A DNA stretch of 64,000 nt from Methanothermococcus okinawensis IH1 (GTDB lineage: Archaea; AGJL01; Methanococci; Methanococcales; Methanococcaceae), in contig NC_015636.1 of the NCBI RefSeq assembly GCF_000179575.2, forward strand, positions 845,495-909,494, written 5' to 3'. Both the position numbers and the translations under genes were made by a program. Below are positions 1 to 64,000 of this stretch, piece by piece. Under the pieces are notes generated by a model. It did no database searches, had not been told where the DNA came from, and saw only the letters and a list, made by a program, of their open reading frames with translations. Position 1 is the first letter of the stretch, and every line of letters starts with the position of its first letter.

Positions 1-409
1 GAGGAACATCCTCTAATTTTTTAGCTCTCTCCACTCCTCCTGCGATTAATTCAATGGCTTTTTTAGTAGCCTCTTCCTTTTCACTCATATGAACAAATGA
101 GTCGTGTTCTCTTATATTTACGAATTCTAAGTAATAAGGGGACAAGCCTGCTTCTGAAATACATTTTCTAAATGTTGGCTCGTGGATTTTTGGTGTGCAT
201 GCTGCAACTACAACCCTTTCAAGACCGTATTCTTTAATACAGTCTTTTATTAAATTCTGACCTGGGTCAGAACACATAAATGGGTATGTTTTTGCAACTA
301 CGACACCGTCTAATTTTTCTACGGCGTCTCTTACTCCTTCACAATCCACGACACCGTTAATATTGGCACCACAGTAGCAGACAAATACCCCTATTTTGGG
401 GTTACTCAT
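1..409 (-). CDS. hdrA: Heterodisulfide reductase subunit A (HdrA), N-terminal part
   Basis: The first 136 residues are present; the gene runs off the left edge. HdrA is the FAD and iron-sulfur subunit of the soluble heterodisulfide reductase complex, which bifurcates electrons from H2 or formate to CoM-S-S-CoB and ferredoxin. The start reads MSNPKIGVFVCYCGANINGV, the conserved HdrA N-terminus with its CxCG motif, followed by a CSDPGQ motif and a VAACTPKIHEPTFR stretch typical of the family. A strong ribosome binding site (GGAGGTG) lies 5 bases before the ATG. The selenocysteine or cysteine site known in this family lies further downstream and cannot be seen here. Confidence 0.93.
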   Translation of the reverse strand, partial: MSNPKIGVFVCYCGANINGVVDCEGVRDAVEKLDGVVVAKTYPFMCSDPGQNLIKDCIKEYGLERVVVAACTPKIHEPTFRKCISEAGLSPYYLEFVNIREHDSFVHMSEKEEATKKAIELIAGGVERAKKLEDVP

Positions 410-568
410 GTATTCACCTCCTGGTGTATTTCATTCATAAGTATAATATGCATATATTATTAGCTCTATATTATTATAAAAATATATATTCTTAAATTTC
501 TTAATATTGCATATTAAAAATATTATATATAGTTAATATATTTTAAATATAGTAAGTTAATTTAATTA

Positions 569-585
569 GCGAAAAGTATATATAT
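569..585 (+). promoter_or_regulatory. BRE/TATA promoter of the candidate RNA
   Basis: The segment reads GCGAAAAGTATATATAT, a purine-rich BRE followed by a TATA box, the layout seen at strong methanococcal stable-RNA promoters. A start about 25 bases downstream would fall at 605-608, exactly where the GC-rich paired RNA begins. Confidence 0.6.
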
Positions 586-604
586 TCGAAAGGTATATGT
601 TAAA

Positions 605-715
605 GATGCACGGTGTGGGACAGTGGCATTAAGTTATTTTACACCCCCCATATATAGCTGCTGATAACACCGTGTATAGGAGAAGTCTCCTAAATCCCAT
701 TCCCACCCCCTCATA
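605..715 (+). ncRNA. Candidate structured non-coding RNA
   Basis: This is an island of much higher GC in an otherwise AT-rich spacer, with no supporting ORF. Visible pairings are a 10-bp stem (607-616 with 667-676, one G-U), an inner 7-bp stem (621-627 with 657-663, two G-U) closing a loop of about 29 bases that contains C6, and a 6-bp hairpin (677-682 with 687-692, loop AAGT). The GGGA at 617-620 can pair with either of two downstream TCCC copies (695-698, 701-704), suggesting a pseudoknot. A BRE/TATA promoter sits upstream and T-rich runs follow at about 803-850. I cannot assign it to a known class. It could be a guide or regulatory RNA, or a long leader of carS. The 3' end is estimated. 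Confidence 0.55.
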
Positions 716-1081
716 CCCCCAAATAAATACGGAAATGAATGGTTAGGATTTAACGGAATATATTTTATAAAATTTTAATTAATTTTAAACCCCTCCCCAT
801 TTTATTTTACCCCCCTTTTATTTTTCAATGATTAAATCTTTTTTGTTTTTATTATTTTTTCATGTTATATTCTTATATTTAAATATATAAAAATATATAA
901 TCAATACTGAATATTGTAATTATATATATAAATTATATATATTCTTTCAACGCTATAAGATATATTTAAATACCATTTAAAAAATAATTCTGCAAGAATG
1001 TTTTTAATAATATTTTTAATGTTATTATCCAAGGTATTAATTTGGATGTTAGATGTTGTTAAATATTATACGAGGGATTTT

Positions 1082-1618
1082 ATGAGTATAATTCAATTAA
1101 TATATAATTCATTGATATATATATTACCTGCATATGTTGCAAATGCTTCTGCATGCATATTTGGTGGAGGCACACCTTTGGATATGGGGAAAAAATTTGT
1201 TGATGGCAAGAGAATAGTTGGAAATGGGGTAACATATAGGGGAACTTTTTTTGGAATTTTATGTGGAATTATTGTAGCTGTTTTAGAAGGTATGATTGTA
1301 AATTTAAACATTGTTAATAATATTGCATTTTATTTTAATATATTTGAATGGGTATATATTGGTTTTTTATTATCGCTCGGAGCTCTGTTTGGTGACATGT
1401 TGGGAAGTTTTATTAAAAGAAGAATTGGAATTGCACAAGGAAAACCTGCTCCGATTCTTGACCAAATTGGTTTTGTAGTGTTTGCCATATTATTTGCCTA
1501 TCCTATTGCTCCCATATCTATTGAAATGATAATTGTATTATTGATTATAACACCAGCAGTTCATTTGTTGGGTAATATTGTGGCATACCTATTGGGTGTC
1601 AAAAAAGTATGGTGGTGA
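1082..1618 (+). CDS. carS: CDP-archaeol synthase (CarS)
   Basis: Integral membrane CTP:2,3-di-O-geranylgeranylglycerol-1-phosphate cytidylyltransferase of archaeal phospholipid synthesis. The protein has 178 residues and several hydrophobic segments. It carries the family signatures CIFGGGTPLDMGK, GKRIVGNGVTYRG and a conserved C-terminal ILDQIGF region. An in-frame ATG at 998 would add 28 residues. I chose 1082 because GAGGGA lies just ahead of it and the resulting length fits CarS; the upstream ATG has no clear ribosome binding site. It stands alone ahead of the ACT/hom pair. Confidence 0.9.
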   Translation: MSIIQLIYNSLIYILPAYVANASACIFGGGTPLDMGKKFVDGKRIVGNGVTYRGTFFGILCGIIVAVLEGMIVNLNIVNNIAFYFNIFEWVYIGFLLSLGALFGDMLGSFIKRRIGIAQGKPAPILDQIGFVVFAILFAYPIAPISIEMIIVLLIITPAVHLLGNIVAYLLGVKKVWW

Positions 1619-1727
1619 AATTAACATTTAAAAAAATAAATTAAATAATTAATTAAAATAAATATAATATATAAATTATAATAACAATAAAATAACGAAT
1701 GATATAATAATTATATATGGTGAAAAT

Positions 1728-2204
1728 ATGATTACTCTTGATTTGGAGTTAAAAGATGTTCCCGGTGAATTAATAAGAGCTCTGACACCAATCTCAAATA
1801 TGGGTGTTAATATATTTAGTGTAATACATTTAAGAGAAAAGAAAACAGATGGTAGGGTTCCTGTTAGGGTAGTTATTGATGATGTAGAAAACAAATTAAA
1901 TGATGTAATAAAAAAACTTGAAGAAATGGATATAATTATTACAAAAGTAAATGAAACAGTCCGAAAAACAGATATTGATATGGTCGTTGTTGGTCATGTA
2001 GTCGATACTGATGTAAGGGATACAATCGACAGATTAAATGAATATGGTCTTGTTGTAGATTTAGACCTTTCAATGCCTGACCCATTTAAAGAATCTTCTG
2101 CAAGAATGAAGGTAATAATAGACATCAATAAATTAGAAGATTTTTGCAATGAGCTCGACAGAATATCAAAGGAAAAAAATTTGTTATTTATTAAATCATT
2201 TTAA
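1728..2204 (+). CDS. ACT-domain amino-acid-binding protein linked to hom
   Basis: A 158-residue protein with an ACT domain at about residues 3-75 (DVPGELIRALTPISNMGVNI is the ligand-binding ACT start) and a second ACT-like half after it. It ends 39 bases before homoserine dehydrogenase on the same strand, an arrangement also known in related methanogens. By inference it senses an amino acid such as threonine and modulates the adjacent enzyme, which itself lacks a C-terminal ACT domain. A GGTGA ribosome binding site precedes the ATG. Direct enzymatic function is unlikely. Confidence 0.82.
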   Translation: MITLDLELKDVPGELIRALTPISNMGVNIFSVIHLREKKTDGRVPVRVVIDDVENKLNDVIKKLEEMDIIITKVNETVRKTDIDMVVVGHVVDTDVRDTIDRLNEYGLVVDLDLSMPDPFKESSARMKVIIDINKLEDFCNELDRISKEKNLLFIKSF

Positions 2205-2243
2205 GAAAGGATATAACGATATATAGTTAATTGAGGAGAAAAC

Positions 2244-3257
2244 ATGAAGGTAATATTGGTCGGTTTTGGAGTAATCGGTAAAGGTGTAGCAAAAGTTATA
2301 GAAGAAAAAAAAGAGTATTTAAAAAACAAATATGGTTTGGATTTAAAAGTTGTGGCTATATGTGATAGGAGCGGTGCAGCAATAGATGAAAATGGTTTGG
2401 ATTTAAAAACTGCATTAAATGTTAAGGAAGGAACTAAAAAAATATCTAATTATCCTGAAAAAGGAACAGGTATGTCCATTGTTGAGGTTATAAAAACAGT
2501 TAATGCCGATGCCATTGTTGAAGCCACACCAACCAACATAGAAACAGGAGAACCTGCAAAAACCCATATAATTGAGGCATTTAAAAATGGAAAACATGTA
2601 ATTACTGCAAATAAAGGACCTCTTGCATTATATTTTAATGAATTAACCTCTTATGCTGAAAAATATAATAAAATATTTAGGTATGAGGCATCCGTTGGAG
2701 GAGCAATGCCTATAATAAATTTGGCAAAGGAAACACTCGCTGGAAATGAAATAACCGAAATAAAAGGAATATTAAATGGAACTACGAACTATATATTAAC
2801 AAAAATGGAAAAAGAAAAACTCGATTTTGATACTGTATTGAAAGAGGCACAGGAGCTCGGTATAGCAGAGACCAACCCTCACCAAGATATAAGCGGACTT
2901 GATACTGCTGCGAAAATAGTAATACTTGCAAATTCAATTATGAATAGAAATGTTAGTATAAAAGATGTTAAATTGGAAGGTATTACAAGAATTACGCCTG
3001 AGGCACTGACAATGGCTAATAAAAGTGGATATACTATAAAACTTATTGGAGAAGTAAGTAAAAACAAGCTTGAAGTATGTCCAAAATTAATACCCATCGA
3101 TAGCCCTATGAATGTGAAAGGTTCTTTGAATGTTGCAATGTTAAATACTGACTTGGCAAAGGAAATTGTTGTAGTTGGTAGGGGAGCAGGAGATATAGAA
3201 ACTTCATCTGCTATTTTGAGTGATATTATAAGCGTATATTTGAGAACTAAAAGATAA
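2244..3257 (+). CDS. hom: Homoserine dehydrogenase
   Basis: Converts aspartate semialdehyde to homoserine with NAD(P)H, the branch point to threonine, isoleucine and methionine. The 337 residues show an N-terminal Rossmann motif (GFGVIGKGV), the conserved region [20 protein letters not shown], and the substrate signature [13 protein letters not shown] with [13 protein letters not shown] downstream. It is the short form without a C-terminal ACT domain; the upstream ACT protein may supply regulation in trans. The start has a GAGGAG ribosome binding site. Confidence 0.95.
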
Positions 3258-3302
3258 TAAAAATAAAATAATAATAAATAATAAAAAAATAAAATATAAA
3301 AT

Positions 3303-4598
3303 TTATTTAAGCGATTTAAATACTTCTTCAATAGCATTTAATGTTTTTTCAACAACTTCATCATCATGTTTAATGGATGTGAAACAGCATTCAAATTGTG
3401 ATGGTGCTATAAATACGCCATTGTCCAAAAGACCATAAAAATACTTCATAAATCTTTCTGTATTGCTTTTTTTGGCAGTTTCATAATCCACTACTTCATT
3501 TTCATTGAAGTATATCTGAAACATCGAGCTCACATTATATATCTTATTAGGTATTTTATATTTTTCAGCAGTTTCTCCTATAAAATCGCTTATTTTTTTG
3601 GCAGTTTTTGAAGTTTGTGTGTAAAACTCGTTATCAAGGTTTTTTAAGGTTTCAATACCTGCACTAACTGAAATTGGATTTCCGTTAAATGTGCCTGCCT
3701 GATAAATATTTCCATTTGGTGAAAAATTTTCCATGAGCTCCTTCTTACCAACAATTGCACCAATTGGAAAACCGCCACCTATTATTTTTCCGACTGTTGC
3801 TAAGTCGGGAACAACATTATAGTATTCCTGAGCTCCCCCTGGTGCTATTCTAAATCCTGTAATTACCTCATCAAATATCAATATTATATCATTTTCCTCA
3901 GTAATTTCTCTTAAAAATTTTAAATATCCTTCTTTTGGAGGAATGCATCCAATATTGCCCATCACTGGTTCAACAATAATGCAGGCAATTTCATCTTTAT
4001 TTTCAGCAATGGTTTTTTTAATGGCATCCTCATTATTAAAAGGAACTAATAATGTATTTTTTGTAGTTTCCTCAGGGATACCTGGTGAGTTAGGAGATCC
4101 ATGTGTGAGAGCTCCGCTTCCACTTTTCACAAGCACATAGTCATGAGCTCCGTGGTATGCACCATCAAATTTTATAATTTTATTTTTTTTAGTAATGCCT
4201 CTTGCAAGTCTAATGGCACTCATTGTAGCCTCAGTTCCAGAATTTACAAATCTTACCATCTCTGCACAGGGCATTCTATTTACTATTTCTTTTGCAAGGA
4301 CAATTTCCTTTTCAGTAGGGCATCCATAGGCAGTTCCCAGTTCAAGCTGTTCTTTTACAGTGTTTATTATATTGTCATTGGCATGCCCCAACACCATAGG
4401 ACCATAAGCTAAGCAGTAGTCGATATATCTATTGCCATCTACATCAAATAAATAGCAATCTTTTGCCTTTTCAACAAAAAATGGAAATGGTTTGAAGTAT
4501 CTTACTGGACTATTTACTCCTTTTACAAGATATTTCTGAGCTTCCTCAAATAATTTCTTTGATTTTGATAGATTTATGTTTTTAAACATGTTGCTCAT
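3303..4598 (-). CDS. hemL: Glutamate-1-semialdehyde 2,1-aminomutase
   Basis: PLP enzyme that forms 5-aminolevulinate in the C5 pathway for heme and the corrinoid/F430 tetrapyrroles. The 431 residues are of normal length. Seen are [13 protein letters not shown] near the N-terminus, [16 protein letters not shown], the PLP aspartate in [10 protein letters not shown], and the Schiff-base lysine region [17 protein letters not shown]. It is convergent with hom, 45 bases apart. Tetrapyrrole supply is important here because coenzyme F430 is needed for methyl-CoM reductase. Confidence 0.96.
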
Positions 4599-4742
4599 AT
4601 TAATCCCTTTATTTTTTAAATCATTTGTTAATTTTATTATTGTTATTATTGCTCACATTATTATGGTAATATGAGATTATTACCGTGTTAATTAATTTTA
4701 ATATTAATTTATATAATCATATTCTATTCTATTTCGGTATTA

Positions 4743-5021
4743 TTATAACAATACACCATTATACACTAAAACCCAAAAAACCACCGATGTAAAGAAGTAA
4801 GAAACACCTCCACTTCCCAACCACTGTTTTTGACTTAGGCTTCCCTTGCCAACTATCATTGCAGTGATATGCCCCGTTATAATAAGCCCCACAAATAAAA
4901 ACAACAATGTTACAATACCGCTTAAAGTTCCAAGACCTGCTGTATATATATAATTCGCCAATAATCCAAATAATATTCCTCCAATAGTATGGATTATTGC
5001 TGTTTTTCCTTCTAAATCCAT
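4743..5021 (-). CDS. EMC6-like small membrane protein
   Basis: A 92-residue protein with three predicted membrane helices (about residues 8-30, 34-56 and 72-91). The polar loop SLSQKQWLGSGG lies between helices 2 and 3. Size and helix layout resemble the archaeal EMC6-like family, related to a subunit of the eukaryotic membrane insertion complex; that is a family-level guess. A good AAGGTG ribosome binding site precedes the ATG. It stands alone, with AT-rich spacers on both sides. Confidence 0.55.
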   Translation of the reverse strand: MDLEGKTAIIHTIGGILFGLLANYIYTAGLGTLSGIVTLLFLFVGLIITGHITAMIVGKGSLSQKQWLGSGGVSYFFTSVVFWVLVYNGVLL

Positions 5022-5154
5022 GATAACACCTTTTTAATGTAATTTTTGTTATTTTTTTATATAATAATTTATATTTATATTTTTTATATCTCCATTTATA
5101 TTTATATTACCATATTTAAATAATTAATAAATATTATAAAATTTATTTTTAACC

Positions 5155-5397
5155 TCATTCTTTTATTAATTCTTTAATCTTGTATATTTTAATTGATTCC
5201 TTTGGTCTTTTACTTTTTTCCGTATAAGTATAATCCACCAATACTTCAACTTCTTCATTTACTTCCAAGGTTTTATTTACTAAAATAATATCCCCTTTTT
5301 CAAGCAAAAAAGCGAATTTCCGTTTTGTTTTTAAAGAACCTCTGTCGATTAACAACTTTTCTTCATCTACAATAGGTTTTATTATTGAATAGTGCAT
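5155..5397 (-). CDS. Small conserved hypothetical protein
   Basis: 80 residues with no recognised domain. The middle part (LLEKGDIILVNKTLEVNEEV) looks like a small beta-barrel, and the C-terminus is lysine-rich. The start (AGGGATATT before ATG) lies 8 bases after the stop of the gene at 5406-5846, so the two are probably co-transcribed and translated together. The organisation and good ribosome binding site support a real gene; its function is unknown. Confidence 0.55.
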   Translation of the reverse strand: MHYSIIKPIVDEEKLLIDRGSLKTKRKFAFLLEKGDIILVNKTLEVNEEVEVLVDYTYTEKSKRPKESIKIYKIKELIKE

Positions 5398-5405
5398 AAT
5401 ATCCC

Positions 5406-5846
5406 TTAAACGAATACATAAAGCGTTTTTCCGCAGATATTTATGGTTTCAAAATCTTCTGAATCTAATTTCTCATTTAGGATTTCAATCTTATCCTTAT
5501 TTGTAATATCGTTTAATACCAACTCTATTGCATGTTTTAAATCTTCATCATTGGTATATACTTTAACTTCTTTTTTAAACCTTCTGGCAAGTCTTGCAAT
5601 ATCCCGCAATGCTAATTTTGCCTCTGTGAATAATATCAAATAGCTTTTTGCGTTTTCTATATTGTCTTTATCACCGTAAAGCACAGGATATTCTTTGTCA
5701 AATAATTCATCCTTTTTTATCTCATAATTAACCCCGCATGTTTCTATTACCCTAATAATAATGGATTGTGGAATTCCCGGTGGAATTGGGAGCTCCGTTC
5801 TATTGGATGTATTATTAAAATTATCATCGGTATTCATAGTTTTCAT
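5406..5846 (-). CDS. Conserved hypothetical protein
   Basis: 146 residues, no family recognised with confidence. It has an Asn/Thr-rich start of about 18 residues, then ELPIPPGIPQSIIIRVIET, a single cysteine-bearing segment, and a Rossmann-like alternation of strands and helices (SYLILFTEAKLALRDIARLA) ending in a beta strand. An AAGGAGG ribosome binding site precedes the ATG. It sits downstream of methanogenesis marker 7 on the same strand (131-base gap) and directly upstream of the 80-residue gene. The position invites, but does not prove, a methanogenesis-related role. Confidence 0.6.
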   Translation of the reverse strand: MKTMNTDDNFNNTSNRTELPIPPGIPQSIIIRVIETCGVNYEIKKDELFDKEYPVLYGDKDNIENAKSYLILFTEAKLALRDIARLARRFKKEVKVYTNDEDLKHAIELVLNDITNKDKIEILNEKLDSEDFETINICGKTLYVFV

Positions 5847-5977
5847 GGATATTCCTCCTTAATTAAATTAATTAAACTATTATTAAATATAAATGAAAAT
5901 AGGTAGAAAAAATAAAATAGTATTTAAACTTTATTAACCTTTATTTATTAAACTTTTATTGCAATATATTTCTATAT

Positions 5978-6880
5978 TTAATTTTCTATAACCTCAGAGG
6001 TAGGTTTTATTTTAACCAGTATATAATCTTTCATTTCAGATTTCGAGATATAGGCTATATCTTTTAATAGGTATTTTCCAACTTTAACATTTTCTATTTT
6101 TTCATGATATGTATCGTAATTTAGTTTTATTCTTAGACCATCTAATTGGGTTACAATAGGCATTGGAGAAAGTATATTAAATATTTCATCAACTTGTTTT
6201 TCCAACTCATCCTTCAACACAACAGGTGGTATTATGGGTGGGTCATAGGAGAGCTCCTCTCTTTTTCTATCTATCAATCTTGTAATTTCATTCACCATCT
6301 TTTTTAATGCCTGTCTCTCTTCACTATGTCTTAACCTATGAGCTCTTCTTCCTAAGTTCCCCACATATGGATAAGGTATACCCAATGTTTCAGGACCTCC
6401 CGTTATTACAACAGGAATATCCACCTCAAATAAGTGGGTTTTATCCAATAAACAACTTTCAAAATTTCCCATGACATAAACAGCAATGTCATGTTCTTCA
6501 ATTAATCTTTTTTCTTTTTCTTTTATTAAACTAATATCTTTTCCTGCACCATGAGATAATCCTATCATATTTGGTTTTGCTCCAAACCTTCTGACGAACT
6601 CTGAAATATCACATGCCGTATGTGGTAAATGATGTCTCGATAAACTAGGAGCTACTATTGCAATTTCTGTTCCAGCGAGAGGAGTTTCAACGACCTTTCC
6701 CTTATACTTTTTGGATTCTATTTTAAAGTTTTCTATTTCATTTTGTGGCAATGCAATTGTCATATATACATCCAACTGCATAACATGTTCCTGTATTATA
6801 AATCCTCCCACATCCTCAATCCATTCTTTAAGTATATTATTTTTATAAACTCCACCTTCGTATCTAATAATTTCATACAT
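5978..6880 (-). CDS. Methanogenesis marker protein 7
   Basis: 300 residues matching the family found only in methanogens and their methane- or alkane-oxidising relatives. Characteristic segments are YEIIRYEGGVYKNN at the start, EWIEDVGGFIIQEHVMQLDV, TPLAGTEIAIVAPSLSRHHLPH and RAHRLRHSEERQALKKMV. Published work links the marker proteins, including this one, to activation or assembly of methyl-coenzyme M reductase. The sequence alone gives no catalytic residues. A TTTGGTGG ribosome binding site lies before the ATG. Confidence 0.88.
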   Translation of the reverse strand: MYEIIRYEGGVYKNNILKEWIEDVGGFIIQEHVMQLDVYMTIALPQNEIENFKIESKKYKGKVVETPLAGTEIAIVAPSLSRHHLPHTACDISEFVRRFGAKPNMIGLSHGAGKDISLIKEKEKRLIEEHDIAVYVMGNFESCLLDKTHLFEVDIPVVITGGPETLGIPYPYVGNLGRRAHRLRHSEERQALKKMVNEITRLIDRKREELSYDPPIIPPVVLKDELEKQVDEIFNILSPMPIVTQLDGLRIKLNYDTYHEKIENVKVGKYLLKDIAYISKSEMKDYILVKIKPTSEVIEN

Positions 6881-7052
6881 TTTTCCACCAAAGTATTATT
6901 TAGATTATATATTTAGCTACGGTTTATATTTTTTGTTATTTTTAATTATTTTTTGTTTTATACTATATTTTATGTTATATCTCATGTCATATTTTTATTA
7001 TCCCAATATTAAATATAAAAAACTTCTAAATCATAATATAAATTTTTATTAT

Positions 7053-7661
7053 TTAGAAATCAGAACGAACAGTAATAGTTCCAAAAGTCTTTTTACTATC
7101 CCTAAATGATGTTACATCAGTTATAATTCTTTGAATTGCTGACCTCTCATCAATAAGTGTTATATGATCCACCATTATAATTTCTTCGAAGTCGTATTTA
7201 TCCATGGTTTTTAAAATTTTATCAATGATATTCATTTGAAGGATATTTATTGATTTGGTTGTTAGAGAGATATGGTCTATACAATCATCTTTTTTCATTA
7301 TTTTAGCCAGAGGTTCCCAATCTTTCGTTAGTATCTCTATATAATAGTCTTTTTCAGATACAACATAATCCTTTGCACCAAGCAGCACTATTAAATCATC
7401 TGTAAGTTTTTTTAATTTTGAGTTCTTATCTCTGTCATAAAAATAAAAATTTGTTATTCTTGAACATTCTTGGATTTTTGAAGTTTTCTCCCCATATACT
7501 AAGTATGTTTTTACAATATCCCCCTTGGTTACAATACCCATAAGATTTCCATTGCTATCCACTACTAAAAGCCTTCCAATGTCATTTTTAGCCATTATTT
7601 TTTGAGATTCTGATGCAGAAGTTTCAGGAGATATTAATATGAGCTCCTCTTTTGGAGTCAT
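7053..7661 (-). CDS. CBS-domain protein, C-terminal part of a split gene
   Basis: 202 residues. It starts MTPKEELILISPETSASESQ, the second half of a CBS pair (GRLLVVDSNGNLMGIVTKGDIVKTY), followed by a C-terminal region of about 125 residues that I do not recognise. Its ATG overlaps the stop of the preceding ORF as TAATG. The reading frame stays open upstream of this ATG (KQKTIKDIMTP), where a normal CBS repeat would begin, so the two ORFs look like one gene broken by a single missing A in an A6 run. Translational coupling from the AAGGAT just upstream remains possible. Confidence 0.7.
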   Translation of the reverse strand: MTPKEELILISPETSASESQKIMAKNDIGRLLVVDSNGNLMGIVTKGDIVKTYLVYGEKTSKIQECSRITNFYFYDRDKNSKLKKLTDDLIVLLGAKDYVVSEKDYYIEILTKDWEPLAKIMKKDDCIDHISLTTKSINILQMNIIDKILKTMDKYDFEEIIMVDHITLIDERSAIQRIITDVTSFRDSKKTFGTITVRSDF

Positions 7662-8005
7662 TATATCCTTAATGGTTTTTTGTTTTTCTTTTCTAAATCT
7701 TTAAATGTAACAACACCTACCAATTTTCCATTTTCATCTACAACAGGATATCCCATATGTCTATATTTCTCAATAAAATCTTTTAATTTAGTTATATTGT
7801 CATTTTTACTGATTGTAATAATATTTTTAGTCATAATGTCCTTTACAGGTATCTTTTCTAAAATTCTTAAATCATAAAGTTTTATTAAGTCCTCTTCTGC
7901 TTCTTTTACAAAGATATTAATATTGTCAAATATGTGGGATAGTGAATTCTGCTCCAATCCGATATTATATACTCTTTCTACTGTTGAAAGTTTCTTAAAC
8001 AACAT
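7661..8005 (-). CDS. CBS-domain protein, N-terminal part of a split gene
   Basis: 114 residues: an N-terminal helical region of about 60 residues, then one CBS repeat (IPVKDIMTKNIITISKNDNI, then YPVVDENGKLVGVVTFKDL). The ATG at 8005 is preferred because GGTGGTT precedes it; the longer reading from 8044 lacks an ATG. It ends in NKKPLRI within an A-rich run and hands over to the next ORF through TAATG. CBS pairs bind adenine nucleotides; a single repeat would normally be incomplete, which is why I read this as half of a protein. Confidence 0.65.
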   Translation of the reverse strand: MLFKKLSTVERVYNIGLEQNSLSHIFDNINIFVKEAEEDLIKLYDLRILEKIPVKDIMTKNIITISKNDNITKLKDFIEKYRHMGYPVVDENGKLVGVVTFKDLEKKNKKPLRI

Positions 8006-8350
8006 ATTAACCACCGATTTTGTAAAAATAATTAATCCTCCCAATTATGTAAAATAATATGGTAATATTAATATTTAAATTTAGTTATATTGATGATAAA
8101 TAATAAAAATATATTTGCATAATGAATGTATAATAAGGTAAATATATAAATACACATAATAATCAATTAGATATAGCTATTAAAAATTATCGAAATAATA
8201 TGAATAATGTGTATTAAAAAATAAAAAAATAAAAATAGAATAAATATGAGGCAATTTTAAAATTATTCTTAATTTTAACTAAAATAAATAATTATAATCC
8301 ATATTAATAAGAATTAATATAAATATTAAATATAAAATTAATATATATAA
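8006..8350. other. AT-rich intergenic spacer
   Basis: About 345 bases, nearly all A and T, between the CBS gene and the MetS-like gene. It presumably contains the promoter of the leftward CBS gene and the terminator of the leftward transporter pair. I see no ORF with a ribosome binding site and no GC-rich RNA-like block. Confidence 0.5.
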
Positions 8351-8446
8351 TTATTGCTTTTTTAGGGATTTCCATAAAAAATATGCTGAACCTCCCCACA
8401 GCGTTATTGCACCAAATAGGAACATCACTATTGCAGAGATATTCAT
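8351..8446 (-). CDS. MetS-like small subunit of an NSS transporter
   Basis: A 31-residue single-helix protein, MNISAIVMFLFGAITLWGGS plus a short basic tail. It matches the MetS family of tiny membrane subunits that accompany NSS-type Na+/amino-acid (methionine/alanine) transporters. The start is supported by GGTGAT 3 bases ahead. It follows the large transporter gene by 12 bases on the same strand, the usual order for this pair. It is below the length most gene finders report. Confidence 0.8.
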   Translation of the reverse strand: MNISAIVMFLFGAITLWGGSAYFLWKSLKKQ

Positions 8447-8458
8447 ATAATCACCTTT

Positions 8459-9954
8459 TTATTTTTTTATGAATTCATCCCATGATTCTATTTTTTTACT
8501 CCATGAAACTTTTGAGAGTATAATGGATATTAAGAATCCTATTCCTACAATAGAAGCTCCAATATCTAAATATTTCCAAGGGTATCCGCCGTATGGTGCT
8601 TTTAATAAGTTCATAATATCTAAACCTATAATGGCTATTAATAATAATGGTGTTAAAACACCCACAAATAATTTCCAATATTTACCTAATTTTATATCTG
8701 AAAGGTTATTTAAATAATTTAATAATTTATCACCTTTAAATACCCATAATGCCACTAAGGCCTCTGCACATCCAACAATGGGTAATAAATACCCAGATGC
8801 AAAATGGTCTATAATATCAAGCCAGTAAAGACCTGCTTTTGTTGTGAATAATAAACTGCCTACTAATCCAAGCGATACTACAGCAGTAGTGGCTTTTTTT
8901 CTGCTTATCTCAAATTTATCCATAATAGATGCAGTTACTGCCTCTACAAGAGAAATAGATGAGGAAAGACCTGCCAATATAAGTGCCAAGAAGAATATTA
9001 TTGCAAGTATCCATCCCACATAAGGTATCATTGATAATGCCTTTGGGAATACCACAAATGCCAAAACTATACCCTTATTTATCACTTCATTTAACGGAAG
9101 ACCTGTGCTATATGCCATATACCCCAATGTGCTAAAAACTGCCAAACCTGCTAAAAAAGAATAACCGCAATTTAAAAGGGCTACGCTAAAAGCACTTGTG
9201 GTCAAATCTACTTTTTTAGGCAAATAACTAGCATAAACTATCATAACACCAAAACCCAGAGTTAATGAGTAAAATATTTGAGAGAATGCACTAATCCAAA
9301 CATTAAAATTTAACAGAGCTCCGAAGTTTGGTGTTAAATACCAATTCAATCCCTCAAGAGCTCCGGGTAATGTTAGTCCTCTTACAAGTAATATCAATGT
9401 AAGAATAAATAATGCAGGCATGAAAATCTTGTTTGCCTTTTCAAGACCATTTTTAACACCCAATCTTATTATACCGTAGTTTATTAACCATAAAACTATT
9501 GTAGATATTAAAACGCCTGTTGAGAAACCCCCAATACTACCGACATTTGGTGAAATAGAAAGAATACTTCCAAAGAAATAATTTTTAAAATCAAGGGGAA
9601 ATCCATTTAATATTATATTATACAGATAGTATAAACACCAGCCAATAATAACAATATAATATGTAGTTATGGTAAATCCAGAAAATACTGCAAGCCAGCC
9701 TACCCATTCATTTTTTTCACTTATTCTTTTGAACGCTAACGGAGCAGAACCTCTTGTAGAATGCCCAACAGAGAATTCAAGAAGCAATAATGGAATACCT
9801 ACACAGAACAAGGCTATAAAATAAGGTATTAGAAATGCACCGCCCCCTTACTATATACCATATAGGGAAATCTCCAAATATTACCGAGACCTATTGCAGA
9901 ACCTACTGCTGCCAATATAAACCCCAATTTAGAATTCCATAATTCTCTTGCCAC
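8459..9954 (-). pseudogene. NSS-family Na+-dependent transporter, frameshifted near its N-terminus
   Basis: A GTG start at 9954 (AGGTGGT just upstream) gives [20 protein letters not shown] and [17 protein letters not shown], the conserved start of NSS transporters including the Na+-binding GNIWRFPY motif. That frame stops at 9829. The remaining 450 residues (from 9811) are open in another frame and carry about ten more membrane helices. One extra G in the G5 run (9843-9847) would restore [12 protein letters not shown] and one continuous protein of about 498 residues. It is either a sequencing indel in a homopolymer or a real inactivating mutation. The partner gene at 8351 is intact, which argues for an error. 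Confidence 0.85.
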
Positions 9955-9993
9955 TATACCACCTTTTACTGTATTACCTTATAATATTACTTT

Positions 9994-10947
9994 TTACTGT
10001 ATTAAAATGCCGTTTTCTTTAAGCCTACCTATCACACTATCCCATGATGGAAGATTGGTTTGACAGCCCCTTTTTTCTACAACAAAGGAAGCTACGCATG
10101 ATGCAATAATTCCACAATCCTTTAAATCGTATCCTTTTAAGTATGCCGTTAAAAATCCTGCTCTATAACTGTCGCCTGCTCCTGTTGGGTCTATAACATT
10201 TGTAGGAATTGCAGGAACTTTTATACTATTGCCATCGTGATAAATAATGCTTCCGTCCTTGCCATAGGTTATTATTAAGGTATTTATTTTTTCTATAAAT
10301 TTATCCTGTTTTACATCCAATAGCTTCAAAACCCTTTCGTATTCATGATTGTTCATAAACATGAAATCCACATATTTTATCATTGATTCCATGTCTTCCT
10401 TACTATACAATGGTAAGTCCTGACCCGGGTCAAAAGATACAAGAGTTCGGGAATCTTTTGCTTTTTCCGCACATTTCATATTAAATTTCGGGTCACCTGT
10501 TGCTAAATGGACAATATCCACATCAAAAGTTGGAGGGTTTAACTCTTTGTAATGTTTAGCAGCACCCCATAAAAAAAAGGTTATCTGGTTATTGTTGGGA
10601 TCTGTAAAAATCCATGCTTTTGGTGTTTCTTCTTCATCCGAATGATAAACACCAGATATATCAATGTTTAAATGTTTTAGATAACTATGATACCCTGAAT
10701 TTATAAAATCATAACCTACGCATGAAACTATGCCTGATTTCAATCCTAATTTAGCCACCCCTACGGAAACATTACAGGCAGCTCCTCCGTAATATTTTTT
10801 AGCGGATGGTATCTGAACAGATGTGTTAGGTTCTGGAAATTTTTCAACATTAAATATATAATCAAGGGCTATATGCCCAACAGAAATTATTTTTTTGTTG
10901 TTTATTTTTTCAACAATAGCTTCATCTGCATCTATATATTCACCCAT
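9994..10947 (-). CDS. PfkB-family nucleoside kinase
   Basis: 317 residues of the ribokinase/PfkB superfamily. It shows GHIALDYIFNVEKFPEPNTS, the di-glycine motif YYGGAACNVSVGVAKLG, and the anion-hole and catalytic-base motif DPTGAGDSYRAGF. It most resembles the methanococcal protein MJ0406, characterised as a broad nucleoside kinase (inosine, cytidine), rather than ADP-dependent phosphofructokinase. The ATG at 10947 is chosen because AGGTGAT, which overlaps the last codons of hisA, gives correct spacing. It is co-transcribed with hisA. Confidence 0.82.
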   Translation of the reverse strand: MGEYIDADEAIVEKINNKKIISVGHIALDYIFNVEKFPEPNTSVQIPSAKKYYGGAACNVSVGVAKLGLKSGIVSCVGYDFINSGYHSYLKHLNIDISGVYHSDEEETPKAWIFTDPNNNQITFFLWGAAKHYKELNPPTFDVDIVHLATGDPKFNMKCAEKAKDSRTLVSFDPGQDLPLYSKEDMESMIKYVDFMFMNNHEYERVLKLLDVKQDKFIEKINTLIITYGKDGSIIYHDGNSIKVPAIPTNVIDPTGAGDSYRAGFLTAYLKGYDLKDCGIIASCVASFVVEKRGCQTNLPSWDSVIGRLKENGILIQ

Positions 10948-10952
10948 AACTA

Positions 10953-11669
10953 TCACCTACAAATTTTAATGGCTTTACTCAGGTCTATAATATTTTTATA
11001 AATTGCAGAGCCTATAACTACGCCCTCTACACCTATTTCTTTTAATTTTAAAAGGTCATCATAGGTGGTTATTCCTCCTGAGGCTATAATTGGTATATTA
11101 AGGGAATCTACAAGCTCCTTAATAGGTTTAATAGTTATGCCCTTTAAAAGACCTTCGACATCTACATTTGTAAATAAAATACTTCCAGCTCCTTTTTCTT
11201 CCAATACTTTCCCAATTTCAACAGGAGAATATTTAGTTTTTTCTTTCCATCCTTTTATTACAACTTTTCCATCTTTTGCATCAAGAGCTACCATTATTTT
11301 TTCTTTTTCAACCTTTTTTGATAACTCTTTAATAATATTAGGATTTTCAACTGCTGATGTGCCTAATATAACCCGTGCTGCTCCAATATCTATAAGATTC
11401 AATGCATCATTGACCGTTCTTATGCCTCCCCCAATCTGAACAGGAACAGGAATGGATTTTATAATTTTCTTTATTATTTCTTCATTGGTATTTGTTTGGT
11501 ATATGGCTTTATCTAAATCAACTAAATGAATCATCGGAGCTCCTTTACTTACCCATTTTTTTGCAATTTCCAATGGATTTTCGAGCTCTAAATGTTTCTT
11601 GTTTGGGTTTCCCTGTATAAGCTGAACACATTTTTTGTCTTTTATATCTACCGCTGGAATTACCATCAT
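10953..11669 (-). CDS. hisA: Phosphoribosylformimino-5-aminoimidazole carboxamide ribotide isomerase
   Basis: TIM-barrel isomerase of histidine synthesis, 238 residues. Seen are [18 protein letters not shown] with the catalytic aspartate, IQIGGGIRT-like [15 protein letters not shown], and the C-terminal half-barrel phosphate motif [16 protein letters not shown] followed by GVVIGSAIY. The start is an ATGATG pair preceded by GGTGA; either ATG is possible. It is followed directly by the nucleoside kinase gene. Confidence 0.95.
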
Positions 11670-11761
11670 TATTTCACCATGAAAATACTTTCTAAATAAT
11701 TAATATTATATAATAATTTCGAATAATTTGGAATTAACATTATGATATTTAGGAAAATCAT

Positions 11762-12403
11762 TTAGGACAATCCTGATGAATGTATTAATCCAAAAATACC
11801 ACTTGATATAATTTCAATGGAGATTGCACTTAATATCAGACCCATAAGTCTTACTATTGCCTTAATGCCTGAGGTTTTTAGAATATGGGCAATTTTATCG
11901 GATGAGTATAATATCACCCCAGATACCAGTGCTGCCAGTATTATCGAAAATAGCACTATTATTTTATCATATATTGTATAGCTGTGTTCCATTAATATGA
12001 TACTCGTTGTAATAGTCCCAGGACCTGCCAGTAAAGGTATTGCTAATGGCACTACTGCAATATCATCCAACTGCACCATTTCTTCTTTTTCTTTTGGAGT
12101 TTGTCGAGTTTTTGAGACCTGAGCATGAAGCATATCCCATGATATTTTTAATATCAATAACCCCCCTGCAACTTTAAATGAATCTATGGTAATCCCAAAA
12201 AATTCAAATATCCATTTTCCAAAAAATCCAAAGATTATCAATGTAAGTATAACCACAATAGTTGATTTTTTTAGTAGTTTTATCCTCTCTTTTTCAGTAT
12301 TATTCGATGTCCATATATAAAATAAAGGCACAAGACCTATTGGATTCATAATAATAAATAGGGAGGTAAAGGCATAAATAAAGAAACTAAGATTAAATCC
12401 CAT
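11762..12403 (-). CDS. MarC-family integral membrane protein
   Basis: 213 residues with six hydrophobic segments. Characteristic are FIIMNPIGLVPLFYIWT near the N-terminus, GGLLILKISWDMLHAQ, and VVPLAIPLLAGPGTITT, all typical of the MarC/UPF0056 family. Transport function is often proposed for this family (neutral amino acid exchange in one archaeal member), but the substrate here is unknown. It stands alone. Confidence 0.85.
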   Translation of the reverse strand: MGFNLSFFIYAFTSLFIIMNPIGLVPLFYIWTSNNTEKERIKLLKKSTIVVILTLIIFGFFGKWIFEFFGITIDSFKVAGGLLILKISWDMLHAQVSKTRQTPKEKEEMVQLDDIAVVPLAIPLLAGPGTITTSIILMEHSYTIYDKIIVLFSIILAALVSGVILYSSDKIAHILKTSGIKAIVRLMGLILSAISIEIISSGIFGLIHSSGLS

Positions 12404-12476
12404 TTTTTCACCAATAACTTATATATAAAATCCCAATATACGTCATATATATAATAGAATTATAGGTAAATATAAT

Positions 12477-14255
12477 TTACAAATACCTTGCCCTTTTTTC
12501 AACATCCGCTATATGATTTATTACAGTTTTCCACTGGGGATATATTTTATAGCCTTCCAGAATTCTATTCCATATTTCCTCAAATCTGTCAAAATGGATA
12601 CTTAAAATGGATTTTTTTAGCACAATTAAATCCACAGCCTTATCTTCTACAAGATTTGAGAATTTTCCAAGTCCAAAATCTATAATATATACTTTATTAT
12701 TTTTATTATTCTTATTATTACTTTTATTATTATTTAAATTATTTTTACCTTCGATATTAATTTTTTTATTTTCATAATTATTTTTATTACCGCTATTATC
12801 TTGGGAATATACTTTACTATTTTGAATATGCTTTTTATTATTGTTATTATCCACATTATCATCCCTCCTAATTATAAAATTCGATGTTGTAAGGTCATTA
12901 TGTATGATATCATTTTCATGAAGTTTTCCAACAATAGCTCCTATCTCATAACAACAGTCTAAATTCCCATTATCTCTTTCTATTTCTTCCTTTGCAAGTT
13001 TTCCCGCTATATATTCCATAGTTATAATATTGTTATCTTTATCTATATCAAATATGCAAGGTGCATTAATATTAAAGTCCTTAACTAGTGCTAAAAATCG
13101 AGCTTCTTTAACAGTTCTTTGGTGTCTTATTATTTTGTCGAGCTCAGGTATTCTATAACTTTTTGCTATTCTCTCCTTTTTAATAACATCCCATCCCAAA
13201 TAGGAGGCTTTTTTAATATCTGCCTCTGCACCTTTTCCAATTAAATGTTCAGGTATCCTTCTTTTTTCACAGGGAATATTTTTAATCCAATTTACCTCTA
13301 CCATGTCGCTTCTATAATTTGGAATTGGTTTTGTTTCATCAATACTCATTCTTTTTCCATTTATATACATTAAAAGCCCTAACCATGCTATCATTGCCCC
13401 ATTATCTCCACAGAATTGTTTTTCAGGAACATAGAATTTTACATTCTGTTCCTTACACATAATATTGAGCATTTCCCTTAATCGATTGTTTGCAGCAACA
13501 CCGCCTACAAGCATGACCTCAGGTTTATTTGTATGGGCAAGAGCTCGTTCAGTAATTTCTGTTATCATGGAAAATGCAGTTTCTTGAATAGAATAACATA
13601 CATCTTCCAGTTTTTCTCCTTTTTCGTAGCTTTTTATTGCCGATGTAAGAAGTCCTGAAAATGTGACATCCATTCCTTTAACACTATATGGCAATTTTAT
13701 TAATTTTTTTCCATCTTTTGCAAGTTTTTCAACATAAACACCTCCGGGATGTGGAAGAGCACAGTTTCTTGCAAACTGGTCTAAACAATTCCCTATGGCA
13801 ATATCAAGAGTCTCTCCAAAAACTCTATATCTACCACAGGTATATCCTAATATCTGGGTATTTCCACCGCTTACATATAAAGTTAATGGGTCTTTTGCCC
13901 CTGTGGTTAGTTTCCCGATTTCTACATGACCTATGCAATGATTAACCCCAATAATAGGTTTTTTTAATGACAATGATAGAGCTCTTGCAGCAGTGGCTGT
14001 TACTCTTAAACTTGGACCTAATCCAGGACCTTGGGAAAAGGATATTAAATCTATTTTTTCTTTTGGAACTTTATTAAATGCCTCTTTTATTAATTTTGGA
14101 AATGTTTCTGCATGATGGTCTGCTGCCTCTCGTGGGTTTATACCTTGAACAGGAGGTTTATATATTATGGTTTTATTATATAAAACATTCCCATCCGAAT
14201 CTACTAATCCAACACCTGTTTTCTCTGCTGTTCCCTCTAAACCTAAACAAATCAT
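12477..14255 (-). CDS. Kae1-Bud32 fusion: tRNA t6A37 synthesis protein and kinase/ATPase
   Basis: 592 residues. The N-terminal Kae1 domain (to about residue 325) transfers threonylcarbamoyl to A37 of tRNAs and shows the metal-binding HCIGHVEIG and the motif VSGGNTQIL. The C-terminal Bud32 kinase-like domain shows [29 protein letters not shown] and [10 protein letters not shown]. The fusion is normal in methanococci, at about 535 residues. This one is longer because of an Asn/Lys-rich insert at residues 463-521 (bases 12693-12869), between the catalytic loop and the DFG-like motif. It forms the core of the archaeal KEOPS complex. Confidence 0.95.
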
Positions 14256-16105
<1,850 letters not shown>

Positions 16106-16171
16106 ATCAATTAATAAATTAATAAATTGAGATATGGGGTATATAAAGCTAAAAAATATAAAATTAAAGTT

Positions 16172-16888
16172 TTAACTTTTATCCTCTTTTTTTGATAATT
16201 CTCCATAATAATCGTAATAATCATAATAATATTCATTAACTATCCACAACTTATTTTTATATTTCTTTGAGAGTTCCAATGTTTTCTCAGCTAAATCCTT
16301 ATTTTTTCTCTCAAATATTTCAGAGGCTATCATTTCCACTATATCGATAGTATCAACATCATCGGCATCTAAATATTCGGACTTTCCAACTTCATTTAGG
16401 AGCTCCAATAATTCATCATCCTTGGAATTTTTTAAAAAATTGTTTCTTAAAAATGATTTAAATGTAAATATATTTTTTCTTTCAATAGGTATAAGTTTTA
16501 AAATAGATTTCCCTTTTTCTACAAGACTATTTTTATTTTGGATGAGCTCATCCCATAAATTGTATTTTAAAATTATGTTCTTTAAAACATTAATTATGTC
16601 ATCTTTTGATTTATTTTTTAAATTGTTAAATAATTCATCTCCATTAATATAATTGTTGTTTTTATAGGCTTCAATTAGGGCATAGGCATGTTTGCAGTTA
16701 TATCTATATGGACAGGAACAAATTCCTGTCCAATCACTTAAATCTACAACTGTATTATATTCATCTCCCCCCATTACCTTTCCATATAATTTATTTTCAA
16801 ATTTTACGCAAAATATAACAAGATTATTTTTATAATAATATTTACCCCTTTCTATAATCTTTTTGTTGTATATGTTTTCATAATCCAT
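16172..16888 (-). CDS. SWIM zinc-finger protein
   Basis: 238 residues. Residues about 50-75 carry a SWIM motif (CSCPYRYNCKH, a CxC...CxH zinc ligand set), usually used for nucleic-acid or protein contact. The rest is helical and charged, with a tyrosine-rich YYYDYYDYYG near the C-terminus. Start chosen at the internal ATG with GTGATATTT upstream. No catalytic domain is visible; the target is unknown. Confidence 0.7.
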   Translation of the reverse strand: MDYENIYNKKIIERGKYYYKNNLVIFCVKFENKLYGKVMGGDEYNTVVDLSDWTGICSCPYRYNCKHAYALIEAYKNNNYINGDELFNNLKNKSKDDIINVLKNIILKYNLWDELIQNKNSLVEKGKSILKLIPIERKNIFTFKSFLRNNFLKNSKDDELLELLNEVGKSEYLDADDVDTIDIVEMIASEIFERKNKDLAEKTLELSKKYKNKLWIVNEYYYDYYDYYGELSKKEDKS

Positions 16889-17031
16889 AAATATCACTAA
16901 TTACCTATATTATATATTATTTAGAATTTAGAGTTTTATTATTTATTTTAAATTTTTATTTTTATATATTTATGTTGTAATCAATATACAATAATATAAT
17001 CAAAAATTAAAATATTAAAAAAGGGTTTATT

Positions 17032-17319
17032 ATGAGACCTATTCTTGTAATATTTGGTATGATTTTAATAACCATAGGATTATTTGTGCTAACTCTTGGA
17101 ATGGTATATCCAAATAAATATAGTGAATATCATCAACAGGATGAATCCAATGAATCCAACGAAAAGCAGGATGTTAAGGTTTCGGGAGTTGTAATGATAG
17201 GTCCTATTCCAATAGTATTTGGAAATTCCCCATCATTGGCAATATTATCTGTTTTAATAGTTATAGCCATGATGATTTGGATGTTTTTATTTTACAGTAA
17301 TGTTATAATTCAAAAATAA
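17032..17319 (+). CDS. Small two-helix membrane protein (TIGR00304/DUF131-like)
   Basis: 95 residues: a helix at about 4-26, a polar segment (residues 30-52) with acidic repeats, a conserved VSGVVMIGPIPIVFGNSPSL, and a second helix at the C-terminus. The GPIPIVFG motif and layout fit the archaeal TIGR00304 membrane family of unknown function. AAGGG precedes the ATG. Confidence 0.72.
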   Translation: MRPILVIFGMILITIGLFVLTLGMVYPNKYSEYHQQDESNESNEKQDVKVSGVVMIGPIPIVFGNSPSLAILSVLIVIAMMIWMFLFYSNVIIQK

Positions 17320-17386
17320 AAATAAAACTAATATAAAATAATAAAATTATAAATGTAAGATAAAATAAGAAATAAAAAGAATTTAT

Positions 17387-18250
17387 TTATTCATAAACCT
17401 TTGTTCCCATGGTCTTTCTTATTTTCTTAAATTCTTCACTTAGTTTTTTTGTAGTTTCTCCTATTTTTCCATTATTTATGGTTCTTCCATCTATTTCAAC
17501 AACAGGCACGAGCTCAGCTGCTGTTCCTGTGATGAATAATTCATCTGCAACATAGAGCTCATGTAATGTGAGCCTCTCTTCCACAACTTTATATCCCATT
17601 TCTTTTGCGAGCTCAATTACTGTGTCTCTTGTAATTCCTCTTAAAACACTTGATGATAGTGGTGGGGTTTTTATAATGCCGTTTTTAACTACAAATATAT
17701 TATCCCCAGTTCCTTCTGCAACATATCCTTCTCTATCAAGTAAAAAAGCCTCATTAACTCCTGCATAATTTGCTTGGATTTTTGCCAAAATACTGTTTAA
17801 GTAGTTTAAGGATTTTACAGCAGGATTTAACACATCAACAGGCAACCTTCTAACCGATGAAGTAATTACCTTTATGCCATCTTCTCCAAGCAATGGATTC
17901 ATTGGTTCTGCAATACAGAATATTGTTGGTTTTGAACATTTTTTAGGGTCAAGTCCCAAATCGCCAACTCCTCTTGTGATTACCAGCCTAATATATGCAT
18001 CCTTTAAATTGTTTATTTTAAGGGTATCAACAACAACCTTTTCCATTTCTTCCTTTGTCAAAGGTATTTCCAAAGTAATGGATTTTGCAGAATCATACAA
18101 TCTATCTATATGTTCTTTTAATTTAAAAACAACACCATCATAAGCCCTTATACCTTCAAATATCCCATCACCATATAAAAGACCATGGTCATAAACTGAA
18201 ATCTTTGCATCCTCTTTTTCAACAAATTCACCGTTTAAATAAATTTTCAT
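17387..18250 (-). CDS. ilvE: Branched-chain amino acid aminotransferase
   Basis: Fold-type IV PLP aminotransferase for Ile, Leu and Val. The 287 residues show VYDHGLLYGDGIFEGIRAYD at the N-terminus, the PLP lysine region VKSLNYLNSILAK, EAFLLDREGYVAEGTGDNIF, and the phosphate-binding segment PPLSSSVLRGITR. GGTGAATTC precedes the start. It is encoded alone. Three Glu-Leu or Ala-Glu-Leu codon pairs in its 3' half are written GAGCTC. Confidence 0.95.
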   Translation of the reverse strand: MKIYLNGEFVEKEDAKISVYDHGLLYGDGIFEGIRAYDGVVFKLKEHIDRLYDSAKSITLEIPLTKEEMEKVVVDTLKINNLKDAYIRLVITRGVGDLGLDPKKCSKPTIFCIAEPMNPLLGEDGIKVITSSVRRLPVDVLNPAVKSLNYLNSILAKIQANYAGVNEAFLLDREGYVAEGTGDNIFVVKNGIIKTPPLSSSVLRGITRDTVIELAKEMGYKVVEERLTLHELYVADELFITGTAAELVPVVEIDGRTINNGKIGETTKKLSEEFKKIRKTMGTKVYE

Positions 18251-18448
18251 GAATTCACCTCAAATAACATATATTTTTATTTCAAAAATATTTAAATTAT
18301 TTAGATATAAAGGTTTTCAATTCATTGGATTAGATGATTAAATATGTTAATATTTTGTTTTTTTTATTTATTTTATTTTTTTAGTTTTTCCAGTATTTAT
18401 TTCTTATTTTATCTTTTAATTCATTATATATTTATTCGTTTTATATTA

Positions 18449-19600
18449 TTATTCATTTATTTTATTCCCAACTCCAATAAACAATCTATTCCCACCGCAT
18501 CTTCCTTTACCAGTAGAATACAAGAATATATTATTATTTTTCGCGTATTCTTCCACTTTTTTTCTTCCTCCATCGGCTGTTTTCTCTCCAAAGGATATCA
18601 CTACAATTACATCATCTATATTTTTAGAGCCAATTATTGGATATTTTAATTTTATATTGCATAATTCGCTTATATCGCTTAGATGGGATATAATGGCATT
18701 AGCATCGTCGATAAATGGAAAATCTTTCAAATATTTGGCAATAAATTCTATATCTTTTCCTCTTTTTTGGCTGTATTTTTTTATTTTCATAGGATAGTAG
18801 TTAAGTTTTCCGTCTTGATAGTCTTTTATTATGGATTTTGCTGTTCGTTTCATATCGATTATCCCGTTTTTCCCCAAATAATTTAATTTTTTGCCTATTT
18901 TTTCTATAAATTCTTCGTTTATATCCGATATGTCATTTATATCATTTATTTCAATACCATAGTATTTTTTGATAATATTTTCATCAAATGCATATAAATT
19001 TCTTAATATCTTTATAGCAGGTTCAATGGGATTTTCGATTTTTTCATACCTCAGAGCTCCTATCATCACGAGCTCATCCTCATCCTTAGGTTCGATAACA
19101 CCAGGAGTATCCAATAATTTTATGTTTTTGGTTAGTCTTATCCACTGCTCCCCCTTAGTAAGTCCAGCAACAAGTCCACTGGCAGCACTTTTCTTTCCAG
19201 TTAAGGCGTTTATTAGTGAAGATTTTCCAACATTGGGATAGCCCACAACTCCAACTTTTCCTTCCTTTATTCCCATTAATTGAAGGTATTTTTTAATATT
19301 GTCCCTTAATATCTTTGTTCCATTTTTATATTTGGAGCTCACAAAAACCACAGATGCCTCGGGATTTTCACTTTTAATTATGTCCTTCCATTTTTCGAGT
19401 ATTTTTACAGGGACTAAATCCGCTTTATTCAGCACATAAATAAGTTTTTTATTTTCTTTCTTTATTTTATCCTCTAAATTTTTATTTCTTGTGCCTTCGG
19501 GATTTCTTGCATCTAATACTGCTAAAATAATATGGCACTCATTTATAATTTTTTGGGCTATCTTTTTTGCAGGCACCCTTTTAATTTTCTTACCACTCAT
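18449..19600 (-). CDS. Circularly permuted GTPase (YlqF/YawG family)
   Basis: 383 residues. The G motifs occur in permuted order: G4 (VLNKADLVP, about residue 56) comes before G1 (GYPNVGKSSL, about 119) and G3 (LLDTPGV, about 161), the hallmark of the YlqF/RbgA/Nog1p-like ribosome assembly GTPases. A C-terminal extension of about 170 residues follows. By family, it acts in large ribosomal subunit maturation. The start is MSGKKIKRVPAKKI with GGTGATTTA upstream. Confidence 0.9.
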   Translation of the reverse strand: MSGKKIKRVPAKKIAQKIINECHIILAVLDARNPEGTRNKNLEDKIKKENKKLIYVLNKADLVPVKILEKWKDIIKSENPEASVVFVSSKYKNGTKILRDNIKKYLQLMGIKEGKVGVVGYPNVGKSSLINALTGKKSAASGLVAGLTKGEQWIRLTKNIKLLDTPGVIEPKDEDELVMIGALRYEKIENPIEPAIKILRNLYAFDENIIKKYYGIEINDINDISDINEEFIEKIGKKLNYLGKNGIIDMKRTAKSIIKDYQDGKLNYYPMKIKKYSQKRGKDIEFIAKYLKDFPFIDDANAIISHLSDISELCNIKLKYPIIGSKNIDDVIVVISFGEKTADGGRKKVEEYAKNNNIFLYSTGKGRCGGNRLFIGVGNKINE

Positions 19601-19762
19601 TAAATCACCATAAAATAGAATTTAAATTAATGAAACATTTAATAAACCATTAACTAAAATATAAATCATATATAAAAAATATATAAATAGAATTTAAATA
19701 AAATTAAAGATAAATCCCTAAAATAATAACATAAAAATGAATCTTTGTTAGTTATTGGTATT

Positions 19763-20191
19763 TTAATTTTTTTTATTTATTTCCGATTCATCAGTATCCT
19801 CATCTTCGTCAATAATCTTTCCATTCTTTGTTTTTGGTGCAATATCTTTTATTATTTTCATCAAATCCTCATCTTCCTCAGCTATTAATTTTACAAATAT
19901 TCCACCGTGTATATCTCTATCAAAATTGACAAGGCCTGCAAAAGCTGCCTGTTTATTTAGGTAGAATTTTGTTAAATTGCCATTTATGCCTCTTTCAAGA
20001 ACCATCCTTGCAGTGTCCAGTATTGCCTGACTTCGTAGGAGCTCCTTAAATCTACTTATGTCCTTAGATTCTCCAACTAAATAGTTATCTTCTACAACAA
20101 TTTTTGCATCCTTAAATATGTTTTTTACTGCTTTTATTACTTTATTTTCATCTTCTGTTGGTTTAATTTTAGATTTTAACTTGATTATCAT
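19763..20191 (-). CDS. UPF0201-family putative RNA-binding protein
   Basis: 142 residues. The compact N-terminal domain (about residues 1-115; SKIKPTEDENKVIKAVKNIF and the conserved FYLNKQAAFAGLVNFD) fits the archaeal UPF0201 family, whose fold resembles RNA-binding ribosomal protein L5-like domains. The C-terminus is a short acidic tail (IDEDEDTDESEINKKN). Function is unproven. AGGGATATA precedes the ATG. Confidence 0.78.
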   Translation of the reverse strand: MIIKLKSKIKPTEDENKVIKAVKNIFKDAKIVVEDNYLVGESKDISRFKELLRSQAILDTARMVLERGINGNLTKFYLNKQAAFAGLVNFDRDIHGGIFVKLIAEEDEDLMKIIKDIAPKTKNGKIIDEDEDTDESEINKKN

Positions 20192-20268
20192 TATATCCCT
20201 ATATTATAGTATTGTATGTATAATTTTATTATATAATTTATTTTTACAAATATATTGATAAAATTCTT

Positions 20269-21393
20269 TTAAAAGATGTTTTCCATCATTTCCAAAGCCT
20301 TTTCTATATCCTCATATTTTGTAGCATAGGAAAATCTTATGTTATTTTCTCCACATTCTCCAAATGCAACACCTGGAACGCATAATATATTATTTTTTAT
20401 TAGTTTTTGAGCAACTTCTGTTCCATTTCCATATTCTTCAACATTTGGAAATACATAAAATGCACCATCTGGTGTGGTTAATTTAAATAATTTTTTCATT
20501 CCTTTAACTATTAAATCCCTCCTTCTTCTAAATTCATTAACCATTTTATAAACACAGCTTTGGTCTCCATTTAATGCTTCCAATGCTCCATATTGAGCAA
20601 AAGAAGTAGCACAGGCAAAACCGTATTGATGTATCTTTATCATATTATCTATTAAGTTATATTTTTTGTTTAGATTATCATTAACTGCTAAATATCCGAT
20701 TCTCCAACCTGTCATGGCATAAGATTTTGAAAATCCATTTATTAATATACAGTTATCTGTAAATTCCATTGGAGAATGGTGTTTTTTATCATATATTATT
20801 TTTTCATAGATTTCATCGGATATTATAATGATATTATTGTCATCTGCTATATCGCATATAGCTTTTATCTCTTTTTTATCCATTACCTTTCCAGTTGGGT
20901 TTGAAGGGGAATTTAATATAATACATTTTGTTTTATCTGTAATGCTGTTTTTTACTCCCTCTATATCTATATTAAAGTCATCGTCAAATTTCATAGAGAT
21001 GGGTTTAGCCTCGCACATTTGGGTTAAACTCATATAGGATACAAATCCAGGGTTTGGTATTAAAACCTCATCGCCTTTATTTACTATAGCCATTAAAGAT
21101 AGCATTAATGCCTCAGAAGCTCCGCAGGTTGTAATAATATTATCAGGGTTAATATTTAGGTTATTATCCTTTTTTAATTTATTACTTATACTTTCTCGGA
21201 GCTCAGGTATTCCGCTATTTGGTGTGTAGTGGGTTTTGCCATTATCAAGTGCCTTTTTTGCAGCATCTATTATATGTTGGGGGGTGTCAAAATCTGGCTC
21301 CCCTATGCCTAAATTTATGGAATCTTTTGTAGCCATGTTGAATATTTTTCTTATTTCCGAAGGTTTTATATTTTTACATCTGTTGGAAATCAT
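20269..21393 (-). CDS. Class I/II aminotransferase (aspartate aminotransferase type)
   Basis: 374 residues of fold-type I PLP enzymes. The sequence includes NLGIGEPDFDTPQHIIDAA, YTPNSGIPELRESI, NSPSNPTGKVM, the PLP-binding DEIYEKIIYD and the lysine motif LINGFSKSYAMTGWRIGYLAV. The substrate is not decided by sequence; archaeal members act on aspartate, and some on aromatic amino acids. GGTGAGAGA precedes the start. Encoded alone. Confidence 0.87.
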   Translation of the reverse strand: MISNRCKNIKPSEIRKIFNMATKDSINLGIGEPDFDTPQHIIDAAKKALDNGKTHYTPNSGIPELRESISNKLKKDNNLNINPDNIITTCGASEALMLSLMAIVNKGDEVLIPNPGFVSYMSLTQMCEAKPISMKFDDDFNIDIEGVKNSITDKTKCIILNSPSNPTGKVMDKKEIKAICDIADDNNIIIISDEIYEKIIYDKKHHSPMEFTDNCILINGFSKSYAMTGWRIGYLAVNDNLNKKYNLIDNMIKIHQYGFACATSFAQYGALEALNGDQSCVYKMVNEFRRRRDLIVKGMKKLFKLTTPDGAFYVFPNVEEYGNGTEVAQKLIKNNILCVPGVAFGECGENNIRFSYATKYEDIEKALEMMENIF

Positions 21394-21776
21394 AAATCTC
21401 TCACCGTATTGATTATATATATAATTATCATGCTAATAACTAATAAAATAATAATATTTATAAAAATAATAATGTAATGGAATGATAGTGTTATGTTTAG
21501 ATAATAAATAGAAAATAAAAATATATATTTTATCACTTATAATTTTATTTTTATTAGTTATTTATTAGTTATTGATTAATATTGATATTTAAATTTTTTA
21601 TTCCATTAAATATTTATATGTAAAAACTATAATGATTAATCATTATAATATATATTATTTTTATAATATGATATTAATTTCTATTATAATCGTTATGTTA
21701 TTGGCTATTATACTATTATTTATTATAACTACATTATTACTATTATTTGCTATAATATGGATTATTGGGTGGAAAT
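21394..21776. other. AT-rich divergent promoter region
   Basis: About 380 bases between the leftward aminotransferase and the rightward EhbC-like gene. The sequence is almost entirely A/T with several TATA-like runs. The last part contains GGGTGG, the ribosome binding site of the 21777 gene. No additional gene was recognised. Confidence 0.5.
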
Positions 21777-22052
21777 ATGTATGATATTTCAATAATTAAG
21801 GATATTGTGTTGGTAGTGGTTTCAATAGGTATATTGTTGGCATCAATTCGACTATGGATTCAAAAGGATAGTAAAAACATGGTGTATGCTCGTCTTCATA
21901 TTGCAGGGGTGATAGATATTGCCTGTATAATTATACTGCTTGTCTTGAATCAACCATTATTGGCATTGATATATTTGGTTCTCTGTCCTTTTGCAGCACA
22001 TGCCATTGCCAACGCTGATTATTACGACGAATTGAAAGAAAAAGCTGATTAA
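21777..22052 (+). CDS. EhbC-like/MnhG-like membrane subunit of an energy-converting hydrogenase
   Basis: 91 residues, three membrane helices. The central part (YARLHIAGVIDIACIIILLV and the end LVLCPFAAHAIANADYYDEL) resembles MnhG/MrpG subunits of cation/proton antiporters, and the Ehb hydrogenase has such a subunit. By context it is a piece of energy-converting hydrogenase B, which supplies low-potential ferredoxin for carbon assimilation. The ATG at 21777 is chosen over the upstream TTG because GGTGG is correctly placed. The next gene is a second Ehb-like subunit. Confidence 0.65.
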   Translation: MYDISIIKDIVLVVVSIGILLASIRLWIQKDSKNMVYARLHIAGVIDIACIIILLVLNQPLLALIYLVLCPFAAHAIANADYYDELKEKAD

Positions 22053-22203
22053 TGTAAAGATAATTAAAAATAAAAATAAATAATATACTAGTGGATGTAA
22101 TAGATAAAATAATAAAATAAAATAATAAATAATAAGATAAATAAATAGAATATATAAATAAAATTAAAATAAAGCTACTGCATAAACTAAAATTGGTGGT
22201 GTT

Positions 22204-22455
22204 ATGTATTTAACCATTGTTGATTTTGCTGTATTGGCATTAATTGTTATGTCATATATCGGAGCTCTGGTTCAGAAGGATTTAATTAAATGTGTGGTAT
22301 TAACAGGATTAGGGGGATTGGGTTTGGCATATATATTCAGCTCGCTTTTAGCCCCCGATGTTGCACTTACTGAGGCTATATTGGGTGGTGCTGTGCTTCC
22401 TGCATTCTTTGCATTTACGGTTAGAAGGACTCAAAGACTTGATGAGATTGATTAA
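22204..22455 (+). CDS. EhbD-like (DUF4040/MnhB-N-like) membrane subunit
   Basis: 83 residues, two or three helices. ALVQKDLIKCVVLTGLGGLG and LAPDVALTEAILGGAVLPAF match the DUF4040 domain, the segment shared by MrpB/MnhA antiporter subunits and Ehb hydrogenase subunit D. It follows the EhbC-like gene on the same strand by about 150 AT-rich bases. The remaining Ehb subunits are not in the window. The ribosome binding site is GGTGGTG. Confidence 0.68.
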   Translation: MYLTIVDFAVLALIVMSYIGALVQKDLIKCVVLTGLGGLGLAYIFSSLLAPDVALTEAILGGAVLPAFFAFTVRRTQRLDEID

Positions 22456-22496
22456 TTAGATATAACATGTGATATATAGATGTGTTCAGTAAAAAT

Positions 22497-23615
22497 TTAA
22501 TAAATAATAAAATAGGCAATTCTAAATATTAATATAATTAAAACCACTAAGCATGATATAAAAGCAAAATATTTATATATGGCACTATCAGCACCTTTAA
22601 ATACTGCAAAATACACACCAAAATAGGATACCAATACCATAAATAAACTTATATCTACAAGTGTTTTAGATGAGCTCATGGAAAAAAATGCAATGATAAA
22701 TGCATTTAATAAAACTCCAATTATTGATATATCTTTTTTTGAGTTTTCCAAATGCTTTATTGGTTTTAATTCAAATATTTTTGGAAATAAAGATTTTGGC
22801 ATCCAGCTAAGTGTAAATGTCCAGCTAAATATACATCCCGCTATAATCATCAACATTCCAAGCCAAACAACCATGTTATTTTTTATCAATGATTTAATGA
22901 CTATTTCTAAATTACCATAAATCGCATTTGAAGAAATACTCCATGCATAAAACAAATATAAAATGCCTACAATAAAAGTTCCAATAATAAGTCCATAACT
23001 GATGTCTTTTTTTGGGTTTTTAAAGGATTCTGATGGTATGACTATACCTTCCCATCCAGTCATAGTCCATAGTCCAAAATAACTTGCCATAAATATCTTT
23101 GAAATATCAAATTTTGCCGTGGAAAATATATTTAAATCCAAGCCGTTGGAGCATATGATAAAAATAAGAATTAATATGGTAATAATGGCAAAAAGCCTTA
23201 AAATATTTTTAATTACTTTAATTCCTGATAATACAAGAGCTGTTATAATTATGATTAACACGATACCAATATATTTAAAGTCAAAATAGACATTGAAAAT
23301 TACCTCAAAAAATGAAACTACCGCAGATATGGATACTACTCCTGAAAACCATAGCATATACCCAAAGATTTTTCCGATTTTTATACCAAATATTTTTTGA
23401 ATGTATTTATATGGGCCTCCACTTTTTGTTATCTTTGTTGAGGCATAGGCAAAGGGTGTTGCCATTATCAAACTTATAACTAAATCTATAATCCAACCGT
23501 ATATTGCACATTTTCCTGCTATCGTATATGTTAAGGGTGAAAGAACAAAAATCCCTCCGCCCACAATAGAGGTAATAGTTAAAAACACAGCATCTTTTAA
23601 AGTTAAGTATCTCAT
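22497..23615 (-). CDS. APC-superfamily amino acid permease
   Basis: 372 residues with about ten to eleven membrane helices. The N-terminal signature TSIVGGGIFVLSPLTYTIAG is the unwound helix 1 of APC permeases, followed by MATPFAYASTKITKSGGPYKYI. WTMTGWEGIVIPSESFKNPKKD is the usual helix 6 region. Substrate unknown. The ATG at 23615, with GGTTGGTGG before it, is preferred over the TTG four codons upstream. Confidence 0.85.
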   Translation of the reverse strand: MRYLTLKDAVFLTITSIVGGGIFVLSPLTYTIAGKCAIYGWIIDLVISLIMATPFAYASTKITKSGGPYKYIQKIFGIKIGKIFGYMLWFSGVVSISAVVSFFEVIFNVYFDFKYIGIVLIIIITALVLSGIKVIKNILRLFAIITILILIFIICSNGLDLNIFSTAKFDISKIFMASYFGLWTMTGWEGIVIPSESFKNPKKDISYGLIIGTFIVGILYLFYAWSISSNAIYGNLEIVIKSLIKNNMVVWLGMLMIIAGCIFSWTFTLSWMPKSLFPKIFELKPIKHLENSKKDISIIGVLLNAFIIAFFSMSSSKTLVDISLFMVLVSYFGVYFAVFKGADSAIYKYFAFISCLVVLIILIFRIAYFIIY

Positions 23616-23911
23616 ACCACCAACCAATAAAATATATAAAATATATAGAATTAAAAAAATAAGTAAAACATTAAGTAAATATTTTAAATAAAATATTAAA
23701 ATATTAAGTAGAATATCAAGTAAAACAATAGGGATGATTATATATTTAACAATGCATAAATGGATATGATTTTATAATGGTATAATAACTAAATATAAAA
23801 AATGATACATTAAGAAAGAATAATTTAAAATATATCTAAAATAAAAGTAAAAGAAAAAGATAAATACTGCATTATTATACTTTAATTAATTTATATAAAA
23901 TGAGGGATATA

Positions 23912-25807
23912 GTGAAAGTATTGTTAATTCATTCCGATTATCTGGAATTTGAGGCAAAACAGAAAACAAAGATTGCAGAAGACACCGATATACTAAATGG
24001 AAAAATGGATGAATGTTTAACTGCATTTATGGCAGTTGAAAAAGAAGATGAGGAAAATCCTGAAAATGTGATAAAGAATACTGTGGATGAGATTGTAAAA
24101 ACTGCGGAAAATTTAAAGGTAAAGAATATAGTAGTTTATCCTTATGCACATTTGTCAAGCGAGCTATCATCTCCAAAAGTTGCTAAGGATGTTTTAAAAG
24201 GCATAGAAGAATATTTAAAAGAAAGAGATTACAATGTATTAAGAGCTCCTTTTGGATGGTATAAGGCATTTAAAATAAGCTGTAAAGGTCATCCATTAAG
24301 TGAATTATCGAGAAAAATAACCGCAGATAAGGGAGAAAAAGAAGGAAAAGAAATAGAAAAAGAAGAAGCGAAAAATGAAGAAAAATCAAAATTCTATTTA
24401 CTCAATGGAGAGACAAAAGAATTAATAGAATTAAATGAGAAAAATGTAAAAAAATTGGATGATGAAGGGCTTAAAGCAATAGCAATGCATGAAATGGGCA
24501 TAAAACATGAAAAAAAAGGTGAAACAGAACCTCCTCATGTTAAATATATTAGGGAAAAAGAAATCTGCGACTATGAGCCATCATCAGATGCAGGTCATTT
24601 TAGATGGTATCCAAAGGGAAAACTTATAAGAGACCTTTTAGAAGATTATGTTTACAATATGGTGGTTGAAAACAACGGTATGCCTGTTGAAACACCTGTA
24701 ATGTATGATTTAGGAAACAAAGCCATAAGGGAACATGCCGATAAATTTGGAGAAAGGCAGTATAGGTTTAAACAAGGAAATAAGGAGTTAATGCTTAGGT
24801 TTGCGGCATGCTTTGGGCAGTTTATGATGAAAAAGGATATGTATATTCTTCCAAAACACCTGCCTTTAAAGTTATATGAGCTCTCAACATACAGTTTTAG
24901 ATATGAACAAAGAGGTGAGCTCGTAGGGTTGAAGAGATTAAGGGCATTCACTATGCCTGATATGCATACGGTATGTTATGATATAAAACAGGCTATGGAA
25001 GAATTTGAAAATCAGTTTTGGATGTGCTTAAAAACAGGAGATGACCTTAATACACCTTATTCAATAATATTTAGATATACTAAGGACTTTTTTGATGAAA
25101 ACAAAGAATGGTTCTTTAAAATAGCAAAAGAATATAAAGAAAAATATGGAAAAGATGTAATTCTCGAATTATTACCTAAGAGAAAGCATTATTGGGTAGG
25201 AAAGGTAGATATGGCTGTTATAGATAGCTTTGGAAGACCTATTGAAAATCCAACAGTGCAGATAGATGTAGAAAGTGCAAAAAGGTTTAATATCGTTGTT
25301 CATGATGGAAATGAAAAAATTTATCCAATTATACTTCACTGCTCACCAACAGGAAGTGTAGAGAGGGTATTATGTGGTCTGTTAGAAAAGGCTTCTATGG
25401 ATGCTGAAGCAGGAGCTCCTCCAATGTTGCCAGTTTGGTTATCTCCAATACAGGTAAGGGTAATACCTGTCTCAGATGCACACAACGATTATGCTTTAAA
25501 TATTGCTAAAAAACTCAGAGAAAATAATATAAGAGTGGATTATGACGATAGGGAAGAAAGCGTAGGTAAAAAGATAAGGAATGCAGGAAAGGACTGGATA
25601 CCTTATGTTGTGGTAATTGGTGATGAAGAAGTTAAAAACAACATATTAACCATTACAGTAAGGGAGAAATCCGCATTAAAAAAACCAGTTAAAGAAAAAA
25701 TGACTGTTGATGAATTAATCGAAAGGATAAAAGAAGAATCAAAAGGATTCCCATACCGACCTTTAAGTTTGCCATTATACTGCTCATTACAGCCAATATT
25801 TAGATAA
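23912..25807 (+). CDS. thrS: Threonyl-tRNA synthetase, archaeal type
   Basis: 631 residues. The N-terminal region (about 1-140) is the archaeal D-aminoacyl deacylase-like editing domain (LLIHSDYLEFEAKQ, VYPYAHLSSELSSP). The class II catalytic core follows: SSDAGHFRWYPKGKLIRDLL, motif 2 FRYEQRGELVGLKRLRAFT and motif 3 GSVERVLCGLLEKA, then an anticodon-binding domain. I chose the GTG at 23912 because GAGGGAT lies just before it and homologs start near the KxLLIHSD segment; an ATG lies four codons upstream. Confidence 0.93.
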   Translation: MKVLLIHSDYLEFEAKQKTKIAEDTDILNGKMDECLTAFMAVEKEDEENPENVIKNTVDEIVKTAENLKVKNIVVYPYAHLSSELSSPKVAKDVLKGIEEYLKERDYNVLRAPFGWYKAFKISCKGHPLSELSRKITADKGEKEGKEIEKEEAKNEEKSKFYLLNGETKELIELNEKNVKKLDDEGLKAIAMHEMGIKHEKKGETEPPHVKYIREKEICDYEPSSDAGHFRWYPKGKLIRDLLEDYVYNMVVENNGMPVETPVMYDLGNKAIREHADKFGERQYRFKQGNKELMLRFAACFGQFMMKKDMYILPKHLPLKLYELSTYSFRYEQRGELVGLKRLRAFTMPDMHTVCYDIKQAMEEFENQFWMCLKTGDDLNTPYSIIFRYTKDFFDENKEWFFKIAKEYKEKYGKDVILELLPKRKHYWVGKVDMAVIDSFGRPIENPTVQIDVESAKRFNIVVHDGNEKIYPIILHCSPTGSVERVLCGLLEKASMDAEAGAPPMLPVWLSPIQVRVIPVSDAHNDYALNIAKKLRENNIRVDYDDREESVGKKIRNAGKDWIPYVVVIGDEEVKNNILTITVREKSALKKPVKEKMTVDELIERIKEESKGFPYRPLSLPLYCSLQPIFR

Positions 25808-25837
25808 TTAAATAATTATAATAATTATTTATTGTGG

Positions 25838-25948
25838 GTCATAATAATTCGTTTCCATTAACTTTTTAATTTTCATATATGGGAACGATTAAATTTGTTT
25901 TAATATTTAGTGTTGATATTTAAAGAATATGCAAAATGACCTGCCCTA
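25838..25948 (+). repeat. Left 111-bp inverted repeat
   Basis: Identical over 111 bases to the reverse complement of 28641-28751. Four further outer bases (TGTG against CACA) agree across one mismatch. Inside is an imperfect hairpin (CGTTTCCAT and ATGGGAACG, 8 of 9). Near the inner end an ATG (25936) begins the ORF MTCPRIKIVI and then stops. Confidence 0.95.
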
Positions 25949-25983
25949 GAATAAAAATAGTTATCTAAATAATTTAGGTTTCT

Positions 25984-27872
25984 CTATTTTAATATTCTCA
26001 TTGAGTTAAAAACTGCGAGTAGTGCAACTCCAACATCTGCAAATATGGCTTCCCATATTGTGACCTGCCCAAGAACTCCGAGTAGTACAAATGACAGCTT
26101 AACAGTTAAAATTAAGATTATATTCTTCATAACTATATTCTGTACCTTCTTTGATATTTTAATTCCTAAAGGTAGCTTCGAAGGTTTATCGTCCATTATA
26201 ACTATATCCGCTGTTTCTATAGCAACGTCACTTCCCAGTGCTCCCATTGCAACACCCAATTCTGACCTTGCAATAACTGGAGCATCGTTTATTCCATCCC
26301 CAACGAAAACAACGGTACCATTTTCTTTCTCCGCTTCAAGCTTTTCGATAATATTTACTTTATCCTCTGGTAGTAATTCAGCGTAAATCTCATCTAAGCC
26401 GATTTTTTTTGCTATCTCTTCTGCAACATCTTTCTTGTCACCCGTAAGCATTACAATCTTTTTAACTCCAAGTTTTCTGAGCTCCTGTATGGTTTCTAAA
26501 GCGTCTTTTTTTATCTCGTCGGATATTATTATGTAACCTGCATACTCCCCATCAACAACCACATGAACAACAGTACCTTTTACATGACAGGTGTTATGTT
26601 TGATGTTAAATTTATGCAAAAGCCTATCGTTTCCAACCATAATTTCTTTTCCATTAATTTTAATTCTAACTCCATACCCTGGTATTTCCTCATGTTCTTT
26701 AATCTCGTTTTCATTAATTTCTTTTCCATAAGTCTCTTTTATTGCATTTGCAATTGGATGACTTGAATGAGCTTCAGCCAATGCCGTAAACTTTAAGATT
26801 TCATCTTTGTTAAAGCTGTTCTTTGCGACTATCAGTACTGTTTTAAATACTCCTTTTGTTAAAGTTCCTGTTTTGTCAAATGCCACAATTCTAGCTTTGC
26901 TCAGTGCATCGAGAAAGTTTGAACCTTTGACGAGTATTCCTTCTTTGGCGGACTTTCCAATTCCTCCGAAGTAGCCTAACGGAATTGAAAGTACCAATGC
27001 ACATGGACAGGATATAACCAATAGTACCAATGCCCTATACACCCAATTGAATAAAGGTTCTCCAAAAACCAGGGGTGGGATTGAGGCTATGAGTATTGCT
27101 AAACCTACGATTATTGGAGTATAGTATCTGGAAAATCTGGTAATAAAACGCTCTGTTTTTGTTTTTCTTGTACTTGCATTCTCAACTAGTTCAAAGATTC
27201 TTGAAATTGTCGATTCTTTGAGCTCCTTTGTAACCTTAACTGTTAAAAGACCATTTAAGTTTAACATTCCTGATAGGAGCTCATCCCCTTCTTTGATTAC
27301 CTTAGGTATACTTTCGCCTGTTAGGGCCGAGGAGTCAACAGTAGATGAACCTTCAATCACCAATCCATCCAATGGTACCCGTTCTCCAGGTTTTACTAAA
27401 ATTAGATCACCAACTTTAACATCTTCAGGTTTAACTTTAATTGTCTTATTTCCAATCTTTAAGTTTGCGTAGTCTGCCTTTAATGCTAACAACCCTTTTA
27501 TTGATTTTCTAGAACGATTTATTGATAAGTTCTGGAAGAACTCACCCACCATATAGAAGAGCATAACACCTACGGCTTCAGGATATTCTCCAATAGCAAA
27601 GGCCCCTAAAGTGGCTATTGTCATAAGAAAATTCTCATCAAAGATATTTCCATGAATGGAGTTTACAACAGCGTTCCTTAGAACTTTCCACCCCACTAAC
27701 ATATAGCTTACGACAAATATTCCAAAAACAAAAATATTGTTGTAGTTGTAGTAGTACCTAAGTAGTATCCCAATTACAAAAAAATTAACGATGGGACTAT
27801 GAAGTAAAGCATTTTCTTTGGATCTTCACCATGATTATGGTGGTCATGGTGATGTTCTTCTTTTTCCATCAT
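25984..27872 (-). pseudogene. Heavy-metal P1B-type ATPase (Zn/Cd/Co type), frameshifted
   Basis: A metal-export ATPase of about 629 residues if repaired. The start at 27872 (ATGATG overlapping the stop of the HMA gene) gives a histidine-rich metal-binding N-terminus (EEHHHDHHNHGED) and a first helix, then stops at 27774 because of the T7 run at 27778-27784 (minus strand). One more T restores continuity into the 572-residue remainder. That part has TGES, the CPC metal site (ISCPCALVLSIP), DKTGTLTKG, the SSHPIANAIK motif and VGDGINDAPV. The CPC site and His-rich tail fit Zn2+/Cd2+/Co2+ efflux. Confidence 0.9.
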
Positions 27873-28052
27873 TTCAACCCCTGAATCAACTTCATTACTA
27901 TATTTTTGGCTTTTTCAATGTCTCCTTCAATGGTGAGCTCACCGGTAGTGAAGTTAACTGATGCAGACTCAAACCCCTCTTTTTAAGGCATTTTCAATCA
28001 TATATGCACAGTTTGCACAATCTAAACCTTTCAATTTAAGTTTTTTTGACAT
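27869..28052 (-). pseudogene. Heavy-metal-associated (HMA) domain protein, frameshifted
   Basis: A 60-residue metallochaperone if repaired. MSKKLKLKGLDCANCAYMIE holds the GLDCANC metal-binding loop, and the second half reads EGFESASVNFTTGELTIEGD in another frame. The segment is 184 bases, one more than a multiple of three; removing one A of AAAAA after ENAL restores the frame. AGGTGAG lies 4 bases before the ATG. Its stop overlaps the ATPase start (ATGA). It would bind and hand soft metal ions to the ATPase. Confidence 0.85.
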
Positions 28053-28053
28053 T

Positions 28054-28422
28054 TTACTCACCTAAATGCTCTAGTGCAACTTTCAAGATCTCCTAAGGTG
28101 TTCATCCTCCAAATGATAGAATACATTTTCCATCCCCTCTATAATTGACATTTTTTCTGCCCTTCAAAACCCTAAGCTGATGTGAAATTGCCGAAACCGA
28201 GAGCCCAGTAATATTTGATAGGTCACAGGTGCAAAGTTCCTCTTCTTTAAGGGCAAGTAAAATTTTAAGTCTTGTTGGATTCCCAAATGCATTAAAGAAG
28301 TTTGAAAGTTCTTTAATTGTGTCGTTTTCTGGAAGATTTTTATTTACTTTTTTTATTTTTTCCCGATGTTCTTTGTAAACTTCACAAATATACGATATTA
28401 TACCATCAGTTCAATTGAACAT
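28054..28422 (-). pseudogene. ArsR/SmtB-family metal-responsive repressor, multiply interrupted
   Basis: The winged-helix core is clear: ELSNFFNAFGNPTRLKILLAL, then the sensor-like ELCTCDLSNITGLSVSAISH and QLRVLKGRKNVNY, then in shifted frames VFYHLEDEH and EILKVALEHLGE. The ELCTCDL site is the cysteine pair of CadC/ArsR-like Cd/Pb/As sensors. Two frame changes lie in short G runs near the 3' end. The first ATG (28422) is followed by TGA at codon 4. An alternative start needs another indel. It would repress the operon from the palindromes at its own start. Confidence 0.82.
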
Positions 28423-28430
28423 TTGTTCAA
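28409..28430. promoter_or_regulatory. ArsR/SmtB-type operator (overlapping palindromes)
   Basis: TTGAACA-TT-TGTTCAA (28415-28430) is a perfect inverted repeat of the TGAACA-N2-TGTTCA kind bound by SmtB/CadC-type repressors. It overlaps a second perfect 12-base palindrome, GTTCAATTGAAC (28409-28420). They cover the ArsR start region, downstream of TATA-like sequence on the minus strand near 28432-28450, so binding would block transcription of the efflux operon. Confidence 0.7.
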
Positions 28431-28488
28431 ATGTTATTTATAATTATTGTGTATTTTTACATACATAAAGTATAAAAATAATCACACA

Positions 28489-28653
28489 CTACACTCGAAA
28501 ATTTGAATATTGATAACAAAAATTATGTAATATATGTAAATATATTAAATAGATTGATTTTGAACCCTCTATCACAGCAAGGTAATCCGCATGCTCCATG
28601 TAGGTTGGTTTATTGGGGGAGTATATAGTTATGTTATATTTAGGGCAGGTCAT
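28489..28653 (-). CDS. Short ORF starting inside the right repeat, possible transposase or gene remnant
   Basis: 54 codons. It starts MTCPKYNITI within the repeat and continues YSPNKPTYMEHADYLAVIEG before becoming low-complexity. The first 30 or so residues look protein-like and lie in a locally GC-richer patch, but I recognise no family. The left repeat begins the same ORF (MTCPRIKIVI) and ends at once. Treated as a remnant, not an expressed gene. Confidence 0.3.
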   Translation of the reverse strand: MTCPKYNITIYSPNKPTYMEHADYLAVIEGSKSIYLIYLHILHNFCYQYSNFRV

Positions 28654-28751
28654 TTTGCATATTCTTTAAATATCAACACTAAATATTAAAACAAATTTAA
28701 TCGTTCCCATATATGAAAATTAAAAAGTTAATGGAAACGAATTATTATGAC
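28641..28751 (-). repeat. Right 111-bp inverted repeat
   Basis: Exact reverse complement of the left repeat at 25838-25948. It points inward toward the efflux operon. Its outer edge continues as CACA, matching TGTG at the outer edge of the left copy. Confidence 0.95.
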
Positions 28752-28844
28752 TCACACTATTTTTTATTTTTATTTCATTATCTTTTTATTTTTTTATTTA
28801 TTTAATCCTAATATTATGTTATTCAATGCATACATTTGAATAAC

Positions 28845-28891
28845 TTTCACTATATATAGTGAAACATTATATTACACTATGTATGGTGAAA
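28845..28891 (+). promoter_or_regulatory. Tandem palindromic operators
   Basis: TTTCACTATATATAGTGAAA (28845-28864) is a perfect 20-base palindrome. A second copy at 28872-28891 matches it at 17 of 20 positions and starts 27 bases later. They overlap the TATA-like core and lie just before GGTGA and the ATG at 28894, the arrangement of a repressor-controlled or autoregulated promoter. Confidence 0.65.
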
Positions 28892-28893
28892 CT

Positions 28894-28929
28894 ATGAGAG
28901 AAACTATAAAAGCAATAATTAAAGAATAA
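28894..28929 (+). pseudogene. Eleven-codon gene remnant downstream of the tandem operators
   Basis: A well-formed start (GGTGA, 5 bases, ATG) begins MRETIKAIIKE and meets TAA; reading past it gives LNKSELR and another stop. The pattern recalls the N-terminus of archaeal AAA-type ATPases of the MRETIKxIIxEW kind, so it is probably the 5' stub of a lost gene. It could instead be a tiny regulated peptide. Confidence 0.35.
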
Positions 28930-28984
28930 TTGAATAAATCGGAGCTCCGATAAATACTGCGATATAAATAACACCAATAATTAC

Positions 28985-30271
28985 TTAATCCAAAATCTCT
29001 CCAAATAAGCCAAAGGTTTTTGCATCGGTTATTTTTATTTTTCTAAATTCTCCAATTTTTATGTTTTTATCGCTATTAAATTTAACAACTTTGCAGTTAT
29101 GAGCAATTCCTTTATTATTTTCGGTGATTAAAACCTTTAATGTTTTTCCAATATAGTTTTTATTGTTTTTATAGCTGAGCTCTCTTCTTAATTTATCTAG
29201 TATCTCAGACCTTTTTTTTCTAACTTTTGTATCGACCTGTTTTAATTTAGCCGCTTCTGTATGCCTTCTCTGAGTGTATTTTGCACCATGAATATAATCG
29301 GGATTTAGTTTTTTCAAAACTTCAAGGGTATTTTCAAAGTTTTCTTCTTTTTCAGTAGGGAATCCAACAATTACATCGGTATTAAAGTTTAAATCTTTTA
29401 CTTTTCTTTTAAATTCATTTACTATATCAATAAATTCATCTACGGTATATCCTCTTTTCATATCCTTTAAAACTTTGTCATCTCCACTTTGAATAGGCAG
29501 ATGTAAGAATTTTGAAACCTTGTCATTTTGATATGATGCTATGAGCTCATCCATAATCTGAGTAACATTTTTCGCATGCATCATTCCAATTCTCATATCG
29601 AATTCTCCATCGATAGAGGCAATATCATTTATTAAATTCGGTAAGGTATCGTTTTTATCAAATCCATAGCATGCTGTGTCCTGTGAAGTTATAAGAATAT
29701 GTTTTACTCCTTTGTTTATAAATTCCTCTGCCTTTTTAATTAGTAAATTTCTATTATAGGATATTAATCTTCCACGGGCAACCTTAACTATACAGTAGGT
29801 GCATTTTCCAATACAACCCTCCGAAATAGGCAACGGCATAATTAAAGAGTTTTCAGGGTTCGTAGGCGTTAAGTATTTTAATTTATCATCTATATCTACA
29901 TTAGAATTATTATTACCACCTATATTGCAGTGATTATAGGTTGTATAATCATGAACTATTTTTCCAGATAGATGTGCTTCTTTTGGCATTATTAAAACAT
30001 CGCCTATATCCTCTACCTTTTCCCTCAAAGCCTTTGGCATACATCCCGCTACAACAACTTTTTTGTTTAAGGATTTGAAATGTTTTATTCTTGAAATCAT
30101 TTTATGCTCTGTTTCTAACCTAACTGCACATGTATTTATAATTACAACATCTGCATCTTCTGGATTCTGAACTATTTGGAAATCTTTAAAAGTTACTATT
30201 GAATTTTTTATAATAATGGTATCTGCGGCATTAAGTGTGCATCCATATCCTTCAATATATATTTTTTTCAT
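28985..30271 (-). CDS. tRNA t6A37 methylthiotransferase (archaeal e-MtaB type)
   Basis: 428 residues, radical SAM. The N-terminal UPF0004 domain (EGYGCTLNAADTI, VIINTCAVRLETEHK, VVAGCMPKAL) supplies three cysteines for an auxiliary cluster. The radical SAM motif is EGCIGKCTYCIVKVARGRL, and a C-terminal TRAM domain ends the protein. It converts t6A37 to ms2t6A37 in ANN-decoding tRNAs, acting after the Kae1-Bud32 product encoded at 12477. GAGGAAAAT precedes the start. Confidence 0.9.
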   Translation of the reverse strand: MKKIYIEGYGCTLNAADTIIIKNSIVTFKDFQIVQNPEDADVVIINTCAVRLETEHKMISRIKHFKSLNKKVVVAGCMPKALREKVEDIGDVLIMPKEAHLSGKIVHDYTTYNHCNIGGNNNSNVDIDDKLKYLTPTNPENSLIMPLPISEGCIGKCTYCIVKVARGRLISYNRNLLIKKAEEFINKGVKHILITSQDTACYGFDKNDTLPNLINDIASIDGEFDMRIGMMHAKNVTQIMDELIASYQNDKVSKFLHLPIQSGDDKVLKDMKRGYTVDEFIDIVNEFKRKVKDLNFNTDVIVGFPTEKEENFENTLEVLKKLNPDYIHGAKYTQRRHTEAAKLKQVDTKVRKKRSEILDKLRRELSYKNNKNYIGKTLKVLITENNKGIAHNCKVVKFNSDKNIKIGEFRKIKITDAKTFGLFGEILD

Positions 30272-30466
30272 ATTTTCCTCACATTTAATTATTTTATAAA
30301 AGTTTAAATTATATTAATTTTAAATTGAATTTGATAATTATAAATTTTATATTTTAATGTTAAAGAGTTATTAAAAGATTATATAATAATGTATTAGATA
30401 ATAAGGATTATATAAAATAAATATATATGGATGTATGTTAAATAATAATTTAGATTTAGGGGTAAT

Positions 30467-31006
30467 ATGTTTAAAAAAATTATCATTTTAATAGTGGTTT
30501 TTAGTTTATTGGGAATGGTTTATGGTGAAACGATAAATATTGGGGATTTAGAAGTAAAAAATTCTTCTCCTTCTGACAATTTAACTTTTAAGTTAAATTT
30601 AAATGGAAATAAGTATATGTTAAAATTTACTCATTATGGAAATATAAACTGGACAATAACACCATCTATAACCTTATACTTAAATAATCATGATATATCT
30701 ACATTTGATAAGAATAATAGTGGGCTAGGCTGGAATAAGAAGTCTAAAAGTATTGTTGTGGATAAATCTAATTTTAATATTGGAAACAATACACTAAAAT
30801 TGGAATCAAATGGACCAATCAAAAAATATACCTATTATAAACTTAAAGATATAATTTTAATTGTAAATAATACCAACACTTCAACTAATTCTACTTCAAG
30901 TAATACTTCAACGGCAAAAGCACCAATTCCGACTCCTGCAATAGTTATTGGAGTTTTAACAATGATTTTTATAATGTTTAAATATAAATATAAAAATGAA
31001 TTATAA
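30467..31006 (+). CDS. Secreted, membrane-anchored hypothetical protein
   Basis: 179 residues. An N-terminal signal peptide (FKKIIILIVVFSLLGMVYG) is followed by a beta-rich extracellular domain of about 110 residues, then a Thr/Ser/Asn-rich linker (NTNTSTNSTSSNTSTAK) and a C-terminal membrane helix with a basic end (FKYKYKNEL). Several NxS/T sequons suggest N-glycosylation. The layout is that of an archaeal cell-surface protein. No family was recognised. Its end overlaps the convergent mptD by 6 bases. Confidence 0.65.
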   Translation: MFKKIIILIVVFSLLGMVYGETINIGDLEVKNSSPSDNLTFKLNLNGNKYMLKFTHYGNINWTITPSITLYLNNHDISTFDKNNSGLGWNKKSKSIVVDKSNFNIGNNTLKLESNGPIKKYTYYKLKDIILIVNNTNTSTNSTSSNTSTAKAPIPTPAIVIGVLTMIFIMFKYKYKNEL

Positions 31007-31369
31007 AATCTCTTCAACATACATTAATGGATAATTTAGCTCTTTTATGTATTTTAATCTTAACAATGCTATGGTGTTATTTACTTTTATCTTTAATTTA
31101 ACATTTAACATATTGCCATCCAATGAAACATATTTATCCTCTTTTAAATCTCCAACAATTTCCACCTTGATATCCTCAACACAGGGCTGGTTTTTCATAG
31201 ACTCTTCAATAGATTTTTCAAGTAATTCCTTATTTTTTAAACTTACAGGAGCTCCGACAAATTGATGAAACAATGCACCCAATGTAATACCACCTTCAAA
31301 AACTGCCCTTTCCCTATCTGATAAATTTTTAAAGTAGCTGTTAAATATTTCATTTTCTTCAAGTTTCAT
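31001..31369 (-). CDS. mptD: 7,8-dihydroneopterin aldolase, archaeal type (MptD)
   Basis: 122 residues. Conserved segments are NSYFKNLSDRERAVFEGGIT, LGALFHQFVGAPVSLKN, SMKNQPCVEDIKVEI and the end NYPLMYVEEI, all closely like the characterised methanococcal MptD. It cleaves 7,8-dihydroneopterin to 6-hydroxymethyl-7,8-dihydropterin in methanopterin synthesis. GGTGAAATT precedes the ATG. Confidence 0.9.
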   Translation of the reverse strand: MKLEENEIFNSYFKNLSDRERAVFEGGITLGALFHQFVGAPVSLKNKELLEKSIEESMKNQPCVEDIKVEIVGDLKEDKYVSLDGNMLNVKLKIKVNNTIALLRLKYIKELNYPLMYVEEIL

Positions 31370-31416
31370 AATTTCACCGTATTTTATTATTTTATTATTT
31401 TTATCTATATTTTATA

Positions 31417-32478
31417 TCAATTATTTATATATTCTTCCTTAAACACCCCATAACATACATTTAAAACTTCTTTTATAACTTCCTCTTTATTTCTTCCTTT
31501 TTCATATTTTGCATTTAAACCTGCGGCTTCTGCATGACCTCCACCTTTTCCACCAAGTTTCTTTGCAATCTTTTCCATTAAACTTCCAAGATGAACTTTT
31601 TTTGAAATGGATTTCCTGCATCTTGCACTTATTCTTATTTCTCGGTCTTTCTTCCTAACTGCAACCACAAAAGATACATCTGCACCAATTGATACTATCG
31701 TTTTTGCACAGGAAGCCTCATGGGAGCTCACATGAGATAGTGCAATAATACATTTATTTAATTCCCTTAATTCCATTCTACTACAAGCCTTTAAATGAGC
31801 TATCCTCTTACTTTCATCACTTTCCTGAGTAAGAAGGTATAAAATCTTCTGGAAGCTTATCCCTTTTATAAGCCATGCTATTGTATTGAATGTTCCTTCA
31901 TTTGCAAGTTTCAAATGCTTTGTATCATATACTATTCCGCATAGCAAAGCTGTTCTGATGTTCTTTGGAGGGTATATATTCATCTCTCTAAATATATTAG
32001 AAACTATTTCGCATGTAGAGGGGGATTTTTCATTAACTATATATAAATCGCATAAATTTATTAAATCTGTTTTTCTGTGGTGGTCTATTAATATTATCTT
32101 TGAATCCTTTAATTTATTTTCATCAACAGATACTTGGTTTAAGCTGGATGTATCTACAAAAAAAACCACTTTTGATAGTTTTGGGGAATATACAATCTCA
32201 ATATCTTCGTTTAAGTCTTCCAATATGGATTTTGATAATTTGCTTACAGAATTTGCCGAGATTCTAATGTTTTTATTTTTTGATTTATTCAATGTATCTG
32301 CAAGATATTTTAATCCAATAGCTGCACCAACTGCATCGGGGTCTGCATTGTGATGACATAAAAATAAAATATCGTTCTCATCTCTAAATATCTTTTTTAG
32401 TTGGATTATAATATTTTCACTGTTATTACTGTCATTATTACCTTTATTATTATTTTCGTTAATTTTAGTCTCACACAT
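31417..32478 (-). CDS. DHH-family phosphoesterase (nanoRNase/RecJ-like)
   Basis: 353 residues. The DHH domain shows LCHHNADPDAVGAAIGLKYL, VVFFVDTSSL and ILIDHHRKTD; the C-terminal DHHA1 domain ends with GGKGGGHAEAAGL. The family hydrolyses short oligonucleotides, pAp or single-stranded DNA; the exact substrate is open. An Asn-rich start of about 25 residues precedes the domain. It follows the mptD gene region on the same strand. Confidence 0.85.
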   Translation of the reverse strand: MCETKINENNNKGNNDSNNSENIIIQLKKIFRDENDILFLCHHNADPDAVGAAIGLKYLADTLNKSKNKNIRISANSVSKLSKSILEDLNEDIEIVYSPKLSKVVFFVDTSSLNQVSVDENKLKDSKIILIDHHRKTDLINLCDLYIVNEKSPSTCEIVSNIFREMNIYPPKNIRTALLCGIVYDTKHLKLANEGTFNTIAWLIKGISFQKILYLLTQESDESKRIAHLKACSRMELRELNKCIIALSHVSSHEASCAKTIVSIGADVSFVVAVRKKDREIRISARCRKSISKKVHLGSLMEKIAKKLGGKGGGHAEAAGLNAKYEKGRNKEEVIKEVLNVCYGVFKEEYINN

Positions 32479-32809
32479 AATTACACCGCTAATTATAAAA
32501 TATAAAATTAAATTAAATTTGGAGCTCCTTAAAATTAAGAAAAATAGAAGTAGAATAAATATAATTATTATACCCTCATCTATATAATCGGTTAAATATT
32601 ATATTCCTATAATTATATATTATTTACCGTAAATAATGGAAATATATAAAAAATAAAGACTTTATTGGAGCTCCTATCTAAGTGATAAATATATATAATT
32701 ATTATCTAATAATGACTAACCGATATAAGAATATGAGTGAAAAATTATTTAAATGATATTCTTTAAAGTAGCTTATTAATTAATTTTATTAATTAAATTG
32801 AGGGAAATA
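32479..32809. other. Divergent promoter region with two intergenic GGAGCTCC palindromes
   Basis: 330 AT-rich bases between two divergent genes. GGAGCTCC occurs twice (32521-32528 and 32667-32674), although the surrounding sequence is almost free of G and C. TATA-like runs lie near 32690 and 32740, and GAGGGA before 32810 is the ribosome binding site of the next gene. Confidence 0.6.
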
Positions 32810-34036
32810 ATGGATGCGGTAATATTATGTGCTGGGAAAGGAACAAGATTAATGCCATTAACTGAAAATAGACCAAAACCAATGATTCCAATCGCAGGAA
32901 AGCCTATTTTGGAGCATATAATTAATAAAATTGAAGGTTTTGTAGATAATATCTATTTGATTGTGAAGTATAAAAAGGAGATAATAATAAACCACTTCAA
33001 AAACCATCCAAAAATAACCTTTATAGAACAGAAAGAAATTGATGGAACAGGATATGCTGTTTTAATGGCAAAGGAATATATAAAGGATGATTTTTTAGTA
33101 ATAAACGGCGATATTGTATTTGATGACGATTTAAAAAATATTGTAGATTATAAAAATGCAATGGCACTAACTGAGGTAAGTAATCCTGAAAATTTTGGAG
33201 TTGTGGTTTTAGATGATGAAAATAATATAATAGAATTACAGGAAAAGCCTAAAAATCCAAAATCTAACCTTATAAATGCAGGCATATATAAATTTGAAAA
33301 AAACATATTTGACATATTGGAAAATTTAAAACCATCGAAAAGGGGAGAAGTCGAGCTCACCGATGCTATATCGGAGCTCATCCAAAATGGAAATATGAAA
33401 GGTATAAAATTAAATGGATATTGGAATGATACTGGAAGACCTTGGGACTTACTGGATGCAAATAAACATCTTTTAAAAAATATTAAAACTGATATAAAAG
33501 GAAAAATCGGAAAAAATGTGGTAATTGATGGAAATGTGATAATAGAGGAGAGTGCAGAGGTAAAACATAATAGCGTAATTGAAGGTCCTGCAATAATAAA
33601 ATCTGGTGCAATAGTTGGACCCCTAGCATATATTAGACCAAATACCGTTTTAATGGAGAATACAGGGGTTGGAAATTCATCCGAGATAAAAGGGAGCATT
33701 ATAATGAAAAATACTAAAATACCTCATCTTTCATACATTGGTGATAGTATAATTGGAGAAAACTGCAATATAGCCTGCAATACCATTACGGCAAATTTAA
33801 GATTTGATGATAAGCCTGTTAAAGTAAATATAAAGGGAAAAATCGTTAAAAGCGTTAGAAAACTTGGGGTAATAATGGGAGATAATGTAAAAACAGGGGT
33901 TCAGGTTTCGTTTATGCCGGGGGTTAAAATTGGGAGCTCATGTTGGCTTGGAGCAAACTGCTTAATTGATAAAGATGTGGAATCAAACAGTTTTGTTTAT
34001 AAAAAAGAGGAGAAAATAATAATCGATAAAAGATAA
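32810..34036 (+). CDS. Bifunctional sugar-1-phosphate nucleotidylyltransferase/acetyltransferase (GlmU-like)
   Basis: 408 residues. The N-terminal nucleotidyltransferase domain starts AVILCAGKGTRLMPLTENRP with KPM, then VINGDIVFDDDL and the NxGxY region (LINAGIYKF). From about residue 230 there is a left-handed beta-helix of hexapeptide repeats (GKNVVIDGNVIIEESAEVKH). Archaeal members make UDP-GlcNAc or dTDP-glucose from the sugar-1-phosphate and may acetylate glucosamine-1-phosphate. The ATG at 32810 follows GAGGGA. Confidence 0.88.
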   Translation: MDAVILCAGKGTRLMPLTENRPKPMIPIAGKPILEHIINKIEGFVDNIYLIVKYKKEIIINHFKNHPKITFIEQKEIDGTGYAVLMAKEYIKDDFLVINGDIVFDDDLKNIVDYKNAMALTEVSNPENFGVVVLDDENNIIELQEKPKNPKSNLINAGIYKFEKNIFDILENLKPSKRGEVELTDAISELIQNGNMKGIKLNGYWNDTGRPWDLLDANKHLLKNIKTDIKGKIGKNVVIDGNVIIEESAEVKHNSVIEGPAIIKSGAIVGPLAYIRPNTVLMENTGVGNSSEIKGSIIMKNTKIPHLSYIGDSIIGENCNIACNTITANLRFDDKPVKVNIKGKIVKSVRKLGVIMGDNVKTGVQVSFMPGVKIGSSCWLGANCLIDKDVESNSFVYKKEEKIIIDKR

Positions 34037-34158
34037 TATTTTTTATATTTCTATTTATTCCATTATTTATTCTATTATCTATTTTATACTTTTTTATTTT
34101 TATTTTATTTTGCTATTATTTCATATTTATTATTTTCATTATTTTTATTTTATATCTA
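34037..34158 (+). terminator. T-rich terminator region after the GlmU-like gene
   Basis: About 120 bases of repeated short T runs with hardly any G, immediately after the stop codon at 34036. This is the usual intrinsic termination signal of euryarchaea. It lies between the rightward nucleotidylyltransferase gene and the leftward argD, which are convergent. Confidence 0.5.
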
Positions 34159-35385
34159 TTATTTATTTTTATTCATCTCCGAAAATACCTCATCCAATGC
34201 ATTAACCAATTCATCAATATGTTCTTTTTTCACAATAAGTGGTGGTAGGAATCTTAAAACAGTATCCGATGTGCAGTTTATTAAATACCCCTTTTCAAGC
34301 ATTTTTTTAACTATATCTCCTCCGTTGAATGATAATTCCATTCCTACCATTAATCCTAATCCTCTAACTTCCTTTATAAATGGATATTTATCTTTAAGAG
34401 CCTTCAATTTATTTGTAAAATACTCTCCCATTTTTTGGGCGTTTTCCAATAGGTTTTCTATGATGCTAACTGATGCATAGGCACTTGCACATGCCAATGG
34501 GTTTCCACCAAATGTCGTACCATGAGCTCCGGGAGTAAATGCATCAGCTATTTTTTCCTTTGCAAGTGTGGCACCTATTGGGAATCCACCGCCGAGAGCC
34601 TTTGCAAGCGTCATTATATCTGGTTTTATATTGTAATTTTCACAGGCAAACATCTTCCCAGTTCTTCCCATTCCACACTGAACTTCGTCAAATATCAATA
34701 CAATATTCGTATCATCACAGAGCTCCCTAACGCCTTTTAAATAATCTTTATCTGCAACATGTATTCCGCCCTCTCCTTGAACTGGTTCAAGCATTATGGC
34801 AGTAGTTTTATTGGTTATATTTTCCTTCAAAGCTTCTAAATCGTTAAATGGAACATATTTAAATCCTTTTGGAAGTGGCCCGTATCCCTCTTGATATTTT
34901 GGTTTTGCCGTGGCTGTTACAGTGGTTAAAGTCCTCCCGTGGAAACCATGTTCCATTGTAATAATTTCTCCTTCTCCAATGTTGTTATTTTTTCCATATC
35001 TTCTTGCAAGTTTTATTGCAGCTTCGTTTGCCTCCGCACCGCTATTTGAGAAAAAAGCCCTATCTAATCCGCTCAATTCAACAAGTTTTTTTGCCAATTT
35101 TACCTGTGGAACTATATAATATATATTTGAAGTATGTATAAGTGTTTCAGCCTGTTTTTTTATAGTTTCTACCACATCTGGATGGCAATGTCCAACATTA
35201 TTTACGCTAATTCCTGCAAGGAAATCCAAATATTTTTTGCCGTTTATATCTTCAACATACATTCCATTACCTTTAATAAGGACAACAGGAAGTCTTCCAT
35301 AAGTTTTCATTATATATATTCCATCTTCTTCCATTATACTTTTTTCGTCTATATTATCATATATTTCATCAAAAAATTTAGTCAT
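34159..35385 (-). CDS. argD: Acetylornithine aminotransferase
   Basis: 408 residues, fold-type I PLP enzyme for arginine synthesis, possibly also acting in lysine synthesis. Seen are FLAGISVNNVGHCHPDVVET, FFSNSGAEANEAAIKLAR, GFHGRTLTTV, LIFDEVQCGMGRTG and the lysine motif [27 protein letters not shown] precedes the start. The window also encodes argG. Confidence 0.95.
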   Translation of the reverse strand: MTKFFDEIYDNIDEKSIMEEDGIYIMKTYGRLPVVLIKGNGMYVEDINGKKYLDFLAGISVNNVGHCHPDVVETIKKQAETLIHTSNIYYIVPQVKLAKKLVELSGLDRAFFSNSGAEANEAAIKLARRYGKNNNIGEGEIITMEHGFHGRTLTTVTATAKPKYQEGYGPLPKGFKYVPFNDLEALKENITNKTTAIMLEPVQGEGGIHVADKDYLKGVRELCDDTNIVLIFDEVQCGMGRTGKMFACENYNIKPDIMTLAKALGGGFPIGATLAKEKIADAFTPGAHGTTFGGNPLACASAYASVSIIENLLENAQKMGEYFTNKLKALKDKYPFIKEVRGLGLMVGMELSFNGGDIVKKMLEKGYLINCTSDTVLRFLPPLIVKKEHIDELVNALDEVFSEMNKNK

Positions 35386-35646
35386 TAAACCACCATAAAT
35401 TTAATATGAGTTTATAATAGAGTTTAAAATTATAATTATAATAATTATAATAATTGCATATTTACTAATATAAAATTATCTAATAGTATATTATAAATTG
35501 GAAATATATAAATAAAGGTAGAAATAATTAATAAAATAAATTATATAAATTAATAAAATAAAATAATAAATAAATAAAATAAAAAATAATATAAAATAAG
35601 GATAAAACCTAAAAAGGAAAAAGATAAAACTAAAACTGTGGGAATT

Positions 35647-36252
35647 ATGCACTATTTTTCTGAAAAACCAGAATCGGCACATAAAGAAATAACAATTGAA
35701 GGAATTTTAAGAAACAAAAAACTTACTTTTAAAACAGATACAGGAATATTTTCCCCTAAGAAAATAGATAAAGGTACTAAAATATTGGTTGAAGCACTAA
35801 AATTAAATAAAAACTACGATGTGCTTGATATTGGGTGTGGATATGGTGTTGTGGGCATAGCAATAGCCGATGAGGTAAATTCCATAACAATGACTGATAT
35901 AAACAAAAGGGCAGTGAGATTGGCAAAAGAAAATATAAAATTAAATGATACAAGTAAGGATAAAAATATAAGGGTTGTTCAGGGGGATTTGTATGAAAAT
36001 GTTAAGGATAAAAACTACGATATGATTATTTCAAATCCTCCAATAAAGGCAGGGAAAGAAACAATCCATAGAATAATAAAAGAAGGAAAGGAACTTTTAA
36101 AGGATAATGGTAGTATTTGGTTAGTTATTCAGACAAAACATGGGGCAAAATCACTTACAAAATTTATGGAAGAGGTTTTTGGAAATGTGGAAGTGGTCAC
36201 TATAAAAGGAGGATATAGAGTATTAATGTCTAAAAATGATAAAAAAGGATAA
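35647..36252 (+). CDS. Class I SAM-dependent methyltransferase (RsmC-like, MJ0882 family)
   Basis: 201 residues. DVLDIGCGYGVVGIAIADEV is the SAM-binding motif I. The catalytic-type ISNPPIKAG matches the NPP(F/Y) signature of N-methyltransferases acting on exocyclic amines of nucleobases. The whole protein resembles MJ0882, whose structure is of the RsmC type. The substrate is presumably rRNA, but this is unproven. The ATG at 35647 is chosen because the family starts MxHYxSEK. Followed 28 bases later by flaK. Confidence 0.85.
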   Translation: MHYFSEKPESAHKEITIEGILRNKKLTFKTDTGIFSPKKIDKGTKILVEALKLNKNYDVLDIGCGYGVVGIAIADEVNSITMTDINKRAVRLAKENIKLNDTSKDKNIRVVQGDLYENVKDKNYDMIISNPPIKAGKETIHRIIKEGKELLKDNGSIWLVIQTKHGAKSLTKFMEEVFGNVEVVTIKGGYRVLMSKNDKKG

Positions 36253-36280
36253 AAGATAAAAAGATAATTTAAGGGATACT

Positions 36281-36976
36281 GTGATAAATTATATATTTGG
36301 TTTAATGGGACTTCTTTTGGCATCCATACAGGATTTTAGAAGCAGGGAAATTGAGGATTATATTTGGGTATCTATGGTAGTTTTTGGATTGGGATATCAT
36401 ACATATTTATCAATTACCACTGGAAATTATTATTATTTAATTAGTTCTGTATCTGGGTTAGTAGTATGCTTTATACTGGGCTACTTAATGTTTTTATGTG
36501 GGGTAGGTGGAGGAGACGGCAAGGTATTGATGGGTATGGGAGCTCTTACTCCCAAGTATAATATGCCTATTTATTCCACTTTTGGAAGTATTTTGAATAT
36601 TAATTATGTCCCTACATTTCCAATAATGGTTTTTGTAAATGGTATGTTTTTTATGATTTTTTTGCCAATAATTATTCTTTTAAAGAATCTTATAAATGGA
36701 GCTAAACCCAAAAGCATTAAACAATTTATTATATTATGCTTTGGAGAAAAAATGAAAGTTAAAGATGCAAAAAATAAAAATAGATTAATAATGGGACATG
36801 AAAATAATTTTAAATTTTTTCCTTCATCAGAAGAAGATGATTTTTCAAAATATGATGATAATGAATATATTTATGTAACCCCCATGATTCCATTAATAAT
36901 TCCCATCACATTATCTTATTTAATTACTCCATTTATTGGAGATTACCTGATTTATATGTTAATTCCTTTTAAATAA
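36281..36976 (+). CDS. flaK: Preflagellin/prepilin peptidase (FlaK type)
   Basis: 231 residues, polytopic membrane aspartic protease (A24). The two catalytic aspartates lie in [14 protein letters not shown] (about residue 18) and in [19 protein letters not shown] (the GxGD motif). It trims the signal peptide of archaellins and pilins before assembly. A hydrophilic insert (about residues 150-195) precedes the last helix, typical for methanococcal FlaK. GTG start with AGGGATA upstream. EppA, a related enzyme for pilins, is the main alternative. Confidence 0.82.
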
Positions 36977-37002
36977 AATAAATATAAAATATATTATAAC
37001 GA

Positions 37003-37848
37003 TTAATCCAATTCAATATTATATAATTTCTCAATATTTTCTTTATGTATTATATGAGCTCCTTCTTCATCAAGTAATCCTAAGTCCATAAGTTTTCTTG
37101 TTCTTCTAGGGACTGTTTTTATTCCTAAAACAACGCCAGGTCTTTTTAAATCATCTATATAATCGGTTTCCATAACAAATCTAAGAGATTTTTTTACAGC
37201 TTCCACAACAGGTTTAGATGCCACTATTGACGGAAATATACCATATTTTTCTCCTTCTAAAACCATATCCCCACAGTGGTGTTTTATAACTCTTTCAGGA
37301 TTTAAATTAACAGATTTTGCCATATCTCTAAATTCTTTAAACTGATTTTCTGATGCACTTTCAGCATGGATTTGAATGGCACAGTCCAAATCCTTTGCAA
37401 GTTCCATGGCGTATAATAATATCTCATTTGAAGCTTCCCATATCTCATCATTAACTGGATAGTGAGGTCTTCCAACTTCACCGATGCCGACCAAATAATC
37501 ATTTTTCTCAACGAGCTCCTTTGCATAATTTAATGCATCAATCATTCTGTTTTTTGCATCATTTAATGCTATACCGTTATTTACCATTACTGTTAATTCT
37601 GCTGGGTGAGCTCCTACTAAACCATAAGCTCTCACATCATCTACATTTTTATTTATGGTTTCAATGTCTTTTAACAACACATCCATGGGCTTTTTTAAGT
37701 TGCCATCAAATGCAGGTTTATTTAATACTATCATTACTTTTCCACCTGCATTTTTAAAGATTTTTGCAACCTTTTCAGCACCATATCCATTTATATCATC
37801 AACATGAATGTGGTTGTCAGTAATTGGAATATCTTTTATATTTTCCAT
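37003..37848 (-). CDS. TatD-related metal-dependent hydrolase
   Basis: 281 residues, amidohydrolase-like TIM barrel. The N-terminal ITDNHIHVDD carries the HxH metal ligands. YGLVGAHPAEL, LVGIGEVGRPHYPVNDEIW, AIQIHAES and RVIKHHCGD supply the other ligands, and MVMETDYI-like FVMETDYIDDLKRPG the final aspartate. The archaeal subgroup has no proven substrate; TatD proteins act as nucleases. AGTGAAAC precedes the ATG. Confidence 0.78.
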   Translation of the reverse strand: MENIKDIPITDNHIHVDDINGYGAEKVAKIFKNAGGKVMIVLNKPAFDGNLKKPMDVLLKDIETINKNVDDVRAYGLVGAHPAELTVMVNNGIALNDAKNRMIDALNYAKELVEKNDYLVGIGEVGRPHYPVNDEIWEASNEILLYAMELAKDLDCAIQIHAESASENQFKEFRDMAKSVNLNPERVIKHHCGDMVLEGEKYGIFPSIVASKPVVEAVKKSLRFVMETDYIDDLKRPGVVLGIKTVPRRTRKLMDLGLLDEEGAHIIHKENIEKLYNIELD

Positions 37849-37884
37849 AGTTTCACTTTAATTTATATTTTTTAATTATTAATG

Positions 37885-38310
37885 TTATATATTCCATCCA
37901 TATAATGCATTTCCTTTATAATTAATCAATTTTAAATAATTTATAGGGGTTTCACCATAAAGAGGTTTTATTATTAAAGGAATATCGTATTTTTTGCATA
38001 TATTTAGTATAAATGGTTGTAAATCTCTTGGAGGTCTTATAGAATATATTAAATCCACATTTTCATAAATATTTAATTTTGGATTAAATAAATCATCAAC
38101 AAAAGCATTTAATCCTTCTTTTTTTGCATTATTTACAGCATCTTTATTGGCATCTATTACGATTAAATTTATATTTTCATGAATATTTAGGGATTTTGCC
38201 ACATTGTAATAGTAGCCGATTCCTATTTCAATAATTTTAAATGACTCATTTTTACTATTTTTATTTTTATTTTCGATATAATTTTTAATATAATCACATA
38301 TATAATCCAT
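37885..38310 (-). CDS. UPF0146-family protein (Rossmann-like)
   Basis: 141 residues. IIEIGIGYYYNVAKSLN and LIVIDANKDAVNNAKKEG resemble a SAM-binding fold; DLIYSIRPPRDLQPFILNIC and IIKPLYGETPINY are the conserved family segments. The methyl acceptor, if any, is unknown. GGTGATGTT precedes the ATG. Same strand as the TatD-like gene, 36 bases upstream of it. Confidence 0.78.
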   Translation of the reverse strand: MDYICDYIKNYIENKNKNSKNESFKIIEIGIGYYYNVAKSLNIHENINLIVIDANKDAVNNAKKEGLNAFVDDLFNPKLNIYENVDLIYSIRPPRDLQPFILNICKKYDIPLIIKPLYGETPINYLKLINYKGNALYGWNI

Positions 38311-38549
38311 AACATCACCATATCATATTATATTATAAAATATCATAATATTATTATTCAGAGGATGAAAAATAAATATAAAATAAATTTAAAAATAAAT
38401 AAATATTATAAAAAAATTAAAATGATAATAATGTGATAATTATAAATAGATTAAAATTATTTTATTTTCTTCTTATTTTTATTATTCTTATTAACCTTAT
38501 TTTTTATTATTCTTTTTTATTTTTTACTTAAAGATTGGATATGATAGAT

Positions 38550-39308
38550 ATGACGATAAAATATCAAAAAGTTGGAGACATATTACTTGTAAAAAAAGAT
38601 TTAACAGGCGATGAAATAAACTATCTAATAAATAAAACAAAATGCAAAACAATACTTAAATATAATTATATAAATGGAGATATGAGAAAACCAAAAGTAA
38701 AGTTGTTATACGGCACTGAAACAGAAACAATTCATAAAGAACATGGATGTTTATTTAAAATTGATGTTTCAAAGGTCATGTGGAGTATGGGAAATATCGA
38801 GGAAAGAAAACGAATGGCATATATTTCAAATTCTGATGAAACTGTTGTAGATATGTTTGCAGGAATAGGATACTTCACCATACCAATGGCAAAATATTCA
38901 AAACCTAAAAAAATATATGCTATTGAGATAAATCCTGATTCTTATCATTATATGGTAGAAAATATAAAATTAAACAAATTAACTAATGTAGTTCCAATAT
39001 TAAGCGATAATAGGGATGTGGCGTTAAAAAATATAGCAGATAGGGTAATTATGGGTTATGTTTTAAAAACACGGTTCTTTTTAGATAAGGCATTTGAATT
39101 TTTAAAGGAAGGAAAAATATGCACCATTCACTATCACGACACATTGGCTGAAAAAATAATGAATACTGAACCAATTAATGAAATAAAAAAATATGCTGAA
39201 AAATATGAATATAACATCCTTTCCCACGAAATTCATAAGGTAAAAAAATACGCTCCTGGTGTATGGCATATTGTAGTAGATGCCGAGCTCATTAAATATA
39301 ATAAATAA
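38550..39308 (+). CDS. taw2: tRNA(Phe) wyosine aminocarboxypropyltransferase (TYW2 homolog, Taw2)
   Basis: 252 residues. Uses SAM to transfer its 3-amino-3-carboxypropyl group to imidazo-base G37 of tRNA(Phe). Seen are IKYQKVGDILLVKK at the start, HGCLFKIDVSKVMWSMGNIE, ERKRMAYI, the SAM motif VVDMFAGIGYFTIPMAKYS, and the end KKYAPGVWHIVVDAE. It is very close to the characterised methanococcal enzyme and distinct from Trm5 by its missing NPP-type motif. The ATG at 38550 fits homolog length better than the start five codons upstream. Confidence 0.88.
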   Translation: MTIKYQKVGDILLVKKDLTGDEINYLINKTKCKTILKYNYINGDMRKPKVKLLYGTETETIHKEHGCLFKIDVSKVMWSMGNIEERKRMAYISNSDETVVDMFAGIGYFTIPMAKYSKPKKIYAIEINPDSYHYMVENIKLNKLTNVVPILSDNRDVALKNIADRVIMGYVLKTRFFLDKAFEFLKEGKICTIHYHDTLAEKIMNTEPINEIKKYAEKYEYNILSHEIHKVKKYAPGVWHIVVDAELIKYNK

Positions 39309-39370
39309 ATAATAAAAATTAAAATAAAAATAAGAAAGAATTAAATAAATGTATTATATTTTTTTAGCTT

Positions 39371-40060
39371 TTATTCAGTTTTAATACCATTTAACACGGC
39401 TTCTTTATGAATGCCCAGTGCTTTTTGTTTTTTACATTCTTTTCTAAATATTTTTATTTTTCCAGCTACACACGGGTATCGCTGAATCATCATTGCAGAT
39501 TTTTTGCTTAAATCTTCTATATCTCTTGCATCGAGACCTTTCATAGATTTAGCCATGAATAATGTGCTTCCACATATAGAGCTCCTAATGACTTTGACAT
39601 CTTCAACTTTATTATCTTTTATATAAACCTCAACCTTTGGAGTTCCGAATTCTTCTAAAAATTCCTTTAATTTTGGATACTTGTTAATTAAATCTCCCGC
39701 ATCTTTTTCATCCAATAAACACATCTCATCTGGACATATAGCATCAAATTTACTTAATTCTTTTTTCTGCCCTTCTCCACCCCATGTAGCAACAATTATA
39801 ACTACATTGGGGTTTTTTTCCTTAGCAGTTCTGCAAACCTCGTATGTATTATCTGGATGCTGAGTATATAACAGCAAAACATCAGCTTCTTTGAATTTAT
39901 CCACTACTTCATTAGGTAGTTCTATTTCATCAACAATAAAATCTGTGGGTCTATCTATTTTACATATTCCCATAAATTCATTTTTCTTTCCAAAAGAATT
40001 TACAGTCCCTTGAATTCTATATCCATAAGCTCCGTCGGTTATTACCAATATTTTTGCCAT
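39371..40060 (-). CDS. DUF166-family protein
   Basis: 229 residues. A Rossmann-like N-terminus ([19 protein letters not shown]) is followed by cysteines in [37 protein letters not shown] and RKECKK. The family is confined mainly to methanogens, has sometimes been annotated as thymidylate synthase-like without proof, and has no known reaction. The start at 40060 has GAGGGAAAAT ahead. It begins 8 bases after the stop of the radical SAM gene, so the two are an operon. Confidence 0.72.
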
Positions 40061-40068
40061 ATTTTCCC

Positions 40069-41469
40069 TCATTTTAGATTTTTGGTCAAAATACATCCTG
40101 GGTCTTCTCTTAAATAATCATCATAGTAGGAATAAGCACGAGCTCTGCAACCTCCACAAACATATTTATACATGCAACTTCCACATATCTTTAATTTATC
40201 CCTATCCCTTAAATCATTTAATATTTTATTATTTCTCCAAAATTCTAAGAAGTCATTTTCATCCTTGAATGATTTGATATTCCCCAATTTTAATGGGAAG
40301 AATACACATGGTTGTATATCCCCATTAGCCCTTAAACTTAAATAAAATCTTCCACATCCGCATCCTCCAATAAAATTAGCCAAACTTTTTAATCGTTCAT
40401 TTTCTCCTAAATCAACATTTGCAAAGTGTGATGCTAAATAATATTTATTATGCTCCAATGCAGTTCTTGAATAATATGGAGCTGTTGATAAGAAGGCAGT
40501 TCTGTATTTTTTTCCAGTATCATTATTTAATTTTTCCCATAATAAATTTAATAACTCTTCTCTCTCTTCGGGGGATAAATCAATATCATAATCTCCAACG
40601 CCAACTGGAATGTAGTTATATAACATAAAATAATTTACATTAAGTTCTTCGGCTAAATCCATGACCTTTGGAACATCCCTATAATTTAACTTTGTTGCCG
40701 TAGTTGCTATTGCACAGAATATATCCTCATCAACAACATTTTTAATTCCTTCAATAGTTTTATCATAAATACCTTTTATTCCTCTAAATTTTTCATGGGT
40801 TTCTTTGGTTCCATCCAAACTAATCTGCACAAAATCCACTTTGTGTTCTTTTAATTTTTTTGCATTTGTTTTATTTAACATTGTTCCGTTGCTGGCTATT
40901 GATACCTGCATATTGTAATCCTTTGCCCTATCTATCAATTCAAATAAATCTTTTCTCATCAATGGTTCTCCCCCAGAAAAGGCAATGGCTACAACGCCAC
41001 TATTTGCTAATATGTCGATGGTTTTTAAAGCCTCTTCTGTATTCAATTCATCTTCCAGTGGTTTTCCTGCATTTGCATAGCAGTGTTTGCATCTCAAATT
41101 ACATGCATAAGTAACATCCCACACCACTAAAAACGGAGCTCCGGAAACAAAAGGTCTTTTTACACCGAAATATCCTAACCCCCTTACAACACTTATCAAT
41201 CCCTTTTTAAATAGTGGGTCTTTTAAGAAGTCTTTAAAGTTTTCTTTATAAATTTCACCTGCGAAGGTTTTTAATCCATTGTCTAAAACACTTTTTAAGG
41301 TTTTATAGCCTAATGAATTGATATCTTCCCCCTTCATATAAGCATCGATATAATTTTCAATGATAAGATTTCCATTGTCATCTTTTTTAAAAAGGTTTAA
41401 AATCTGTCTTTTGGTAATTGGATTTAAAATCAACTTTGAAAATACTAACGCCATGTCTTCTGTTTTCAT
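40069..41469 (-). CDS. Radical SAM/SPASM protein
   Basis: 466 residues. An N-terminal helical region of about 115 residues precedes the radical SAM core: [20 protein letters not shown] (CxxxCxxC), [15 protein letters not shown] and [14 protein letters not shown]. The C-terminus carries a cysteine-rich SPASM-like domain ([17 protein letters not shown], then [16 protein letters not shown]) for auxiliary clusters. The family includes peptide- and cofactor-modifying enzymes; the substrate here is unknown. The DUF166 gene follows by 8 bases, so it may be the partner or target. Confidence 0.8.
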
Positions 41470-41608
41470 AATACCACGACACAAATATTTATAAAATAAA
41501 AAATAAAAAATAAATAAAAAATAAATAGAATAATAATCTTTAATGGCTAATTAATAAGAAATTAATTTTATAGTAATATATATTATAAGATAATGTAATA
41601 TTTAAAAC

Positions 41609-42235
41609 TTAAATATTTCTCTTCAAAATCACATTTTTTATGAGCTCACATTTCAAAGAATTGCTTATTAAACATTTCTTTGAACCTTCCAATATAATTT
41701 CTCTCAATTCTTCTTCGGATTTATTGCAGTTATTTACTTCCACATTTATATTCAATACAACCTGTTCAATACATCCCTTTTCAAAACTTTTTTTAACTGT
41801 TCCATTTACTTTAACTTCTCCTTTTATATTTAGGTCTTCCAAAGTCTTCCCTACTGCAATGGATATGCAACCACACAATCCAGATAGGAACAAATCCATA
41901 GGGTTTATTTTATCCCCTACTGAACCTTTTCCACCTTTTGATGCTATTTTTAATCCTTTGATATTTATATCAGTTTCAAATCCTTTTACATATTTTGCAT
42001 CAATACCTTCATTGTAATATTTGGATGTTATAATATCAACGATTTTTTTTATTAATTCTTCCCTCTCTTTTTCAGGTATCTTTGATAAAAAATTATTTAG
42101 ACATTTTGGCATCATCTTAGGCATCATCTTAGGTGCAAATTTTTCTGCCATGTCTGAATTTATCATTTCATCCATCATTTCTATCATGAATTCAGGTTTC
42201 ATGTTTTTCATCATTTCACACATCATCTCTTTCAT
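41609..42235 (-). CDS. OsmC-family protein with methionine-rich N-terminal extension
   Basis: 208 residues. Residues about 75-208 are an OsmC/Ohr-like domain with the two redox cysteines in separate segments (FLSGLCGCISIAVGKTL and the C-terminal KCLISNSLKCEL). Residues 1-45 are extraordinary: 15 methionines and 2 cysteines, with MPKMMPKC at the end. Peroxide reduction is the general OsmC role. The Met-rich part suggests Cu(I)/metal binding or an oxidant-scavenging tail. The start is preceded by GGTGAGCTCCT, where the ribosome binding site overlaps GAGCTC. Confidence 0.75.
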   Translation of the reverse strand: MKEMMCEMMKNMKPEFMIEMMDEMINSDMAEKFAPKMMPKMMPKCLNNFLSKIPEKEREELIKKIVDIITSKYYNEGIDAKYVKGFETDINIKGLKIASKGGKGSVGDKINPMDLFLSGLCGCISIAVGKTLEDLNIKGEVKVNGTVKKSFEKGCIEQVVLNINVEVNNCNKSEEELREIILEGSKKCLISNSLKCELIKNVILKRNI

Positions 42236-42350
42236 AGGAGCTCACCAAAAATAATGATAAAATTAATTAAAATAAAATTATTAATTTATTAGTTCATTGG
42301 ATTAATTAGATATATTAATATTCATATATTTTTTAATTATTTATAATTAT

Positions 42351-42722
42351 TTATATTAAATCATGTTCTTTTAATTTATCGGCGGCTTTTTTAAGGATTT
42401 TTTCTTTAATAATTATTTCTTGCATATATTCTTTATCCGGGAACGTTAAGGCATTATGAGGGCATAGATTACCACAGGTGCTGCATGAAACTACACAGTT
42501 ATATGGTCTTGCAACCACTGGTTTTTTCATGTCTTTATCCCAATCAAATACTATTCTATTTCCACATGTAATAAAACATATTCCACAACCTGTGCATGCA
42601 TCGTAGTCTATTGTAGGATACCATTCTATGTCTTTTCTATCGATGCCCCACCATGGCATTACTGTAAAATCTTTTATTGTCCTTCCCAATGGGTCTTTAC
42701 CAATTACAGGTAAATCTTTCAT
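42351..42722 (-). CDS. 4Fe-4S ferredoxin-type protein
   Basis: 123 residues. One clear cluster motif CTGCGICFITCGN at about residues 42-54, and a second less regular set, CVVSCSTCGNLCPHN, near residue 80. The fourth residue of the first motif is unusual (CGN in place of CP). It lies divergently upstream of the fwd cluster, so it may carry electrons to or from formylmethanofuran dehydrogenase, but this is inference. GGTGAAATA precedes the ATG. Confidence 0.8.
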   Translation of the reverse strand: MKDLPVIGKDPLGRTIKDFTVMPWWGIDRKDIEWYPTIDYDACTGCGICFITCGNRIVFDWDKDMKKPVVARPYNCVVSCSTCGNLCPHNALTFPDKEYMQEIIIKEKILKKAADKLKEHDLI

Positions 42723-43052
42723 TATTTCACCTTTTTTTATTTTATTTATTTTATTTTTTTAACCTTAATTTTTTATTTTTAATTGATATTTACAAATATA
42801 TTAATGGAAATCATTATATTTAAACCTTTCGATATATTGATTAATTTTAATATATTTTAAGTATTTTTAAATATATAAATATAACAATATATTCATAGTC
42901 ATGGCATTATATGTTGTTGTATAATATTATGTGAGCAATACTAACTATGCTATATATAAGTTTTGACTTGATGTTAGAAGAATACTATATATAATATTAA
43001 AACAAATGTGATAATGACTAACATATATAATCATATATAATAAGATGACATC
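42723..43052. promoter_or_regulatory. Divergent promoter region of the ferredoxin gene and the fwd cluster
   Basis: 330 bases. Toward the fwd side there is a TATA box in GCTATATATAAG (around 42949-42960) and another in CTATATATAATATT (about 42982-42995). On the left side, TTTCGATATATTG (42829-42841) could serve the ferredoxin gene. No ORF was seen. The HTH-ferredoxin protein encoded next to it is the natural candidate to bind here. Confidence 0.5.
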
Positions 43053-43517
43053 ATGCCAGAACATATATTATCAGGGATTAAAGCAATAGTGGCAATGAAA
43101 CTAAAAAAGGAAGGAAAATTGCAGAGAGAGATAGCAGAGTATCTAAAAATGGATAGGTCAATAATTTCTCATTATTTACATGGAAGACACCCATCAGATA
43201 GAGTTATGAGAGTTTCAGAAGAGATAGTGGATTTACCAGCGGAATACGGCATTAGGATTATAAATTCAATGAGTGAAGATAGAGAGCTTACAAAGAAAAT
43301 TATAGATAATCTATATCATGTAAAAATTGAAATAGATAGGAATAAATGTATTCTCTGCGGAGAATGTCTCGAATGTCCTTATAATGCTATTTTTAAGAAT
43401 GGGCATTTAATAGAAATAGATAATAACAAATGCATGTTATGTGGAGACTGCATAGCTATTTGCCCAGTAAATGCTTTAAAATTAAATAAATTCTTACCAA
43501 ATGAATTGGAGGAATAA
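43053..43517 (+). CDS. HTH-ferredoxin fusion at the head of the fwd cluster
   Basis: 154 residues. Residues about 3-50 form a helix-turn-helix (KEGKLQREIAEYLKMDRSII then SHYLHGRHPS, an XRE-like arrangement). Residues 90-150 carry two 4Fe-4S motifs: CILCGECLECPYNA (one cysteine spacing is shortened) and CMLCGDCIAICPVNA. The gene ends 2 bases before fwdF. Related genes in methanococci have been annotated as a subunit of the tungsten enzyme, but the HTH argues for a redox-sensing transcription regulator. Both roles remain open. Confidence 0.75.
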   Translation: MPEHILSGIKAIVAMKLKKEGKLQREIAEYLKMDRSIISHYLHGRHPSDRVMRVSEEIVDLPAEYGIRIINSMSEDRELTKKIIDNLYHVKIEIDRNKCILCGECLECPYNAIFKNGHLIEIDNNKCMLCGDCIAICPVNALKLNKFLPNELEE

Positions 43518-43519
43518 AA

Positions 43520-44587
43520 ATGACAATAGATGCAAAAAAAGAAAGATGCGATAGTGCTGTCCAAATAGTAAGGGATGGAACTGTGGAGAATAGAGTTTTA
43601 AACTGGAACGACAATATGTGTGTTGGATGCGGTATTTGTAGCGATATATGTCCTGTTGGAGCAATTGAAATGGGTCCATTGGGAGCTATTTTTAAAGGAG
43701 ATATTGAAGCTCCAAAATTGGATATTGATAATAAAAAATGTGTATTGTGTGGAATGTGTGCCTCTGCATGTCCATTTGGTGCTATGGATTTGAAGATAGA
43801 TGGAACTTCTATAAAGGAGCTCCCACAGTATCCAAAGATAAAAAGGGATATTACATTAAATCAGGACAAATGTGTTTTATGTGAGCAGTGTGAAATGGTA
43901 TGTCCCCAATGTGCAATAGAGGTTGAAAGAGAACTCCCTGAAAGAAAAACATTGGTATTGGGGGAAATAAACATAAATAAAGAAACCTGCGTATTGTGTG
44001 GTATCTGTGCAGATTATTGTCCAGCTGATGCTATAGAGCTCGTGCCTGGTGAAATGAATGCTTTAAATCTAAATCCATATAGTGATATTGTAGTAGATAC
44101 TGATGCCTGTGTATATTGTAAGGTCTGTGAAAAGGCATGTCCTCACAATGCAATTGAGGTAATCTGTTATAAATGTCCTCTTGCAAACAGAATCAAAAAA
44201 CCAGAATTGTATAAAGAAATCACTGGAAAAACAACAATTAACAAAAATCTATGTGTATCATGCAGTTGGTGTGAAAATGTATGTCCAGCTGATGCATTGT
44301 CTGTTGAAAAACCATTTGAAGGGGAATTAATTATAGATGAGGATGCATGTAATGCCTGTGGTGCATGTATTGCAATATGTCCATGTAATGCACTTGTATT
44401 CCCAAAATCAGAGGGTCAAGCACAGATAGCTCCAAAAATTGCAGTAAATCCAAATGTATGTATATTATGTGGAGCATGCACTCATGCATGTCCTGTAAAT
44501 GCACTGAAAGTTAAAAGGACAAAAATAAACATGACAAAAGTAAATGCACCTGCATGGAATGAAGCATTTGAAAAATTGCTAAAATAA
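43520..44587 (+). CDS. fwdF: Tungsten formylmethanofuran dehydrogenase subunit F (polyferredoxin)
   Basis: 355 residues with eight CxxCxxCxxxCP motifs, from CVGCGICSDICP to CILCGACTHACP, each able to hold a 4Fe-4S cluster, the full complement of FwdF. It forms the electron wire of the Fwd complex that reduces CO2 to formylmethanofuran, the first step of methanogenesis. GGAGGAATAAAA, overlapping the stop of the HTH-ferredoxin gene, is the ribosome binding site. Confidence 0.95.
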   Translation: MTIDAKKERCDSAVQIVRDGTVENRVLNWNDNMCVGCGICSDICPVGAIEMGPLGAIFKGDIEAPKLDIDNKKCVLCGMCASACPFGAMDLKIDGTSIKELPQYPKIKRDITLNQDKCVLCEQCEMVCPQCAIEVERELPERKTLVLGEININKETCVLCGICADYCPADAIELVPGEMNALNLNPYSDIVVDTDACVYCKVCEKACPHNAIEVICYKCPLANRIKKPELYKEITGKTTINKNLCVSCSWCENVCPADALSVEKPFEGELIIDEDACNACGACIAICPCNALVFPKSEGQAQIAPKIAVNPNVCILCGACTHACPVNALKVKRTKINMTKVNAPAWNEAFEKLLK

Positions 44588-44697
44588 ATAAAATATAGAT
44601 AGTGTATAAAGACATAAAAAACATAAAAAATAAAATAAAAAAGAAAAGGGTAAAAAAGTAATAGAATAATAACGAATAAACCAAAATAGGTGGTTAA

Positions 44698-44937
44698 ATG
44701 TATAAATTGGAAGTATATCCTGAAAAGTGCCATGGATGCGGAAATTGTGTGGTTTCATGTCCTGTAAATGCAAGAGACCCAAATACCTATGGTGGAAAAG
44801 GACCGGAAGATGAAAGTATCGTAATTCTTAGAGTTATAAATGGAGTAGTTAATATTATAAACGGCGATTTATGCGGTGGATGTGGTGCATGTGTCGAATC
44901 CTGTCCAGTAGGTGCTATAAAACTTGTTATAAAATAA
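44698..44937 (+). CDS. fwdG: Tungsten formylmethanofuran dehydrogenase subunit G (ferredoxin)
   Basis: 79 residues with two 4Fe-4S motifs, CHGCGNCVVSCPVNA and CGGCGACVESCPVGA, separated by a loop with PNTYGGKGPED, as in FwdG. It passes electrons between the catalytic subunit and the FwdF polyferredoxin. GGTGGTTAA precedes the ATG. Confidence 0.92.
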   Translation: MYKLEVYPEKCHGCGNCVVSCPVNARDPNTYGGKGPEDESIVILRVINGVVNIINGDLCGGCGACVESCPVGAIKLVIK

Positions 44938-45070
44938 ATTAAAAAAATAAAAATAAAGTAAAAGAACGAAAAAAAGTAAAACTAAAAGTAAAAATAAATA
45001 AAATAAATTAAAATTTAAAATAAAAAATAGGAATAAAAGAATAAAAAAGAATAACGGATTCGGTGATATA

Positions 45071-45460
45071 ATGAAATTTAAATTAAACACTGGTAGGACT
45101 ATATGGCAGGGTGAGGCAATCGAAGCAGGTAAAAATCTTGAAATGTATAGAAAAGCCGCAGGAGTTTGTTATTTTAATGAAGAAGATATGTTTAAATTAG
45201 GAATAAAAGAAGGAGATTCCGTTAAGGTTAAGTCAGAATATGGGGATGTAGTTGTTAAAGCAAAAAAGACAACTCAAACAATGCCAGAGGGTATGGTATT
45301 TATCCCAATGGGACCTTGGGCAAACTGTGTGGTATTGCCTGAAACTAAGAGTACAGCAATGCCTTCTTTTAAAGGACCCCTTGAAGTTGAAATTGAAAAA
45401 ACAGATGAAGAAGTTCCAATAATGATGGATTTAATGAGAAAAAAATATATTGAGTGTTAA
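45071..45460 (+). CDS. fwdD: Tungsten formylmethanofuran dehydrogenase subunit D
   Basis: 129 residues of the molybdopterin-dinucleotide binding domain (double-psi beta-barrel). It shows LNTGRTIWQGEAIEAGKN, the nucleotide-contact region YFNEEDMFKLGIKEGDSVKV, and VFIPMGPWANCVV. It completes the tungstopterin-binding site of FwdB. GGTGATATA precedes the ATG. Confidence 0.93.
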   Translation: MKFKLNTGRTIWQGEAIEAGKNLEMYRKAAGVCYFNEEDMFKLGIKEGDSVKVKSEYGDVVVKAKKTTQTMPEGMVFIPMGPWANCVVLPETKSTAMPSFKGPLEVEIEKTDEEVPIMMDLMRKKYIEC

Positions 45461-45488
45461 TAGCTATATCTAATATTGAGGTGATTTC

Positions 45489-47192
45489 ATGGAATATATT
45501 ATAAAAAATGGGATTGTATATGACCCATTAAATGGGGTCGATGGAGAAAAAATGGATATCTGCGTAAAGGATGGAAAAATTGTAGAATCTGTTTCAGGCA
45601 ATGCTGTGGAAATTGATGCAAATGGATGTGTGGTAATGCCCGGCGGTATAGATTCCCACACCCATGTCGCTGGTCCGAAGGTAAATACTGGTAGGGTAAT
45701 GAGACCTGAGGATAGTAAAAAGGACATATATAACAAAAAAGGACTTAGAAGTGGAAGTGGATTTTCAGTACCTTCTACATTCAAGACAGGATATGAGTAT
45801 TCTGAAATGGGATATACCACAGTAGTTGAGGCAGCTGTTCCTCCGTTGTTAGCAAGACACACCCATGAGGAGATTATAGATACCCCCCAACTTGATATGG
45901 CAGCAATGCCTGTAATGGGAAATAATTGGATGATAATGGAATATTTAAAAGAAGAAAATTATGAAATGTGTGCAGCATATGTAGCATGGCTTTTAAGAGC
46001 TACAAGAGGATATGCTATAAAAATCGTTAATCCCGGTGGAACAGAAGCATGGGGCTGGGGAAAGAATGTTCATGGTATTGATGACCCAGTTCCATATTTC
46101 GGAATTACAGGTAGGGAAATAGTAAGAGGGTTAGCCAAAGTAAATGAAATGCTTGGATTACCTCATTCAATACATGTTCATCCAAACGATTTGGGACACC
46201 CTGGAAACTGGGAAACTACAATAGCTACAATGGATTGTGTTAAGGACATTGAGGCAAAACCTAAATATGGTGAGAGGGATACAGTATATTACAACACACA
46301 CGTGCAGTTCCATTCTTATGGCGGGACTTCATGGAAGGACTTTGTAAGTAAAGGTATTGAAATTGCTGAATATATAAATAAATCAAGCCATGTAATTGTA
46401 GATGTTGGACAAATAACGCTTGATGAAACAACAACAATGACAGCAGATGGTCCAATGGAATACGACCTTCACATGACAAATGGTTTGAAATGGGCAAACT
46501 GTGATGTTGAGCTTGAAACAGGTTCAGGAGTCGTTCCATTTATTTACAAACCAAAAGGACCAGTTTATTCAGTTCAGTGGGGTATTGGATTAGAAATATT
46601 CCTAAATACTGATACTAATAAAATAATATTAACAACTGATAATCCAAATGCAGGACCATTTACAAGATATTCAAGAATAATAGCATGGTTGATGAGTAAA
46701 GAATACAGAGATGACTGGTTAAACAATAAGGTTCATGCCTGGGCTAAACAAAGAACCTCTGTTGCAGACAGCGATAAAGAATATTCAATGTATGAGATAG
46801 CAAAAGTAACAAGAGCAAATCAGGCAAAGGTATTGGGTTTAAGTGAAGAAAAAGGCCATTTAGGTGTTGGGGCTGATGCAGATATTGCAATCTATGAAAT
46901 AAATCCAGAAGAAAAAGATGGAAAAGTAATTGAAAAAGCATTTAGATATGCAAAATATGTATTAAAAGGCGGAGAATTGGTGGTAAAAACTGGAAATGTA
47001 GTAAAAGAGTTGCCAAGTAATACGATATATGTAAATGCAAAAGTAGATGATGCTCTTGAAGAGGAGCTCATGAAAGACCTTAGGGCAAAATTCAAAAAAT
47101 ACTACTCAGTTAATATTGACAACTATCCAGTTTCTGACCATTATGCAAACAACTGGAAACCAATTAATATCGATGCAACGGACATTAAATAA
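45489..47192 (+). CDS. fwdA: Formylmethanofuran dehydrogenase subunit A
   Basis: 567 residues, an amidohydrolase-type TIM barrel with a two-metal site. The HxH ligands lie in GIDSHTHVAGPKVNTGRVM, the lysine that is carboxylated lies in the YAIKIVNPGGTEAWGWG region, further histidines are in HSIHVHPNDLGHPGNWETT, and the last aspartate is in ILTTDNPNAGPFT. It condenses formate, produced from CO2 by FwdB, with methanofuran. GAGGTGATTTC precedes the ATG. Confidence 0.96.
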   Translation: MEYIIKNGIVYDPLNGVDGEKMDICVKDGKIVESVSGNAVEIDANGCVVMPGGIDSHTHVAGPKVNTGRVMRPEDSKKDIYNKKGLRSGSGFSVPSTFKTGYEYSEMGYTTVVEAAVPPLLARHTHEEIIDTPQLDMAAMPVMGNNWMIMEYLKEENYEMCAAYVAWLLRATRGYAIKIVNPGGTEAWGWGKNVHGIDDPVPYFGITGREIVRGLAKVNEMLGLPHSIHVHPNDLGHPGNWETTIATMDCVKDIEAKPKYGERDTVYYNTHVQFHSYGGTSWKDFVSKGIEIAEYINKSSHVIVDVGQITLDETTTMTADGPMEYDLHMTNGLKWANCDVELETGSGVVPFIYKPKGPVYSVQWGIGLEIFLNTDTNKIILTTDNPNAGPFTRYSRIIAWLMSKEYRDDWLNNKVHAWAKQRTSVADSDKEYSMYEIAKVTRANQAKVLGLSEEKGHLGVGADADIAIYEINPEEKDGKVIEKAFRYAKYVLKGGELVVKTGNVVKELPSNTIYVNAKVDDALEEELMKDLRAKFKKYYSVNIDNYPVSDHYANNWKPINIDATDIK

Positions 47193-47400
47193 TAAATAAT
47201 AAGAAATAATAATAAATAATGCGAAATAGTATTAATATAGAGTTATTACAATAAAATTATTCCTATATCTTATTGCATTTAAAATAATTCAATAATAACA
47301 GGATAACTTAATAAGTTAATTTAATAGTTATTAATATTTAATATTTTATTTAATTTTTTATTATTAAAATATCTTTAAAATCTATATTTTAGGTGATAAA

Positions 47401-48216
47401 ATGGAACTTATTCTTACATTAAAGAAAAATATTATGGTTCCTGTGGAGATGGATAAAATTCTTCCAGAAAAAGTCCAGGATTTATCCAAAGACGAAATAA
47501 AAAATATTGAATTGCCTCAGGGAAGAACAACAATTACAGTAGAGGAGCTCTTTAATATTGAGGTAAAAGAAAGTGAAACTCCAAGGGTAGTTATAAAAAA
47601 TTCAACCCCTAAATTAAAAAGAATTGGAGAAAAAATGACCTCTGGTGAAATAGTCGTTGAAGGGGATGCAGGAATGTATGTGGGTGCAGAGATGAAAGGC
47701 GGAAAGATAGTAGTTAATGGAAATGCCGATAGCTGGGTTGGACAGAATATGAAAGGCGGAGAAATAATAATTAAAGGAGATGCTAAGGATTATGTTGGTT
47801 CTGCATATAGGGGAGATTGGAGAGGTATGAGTGGTGGAACTATAACTGTTGAAGGAAATGCAGGAAGTGAGCTCGGGGAATTTATGAAAGGTGGGCTAAT
47901 CCATATAAAAGGAAATGTAGATATCCATGCAGGAATCCATCAGAGTGGAGGAATAATAATAATCGATGGAGATGCCGATGGAAGAGCAGGCGGAGAAATG
48001 GTAAAAGGAGCAATAGTTATAAATGGAAAAGTAAAGGATTTAATGCCATCATTTAAATTTGAAGGAATTGTTGAAAATCCTGTTATAAAATTGTCTAAAA
48101 AAGATGCTGGAACACCTATAACAGGTAAATATTATAAATTCATAGGAGATTATGCAAAGAACAAACCAAAAGGACAACTGTATATATCAGTTGAAAACAA
48201 TCCCAATTTAAGATAA
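47401..48216 (+). CDS. fwdC: Formylmethanofuran dehydrogenase subunit C
   Basis: 271 residues. A right-handed beta-helix of GxxG-type repeats (GEIVVEGDAGMYVGAEMKGG, GKIVVNGNADSWVGQNMKGG) related to the C-terminal domain of glutamate synthase. Structural role in the Fwd complex. The gene that often follows, fwdB, is not here: the next gene is queD-like after 246 T-rich bases. AGGTGATAAA precedes the ATG. Confidence 0.95.
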   Translation: MELILTLKKNIMVPVEMDKILPEKVQDLSKDEIKNIELPQGRTTITVEELFNIEVKESETPRVVIKNSTPKLKRIGEKMTSGEIVVEGDAGMYVGAEMKGGKIVVNGNADSWVGQNMKGGEIIIKGDAKDYVGSAYRGDWRGMSGGTITVEGNAGSELGEFMKGGLIHIKGNVDIHAGIHQSGGIIIIDGDADGRAGGEMVKGAIVINGKVKDLMPSFKFEGIVENPVIKLSKKDAGTPITGKYYKFIGDYAKNKPKGQLYISVENNPNLR

Positions 48217-48462
48217 ATAATTTATTTATTTTAATTTTTTAAATTTTTAACTTATTAATTTTAATTTTATTCTATTATTTTATTCTATTATTTTTATATT
48301 GGTTATATTTATACCTAAATATTATAATTCCTATTTTCCTTTTTTATCTTTCTTTTCTTTTTAATTTTTTATAAAATAGTTATAAATTTATATAAAAAAT
48401 GAGTCATTATACATATTGTTTATTTTATTATTATTATCTATAAATATAAAAAGAGGAAAACA

Positions 48463-48966
48463 ATGATTTTAGAGTTAAATGGTATGTATGCAGGATTAAG
48501 ATTTTCATCAGCTCATATCGTGTTTGGGCATGATAGTTGCGGAGTAATTCATGGACATTCATATTATGTGGATGTTAAGGTATGCGGAGCTCCTTCTGGA
48601 GAGTTTGGTTTTGTATGTGATTTTAAGATATTAAAAAAGATAGTGAAAAATATATGCGGAAAATTAGACCATAAGCTTCTAATTCCAGAAAATCATCCAA
48701 ATTTAAAATATAATATAGAGAATAATGCTATAAACTTCACATTTTGCAAAGGAGATAAGATAAAAGAATATAAAATTCCATTGGAAGATGTTGTTCTTTT
48801 ACCAATATTGAGCACCACAGCAGAGGAGCTCTCAAAGTATTTTGCAGAACATATTAAAATGGAGTTATGCACATTAAATTTAGAAAATAGTATTGATTGG
48901 ATAGAAGCCACTGTAAATGAAGGAATAGGACAAGGAGCAACATATAGAGCTATTTTGAAAAAATAA
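48463..48966 (+). CDS. 6-pyruvoyl-tetrahydropterin synthase/QueD-like protein
   Basis: 167 residues. FSSAHIVFGHDSCGVIHGHS supplies the zinc histidines and a catalytic-type cysteine, followed by FVCDFKILKKIVKNICGKLD and DHK. The C-terminal STTAEELSKYFAEH and IEATVNEGIGQGATY complete the family. It probably makes 6-carboxy-tetrahydropterin for the archaeosine/queuosine pathway, though archaeal members with other pterin roles exist. AGAGGAAAAC precedes the ATG. Confidence 0.83.
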   Translation: MILELNGMYAGLRFSSAHIVFGHDSCGVIHGHSYYVDVKVCGAPSGEFGFVCDFKILKKIVKNICGKLDHKLLIPENHPNLKYNIENNAINFTFCKGDKIKEYKIPLEDVVLLPILSTTAEELSKYFAEHIKMELCTLNLENSIDWIEATVNEGIGQGATYRAILKK

Positions 48967-49123
48967 TAAGATAAATATAAATTAAATCTAAAATAAATAT
49001 AAAATAAAAATAAATAATGATAAAATTAAATAAAAATAAATAAAATATAATTATTTATATTATGAAATAAATATAATTATTATATATGATAGATAAAATG
49101 ATTATACTTTTATCGGTGATATT

Positions 49124-49693
49124 ATGGAACTCAATATAAGTGTAAGTGAAGCAATGAGCAGTCCTGTGGAAACAGTGAATTTAAATGCTACGGCATATGA
49201 TGCAGCCAATATTTTAAAAACAAAGGGGATTGGTTGCTTAGTTGTTGTGAATGATTTAATGAAGCCAGTAGGTCTCATTACTGAAAGAGATTTTGTTTTA
49301 AAAATCGTTGCAAGAAATCTAAAATCAAAAGAGGTATTGGTTAAAGATATTGCATCTACAAAACTTATATATGTATCACCTAAGGCTACTCTAATGGATG
49401 CTGCAAAAATAATGGCAGAAAAAAAGATTAAAAGACTTCCAGTAATTGAAAATGATGAATTATTGGGCATAATCACTGTTAGCGATATAACTTCAATATC
49501 TCCTAAGCTATTTGATATAATTGTGGAGTTTTCCAATATAAAAGGAGCGGGAAACACCTATCAAGCAAATACAACCAATGAAGATGAATACATTGAAGGC
49601 ATATGTGAAGTATGCGGAGCTCAGGGTAGGGTAAGATATATCAATGGAAGATATATCTGCGATAACTGCTTAGATGAAGAAGAAAATCTCTAA
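49124..49693 (+). CDS. CBS-pair protein with C-terminal zinc ribbon
   Basis: 189 residues. Two CBS repeats (SVSEAMSSPVETVNLNATAY and KDIASTKLIYVSPKATLMDA) fill residues 5-135. A treble-clef style zinc ribbon closes the protein (CEVCGAQGRVRYINGRYICD then NC). CBS pairs sense adenine nucleotides; the ribbon may contact nucleic acid or another protein. Target unknown. GGTGATATT precedes the ATG. Confidence 0.82.
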   Translation: MELNISVSEAMSSPVETVNLNATAYDAANILKTKGIGCLVVVNDLMKPVGLITERDFVLKIVARNLKSKEVLVKDIASTKLIYVSPKATLMDAAKIMAEKKIKRLPVIENDELLGIITVSDITSISPKLFDIIVEFSNIKGAGNTYQANTTNEDEYIEGICEVCGAQGRVRYINGRYICDNCLDEEENL

Positions 49694-49805
49694 ATTATAA
49701 ATTTTTCCATTTTTTAATAGAAAAATAATAATTATTATATACATGGTATAGATGGATATATGACGATATTATTAGATATTATACCAATAATAAGTTGGTG
49801 ATATT

Positions 49806-50678
49806 ATGAAAAAAATTATTTCTATTTTTTGTATATCCTTTTTATTACTATTTTGTGGATGCACTGAGCAATCCAATAATCAAATTAATAATGGCAGTAA
49901 TGCTAATAGTAATAATCAAATAACAAATGATAATACAAATATGGCTAATCAAATACCTTCAAAGATAAAGTATTTTTTGGTAATGAATTCAGAAAATACT
50001 ACGATTTTTAAATTTAGCTTTGCAGATAATAGTGGAAGTATAATAACCCCAAATAATGGAAATATTAATTTAAAAATATACGATAAATATAATGAATTGG
50101 TATATTCGAAAAATTACTCCCTAAACAATCTTAAAAAAGATGATTATTATATTATAACGCTCCCATCTGAAAAATTAAAAGGATTTAGCAAGGATGGTTC
50201 TGCATATATTACATATAGCTACAATAATATTAAATTAACCAGTAATAATTATATAAAATTGAATGTATATACCCAAGAAGAAATGAAGAAGAAATTTGAT
50301 GAGGAATATAATAAAAATGCCATATCAGTTGATAAAACACAGATTAGAAATGATGTTCAAATACATATTATAAAATACGGATGGTATAAAGTATATGATA
50401 ATAATACAAATACCATAAAAAAAGTAGTTAGATTAGATTTAGAGGTTAAAAATTTAAGGAAGGATGAGTTGGTATTTAGCCCTAAAAATATTCATTTAAC
50501 CGATGGATATAACAATTACTATTTATCGGATTATGGAACATTACCCGACGAAACTAAAATAGGTATCAACTCAGTTAAGGGCGGATATTGGTTATTTGAT
50601 AAACCTTCACAATTAAATAACCTAAAATTCACCTGCACGATAGATACTAATTATGTATATGATATATCCTTAAATTAA
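49806..50678 (+). CDS. Predicted lipoprotein, unknown function
   Basis: 290 residues. An N-terminal signal peptide ends in a lipobox (LLLFCGCTEQ), with Cys19 or Cys20 as the lipidated residue. An Asn-rich spacer of about 30 residues follows, then two beta-rich regions; the C-terminal half (VVRLDLEVKNLRKDELVFSP) resembles DUF4352-like immunoglobulin folds. Surface-anchored, binding role unknown. GGTGATATT precedes the ATG. Confidence 0.7.
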   Translation: MKKIISIFCISFLLLFCGCTEQSNNQINNGSNANSNNQITNDNTNMANQIPSKIKYFLVMNSENTTIFKFSFADNSGSIITPNNGNINLKIYDKYNELVYSKNYSLNNLKKDDYYIITLPSEKLKGFSKDGSAYITYSYNNIKLTSNNYIKLNVYTQEEMKKKFDEEYNKNAISVDKTQIRNDVQIHIIKYGWYKVYDNNTNTIKKVVRLDLEVKNLRKDELVFSPKNIHLTDGYNNYYLSDYGTLPDETKIGINSVKGGYWLFDKPSQLNNLKFTCTIDTNYVYDISLN

Positions 50679-50905
50679 CTTTATTTTAATTTATTTACTT
50701 TTTTTAATTACAATTTTACTTTTTTACCTTTTTATTACTTTTTATTTTAATTTTTTATTTTACGATTTTTGCAACATAATTATTAACATAAAAAATATCA
50801 TAACATATAAATAATAAAATTATCATAATTAATAATGTAATATTCATAATATATATAATAAATTTTTTCCAATATATTTATAATCATCATCCTCAGAGGG
50901 ATAAT

Positions 50906-51742
50906 TTGAAAATAAAAAATATAATTGAAGGAAAAGAATCTGTTAAGGTATATCCAACAACAACTATAAGGGATGCGTTGATTACAATGAATAACAGCGG
51001 TACAAGAAGGATTACCGTTGTAGATGCTGGAACAAACAGAGTAGTGGGAATTATAACTTCCATGGATATAGTAGATTTTATGGGAGGAGGTTCAAAATAT
51101 AACCTTGTAAAATCGAAACATAACCATAATCTTTTAGCGGCAATTAACGAACCTGTAAAAGAAATTATGACCAATGAGGCTGTATGTATAAAAGAAAATG
51201 CATTGTTGAAAGAAGTTATAGAATTATTTATAGAAAAAAATGTGGGTGGAGTGCCTGTTGTGGATAAAGACTATAAATTGATATCCACAATAACTGAAAG
51301 AGATATAATTAGATTCTTAAAAGATAATGTAGATAAGTCTGAGAAGGTAATTGATTATATGACTGAAAAACCCGTAGTAGCTACATCGGGGGAAAGATTA
51401 AAGGATGTGGCAAGAACTATGTTAAGAAATGGGTTTAGAAGATTACCGGTAATTTCTGAGGATAGACTGGTTGGTATGATAACATCTACTGATTTTATAA
51501 AATTATTGGGTAGTGATTGGGCATTTAATCATATGAAAACAGGAAATGTAAGAGAAATAACAAATGTTAGAATAAAGGATATAATGGTTAAAGATGTATT
51601 GACCGTTAATAAAGATGCTTCACTTTATGATGCTGTGGATACAATGACTACTAACGATATAGGAGCTCTGCCAGTAGTTGAAGATGGAAAAGTTATAGGT
51701 ATAATAACCGAAAAAGATGCAGTATCTTATTTTAAAGAATAA
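50906..51742 (+). CDS. Protein with four CBS repeats
   Basis: 278 residues made of four CBS repeats: IEGKESVKVYPTTTIRDALI, VKEIMTNEAVCIKENALLKE, VIDYMTEKPVVATSGERLKD and IKDIMVKDVLTVNKDASLYD. Two Bateman pairs would bind adenosine ligands (AMP, ATP or SAM). No catalytic domain. The start codon is TTG at 50906, following AGAGGGA, since no ATG is suitably placed. Confidence 0.85.
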   Translation: MKIKNIIEGKESVKVYPTTTIRDALITMNNSGTRRITVVDAGTNRVVGIITSMDIVDFMGGGSKYNLVKSKHNHNLLAAINEPVKEIMTNEAVCIKENALLKEVIELFIEKNVGGVPVVDKDYKLISTITERDIIRFLKDNVDKSEKVIDYMTEKPVVATSGERLKDVARTMLRNGFRRLPVISEDRLVGMITSTDFIKLLGSDWAFNHMKTGNVREITNVRIKDIMVKDVLTVNKDASLYDAVDTMTTNDIGALPVVEDGKVIGIITEKDAVSYFKE

Positions 51743-51838
51743 ATTATAAATAAAAATAGAATTAAAATAATTTTTCTTTTTTTATTATGCCATTTTATTT
51801 TATTTCCAATGATATTATGTTATATATATGGTGATTTT

Positions 51839-52705
51839 ATGAAGGATAATATTGAAAAAATTTCCAATATTGTAGTTGAACTATTTAAAGAGGCAGCAAT
51901 AACCCTTCCCAAGGATGTTAAAAATGCTTTAATTGAATCAGTTGAAAAGGAAGAAAATGAACTGTCTAAAAATACCTTAAAGGCTATTGTAAAAAATATA
52001 GAAATTGCAGAGGAAAAAAATATCCCGATGTGTCAAGATACTGGCGTTCCAATAATATTTTTAAAGATAGGTAAAAATATTAATTCATCGGATATTATAT
52101 ATATAATCGACAAAATAAAGGACGGAGTAAAAAAAGCAACTGAGGAGGTTCCTTTAAGGCCTAATGTGGTTAATCCACTTAGCAGAGAAAACCTAAAAAC
52201 AAATGTTGGTCTTGGAGCTCCGTTTATAAATATTGAATTTGATGAAAATTTAGATAGAGAGATAGAAATAACGGTTTTTCCAAAAGGAGCAGGGAGCGAA
52301 AACATGAGTGCTTTAAAGATGCTAACACCTGCTGAGGGAATAAATGGTATAAAAAACTTTATCCTTGAAACTGTTGCCAATGCAGGTGGAAAACCATGTC
52401 CTCCAATAATTTTAGGGGTAGGTATTGGTGGGACTGCTGATATTTCGTTAAAACTCGCAAAAAAGGCACTTTTAAGAAAAATAGGTGAAAGACATAAGGA
52501 AAAAGATATAGCAAAGTTGGAGGTAGAGCTCCTAACTGATATAAATAAATTAGGTATTGGAGCCATGGGACTTGGTGGGAATATTACAGCACTCGATGTA
52601 TTTATTGAAGTGATGGGATGTCATACTGCATCATTGCCTGTGGGTATATGTATTCAATGCTGGGCCAATAGGCGAGCTCATAGAAGAATAAAATTACAAA
52701 AATAA
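51839..52705 (+). CDS. Class I fumarate hydratase, alpha subunit (N-terminal type)
   Basis: 288 residues. Seen are NIPMCQDTGVPIIFLKIG with a cluster cysteine, RPNVVNPLSRENLKTNVG, the GAGSENMSALKML motif, IILGVGIGGTADISLKLAKK, and MGCHTASLPVGICIQCWANR with further cysteines. It hydrates fumarate to malate in the incomplete reductive TCA pathway; the beta subunit is encoded elsewhere. Mdh is in the same window. The ATG at 51839 follows GGTGATTTT. Confidence 0.9.
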   Translation: MKDNIEKISNIVVELFKEAAITLPKDVKNALIESVEKEENELSKNTLKAIVKNIEIAEEKNIPMCQDTGVPIIFLKIGKNINSSDIIYIIDKIKDGVKKATEEVPLRPNVVNPLSRENLKTNVGLGAPFINIEFDENLDREIEITVFPKGAGSENMSALKMLTPAEGINGIKNFILETVANAGGKPCPPIILGVGIGGTADISLKLAKKALLRKIGERHKEKDIAKLEVELLTDINKLGIGAMGLGGNITALDVFIEVMGCHTASLPVGICIQCWANRRAHRRIKLQK

Positions 52706-52734
52706 AAAATAAAATTAAAAAATAATTAATTTAA

Positions 52735-53928
52735 TCAAGGTTTTAAATAAAATAGATGGCTTTTGCATTTACAATCGGAGCTCCCAAAACCCTCAACAAA
52801 ATTTATCATTTTTATTAAATCTTTTGATACCTCAGACTCAACAGGTTTATTTGATATATAAATCTCTTTTATATTTCCATGTTTTAGTAAATAATCTATA
52901 TGCCAGTGCATTTTCTTATCATCCCTTAAATGCCTTCCTATTCTATTTTTTAAATTATTGGAATTCCCCATTGCAGAACCAACATAAAAATAATATCCTT
53001 TTTTAAATCGTTCTGTTTTATTCTTCCCAAAGGTTATATTTTTTGAATTATTTAATTTTATTTTTAAAATGTAAGTGCCTTTTTCGTTTGGAATATTATT
53101 TTTTGAAACCTTTCTAAAATTGTATTTGTTTAAAATTTCACTAAAATACCTTAATTTTTTATAATATGGGCAGATTTCTTTAATTTCATCAAAACATTTG
53201 TCGCATTTTGGAATAGGAGAACAAACTTCCCTTCCATACACCACCAATAAATTATTTATGATTTTCCAGTATTTTTTTGGAAGTTTTTTTCGGAGCTCCG
53301 CCTCTGTTTCGTTGGGATTTTCAGTATCAACATATTCCCACCTATTGCAGATTCTATGGACATGGGTATCTACACATATTCCGTAATCATCAAATGCAAG
53401 TGTAATTACCAAATTGGCTGTTTTTCTCCCAACGCCTGGAAGTTTTATTAAATCTTCCAATCTATTGGGTATTTTTCCATTATAGTCATTCTTAACAATT
53501 TTAGCTAACTCTTTTAAATGTTTAGCCTTAGTTTTGTAAAATCCAACAGGATATATATGTTTTTCCAATTCGCTTTGGTTTATAGTAACTAAATCATCTA
53601 TATTTTTTATCCTTTTAAACAGCCGCTTTGAAACCTCTGATGTGGTTTCGTCCTTTGTTCTTGCACTTAATACCGTAGATATAAGCACCTTAAATGCTCT
53701 AATTTCTTCATTCCCAACTTTTGATATTTCCTCAACAGCAGAATCTTTGTTTAAGTTTTTATGCAGTATATCCAAAAATCTTAGAAAATGGTTAAATTTG
53801 GTGCATGATATTGCTGATTTACCGAGCTCATCCTTATTGATATTATTGATATTCCCATCGGTATTACAATTTAAAAGGTTATTTTTTGGAGTATTCCATT
53901 CATATCTACTATTGTGGTTATTATCCAT
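52735..53928 (-). CDS. nth: Endonuclease III fused to a C-terminal DUF123 domain
   Basis: 397 residues. An unusual N-terminal extension of about 35 Asn-rich residues leads to the HhH-GPD core: [20 protein letters not shown], the helix-hairpin-helix [12 protein letters not shown], the catalytic aspartate in [12 protein letters not shown], and the 4Fe-4S loop [18 protein letters not shown]. From about residue 275 a DUF123 domain follows ([29 protein letters not shown]). It removes oxidised pyrimidines; DUF123 is related to the GIY-YIG fold and its role is unknown. The fusion also occurs in methanococcal relatives. Confidence 0.88.
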
Positions 53929-54111
53929 TGCCTGTCCCTTTTTTATTTAATTTTAATAAATTATTAAGTATAATTATAACAATTCATAAATAACATATGC
54001 AGAGAAGATATAAGTTAATACATGTAAAAAAGCGTAGAATAAAAATGAATTAAAAATATTAAATACATATAAATAATAATATAAAATAAATAACATAAAA
54101 ATTTAATTAAT

Positions 54112-54660
54112 TTACTTATATGCCCTTATTTTTTTTAACACTTGTTCATATTCACCATAATTTACTATATGATATTTTATTTTGCATACTCCACCATCTT
54201 TGTTTAAATACCCATTTTTTCCCTTAACTGCCATATAATTGAAACCTGCTTTTCTTCCCATAACTTCAAATAATAGTGCTAATGGGCATCCATCCCCATC
54301 CAGCTCAGCCCCTCCAATATTTTTTGGACAACACCTGCAACCCATAACTTCATGGTGAATATATATTTCAAGAGCTCCCCCATTATTTGAAATTACCCCT
54401 ATCCTATCGCTGATACCCAACGCTTTATTAACATCATTAATAAAATCTTCGAAATCTAAATATCTGTCCTTTATATAGCCACCAGATTTTAATACTTCGT
54501 ATAAATTAGGTCCAATTACTTTTGCCACCACATCTATAATCTCCTGCGGGTCACTTATGAATTCTGCAATCATGCCAAGTAATGAAGCACATATAAACTG
54601 ATGAGGCGATACATTACTATTGATAATCTTATTTATCTCATCGTGGTCGAGAACTTTCAT
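54112..54660 (-). CDS. Conserved hypothetical protein with CxCC motif
   Basis: 182 residues, no family recognised. The second half holds HHEVMGCRCCPKNIGGAELD then GDGCPLALLFEV, four cysteines and two histidines that could bind a metal or cluster. The N-terminal half is helical (HQFICASLLGMIAEF). TGTGATAAC precedes the start, and the gene lies between nth and gap on the same strand but with long spacers. Confidence 0.5.
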   Translation of the reverse strand: MKVLDHDEINKIINSNVSPHQFICASLLGMIAEFISDPQEIIDVVAKVIGPNLYEVLKSGGYIKDRYLDFEDFINDVNKALGISDRIGVISNNGGALEIYIHHEVMGCRCCPKNIGGAELDGDGCPLALLFEVMGRKAGFNYMAVKGKNGYLNKDGGVCKIKYHIVNYGEYEQVLKKIRAYK

Positions 54661-54827
54661 AGGTTATCACAAAATATTTTTTTTACATTTATTTTGAAAT
54701 ACGTGTTATTGTAATATGTATAAAACCACATACCACATATATTACTATTATAATAAGTATTTGGAGGTAGATTAAATAAATATATATGTAATCTAGATTT
54801 TTAAAATTAATAAAAAATAAAATGTAA

Positions 54828-55850
54828 TTATTTCATCAATCCCATGGCTTTATTTGTCATTTCAATTGATTTCATGTTGTCATCTTCCATCTGCAACATA
54901 GCCCTTATACAATCTACATTTTCAGGAATTACATCGCTTTCCTGATGAACTGCCTGCATTAAAAACACTTCATTATCTACTACATTTATGCTTTCTTTCC
55001 ATATTGCTATTTCATTTAAATCATACCTTACTCTACCTAAATCCCTTGCAAATTCAATAATTGTAGCTGTTGAATTTAAACCATCCTCTGCACTTACTGT
55101 AAATATCCTTGGAGTTTTCTCAATGGCATCAATTATATCATCTTTTGTTGTTCCAGTGGTTTCTACCATTAAAGAATGCATGTGCATCAATGTTGTAGGC
55201 ACTATTACTGCGGAAGTGATTATTTTACCTTCGAGCTCTGGCACTACGGAACATACATCGGGTCCATGGTGGGATGGGATAGTTGGTGGATTTGGGACTA
55301 TTGCATTTATTGGACCTCTTTTTGCATCATTGGGGTCAGCCCCTCTTCTTATTAACACAACCCTTGCTTTTACAATGTCAGTGGCTGAGTTTATGGCATA
55401 TAATGTCCTACATAATCCAGTGGTATTACAGGACACAGTTCTTATATAGTCCTTACCATAACACCTGTCGTAGCTCCAAAGGGCGTTAAAATTATCCTCC
55501 ACATACTGTGCCTTTTCACCGCCTTGAAGTATTGCTTTTACATTGTATTTTTTATAGATATTTTCTAAATTTTCCTTTCCTATCCCTCCCGGAGCACAAT
55601 CTACAACTATATCTGCATCTTCTATTACATCAAAAATTGTTCCTTCAATATCTACCCCCTTTTCCTCGAACAGTGATTTTCTTTCAGGTATGGCAGCGTA
55701 TAGCTTATAGCCTTTATCGACAGCCATTTTAGCTTCAAAATCAGGTTTTGTTTTTGTAACTCCAATTACTTCCATATCTTTCTGTTTAGACACTGCGTCA
55801 GCTACTCTTTTACCTATTGAACCATAACCATTTATTAAGACCTTTGCCAT
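54828..55850 (-). CDS. gap: Glyceraldehyde-3-phosphate dehydrogenase, archaeal type II
   Basis: 340 residues. The N-terminal NAD(P) motif is [17 protein letters not shown]; the catalytic cysteine lies in [15 protein letters not shown], followed by [17 protein letters not shown] and the HHGPDV segment. It acts mainly in gluconeogenesis in methanogens. The ATG at 55850, with GGAGTGATATT before it, is preferred over a start five codons upstream. Confidence 0.95.
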
Positions 55851-56177
55851 TAATATCACTCCCAAATTTTTATTTTAGACAATAATTATAAGTATCTTAT
55901 AAGTATCATGCTAATTATCTATTAAATATAATAATTATTCCATTAATATTTTATCTTATACGGAAATTTAGTGTATTAGTATGTGATAAAATATATACAT
56001 AAAAATATAAATAATTATCTATTATTTTCAAGTATATAATATGGTTGGTAAAATTAATTTTATTACAACTTAACATCATAATTATTAACTTATTTACCAA
56101 AATGAGTAATAAAAATATAAAAATAAAAAAGATAATGATAGAAGCTTTTAATCATAAGTATGTTATAAAGATATATA
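55851..56177. other. AT-rich spacer upstream of gap
   Basis: About 325 bases of A/T-rich DNA between the 3' end of the ACT/DUF5612 gene and gap. It should hold the gap promoter. I see no ORF with a ribosome binding site and no RNA-like GC block. Confidence 0.45.
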
Positions 56178-56837
56178 TTAAATAATCCTTCCTTTAACTC
56201 TATTTATATCAAATTTTGCCGTATCTGCAATTGTCATAACTGCAAGCACCCCAGCTTGAATAGGGTCAGTAACAACCAAATCAGCTACCCTTGGAACACT
56301 TCCAAACATGTTTAATGATATTACATATAGCCCTGTTTTTTCTTTAAGTTTTTTCACTGCTTCTGTTATCTTTCCCCCCATTAATGAACCTGCAAGGACC
56401 AACAATCCCACTCTTGGAAGTTTTTCAACGGAAGCTACGGCATCTGCTAAATTATCCTCTCCAACGACAGGCATTGTGTCGATACTTATTCTTTCTCCCC
56501 TTATATTGTGCCTGTCTGCTTCACTTATTGCTCCAAGTGCAACCTGTGAAACCTGAGCTCCTCCACCTATTATAATTATTCTTTTACCGAATATTTTTTT
56601 AAGTGTGTTATGGAGCTCTACCTCTTTTATACATTCCATTGATTTTACTGCGTTTAGTAGCAGTTCTTCATCCTTTTCAGTTTCTATCTCTATTTCCATA
56701 TAGATTAACCCTGTATTATCGCCCTTTATAAACTGCTGAGTGTATAGTATATTTCCCCCCAATTTTGAAATAATACCAGTTAATTTGTGTAAAACCCCTA
56801 TTTTATTGTCTGCTATAACAGTCAATCCAACTTCCAT
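56178..56837 (-). CDS. ACT-domain protein with DUF5612-like C-terminus
   Basis: 219 residues. Residues 1-75 are an ACT domain (VIADNKIGVLHKLTGIISKL). The rest has a Rossmann-like strand IIIIGGGAQVSQVALGAISE and a phosphate-loop-like LVLAGSLMGGKITEAVKKL. The combination is typical of methanogens and has no proven role; it may sense an amino acid and bind a nucleotide or pterin. AAGGTAATAAT precedes the ATG. Confidence 0.75.
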   Translation of the reverse strand: MEVGLTVIADNKIGVLHKLTGIISKLGGNILYTQQFIKGDNTGLIYMEIEIETEKDEELLLNAVKSMECIKEVELHNTLKKIFGKRIIIIGGGAQVSQVALGAISEADRHNIRGERISIDTMPVVGEDNLADAVASVEKLPRVGLLVLAGSLMGGKITEAVKKLKEKTGLYVISLNMFGSVPRVADLVVTDPIQAGVLAVMTIADTAKFDINRVKGRII

Positions 56838-56902
56838 ATTATTACCTTATTATTACCTTTTTTATTTATATTGTTATTTTTTAATTTTTTATTATTTCAT
56901 TT

Positions 56903-57757
56903 TTATCTTAAATATTTTGGATTTTTAGCCATTTCCATTAATCTTTCTATTCTTTCCTCTGTTGGCGGGTGTGTTGAAAATAACTTCATAAAACTTTCTC
57001 CTCTAAATGGATTTACAATAAACATGTGTTCTGTTGCAGGATTTCCGTGTTCCAGTGGATATAGACTTACACCCCTTTCAAGTTTTGCAAGGGCATTTGC
57101 AAGATATATGGGGTTCGAATATTTTGCACCTCCTTCATCGGCATAAAATTCCCTTTGTCGAGAAATTGCAAGCTGTATAATGGTTGCAGCAATAGGGGCA
57201 AGTATTACAAATAATATAGAACCTATGAACTCCCAAGGGCTCTCCTCTTCATCTCTTCCGAATCCAAATATCATACCCCATTGTAGTATGTTTGCTAAAT
57301 ACATAATAGCACCAGCAATTACTGCAACAATAGAGCTTATCAATATATCCCTATGCCTTACATGGCTTATCTCGTGGGCAATTACACCTTCGAGCTCCTG
57401 TGGTGTTAGTAGATTTAATATGCCAGTTGTGACTGCAACCACTGCATGTTTTGGGTCTCTACCTGTTGCAAATGCATTTGGTGTAGGCGTATCTACTATT
57501 GCAACCTTTGGTTTTGGGATGCCTGCTCGTTTTGCCACTTTCTCGACAATCCTATGAAGAGTGGGGGCTTCCCTTTCATCTACAATTTTTGCGCCATAAC
57601 TCATCAACACGATTTTATCACTAAAAAAATAAGCTATAAGGTTTGGAATTAATGCAATTATTATGGCAATTAATGGATGAATATGAAAGACCAAACATGC
57701 ACCATACAGCAAACCTGTCAATAATGCTAATAGAAAGACTGTTTTTAATGTGGATAA
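56903..57757 (-). CDS. htpX: HtpX-family membrane zinc metalloprotease
   Basis: 284 residues. Two N-terminal membrane helices, then the M48 active site [14 protein letters not shown] (HExxH) with the third ligand in [33 protein letters not shown] is the usual substrate-strand region. It degrades damaged membrane proteins. The ATG at 57757, with GGTGGTCT upstream, gives the normal length. Confidence 0.92.
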
Positions 57758-58021
57758 CATATAGACCACCAAAGCCTTTTATAGTTTTTATTTTATTTTA
57801 TTATCGTATTTACCATTTTACATTTTATGTATATTTATAAATGTTTAAATGTTATATATGCGTAATTAACTATTTTTTTATTATATCATTTTAGCTCATT
57901 AGCTAAGCATATTCATTTTGATTTTAATATCAATCATTATAGCATCATCATACTGTATTATTATAATTTCTATTATCATTTGATTATATTTATTGGTATT
58001 TTATTATTACATATTATTTTA

Positions 58022-59158
58022 TTAAATTATATTATTATTTATTTTATTATTATATTTACAAATACATTCTACAATATCAACGATTTTTCCATCAGTTTTA
58101 ATACCATTTGGGTTATAATGAACCCTAGATACTTTAAATCCAAGCTCCTTTAATTTAGTAATTAATTCGTTCATTGGTGGCACGAGCTCCTTTATAATAC
58201 TACAAATTTTGTGAATATCATAACACCCAATTTGATTTATTTGGCATTCCTCAGATATAGTTTTTATTATTTTTCTGCTTCTTTCAGAGTAATTTCTATC
58301 TTCTGCAACTTTTAACGTTCCATTTACAATATCCAAATCATTTATTTTATCCAAATAAAACAACCCTCTAAATCCTTTTTCAAATCCCTCATCACGATTT
58401 TTTACAATCTTTTCTTCATTAACAGCCTTGATATATCCTAATTTTTTAATGGCATTATCAGCCCTATTTGCCCCCCTCTCAGTAATCAAAAAGGTTCTTG
58501 CATAATGGTCAGTGATATGTGAGAATATAGGTCTAAGTCCTATATCGTATTTTGATGCCACTCTTATGGCATATCCTATTAGTAGCCTTATAGCCAGTTC
58601 CTTATCTCCTTTAATAGGAATAGCGTCATAATTTCTAATACATGCCTTTTTGTAAGCTCCGCATAAAACCGCTGTATCCGTAGCAGTCATGCATAAAATA
58701 CCGTTTTTTGTAATGCAACTCCTTATGGCACTGTCGATATAGGGGTTTGGAGAACCAAATGGGTCTAAATCTACAACATTGAATGTTCTGAAATTCTCTG
58801 AGAGAAGAACATTGGCATCCTTATGTATGATTTCCACATTATCCAGTTCATTTACTTTTAGATTTTCCTTAGCCAATTTTACAGCATTTGGGTTTATATC
58901 TCCAATTATAACTTTTACAGTTCCAGAAGGGTTTTTTAATTCCTTAGCATATCTTAATCCTCTTGCACCACTTCCACATAGGGGGTCGCATATTATAAAT
59001 TCGTCCCTTTTGTAATGGTTTAAGAAGCTCTGAATTACTGAAACAGAAATATCTCGGTTAATCTCCATTATTGGATTGTAAAATATCTTATCCTTTTTAG
59101 ATAATGTCCTATCTTTTGGAACCTTTAATTTTGTGTTTCCCTCGGTAATGATTTTCAT
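58022..59158 (-). CDS. trm1: tRNA (guanine26-N2)-dimethyltransferase
   Basis: 378 residues. SAM-binding motif ICDPLCGSGARGLRYAKEL, then VIIGDINPNAVKLAKENL and the catalytic DLDPFGSPNPYIDSAIRSC. The C-terminal region (GVSRVHYNPNGIKTDG-like HYNPNGIKTD) is typical of archaeal Trm1. It forms m2,2G at position 26. The ribosome binding site is GGTGAGCTC directly before ATG, overlapping a GAGCTC. Confidence 0.93.
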   Translation of the reverse strand: MKIITEGNTKLKVPKDRTLSKKDKIFYNPIMEINRDISVSVIQSFLNHYKRDEFIICDPLCGSGARGLRYAKELKNPSGTVKVIIGDINPNAVKLAKENLKVNELDNVEIIHKDANVLLSENFRTFNVVDLDPFGSPNPYIDSAIRSCITKNGILCMTATDTAVLCGAYKKACIRNYDAIPIKGDKELAIRLLIGYAIRVASKYDIGLRPIFSHITDHYARTFLITERGANRADNAIKKLGYIKAVNEEKIVKNRDEGFEKGFRGLFYLDKINDLDIVNGTLKVAEDRNYSERSRKIIKTISEECQINQIGCYDIHKICSIIKELVPPMNELITKLKELGFKVSRVHYNPNGIKTDGKIVDIVECICKYNNKINNNII

Positions 59159-59318
59159 GAGCTCACCACTAATATATATTTATATTCCTTTAAATATCTG
59201 TAAAATAAAATATTAGGAAGATGGAATGCATATAAGTATTATATAATATAGTATTAGATTAAATAAATAACCTTTATTGTATTTTTATATATAGCAATAT
59301 TACGCATATTCTGGTGAG

Positions 59319-60317
59319 ATGATGATACTTGGAATAGATATAGGCGGTGCAAACACAAAAATAACTGAGTTAAAGGAAGGCGATTATAAAATTCATCATA
59401 TTTACTTTCCAATGTGGAAAACTAATGAAAAACTTACGGAGCTCCTACAAACATATAACAATAAAGACATAAAAAAAGTAGCAGTTGTAATGACGGCTGA
59501 GCTCGCGGATGCTTATGAAACTAAAAAGGAAGGAGTAAATGATATATTGGATTCTGTTGAAAATGCCTTCCCAAACAAAGAGATTTATGTTTTTGATGTT
59601 GATGGGAATTTTTTAACAACTGATGAAGCAAAGAAAGAATATTTAAAAGTTTCTGCATCTAATTGGACAGCTACGGCAAATTTTGTGTGCAACAGCATAA
59701 ACAATAACTGCATACTTGTTGATATGGGTTCTACAACAACGGATATAATTCCTATAAAAGATGGAAATATAATGGCAAATAAAACTGATTTAGATAGGTT
59801 AATGAATAATGAGTTGGTTTATGTTGGAACACTTAGAACTCCGCTATCATTTTTAGGAAATACCATATTATACAAAGAAAAGGAAACAAACATATCATCT
59901 GAATACTTTGCAATTACAGGAGATATACATATTATTTTGGATAAAATTTCATCGGAACAATATACTTGTGATACACCAGACGGAGCTCCTCCTGATAAAA
60001 AAAGTAGCATGGTAAGGTTATCAAGGATGTTGTGTGGTGATTTGGAGCAAATAAATAAGCATGATATAATTAGCATAGCTAACCAATTTTATGGAAAACT
60101 TTTAAATCTTATAACTTATAATGTAAATAAAGTTTCCAAAAAATATAATTTAAATAATATTGTAATTACAGGACTTGGAGAAGAGGTTTTAAAGGATGCA
60201 TTGAAGGATTATAATTACAATATTGTATCAATTAAAGAAAAATATGGTAAAGATGTGTCTCTTGCCACTCCAAGTTTTGCCGTAGCTAAATTACTCAGCA
60301 ATAGAAATAAAAAGTAA
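59319..60317 (+). CDS. mfnF: Methanofuran biosynthesis protein MfnF
   Basis: 332 residues of the ASKHA/hydantoinase-like fold: LGIDIGGANTKITELKEGDY, TAELADAYETKKEGV, VSASNWTATANFVC and the ATP-binding LVDMGSTTTDIIPI. The characterised methanococcal enzyme joins the furan phosphate (F1-P) with gamma-glutamyltyramine to form the core of methanofuran, the C1 carrier used by Fwd. Starts at an ATGATG pair after GGTGA. Confidence 0.88.
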   Translation: MMILGIDIGGANTKITELKEGDYKIHHIYFPMWKTNEKLTELLQTYNNKDIKKVAVVMTAELADAYETKKEGVNDILDSVENAFPNKEIYVFDVDGNFLTTDEAKKEYLKVSASNWTATANFVCNSINNNCILVDMGSTTTDIIPIKDGNIMANKTDLDRLMNNELVYVGTLRTPLSFLGNTILYKEKETNISSEYFAITGDIHIILDKISSEQYTCDTPDGAPPDKKSSMVRLSRMLCGDLEQINKHDIISIANQFYGKLLNLITYNVNKVSKKYNLNNIVITGLGEEVLKDALKDYNYNIVSIKEKYGKDVSLATPSFAVAKLLSNRNKK

Positions 60318-60450
60318 TAAGAAAGTAATAATTAATAAAATAAAAAATAATAATAAAAAATAAAAAGATGAAATATAATATACTCTAATAAAAGAAATGA
60401 TAAGGAATTATTATATTAATATTATATTTTTATTAATAAAAGGTGATATG

Positions 60451-61650
60451 ATGGCAGAAAAGGAAAAAATAGCAGTTTTAGCATATTCGGGTGGTCTTGA
60501 TACAAGTTGCTGTTTAAAATTGTTGGAGGATAAATATAATTATAAGGTAGTTTCAGCATGTGTAGATGTTGGACAGCCTGAGGAAGACTTAAAAGAGCCG
60601 GAGGAAAAAGCGAAAAAATACGGCGTTTATGCACATTATACAATAGATGCTAAGGAAGAATTTGCAAGGGATTATATATTTAGAGCAATAAAAGCAAATG
60701 CAATGTATGAAGGCTATCCATTATCTACATCATTAGCTAGACCACTTATAGCCTTAAAATTGGTTGAATTAGCAAGGGAATTAAATGCCGACGCAATAGC
60801 ACATGGATGCACGGGAAAAGGAAATGACCAATTTAGATTTGAAACAATAATTAGGGCAAAAGCACCTGATATGGAAGTAATAGCACCAATTAGGGATTTA
60901 AACTTAACAAGAAATGAAGAAATCGAATACGCTAAACAAAATGGTATTCCAATACCTACTGAAAGTAAAAAATACAGTATTGATGAGAATCTTTGGGGAA
61001 GGAGTATTGAAGGAGGAGTTTTAGAAGACCCAATGTTTGAGACACCAGAAGATGCATTTGCATGGACAAAAAACCCAAAAGAATGTAAAGAAGAAGAGTA
61101 TGTTGAAATAGAATTTGAAAATGGAGTTCCTGTTAAAATAAATGGAAAAAAATTAAGTCCAGTTGATATAATAAGAGAAGCAAATAAAATAGCAGGGAGA
61201 AACGGTGTTGGGAGAATAGATATAATCGAAGATAGAATATTGGGCTTAAAATCAAGAGAAAACTATGAATGTCCAGGTGCTGTAATGCTTATAACGGCAC
61301 ACAAGGCACTGGAACATTTGGTTTTAACAAGAGAAGAATTGAAGTTTAAGGAAATGGTGGATTCCATTTATGCAGATTTAATTTACAAAGGGCTTTGGCA
61401 TGAGCCATTAAGAGAAGATTTGGATGCATTTGTAGATAAAACCCAGAAAAGAGTATGTGGAAATGTCAGAGTAAAATTATACGCTGGTTCAATTAAAGTT
61501 GTAGGAAGAGAAAGTCCCTATGCATTATACAGTCAGGAGCTCATATCATTTGAAGATAAAGATTTAGACCAGAGGGAAATTGTTGGAATGGTTAAATTCC
61601 ATGGTTTGCAAGCAGCACTTTATGAAACTGTGAAAAATAAAAATAAATAA
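60451..61650 (+). CDS. argG: Argininosuccinate synthase
   Basis: 399 residues. PP-loop [20 protein letters not shown], the citrulline/aspartate region [13 protein letters not shown], and [15 protein letters not shown]. Joins citrulline and aspartate at the cost of ATP in arginine synthesis; the product goes to argininosuccinate lyase. AGGTGAT stands 3 bases before the ATG at 60451, which I prefer over the adjoining ATG and over an upstream start 18 codons earlier. Confidence 0.95.
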
Positions 61651-61949
61651 AAAGAAAGAAATAAATATATAAATAAAGATAATAATATAAAAATTAGCCT
61701 AATAACCTAAATAATAAAATAAATAAAATAAATTTTCCTGCCTTTAAATTTTAATATTTCTAATTTATTTTTAATTATTTTTTTAGTTTTTAATAATTAA
61801 TGTTATAACCAATATCAAGAAGGAATAATAAAAAAATAAATAGATTTGATAATTATGGTTGAATATATTATATAACCATAAACATTTAACTATATTTTAA
61901 TCATATCCTATTATATCCTATCGTTATATCTTATCTTTTATTTTTTAAT

Positions 61950-62582
61950 CTAAATAAAATGCTCCAATAATGGATGACTTATGGTATATATGCCAATTAA
62001 CATGATTACAATACCACTTATTAATGGAAGTTTATTTATGTTTTTACTTTGAATATATTTTTCTATAAACTGTTTTCCCTTTACAAACAATACCGATAGC
62101 AAAGATATACTTAGTGAAAGTCCCAAACTAAATATAAACACATAAATAAGTCCATCGTATAGATTGCCACTTGATATGCTGAATAACAATACCGCAAGAG
62201 CCGCAGGGCATGGAACAAGTCCCGCAGAAAGACCTATTGCCAAAACTCCTTTTTTTATATTTAGTTTATGCTCATGAGGATGGAAATAATTATTTTTTAA
62301 AATCCAAAATCCTATGGTTATCAATATCCCACCACCAATTACACTCATTATATCGTGGGTCATCTCTGAGCTCATGCTTTCAATTAAGTATATCGAAAAA
62401 ATACCCAATAAAAAAACAGTTGAAGTGTGAGAAATAACCACTGTGAGACCAAGAAGCAATGCATCTTTTAAACTTGCCTCAGTTCCCAGAACATAGGCTG
62501 CCATAACTGATTTGCCATGCCCTGGTTCAAGGGCATGTATAAAGCCAAGTGTGAATGCAGTTAATATCCATAGGAGCTCCAT
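61950..62582 (-). CDS. NicO/RcnA-family nickel/cobalt or related exporter-like membrane protein
   Basis: 210 residues with six helices. The metal-binding signature FIHALEPGHGKSVMAAYVLG in helix 1 and VISHTSTVFLLGIFS in helix 2 are those of NicO/RcnA/HupE-like transporters; helix 4 holds SAGLVPCPAALAVLLFS. A histidine-bearing loop (NYFHPHEHK) lies in the middle. Nickel or cobalt transport is likely; direction is not settled by sequence. The ATG at 62582 follows GGTGATATTT. Confidence 0.78.
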   Translation of the reverse strand: MELLWILTAFTLGFIHALEPGHGKSVMAAYVLGTEASLKDALLLGLTVVISHTSTVFLLGIFSIYLIESMSSEMTHDIMSVIGGGILITIGFWILKNNYFHPHEHKLNIKKGVLAIGLSAGLVPCPAALAVLLFSISSGNLYDGLIYVFIFSLGLSLSISLLSVLFVKGKQFIEKYIQSKNINKLPLISGIVIMLIGIYTISHPLLEHFI

Positions 62583-62791
62583 AAATATCACCATCGTAAT
62601 ATTTAATATTTAAATAACTTAAATATATTATTACCTAATAATACTAAATTGTAATTAATATATAAATAAGTTATTACTAAAAAAAGTAAATTGTTAAATA
62701 TTAAAAATGTCTTTAATTGAAAATTTTAATAAATAATATGAAAAATAAAAAAATGGTATTACTCAATAACTTTAAAATTGGAAAATAGAAA

Positions 62792-63733
62792 TTAAATATC
62801 TTTAACTTCATTCCAACAATTTTTTACAACTTCAACAGAGTGTTTAAATGCTTTAAATTCATCATCGCTTATTTTTATAGGGACTACTTCCTCTATTCCA
62901 TTTTTTCCTACTACAACAGGAGCTCCGATACATACATCTTTTATTCCATCTATCTCCCCATCTAAATAGGCAGAAAGTGTTAATAGTCGTTTATCGTTAT
63001 GGATTATGCACTTAACAACATTTACTATGGCAGAGGCTGGTCCATATTCAGAACCTCCTTTTAACTCTATTATTCTTTTCCCCCCATTTTTTACAAAATC
63101 AACTATTTTTTGATATGGCAAGTTTTCAAAACCGGGTAATCGATTTATAGGAATGCCTCCAATTGCCGTGGCACTTAGTAATGGAACCATGGTATCCCCA
63201 TGTTCTCCAATTATCCTTGTTCTAACATCATCGATATGCACTCCGAAATATTTTGCAATTGCCACTTTAAACCTCATAGAATCTAAATGAGTTCCAAGTC
63301 CAAAAACCTGATTTTTTTCATATCCACTTTCAACCAATGCCTTTTGGGTCATTACATCTACGGGATTTGTTATCATAAACAATTTTGTATCGCAGGTTTT
63401 AGATAAATTTCTTACATAATTTTTAACAATTTTTGCATTTTCTTTTGCTAAATCAAGTCTTGACATTTTATCATTTCTTGGAACACCTGCTGGAATAATG
63501 GTAATTTCACTCCCATCCACCACTGAAAGGTCTTTTTCACTATGAACTTCAATTTCAGCATCCCTACCCTCAGCTGCAAGGGCATCATATATATCCATTT
63601 TTATTCCTTTTAACTTGTTTAGTGATTTTTCTCTTGATATTAAATTTATATGGTTTATATACGGTTCCTTTGCAAGTAGAAATGATACCATTGACCCAAT
63701 TCTTCCAGAAGCCCCAATTACAGACACCTTCAT
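62792..63733 (-). CDS. mdh: Malate dehydrogenase (LDH/MDH superfamily)
   Basis: 313 residues. NAD(P) motif VSVIGASGRIGSMVSFLL, MITNPVDVMTQKAL, the catalytic histidine in RIIGEHGDTMVPLLS, and FGLGTHLDSMRFK. It matches the methanococcal enzyme that oxidises malate with NAD(P)H and is distinct from the sulfolactate-type dehydrogenases. AAGGTGAGATT precedes the ATG. Confidence 0.9.
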   Translation of the reverse strand: MKVSVIGASGRIGSMVSFLLAKEPYINHINLISREKSLNKLKGIKMDIYDALAAEGRDAEIEVHSEKDLSVVDGSEITIIPAGVPRNDKMSRLDLAKENAKIVKNYVRNLSKTCDTKLFMITNPVDVMTQKALVESGYEKNQVFGLGTHLDSMRFKVAIAKYFGVHIDDVRTRIIGEHGDTMVPLLSATAIGGIPINRLPGFENLPYQKIVDFVKNGGKRIIELKGGSEYGPASAIVNVVKCIIHNDKRLLTLSAYLDGEIDGIKDVCIGAPVVVGKNGIEEVVPIKISDDEFKAFKHSVEVVKNCWNEVKDI

Positions 63734-63969
63734 AATCTCACCTTATAATTAAAAATTTTTGATTAAATATTAAACCATAATCTATATATATGTTAAGATT
63801 GTTAATATTTATAACAAAGTTATTATTAATAAATGTTATAAAATATATTATATTATTACTAAATTTAAAATAAAAAATTATAAATATGAATTATACTCTA
63901 TTAAGATTTATTTTAATAAATATAAAATTTATTTTAATTAATAATTAAGAATTTATTGAGGTCATTGCT

Positions 63970-64000
63970 ATGGTTAAATTCATGGAAGATATTGATGAAA
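63970..64000 (+). CDS. Start of an unidentified gene, truncated by the window edge
   Basis: An ATG at 63970 is preceded by GAGGT and opens MVKFMEDIDE before the window ends. Only ten codons are visible, so no function can be given; an ATG four codons later is an alternative start. Confidence 0.5.
   Translation, partial: MVKFMEDIDE

Follow-up and report, generated by a model that had tools for sequence, protein, structure and literature searches.

In Acinetobacter, miniature transposable elements (MITEs) of 439 bp lie around class 1 integrons and blaPER-1, and composite movement of such MITE-bracketed units has been proposed (PMC3934969). Excerpts of a review (PMC10969869) describe further bacterial cases in which MITEs mobilise resistance genes, namely E622 of Pseudomonas syringae and IR148 with TnAs1, and place archaeal MITEs in Sulfolobus, Halobacterium, Haloquadratum and Desulfurococcus. 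Here we describe a pair of inverted MITEs that brackets a damaged metal-pump module between thrS and miaB in a window of 64,000 nucleotides from Methanothermococcus okinawensis IH1. The window is the whole stretch of DNA that was analysed, and coordinates refer to it unless a contig or another locus is named; its source genome (G000) comprises 1.68 Mb in two contigs.

Results

The inverted repeats are complete copies of a dispersed MITE family

A sequence-only reading of the window had reported perfect 111-bp inverted repeats around a metal-resistance operon and no transposase between them. Both observations were borne out. The repeats were re-found at 25838-25948 and 28641-28751 as exact reverse complements (100% identity over 111 bp), where length and exactness exclude chance by a wide margin, and the enclosed segment holds no transposase. 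The outward similarity of four bases across one mismatch was also recovered; a second mismatch comes next, and the elements end at 25831 and 28758. Inspection of copies aligned together with their flanks indicates a unit of ~117 bp that starts with AGNGTGGGTCAT and ends in its inverse, with 12-bp terminal inverted repeats (TIRs). Each inverted repeat is thus a complete, gene-less 117-bp MITE without coding capacity of its own rather than the end of an insertion sequence (IS). As placed by the family alignment and by their ends, the left copy (25831..25947, forward strand) directs its AG-type end outward (ATTGTGGGTCAT) and its CT end inward, and the right copy (28642..28758, reverse strand) is inverted, with AGTGTGAGTCAT as its outer end; substitutions are present in the outer ends of both. 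The internal hairpin claimed earlier exists, but only as a weak 6-bp stem with compensatory change at two pairs. Likewise, the inward-facing ATG is present but forms part of the terminal repeat, ATGACC, and opens an unsupported 54-aa ORF.

A search of the whole G000 genome with the 111-bp sequence, which the sequence-only reading had proposed, returned a dispersed multicopy family at 14 places: the pair itself, ten others that are full or nearly so (87-97%), a partial, decayed copy and a 30-bp fragment. Full or near-full 117-bp copies number 12 when the bracketing pair is included. The family occupies AT-rich spacers, its copies standing beside unrelated flanks. Target duplications were scored against a null of cross-paired flanks at the 95% level; among the ten lone copies, nine exceed this null, with duplications of 11-18 bp, and the tenth has a 9/10 bp AT-rich flank match at the 95% null level, such that lone-copy duplications are overall AT-rich and 10-18 bp long. 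Two sites with diverged cousins of the MITE in a sister species (G010; 73-85% identical where they match) show duplications of 16-19 bp. Because its copies have TIRs and target duplications, we regard the repeat as a transposable element. The alternative that the sequence-only reading had named as a refutation, an unrelated multicopy promoter region, is correct insofar as the repeat is multicopy, and the small conserved stem and the many copies would suit a regulatory or RNA element that had been duplicated to either side of the operon. That explanation is nonetheless highly improbable given the TIRs, the target duplications, the unrelated flanks and the ISs with nearly matching ends described below. 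Rfam contained no match to the repeat.

Several other structures were considered alongside this family. MITEs at 436254 and 440708 in G000 were rejected as a second composite, each having its own perfect duplication, and no second composite copy was found in anything searched. The plasmid and phage collections contained no match to the repeat, and the TIR-pair pattern found nothing in viral contigs. Scanning 85,000 genomes for TIR pairs yielded only a set of 110-130 bp palindromic elements in Planctomycetota, the 12-bp arms of which (TAGGGTGGGTCA) are identical to the end of the archaeal MITE. These were rejected as the same element, since their flanks look palindromic (TTG...CAA) and no target duplication is visible, and were treated as possibly REP-like. 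In the sister species, two same-orientation MITE-like copies enclose a 480-aa gene, the N-terminus of which looks like that of an exported protein, together with a 176-aa partner (G010:C1, ~468.6-470.6 kb; L056 1096-3115); the two genes might represent a putative toxin-immunity-like pair. In G012, which belongs to a different genus, a ~115-bp element (G012:C1:1484103; L079 2604) has the ends TAGCGTGGGTCA...TGACCCCACTA and an interior unrelated to the MITE, and may be a further MITE that uses the same transposase.

The enclosed metal-pump module and its relatives

The cargo (25948..28641) had been described as a full arsR-HMA-P1B ATPase module, a description that does not hold. Alignment with the G010 and G012 copies reveals five frameshifting indels, near 28130, 28095, 27985, 27897 and 27783, which break arsR and the ATPase N-terminus. 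The ATPase is of the cadmium/zinc P1B type (TIGR01525 and TIGR01512 above cut-off) and occupies a 613-codon open frame at 25984..27825 on the reverse strand, with 572 aa from the ATG at 27702; its HMA domain and N-terminus are lost to the frameshifts. Fragmentary frames and the G012 alignment place the ATPase's HMA domain and its initial transmembrane portion at 27774..28055 (reverse strand), where the indels near 27985, 27897 and 27783 fall. The remaining two frameshift the C-terminus of the ArsR/SmtB-type regulator (28102..28401, reverse strand; NF033788 above cut-off). Together, the five indels leave the C-terminus of arsR, the HMA domain and the ATPase start without a common frame. Consistent with this, Pfam detects HMA in the G012 protein and not in the window ORF. 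Full-length versions, a 115-aa ArsR and a 693-aa ATPase, are found in G012, and G010 has a full 693-aa ATPase with arsR mostly deleted.

The remaining 572 ATPase codons are open, with a dN/dS of ~0.13 relative to G012. All five indels fall within 350 bp and none within the 1.7 kb of coding sequence that follows, a spacing unusual for scattered sequencing errors; we describe them as apparent frameshifts, to which real mutation or sequencing error may each have given rise. Upstream of arsR, a palindromic operator-like site (TTGAACATTTGTTCAA region, 28410..28440) is identical in the three genomes and is a predicted operator, its role being assigned from the ArsR/SmtB family.

Comparison of the cargo with its neighbor thrS indicates very different histories. 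Cargo DNA is 94% identical to both G010 and G012 in blastn blocks, whereas the adjacent thrS is only 82% (G010) and 77% (G012) identical. For the same genome pairs (G000 versus G010 or G012), ATPase dS is 0.16-0.18 as opposed to 1.05-1.41 for thrS; for G010 versus G012, the values are 0.04 and 1.74, respectively. In neither G010 nor G012 does the cargo occupy the corresponding locus. Since ATPase dS is far below thrS dS in the same pairs and the loci differ, the comparison points clearly to horizontal acquisition of the cargo. The cargo was not found in the 90% complete assembly of the nearest relative, G003. Beside the module in G010 lies what appears to be a degenerate piece of an XTP-pyrophosphatase-like gene (L055 11230-11660), the intact form of which adjoins the module in G012; this arrangement suggests a G012-like donor.

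Junctions between cargo and resident spacer

On both sides, homology to the G010 and G012 cargo breaks off no more than one or two bases from the inner limits of the MITEs, at 25947 and 28640, such that the cargo is bracketed exactly by two copies of one MITE. DNA common to G010 and G012 runs ~50-80 bp past these limits at either end and includes no MITE there. Beyond the pair, the left outer flank (25808..25830) is spacer following the thrS stop; its first 12 bp are identical to G003, and the flank resembles G010. The right outer flank (28759..28984) is spacer extending to miaB; it resembles the thrS-miaB spacer of G010 and includes a remnant shared with G003 (~28872-28928, 91%). These outer-flank comparisons involve AT-rich sequence and are weaker than the cargo comparison. 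Because cargo homology stops inside the MITEs and thrS-miaB-like spacer lies outside them, the MITEs stand at the two points where foreign DNA meets resident DNA. The region downstream of thrS in relatives, which the sequence-only reading had suggested comparing, lacks the unit: the G010 spacer is short and empty of it, and G003 has a different insert. The spacer is variable, the G003 insert exceeding 1 kb (L097 3403-4902), and the short window remnant at ~28872-28928 is similar to the first part of an ATPase-like gene of G003.

Movement of cargo and MITEs as a single unit would predict a target duplication outside the whole. The best candidate is not convincing: it matches at 6/7 or 12/17 bp in AT-rich sequence, and 15% of null pairs score as high. 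Neither bracketing MITE has a convincing private duplication of its own, unlike the lone copies, and the right copy shows a weak 9/11 bp flank match. This match, and the mobility of the family within AT-rich spacers, would be in keeping with two independent MITE insertions at the edges of an already acquired module. Such a history is improbable, as both insertions must have struck the exact module/host junction without leaving a convincing private duplication at either copy, and both copies carry a private variant, GACCTGCCC, that is absent from every other copy of the family.

The distribution of differences between the two copies bears on their identity. Left and right MITEs differ by two mismatches in total, both within the outermost 7 of 117 bp, for which our own arithmetic gives a chance of ~0.003 if differences fell evenly. 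Gene conversion needs flanking homology and spares ends, and both mismatches are terminal; we therefore favor the interpretation that gene conversion may have homogenised the pair, which fits the mismatch positions better than recent insertion does. The earlier step from identical repeats to a recent insertion is thereby undercut, all the more so as the module is already frameshifted.

A candidate transposase source and alternative rearrangements

Degenerate ISs in G010 and G003 have ends that nearly match those of the MITE. Their first bases are TAGTATGGGTCA, TAGTGTGGGTCA or a variant that differs at one base, those that include the far end finish with TGATCCATACTA or TGACCAACACTA, and they contain pieces of a DDE_Tnp_1 transposase. 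PF01609 is above cut-off in the G010 remnant, and NCBIfam matches to IS5, IS982 and IS1182 are all below cut-off. An IS of this type probably moved the MITEs in trans. Only dead copies, in G010 and G003, were found; no intact IS or transposase with the MITE's own ends was found in G000 or its order. A casposon was rejected as a source, the sole Cas1 in G000 lying at 106.6 kb, unlinked to matching ends, and the sole convergent matching-end pairs being the MITEs themselves.

G000 also contains four near-identical 965-bp ISs with the ends AGAGTGTGGTGCAT and a related transposase (47% over 66 aa). These lie near 86.2 kb, 1547.2 kb, 1551.5 kb and 1578 kb of G000:C2 (L124, L126, L127), and all four have the same transposase frame breaks. 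Their flanks are swapped: each of AAATTAACCTA, AATAGTAACTA and TTAATATATT adjoins two different copies, one time each, a pattern such as chromosomal rearrangement through recombination between the ISs would produce.

A MITE-associated rearrangement could also have enclosed the cargo, either by an intramolecular replicative (inversion-type) event or by MITE-MITE recombination, each of which would leave no target duplication. Such an origin agrees with the outer duplication not being seen and with a genome that seems to recombine between its 965-bp IS copies. Inversion-type transposition was rejected, as the flank pairs that it predicts are absent. By our reasoning, moreover, recombination of one resident MITE cannot place AG-type ends at both outer flanks. 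We consider rearrangement unlikely overall, albeit the most credible of the alternatives to composite transposition.

Discussion

The simplest account of the locus is a MITE-bracketed composite element, the cargo and both MITEs having transposed as one unit. It is simplest because independent insertions must hit both junctions and leave private duplications, and recombination of a single MITE cannot yield the arrangement. Under composite transposition, two inverted 117-bp non-autonomous elements would have come to flank an arsR/P1B-ATPase module, and a DDE transposase from a related IS would have acted in trans on both outward-facing MITE ends, inserting the 2.9-kb unit as a whole between thrS and miaB. 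Later, gene conversion may have kept the MITEs identical while the extreme ends mutated and decay of the module began. We place composite transposition only somewhat above even, because the outer duplication that it predicts is weak. A compound unit mobilised by an IS elsewhere, as was proposed from the window alone, accordingly persists as the best reading in its outline, with the correction that the flanking repeats are complete MITEs and not IS remnants. Horizontal transfer of the cargo itself is well supported.

Should composite transposition be correct, MITE-bracketed cargo transposition, so far a matter of bacterial resistance genes, would extend to a thermophilic methanogen, and metal-resistance genes would have a way to move that requires no transposase in the unit itself. 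For the length and variability of the target duplications in the MITE/IS family there is as yet no biochemical explanation. As a more tentative and rather doubtful extension, an undescribed archaeal IS family (DDE_Tnp_1), with variable AT-rich duplications of 10-19 bp, may have spawned MITEs in several Methanococcales, pairs of which would serve as transposase-free composite transposons that carry metal-resistance genes between methanogen genera. In the open-access literature, we found no archaeal cargo-bracketing MITE pair and no MITE family that combines these ends with such long variable duplications.

The cargo resembles CadA/ZntA-type P1B ATPase operons with an ArsR/SmtB regulator in gene content, in its TIGR01512 match and in its operator-like palindrome, but the version in the window is damaged, in contrast to the full one in G012; in G010, arsR is mostly deleted. 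Like the archaeal MITEs named in the review excerpts (PMC10969869), the elements described here are short, non-autonomous and dispersed in an archaeal genome, whereas no cargo-bracketing pair is among those reported there. The E622 and IR148 cases, as given in the same excerpts (PMC10969869), share movement of cargo by MITE ends with a transposase acting in trans, but are bacterial and in part backed by experiments, whereas the archaeal unit is known from sequence alone. As in the Acinetobacter composites (PMC3934969), two identical MITEs bracket a resistance cargo that has no transposase of its own. In contrast, the Acinetobacter MITEs are bacterial, lie in the same direction and have a clean 5-bp target repeat, whereas here the pair is archaeal and inverted and its outer duplication is unclear. 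That is to say, MITE-bracketed resistance cargo is already established in bacteria, and the archaeal locus would represent a new instance of it.
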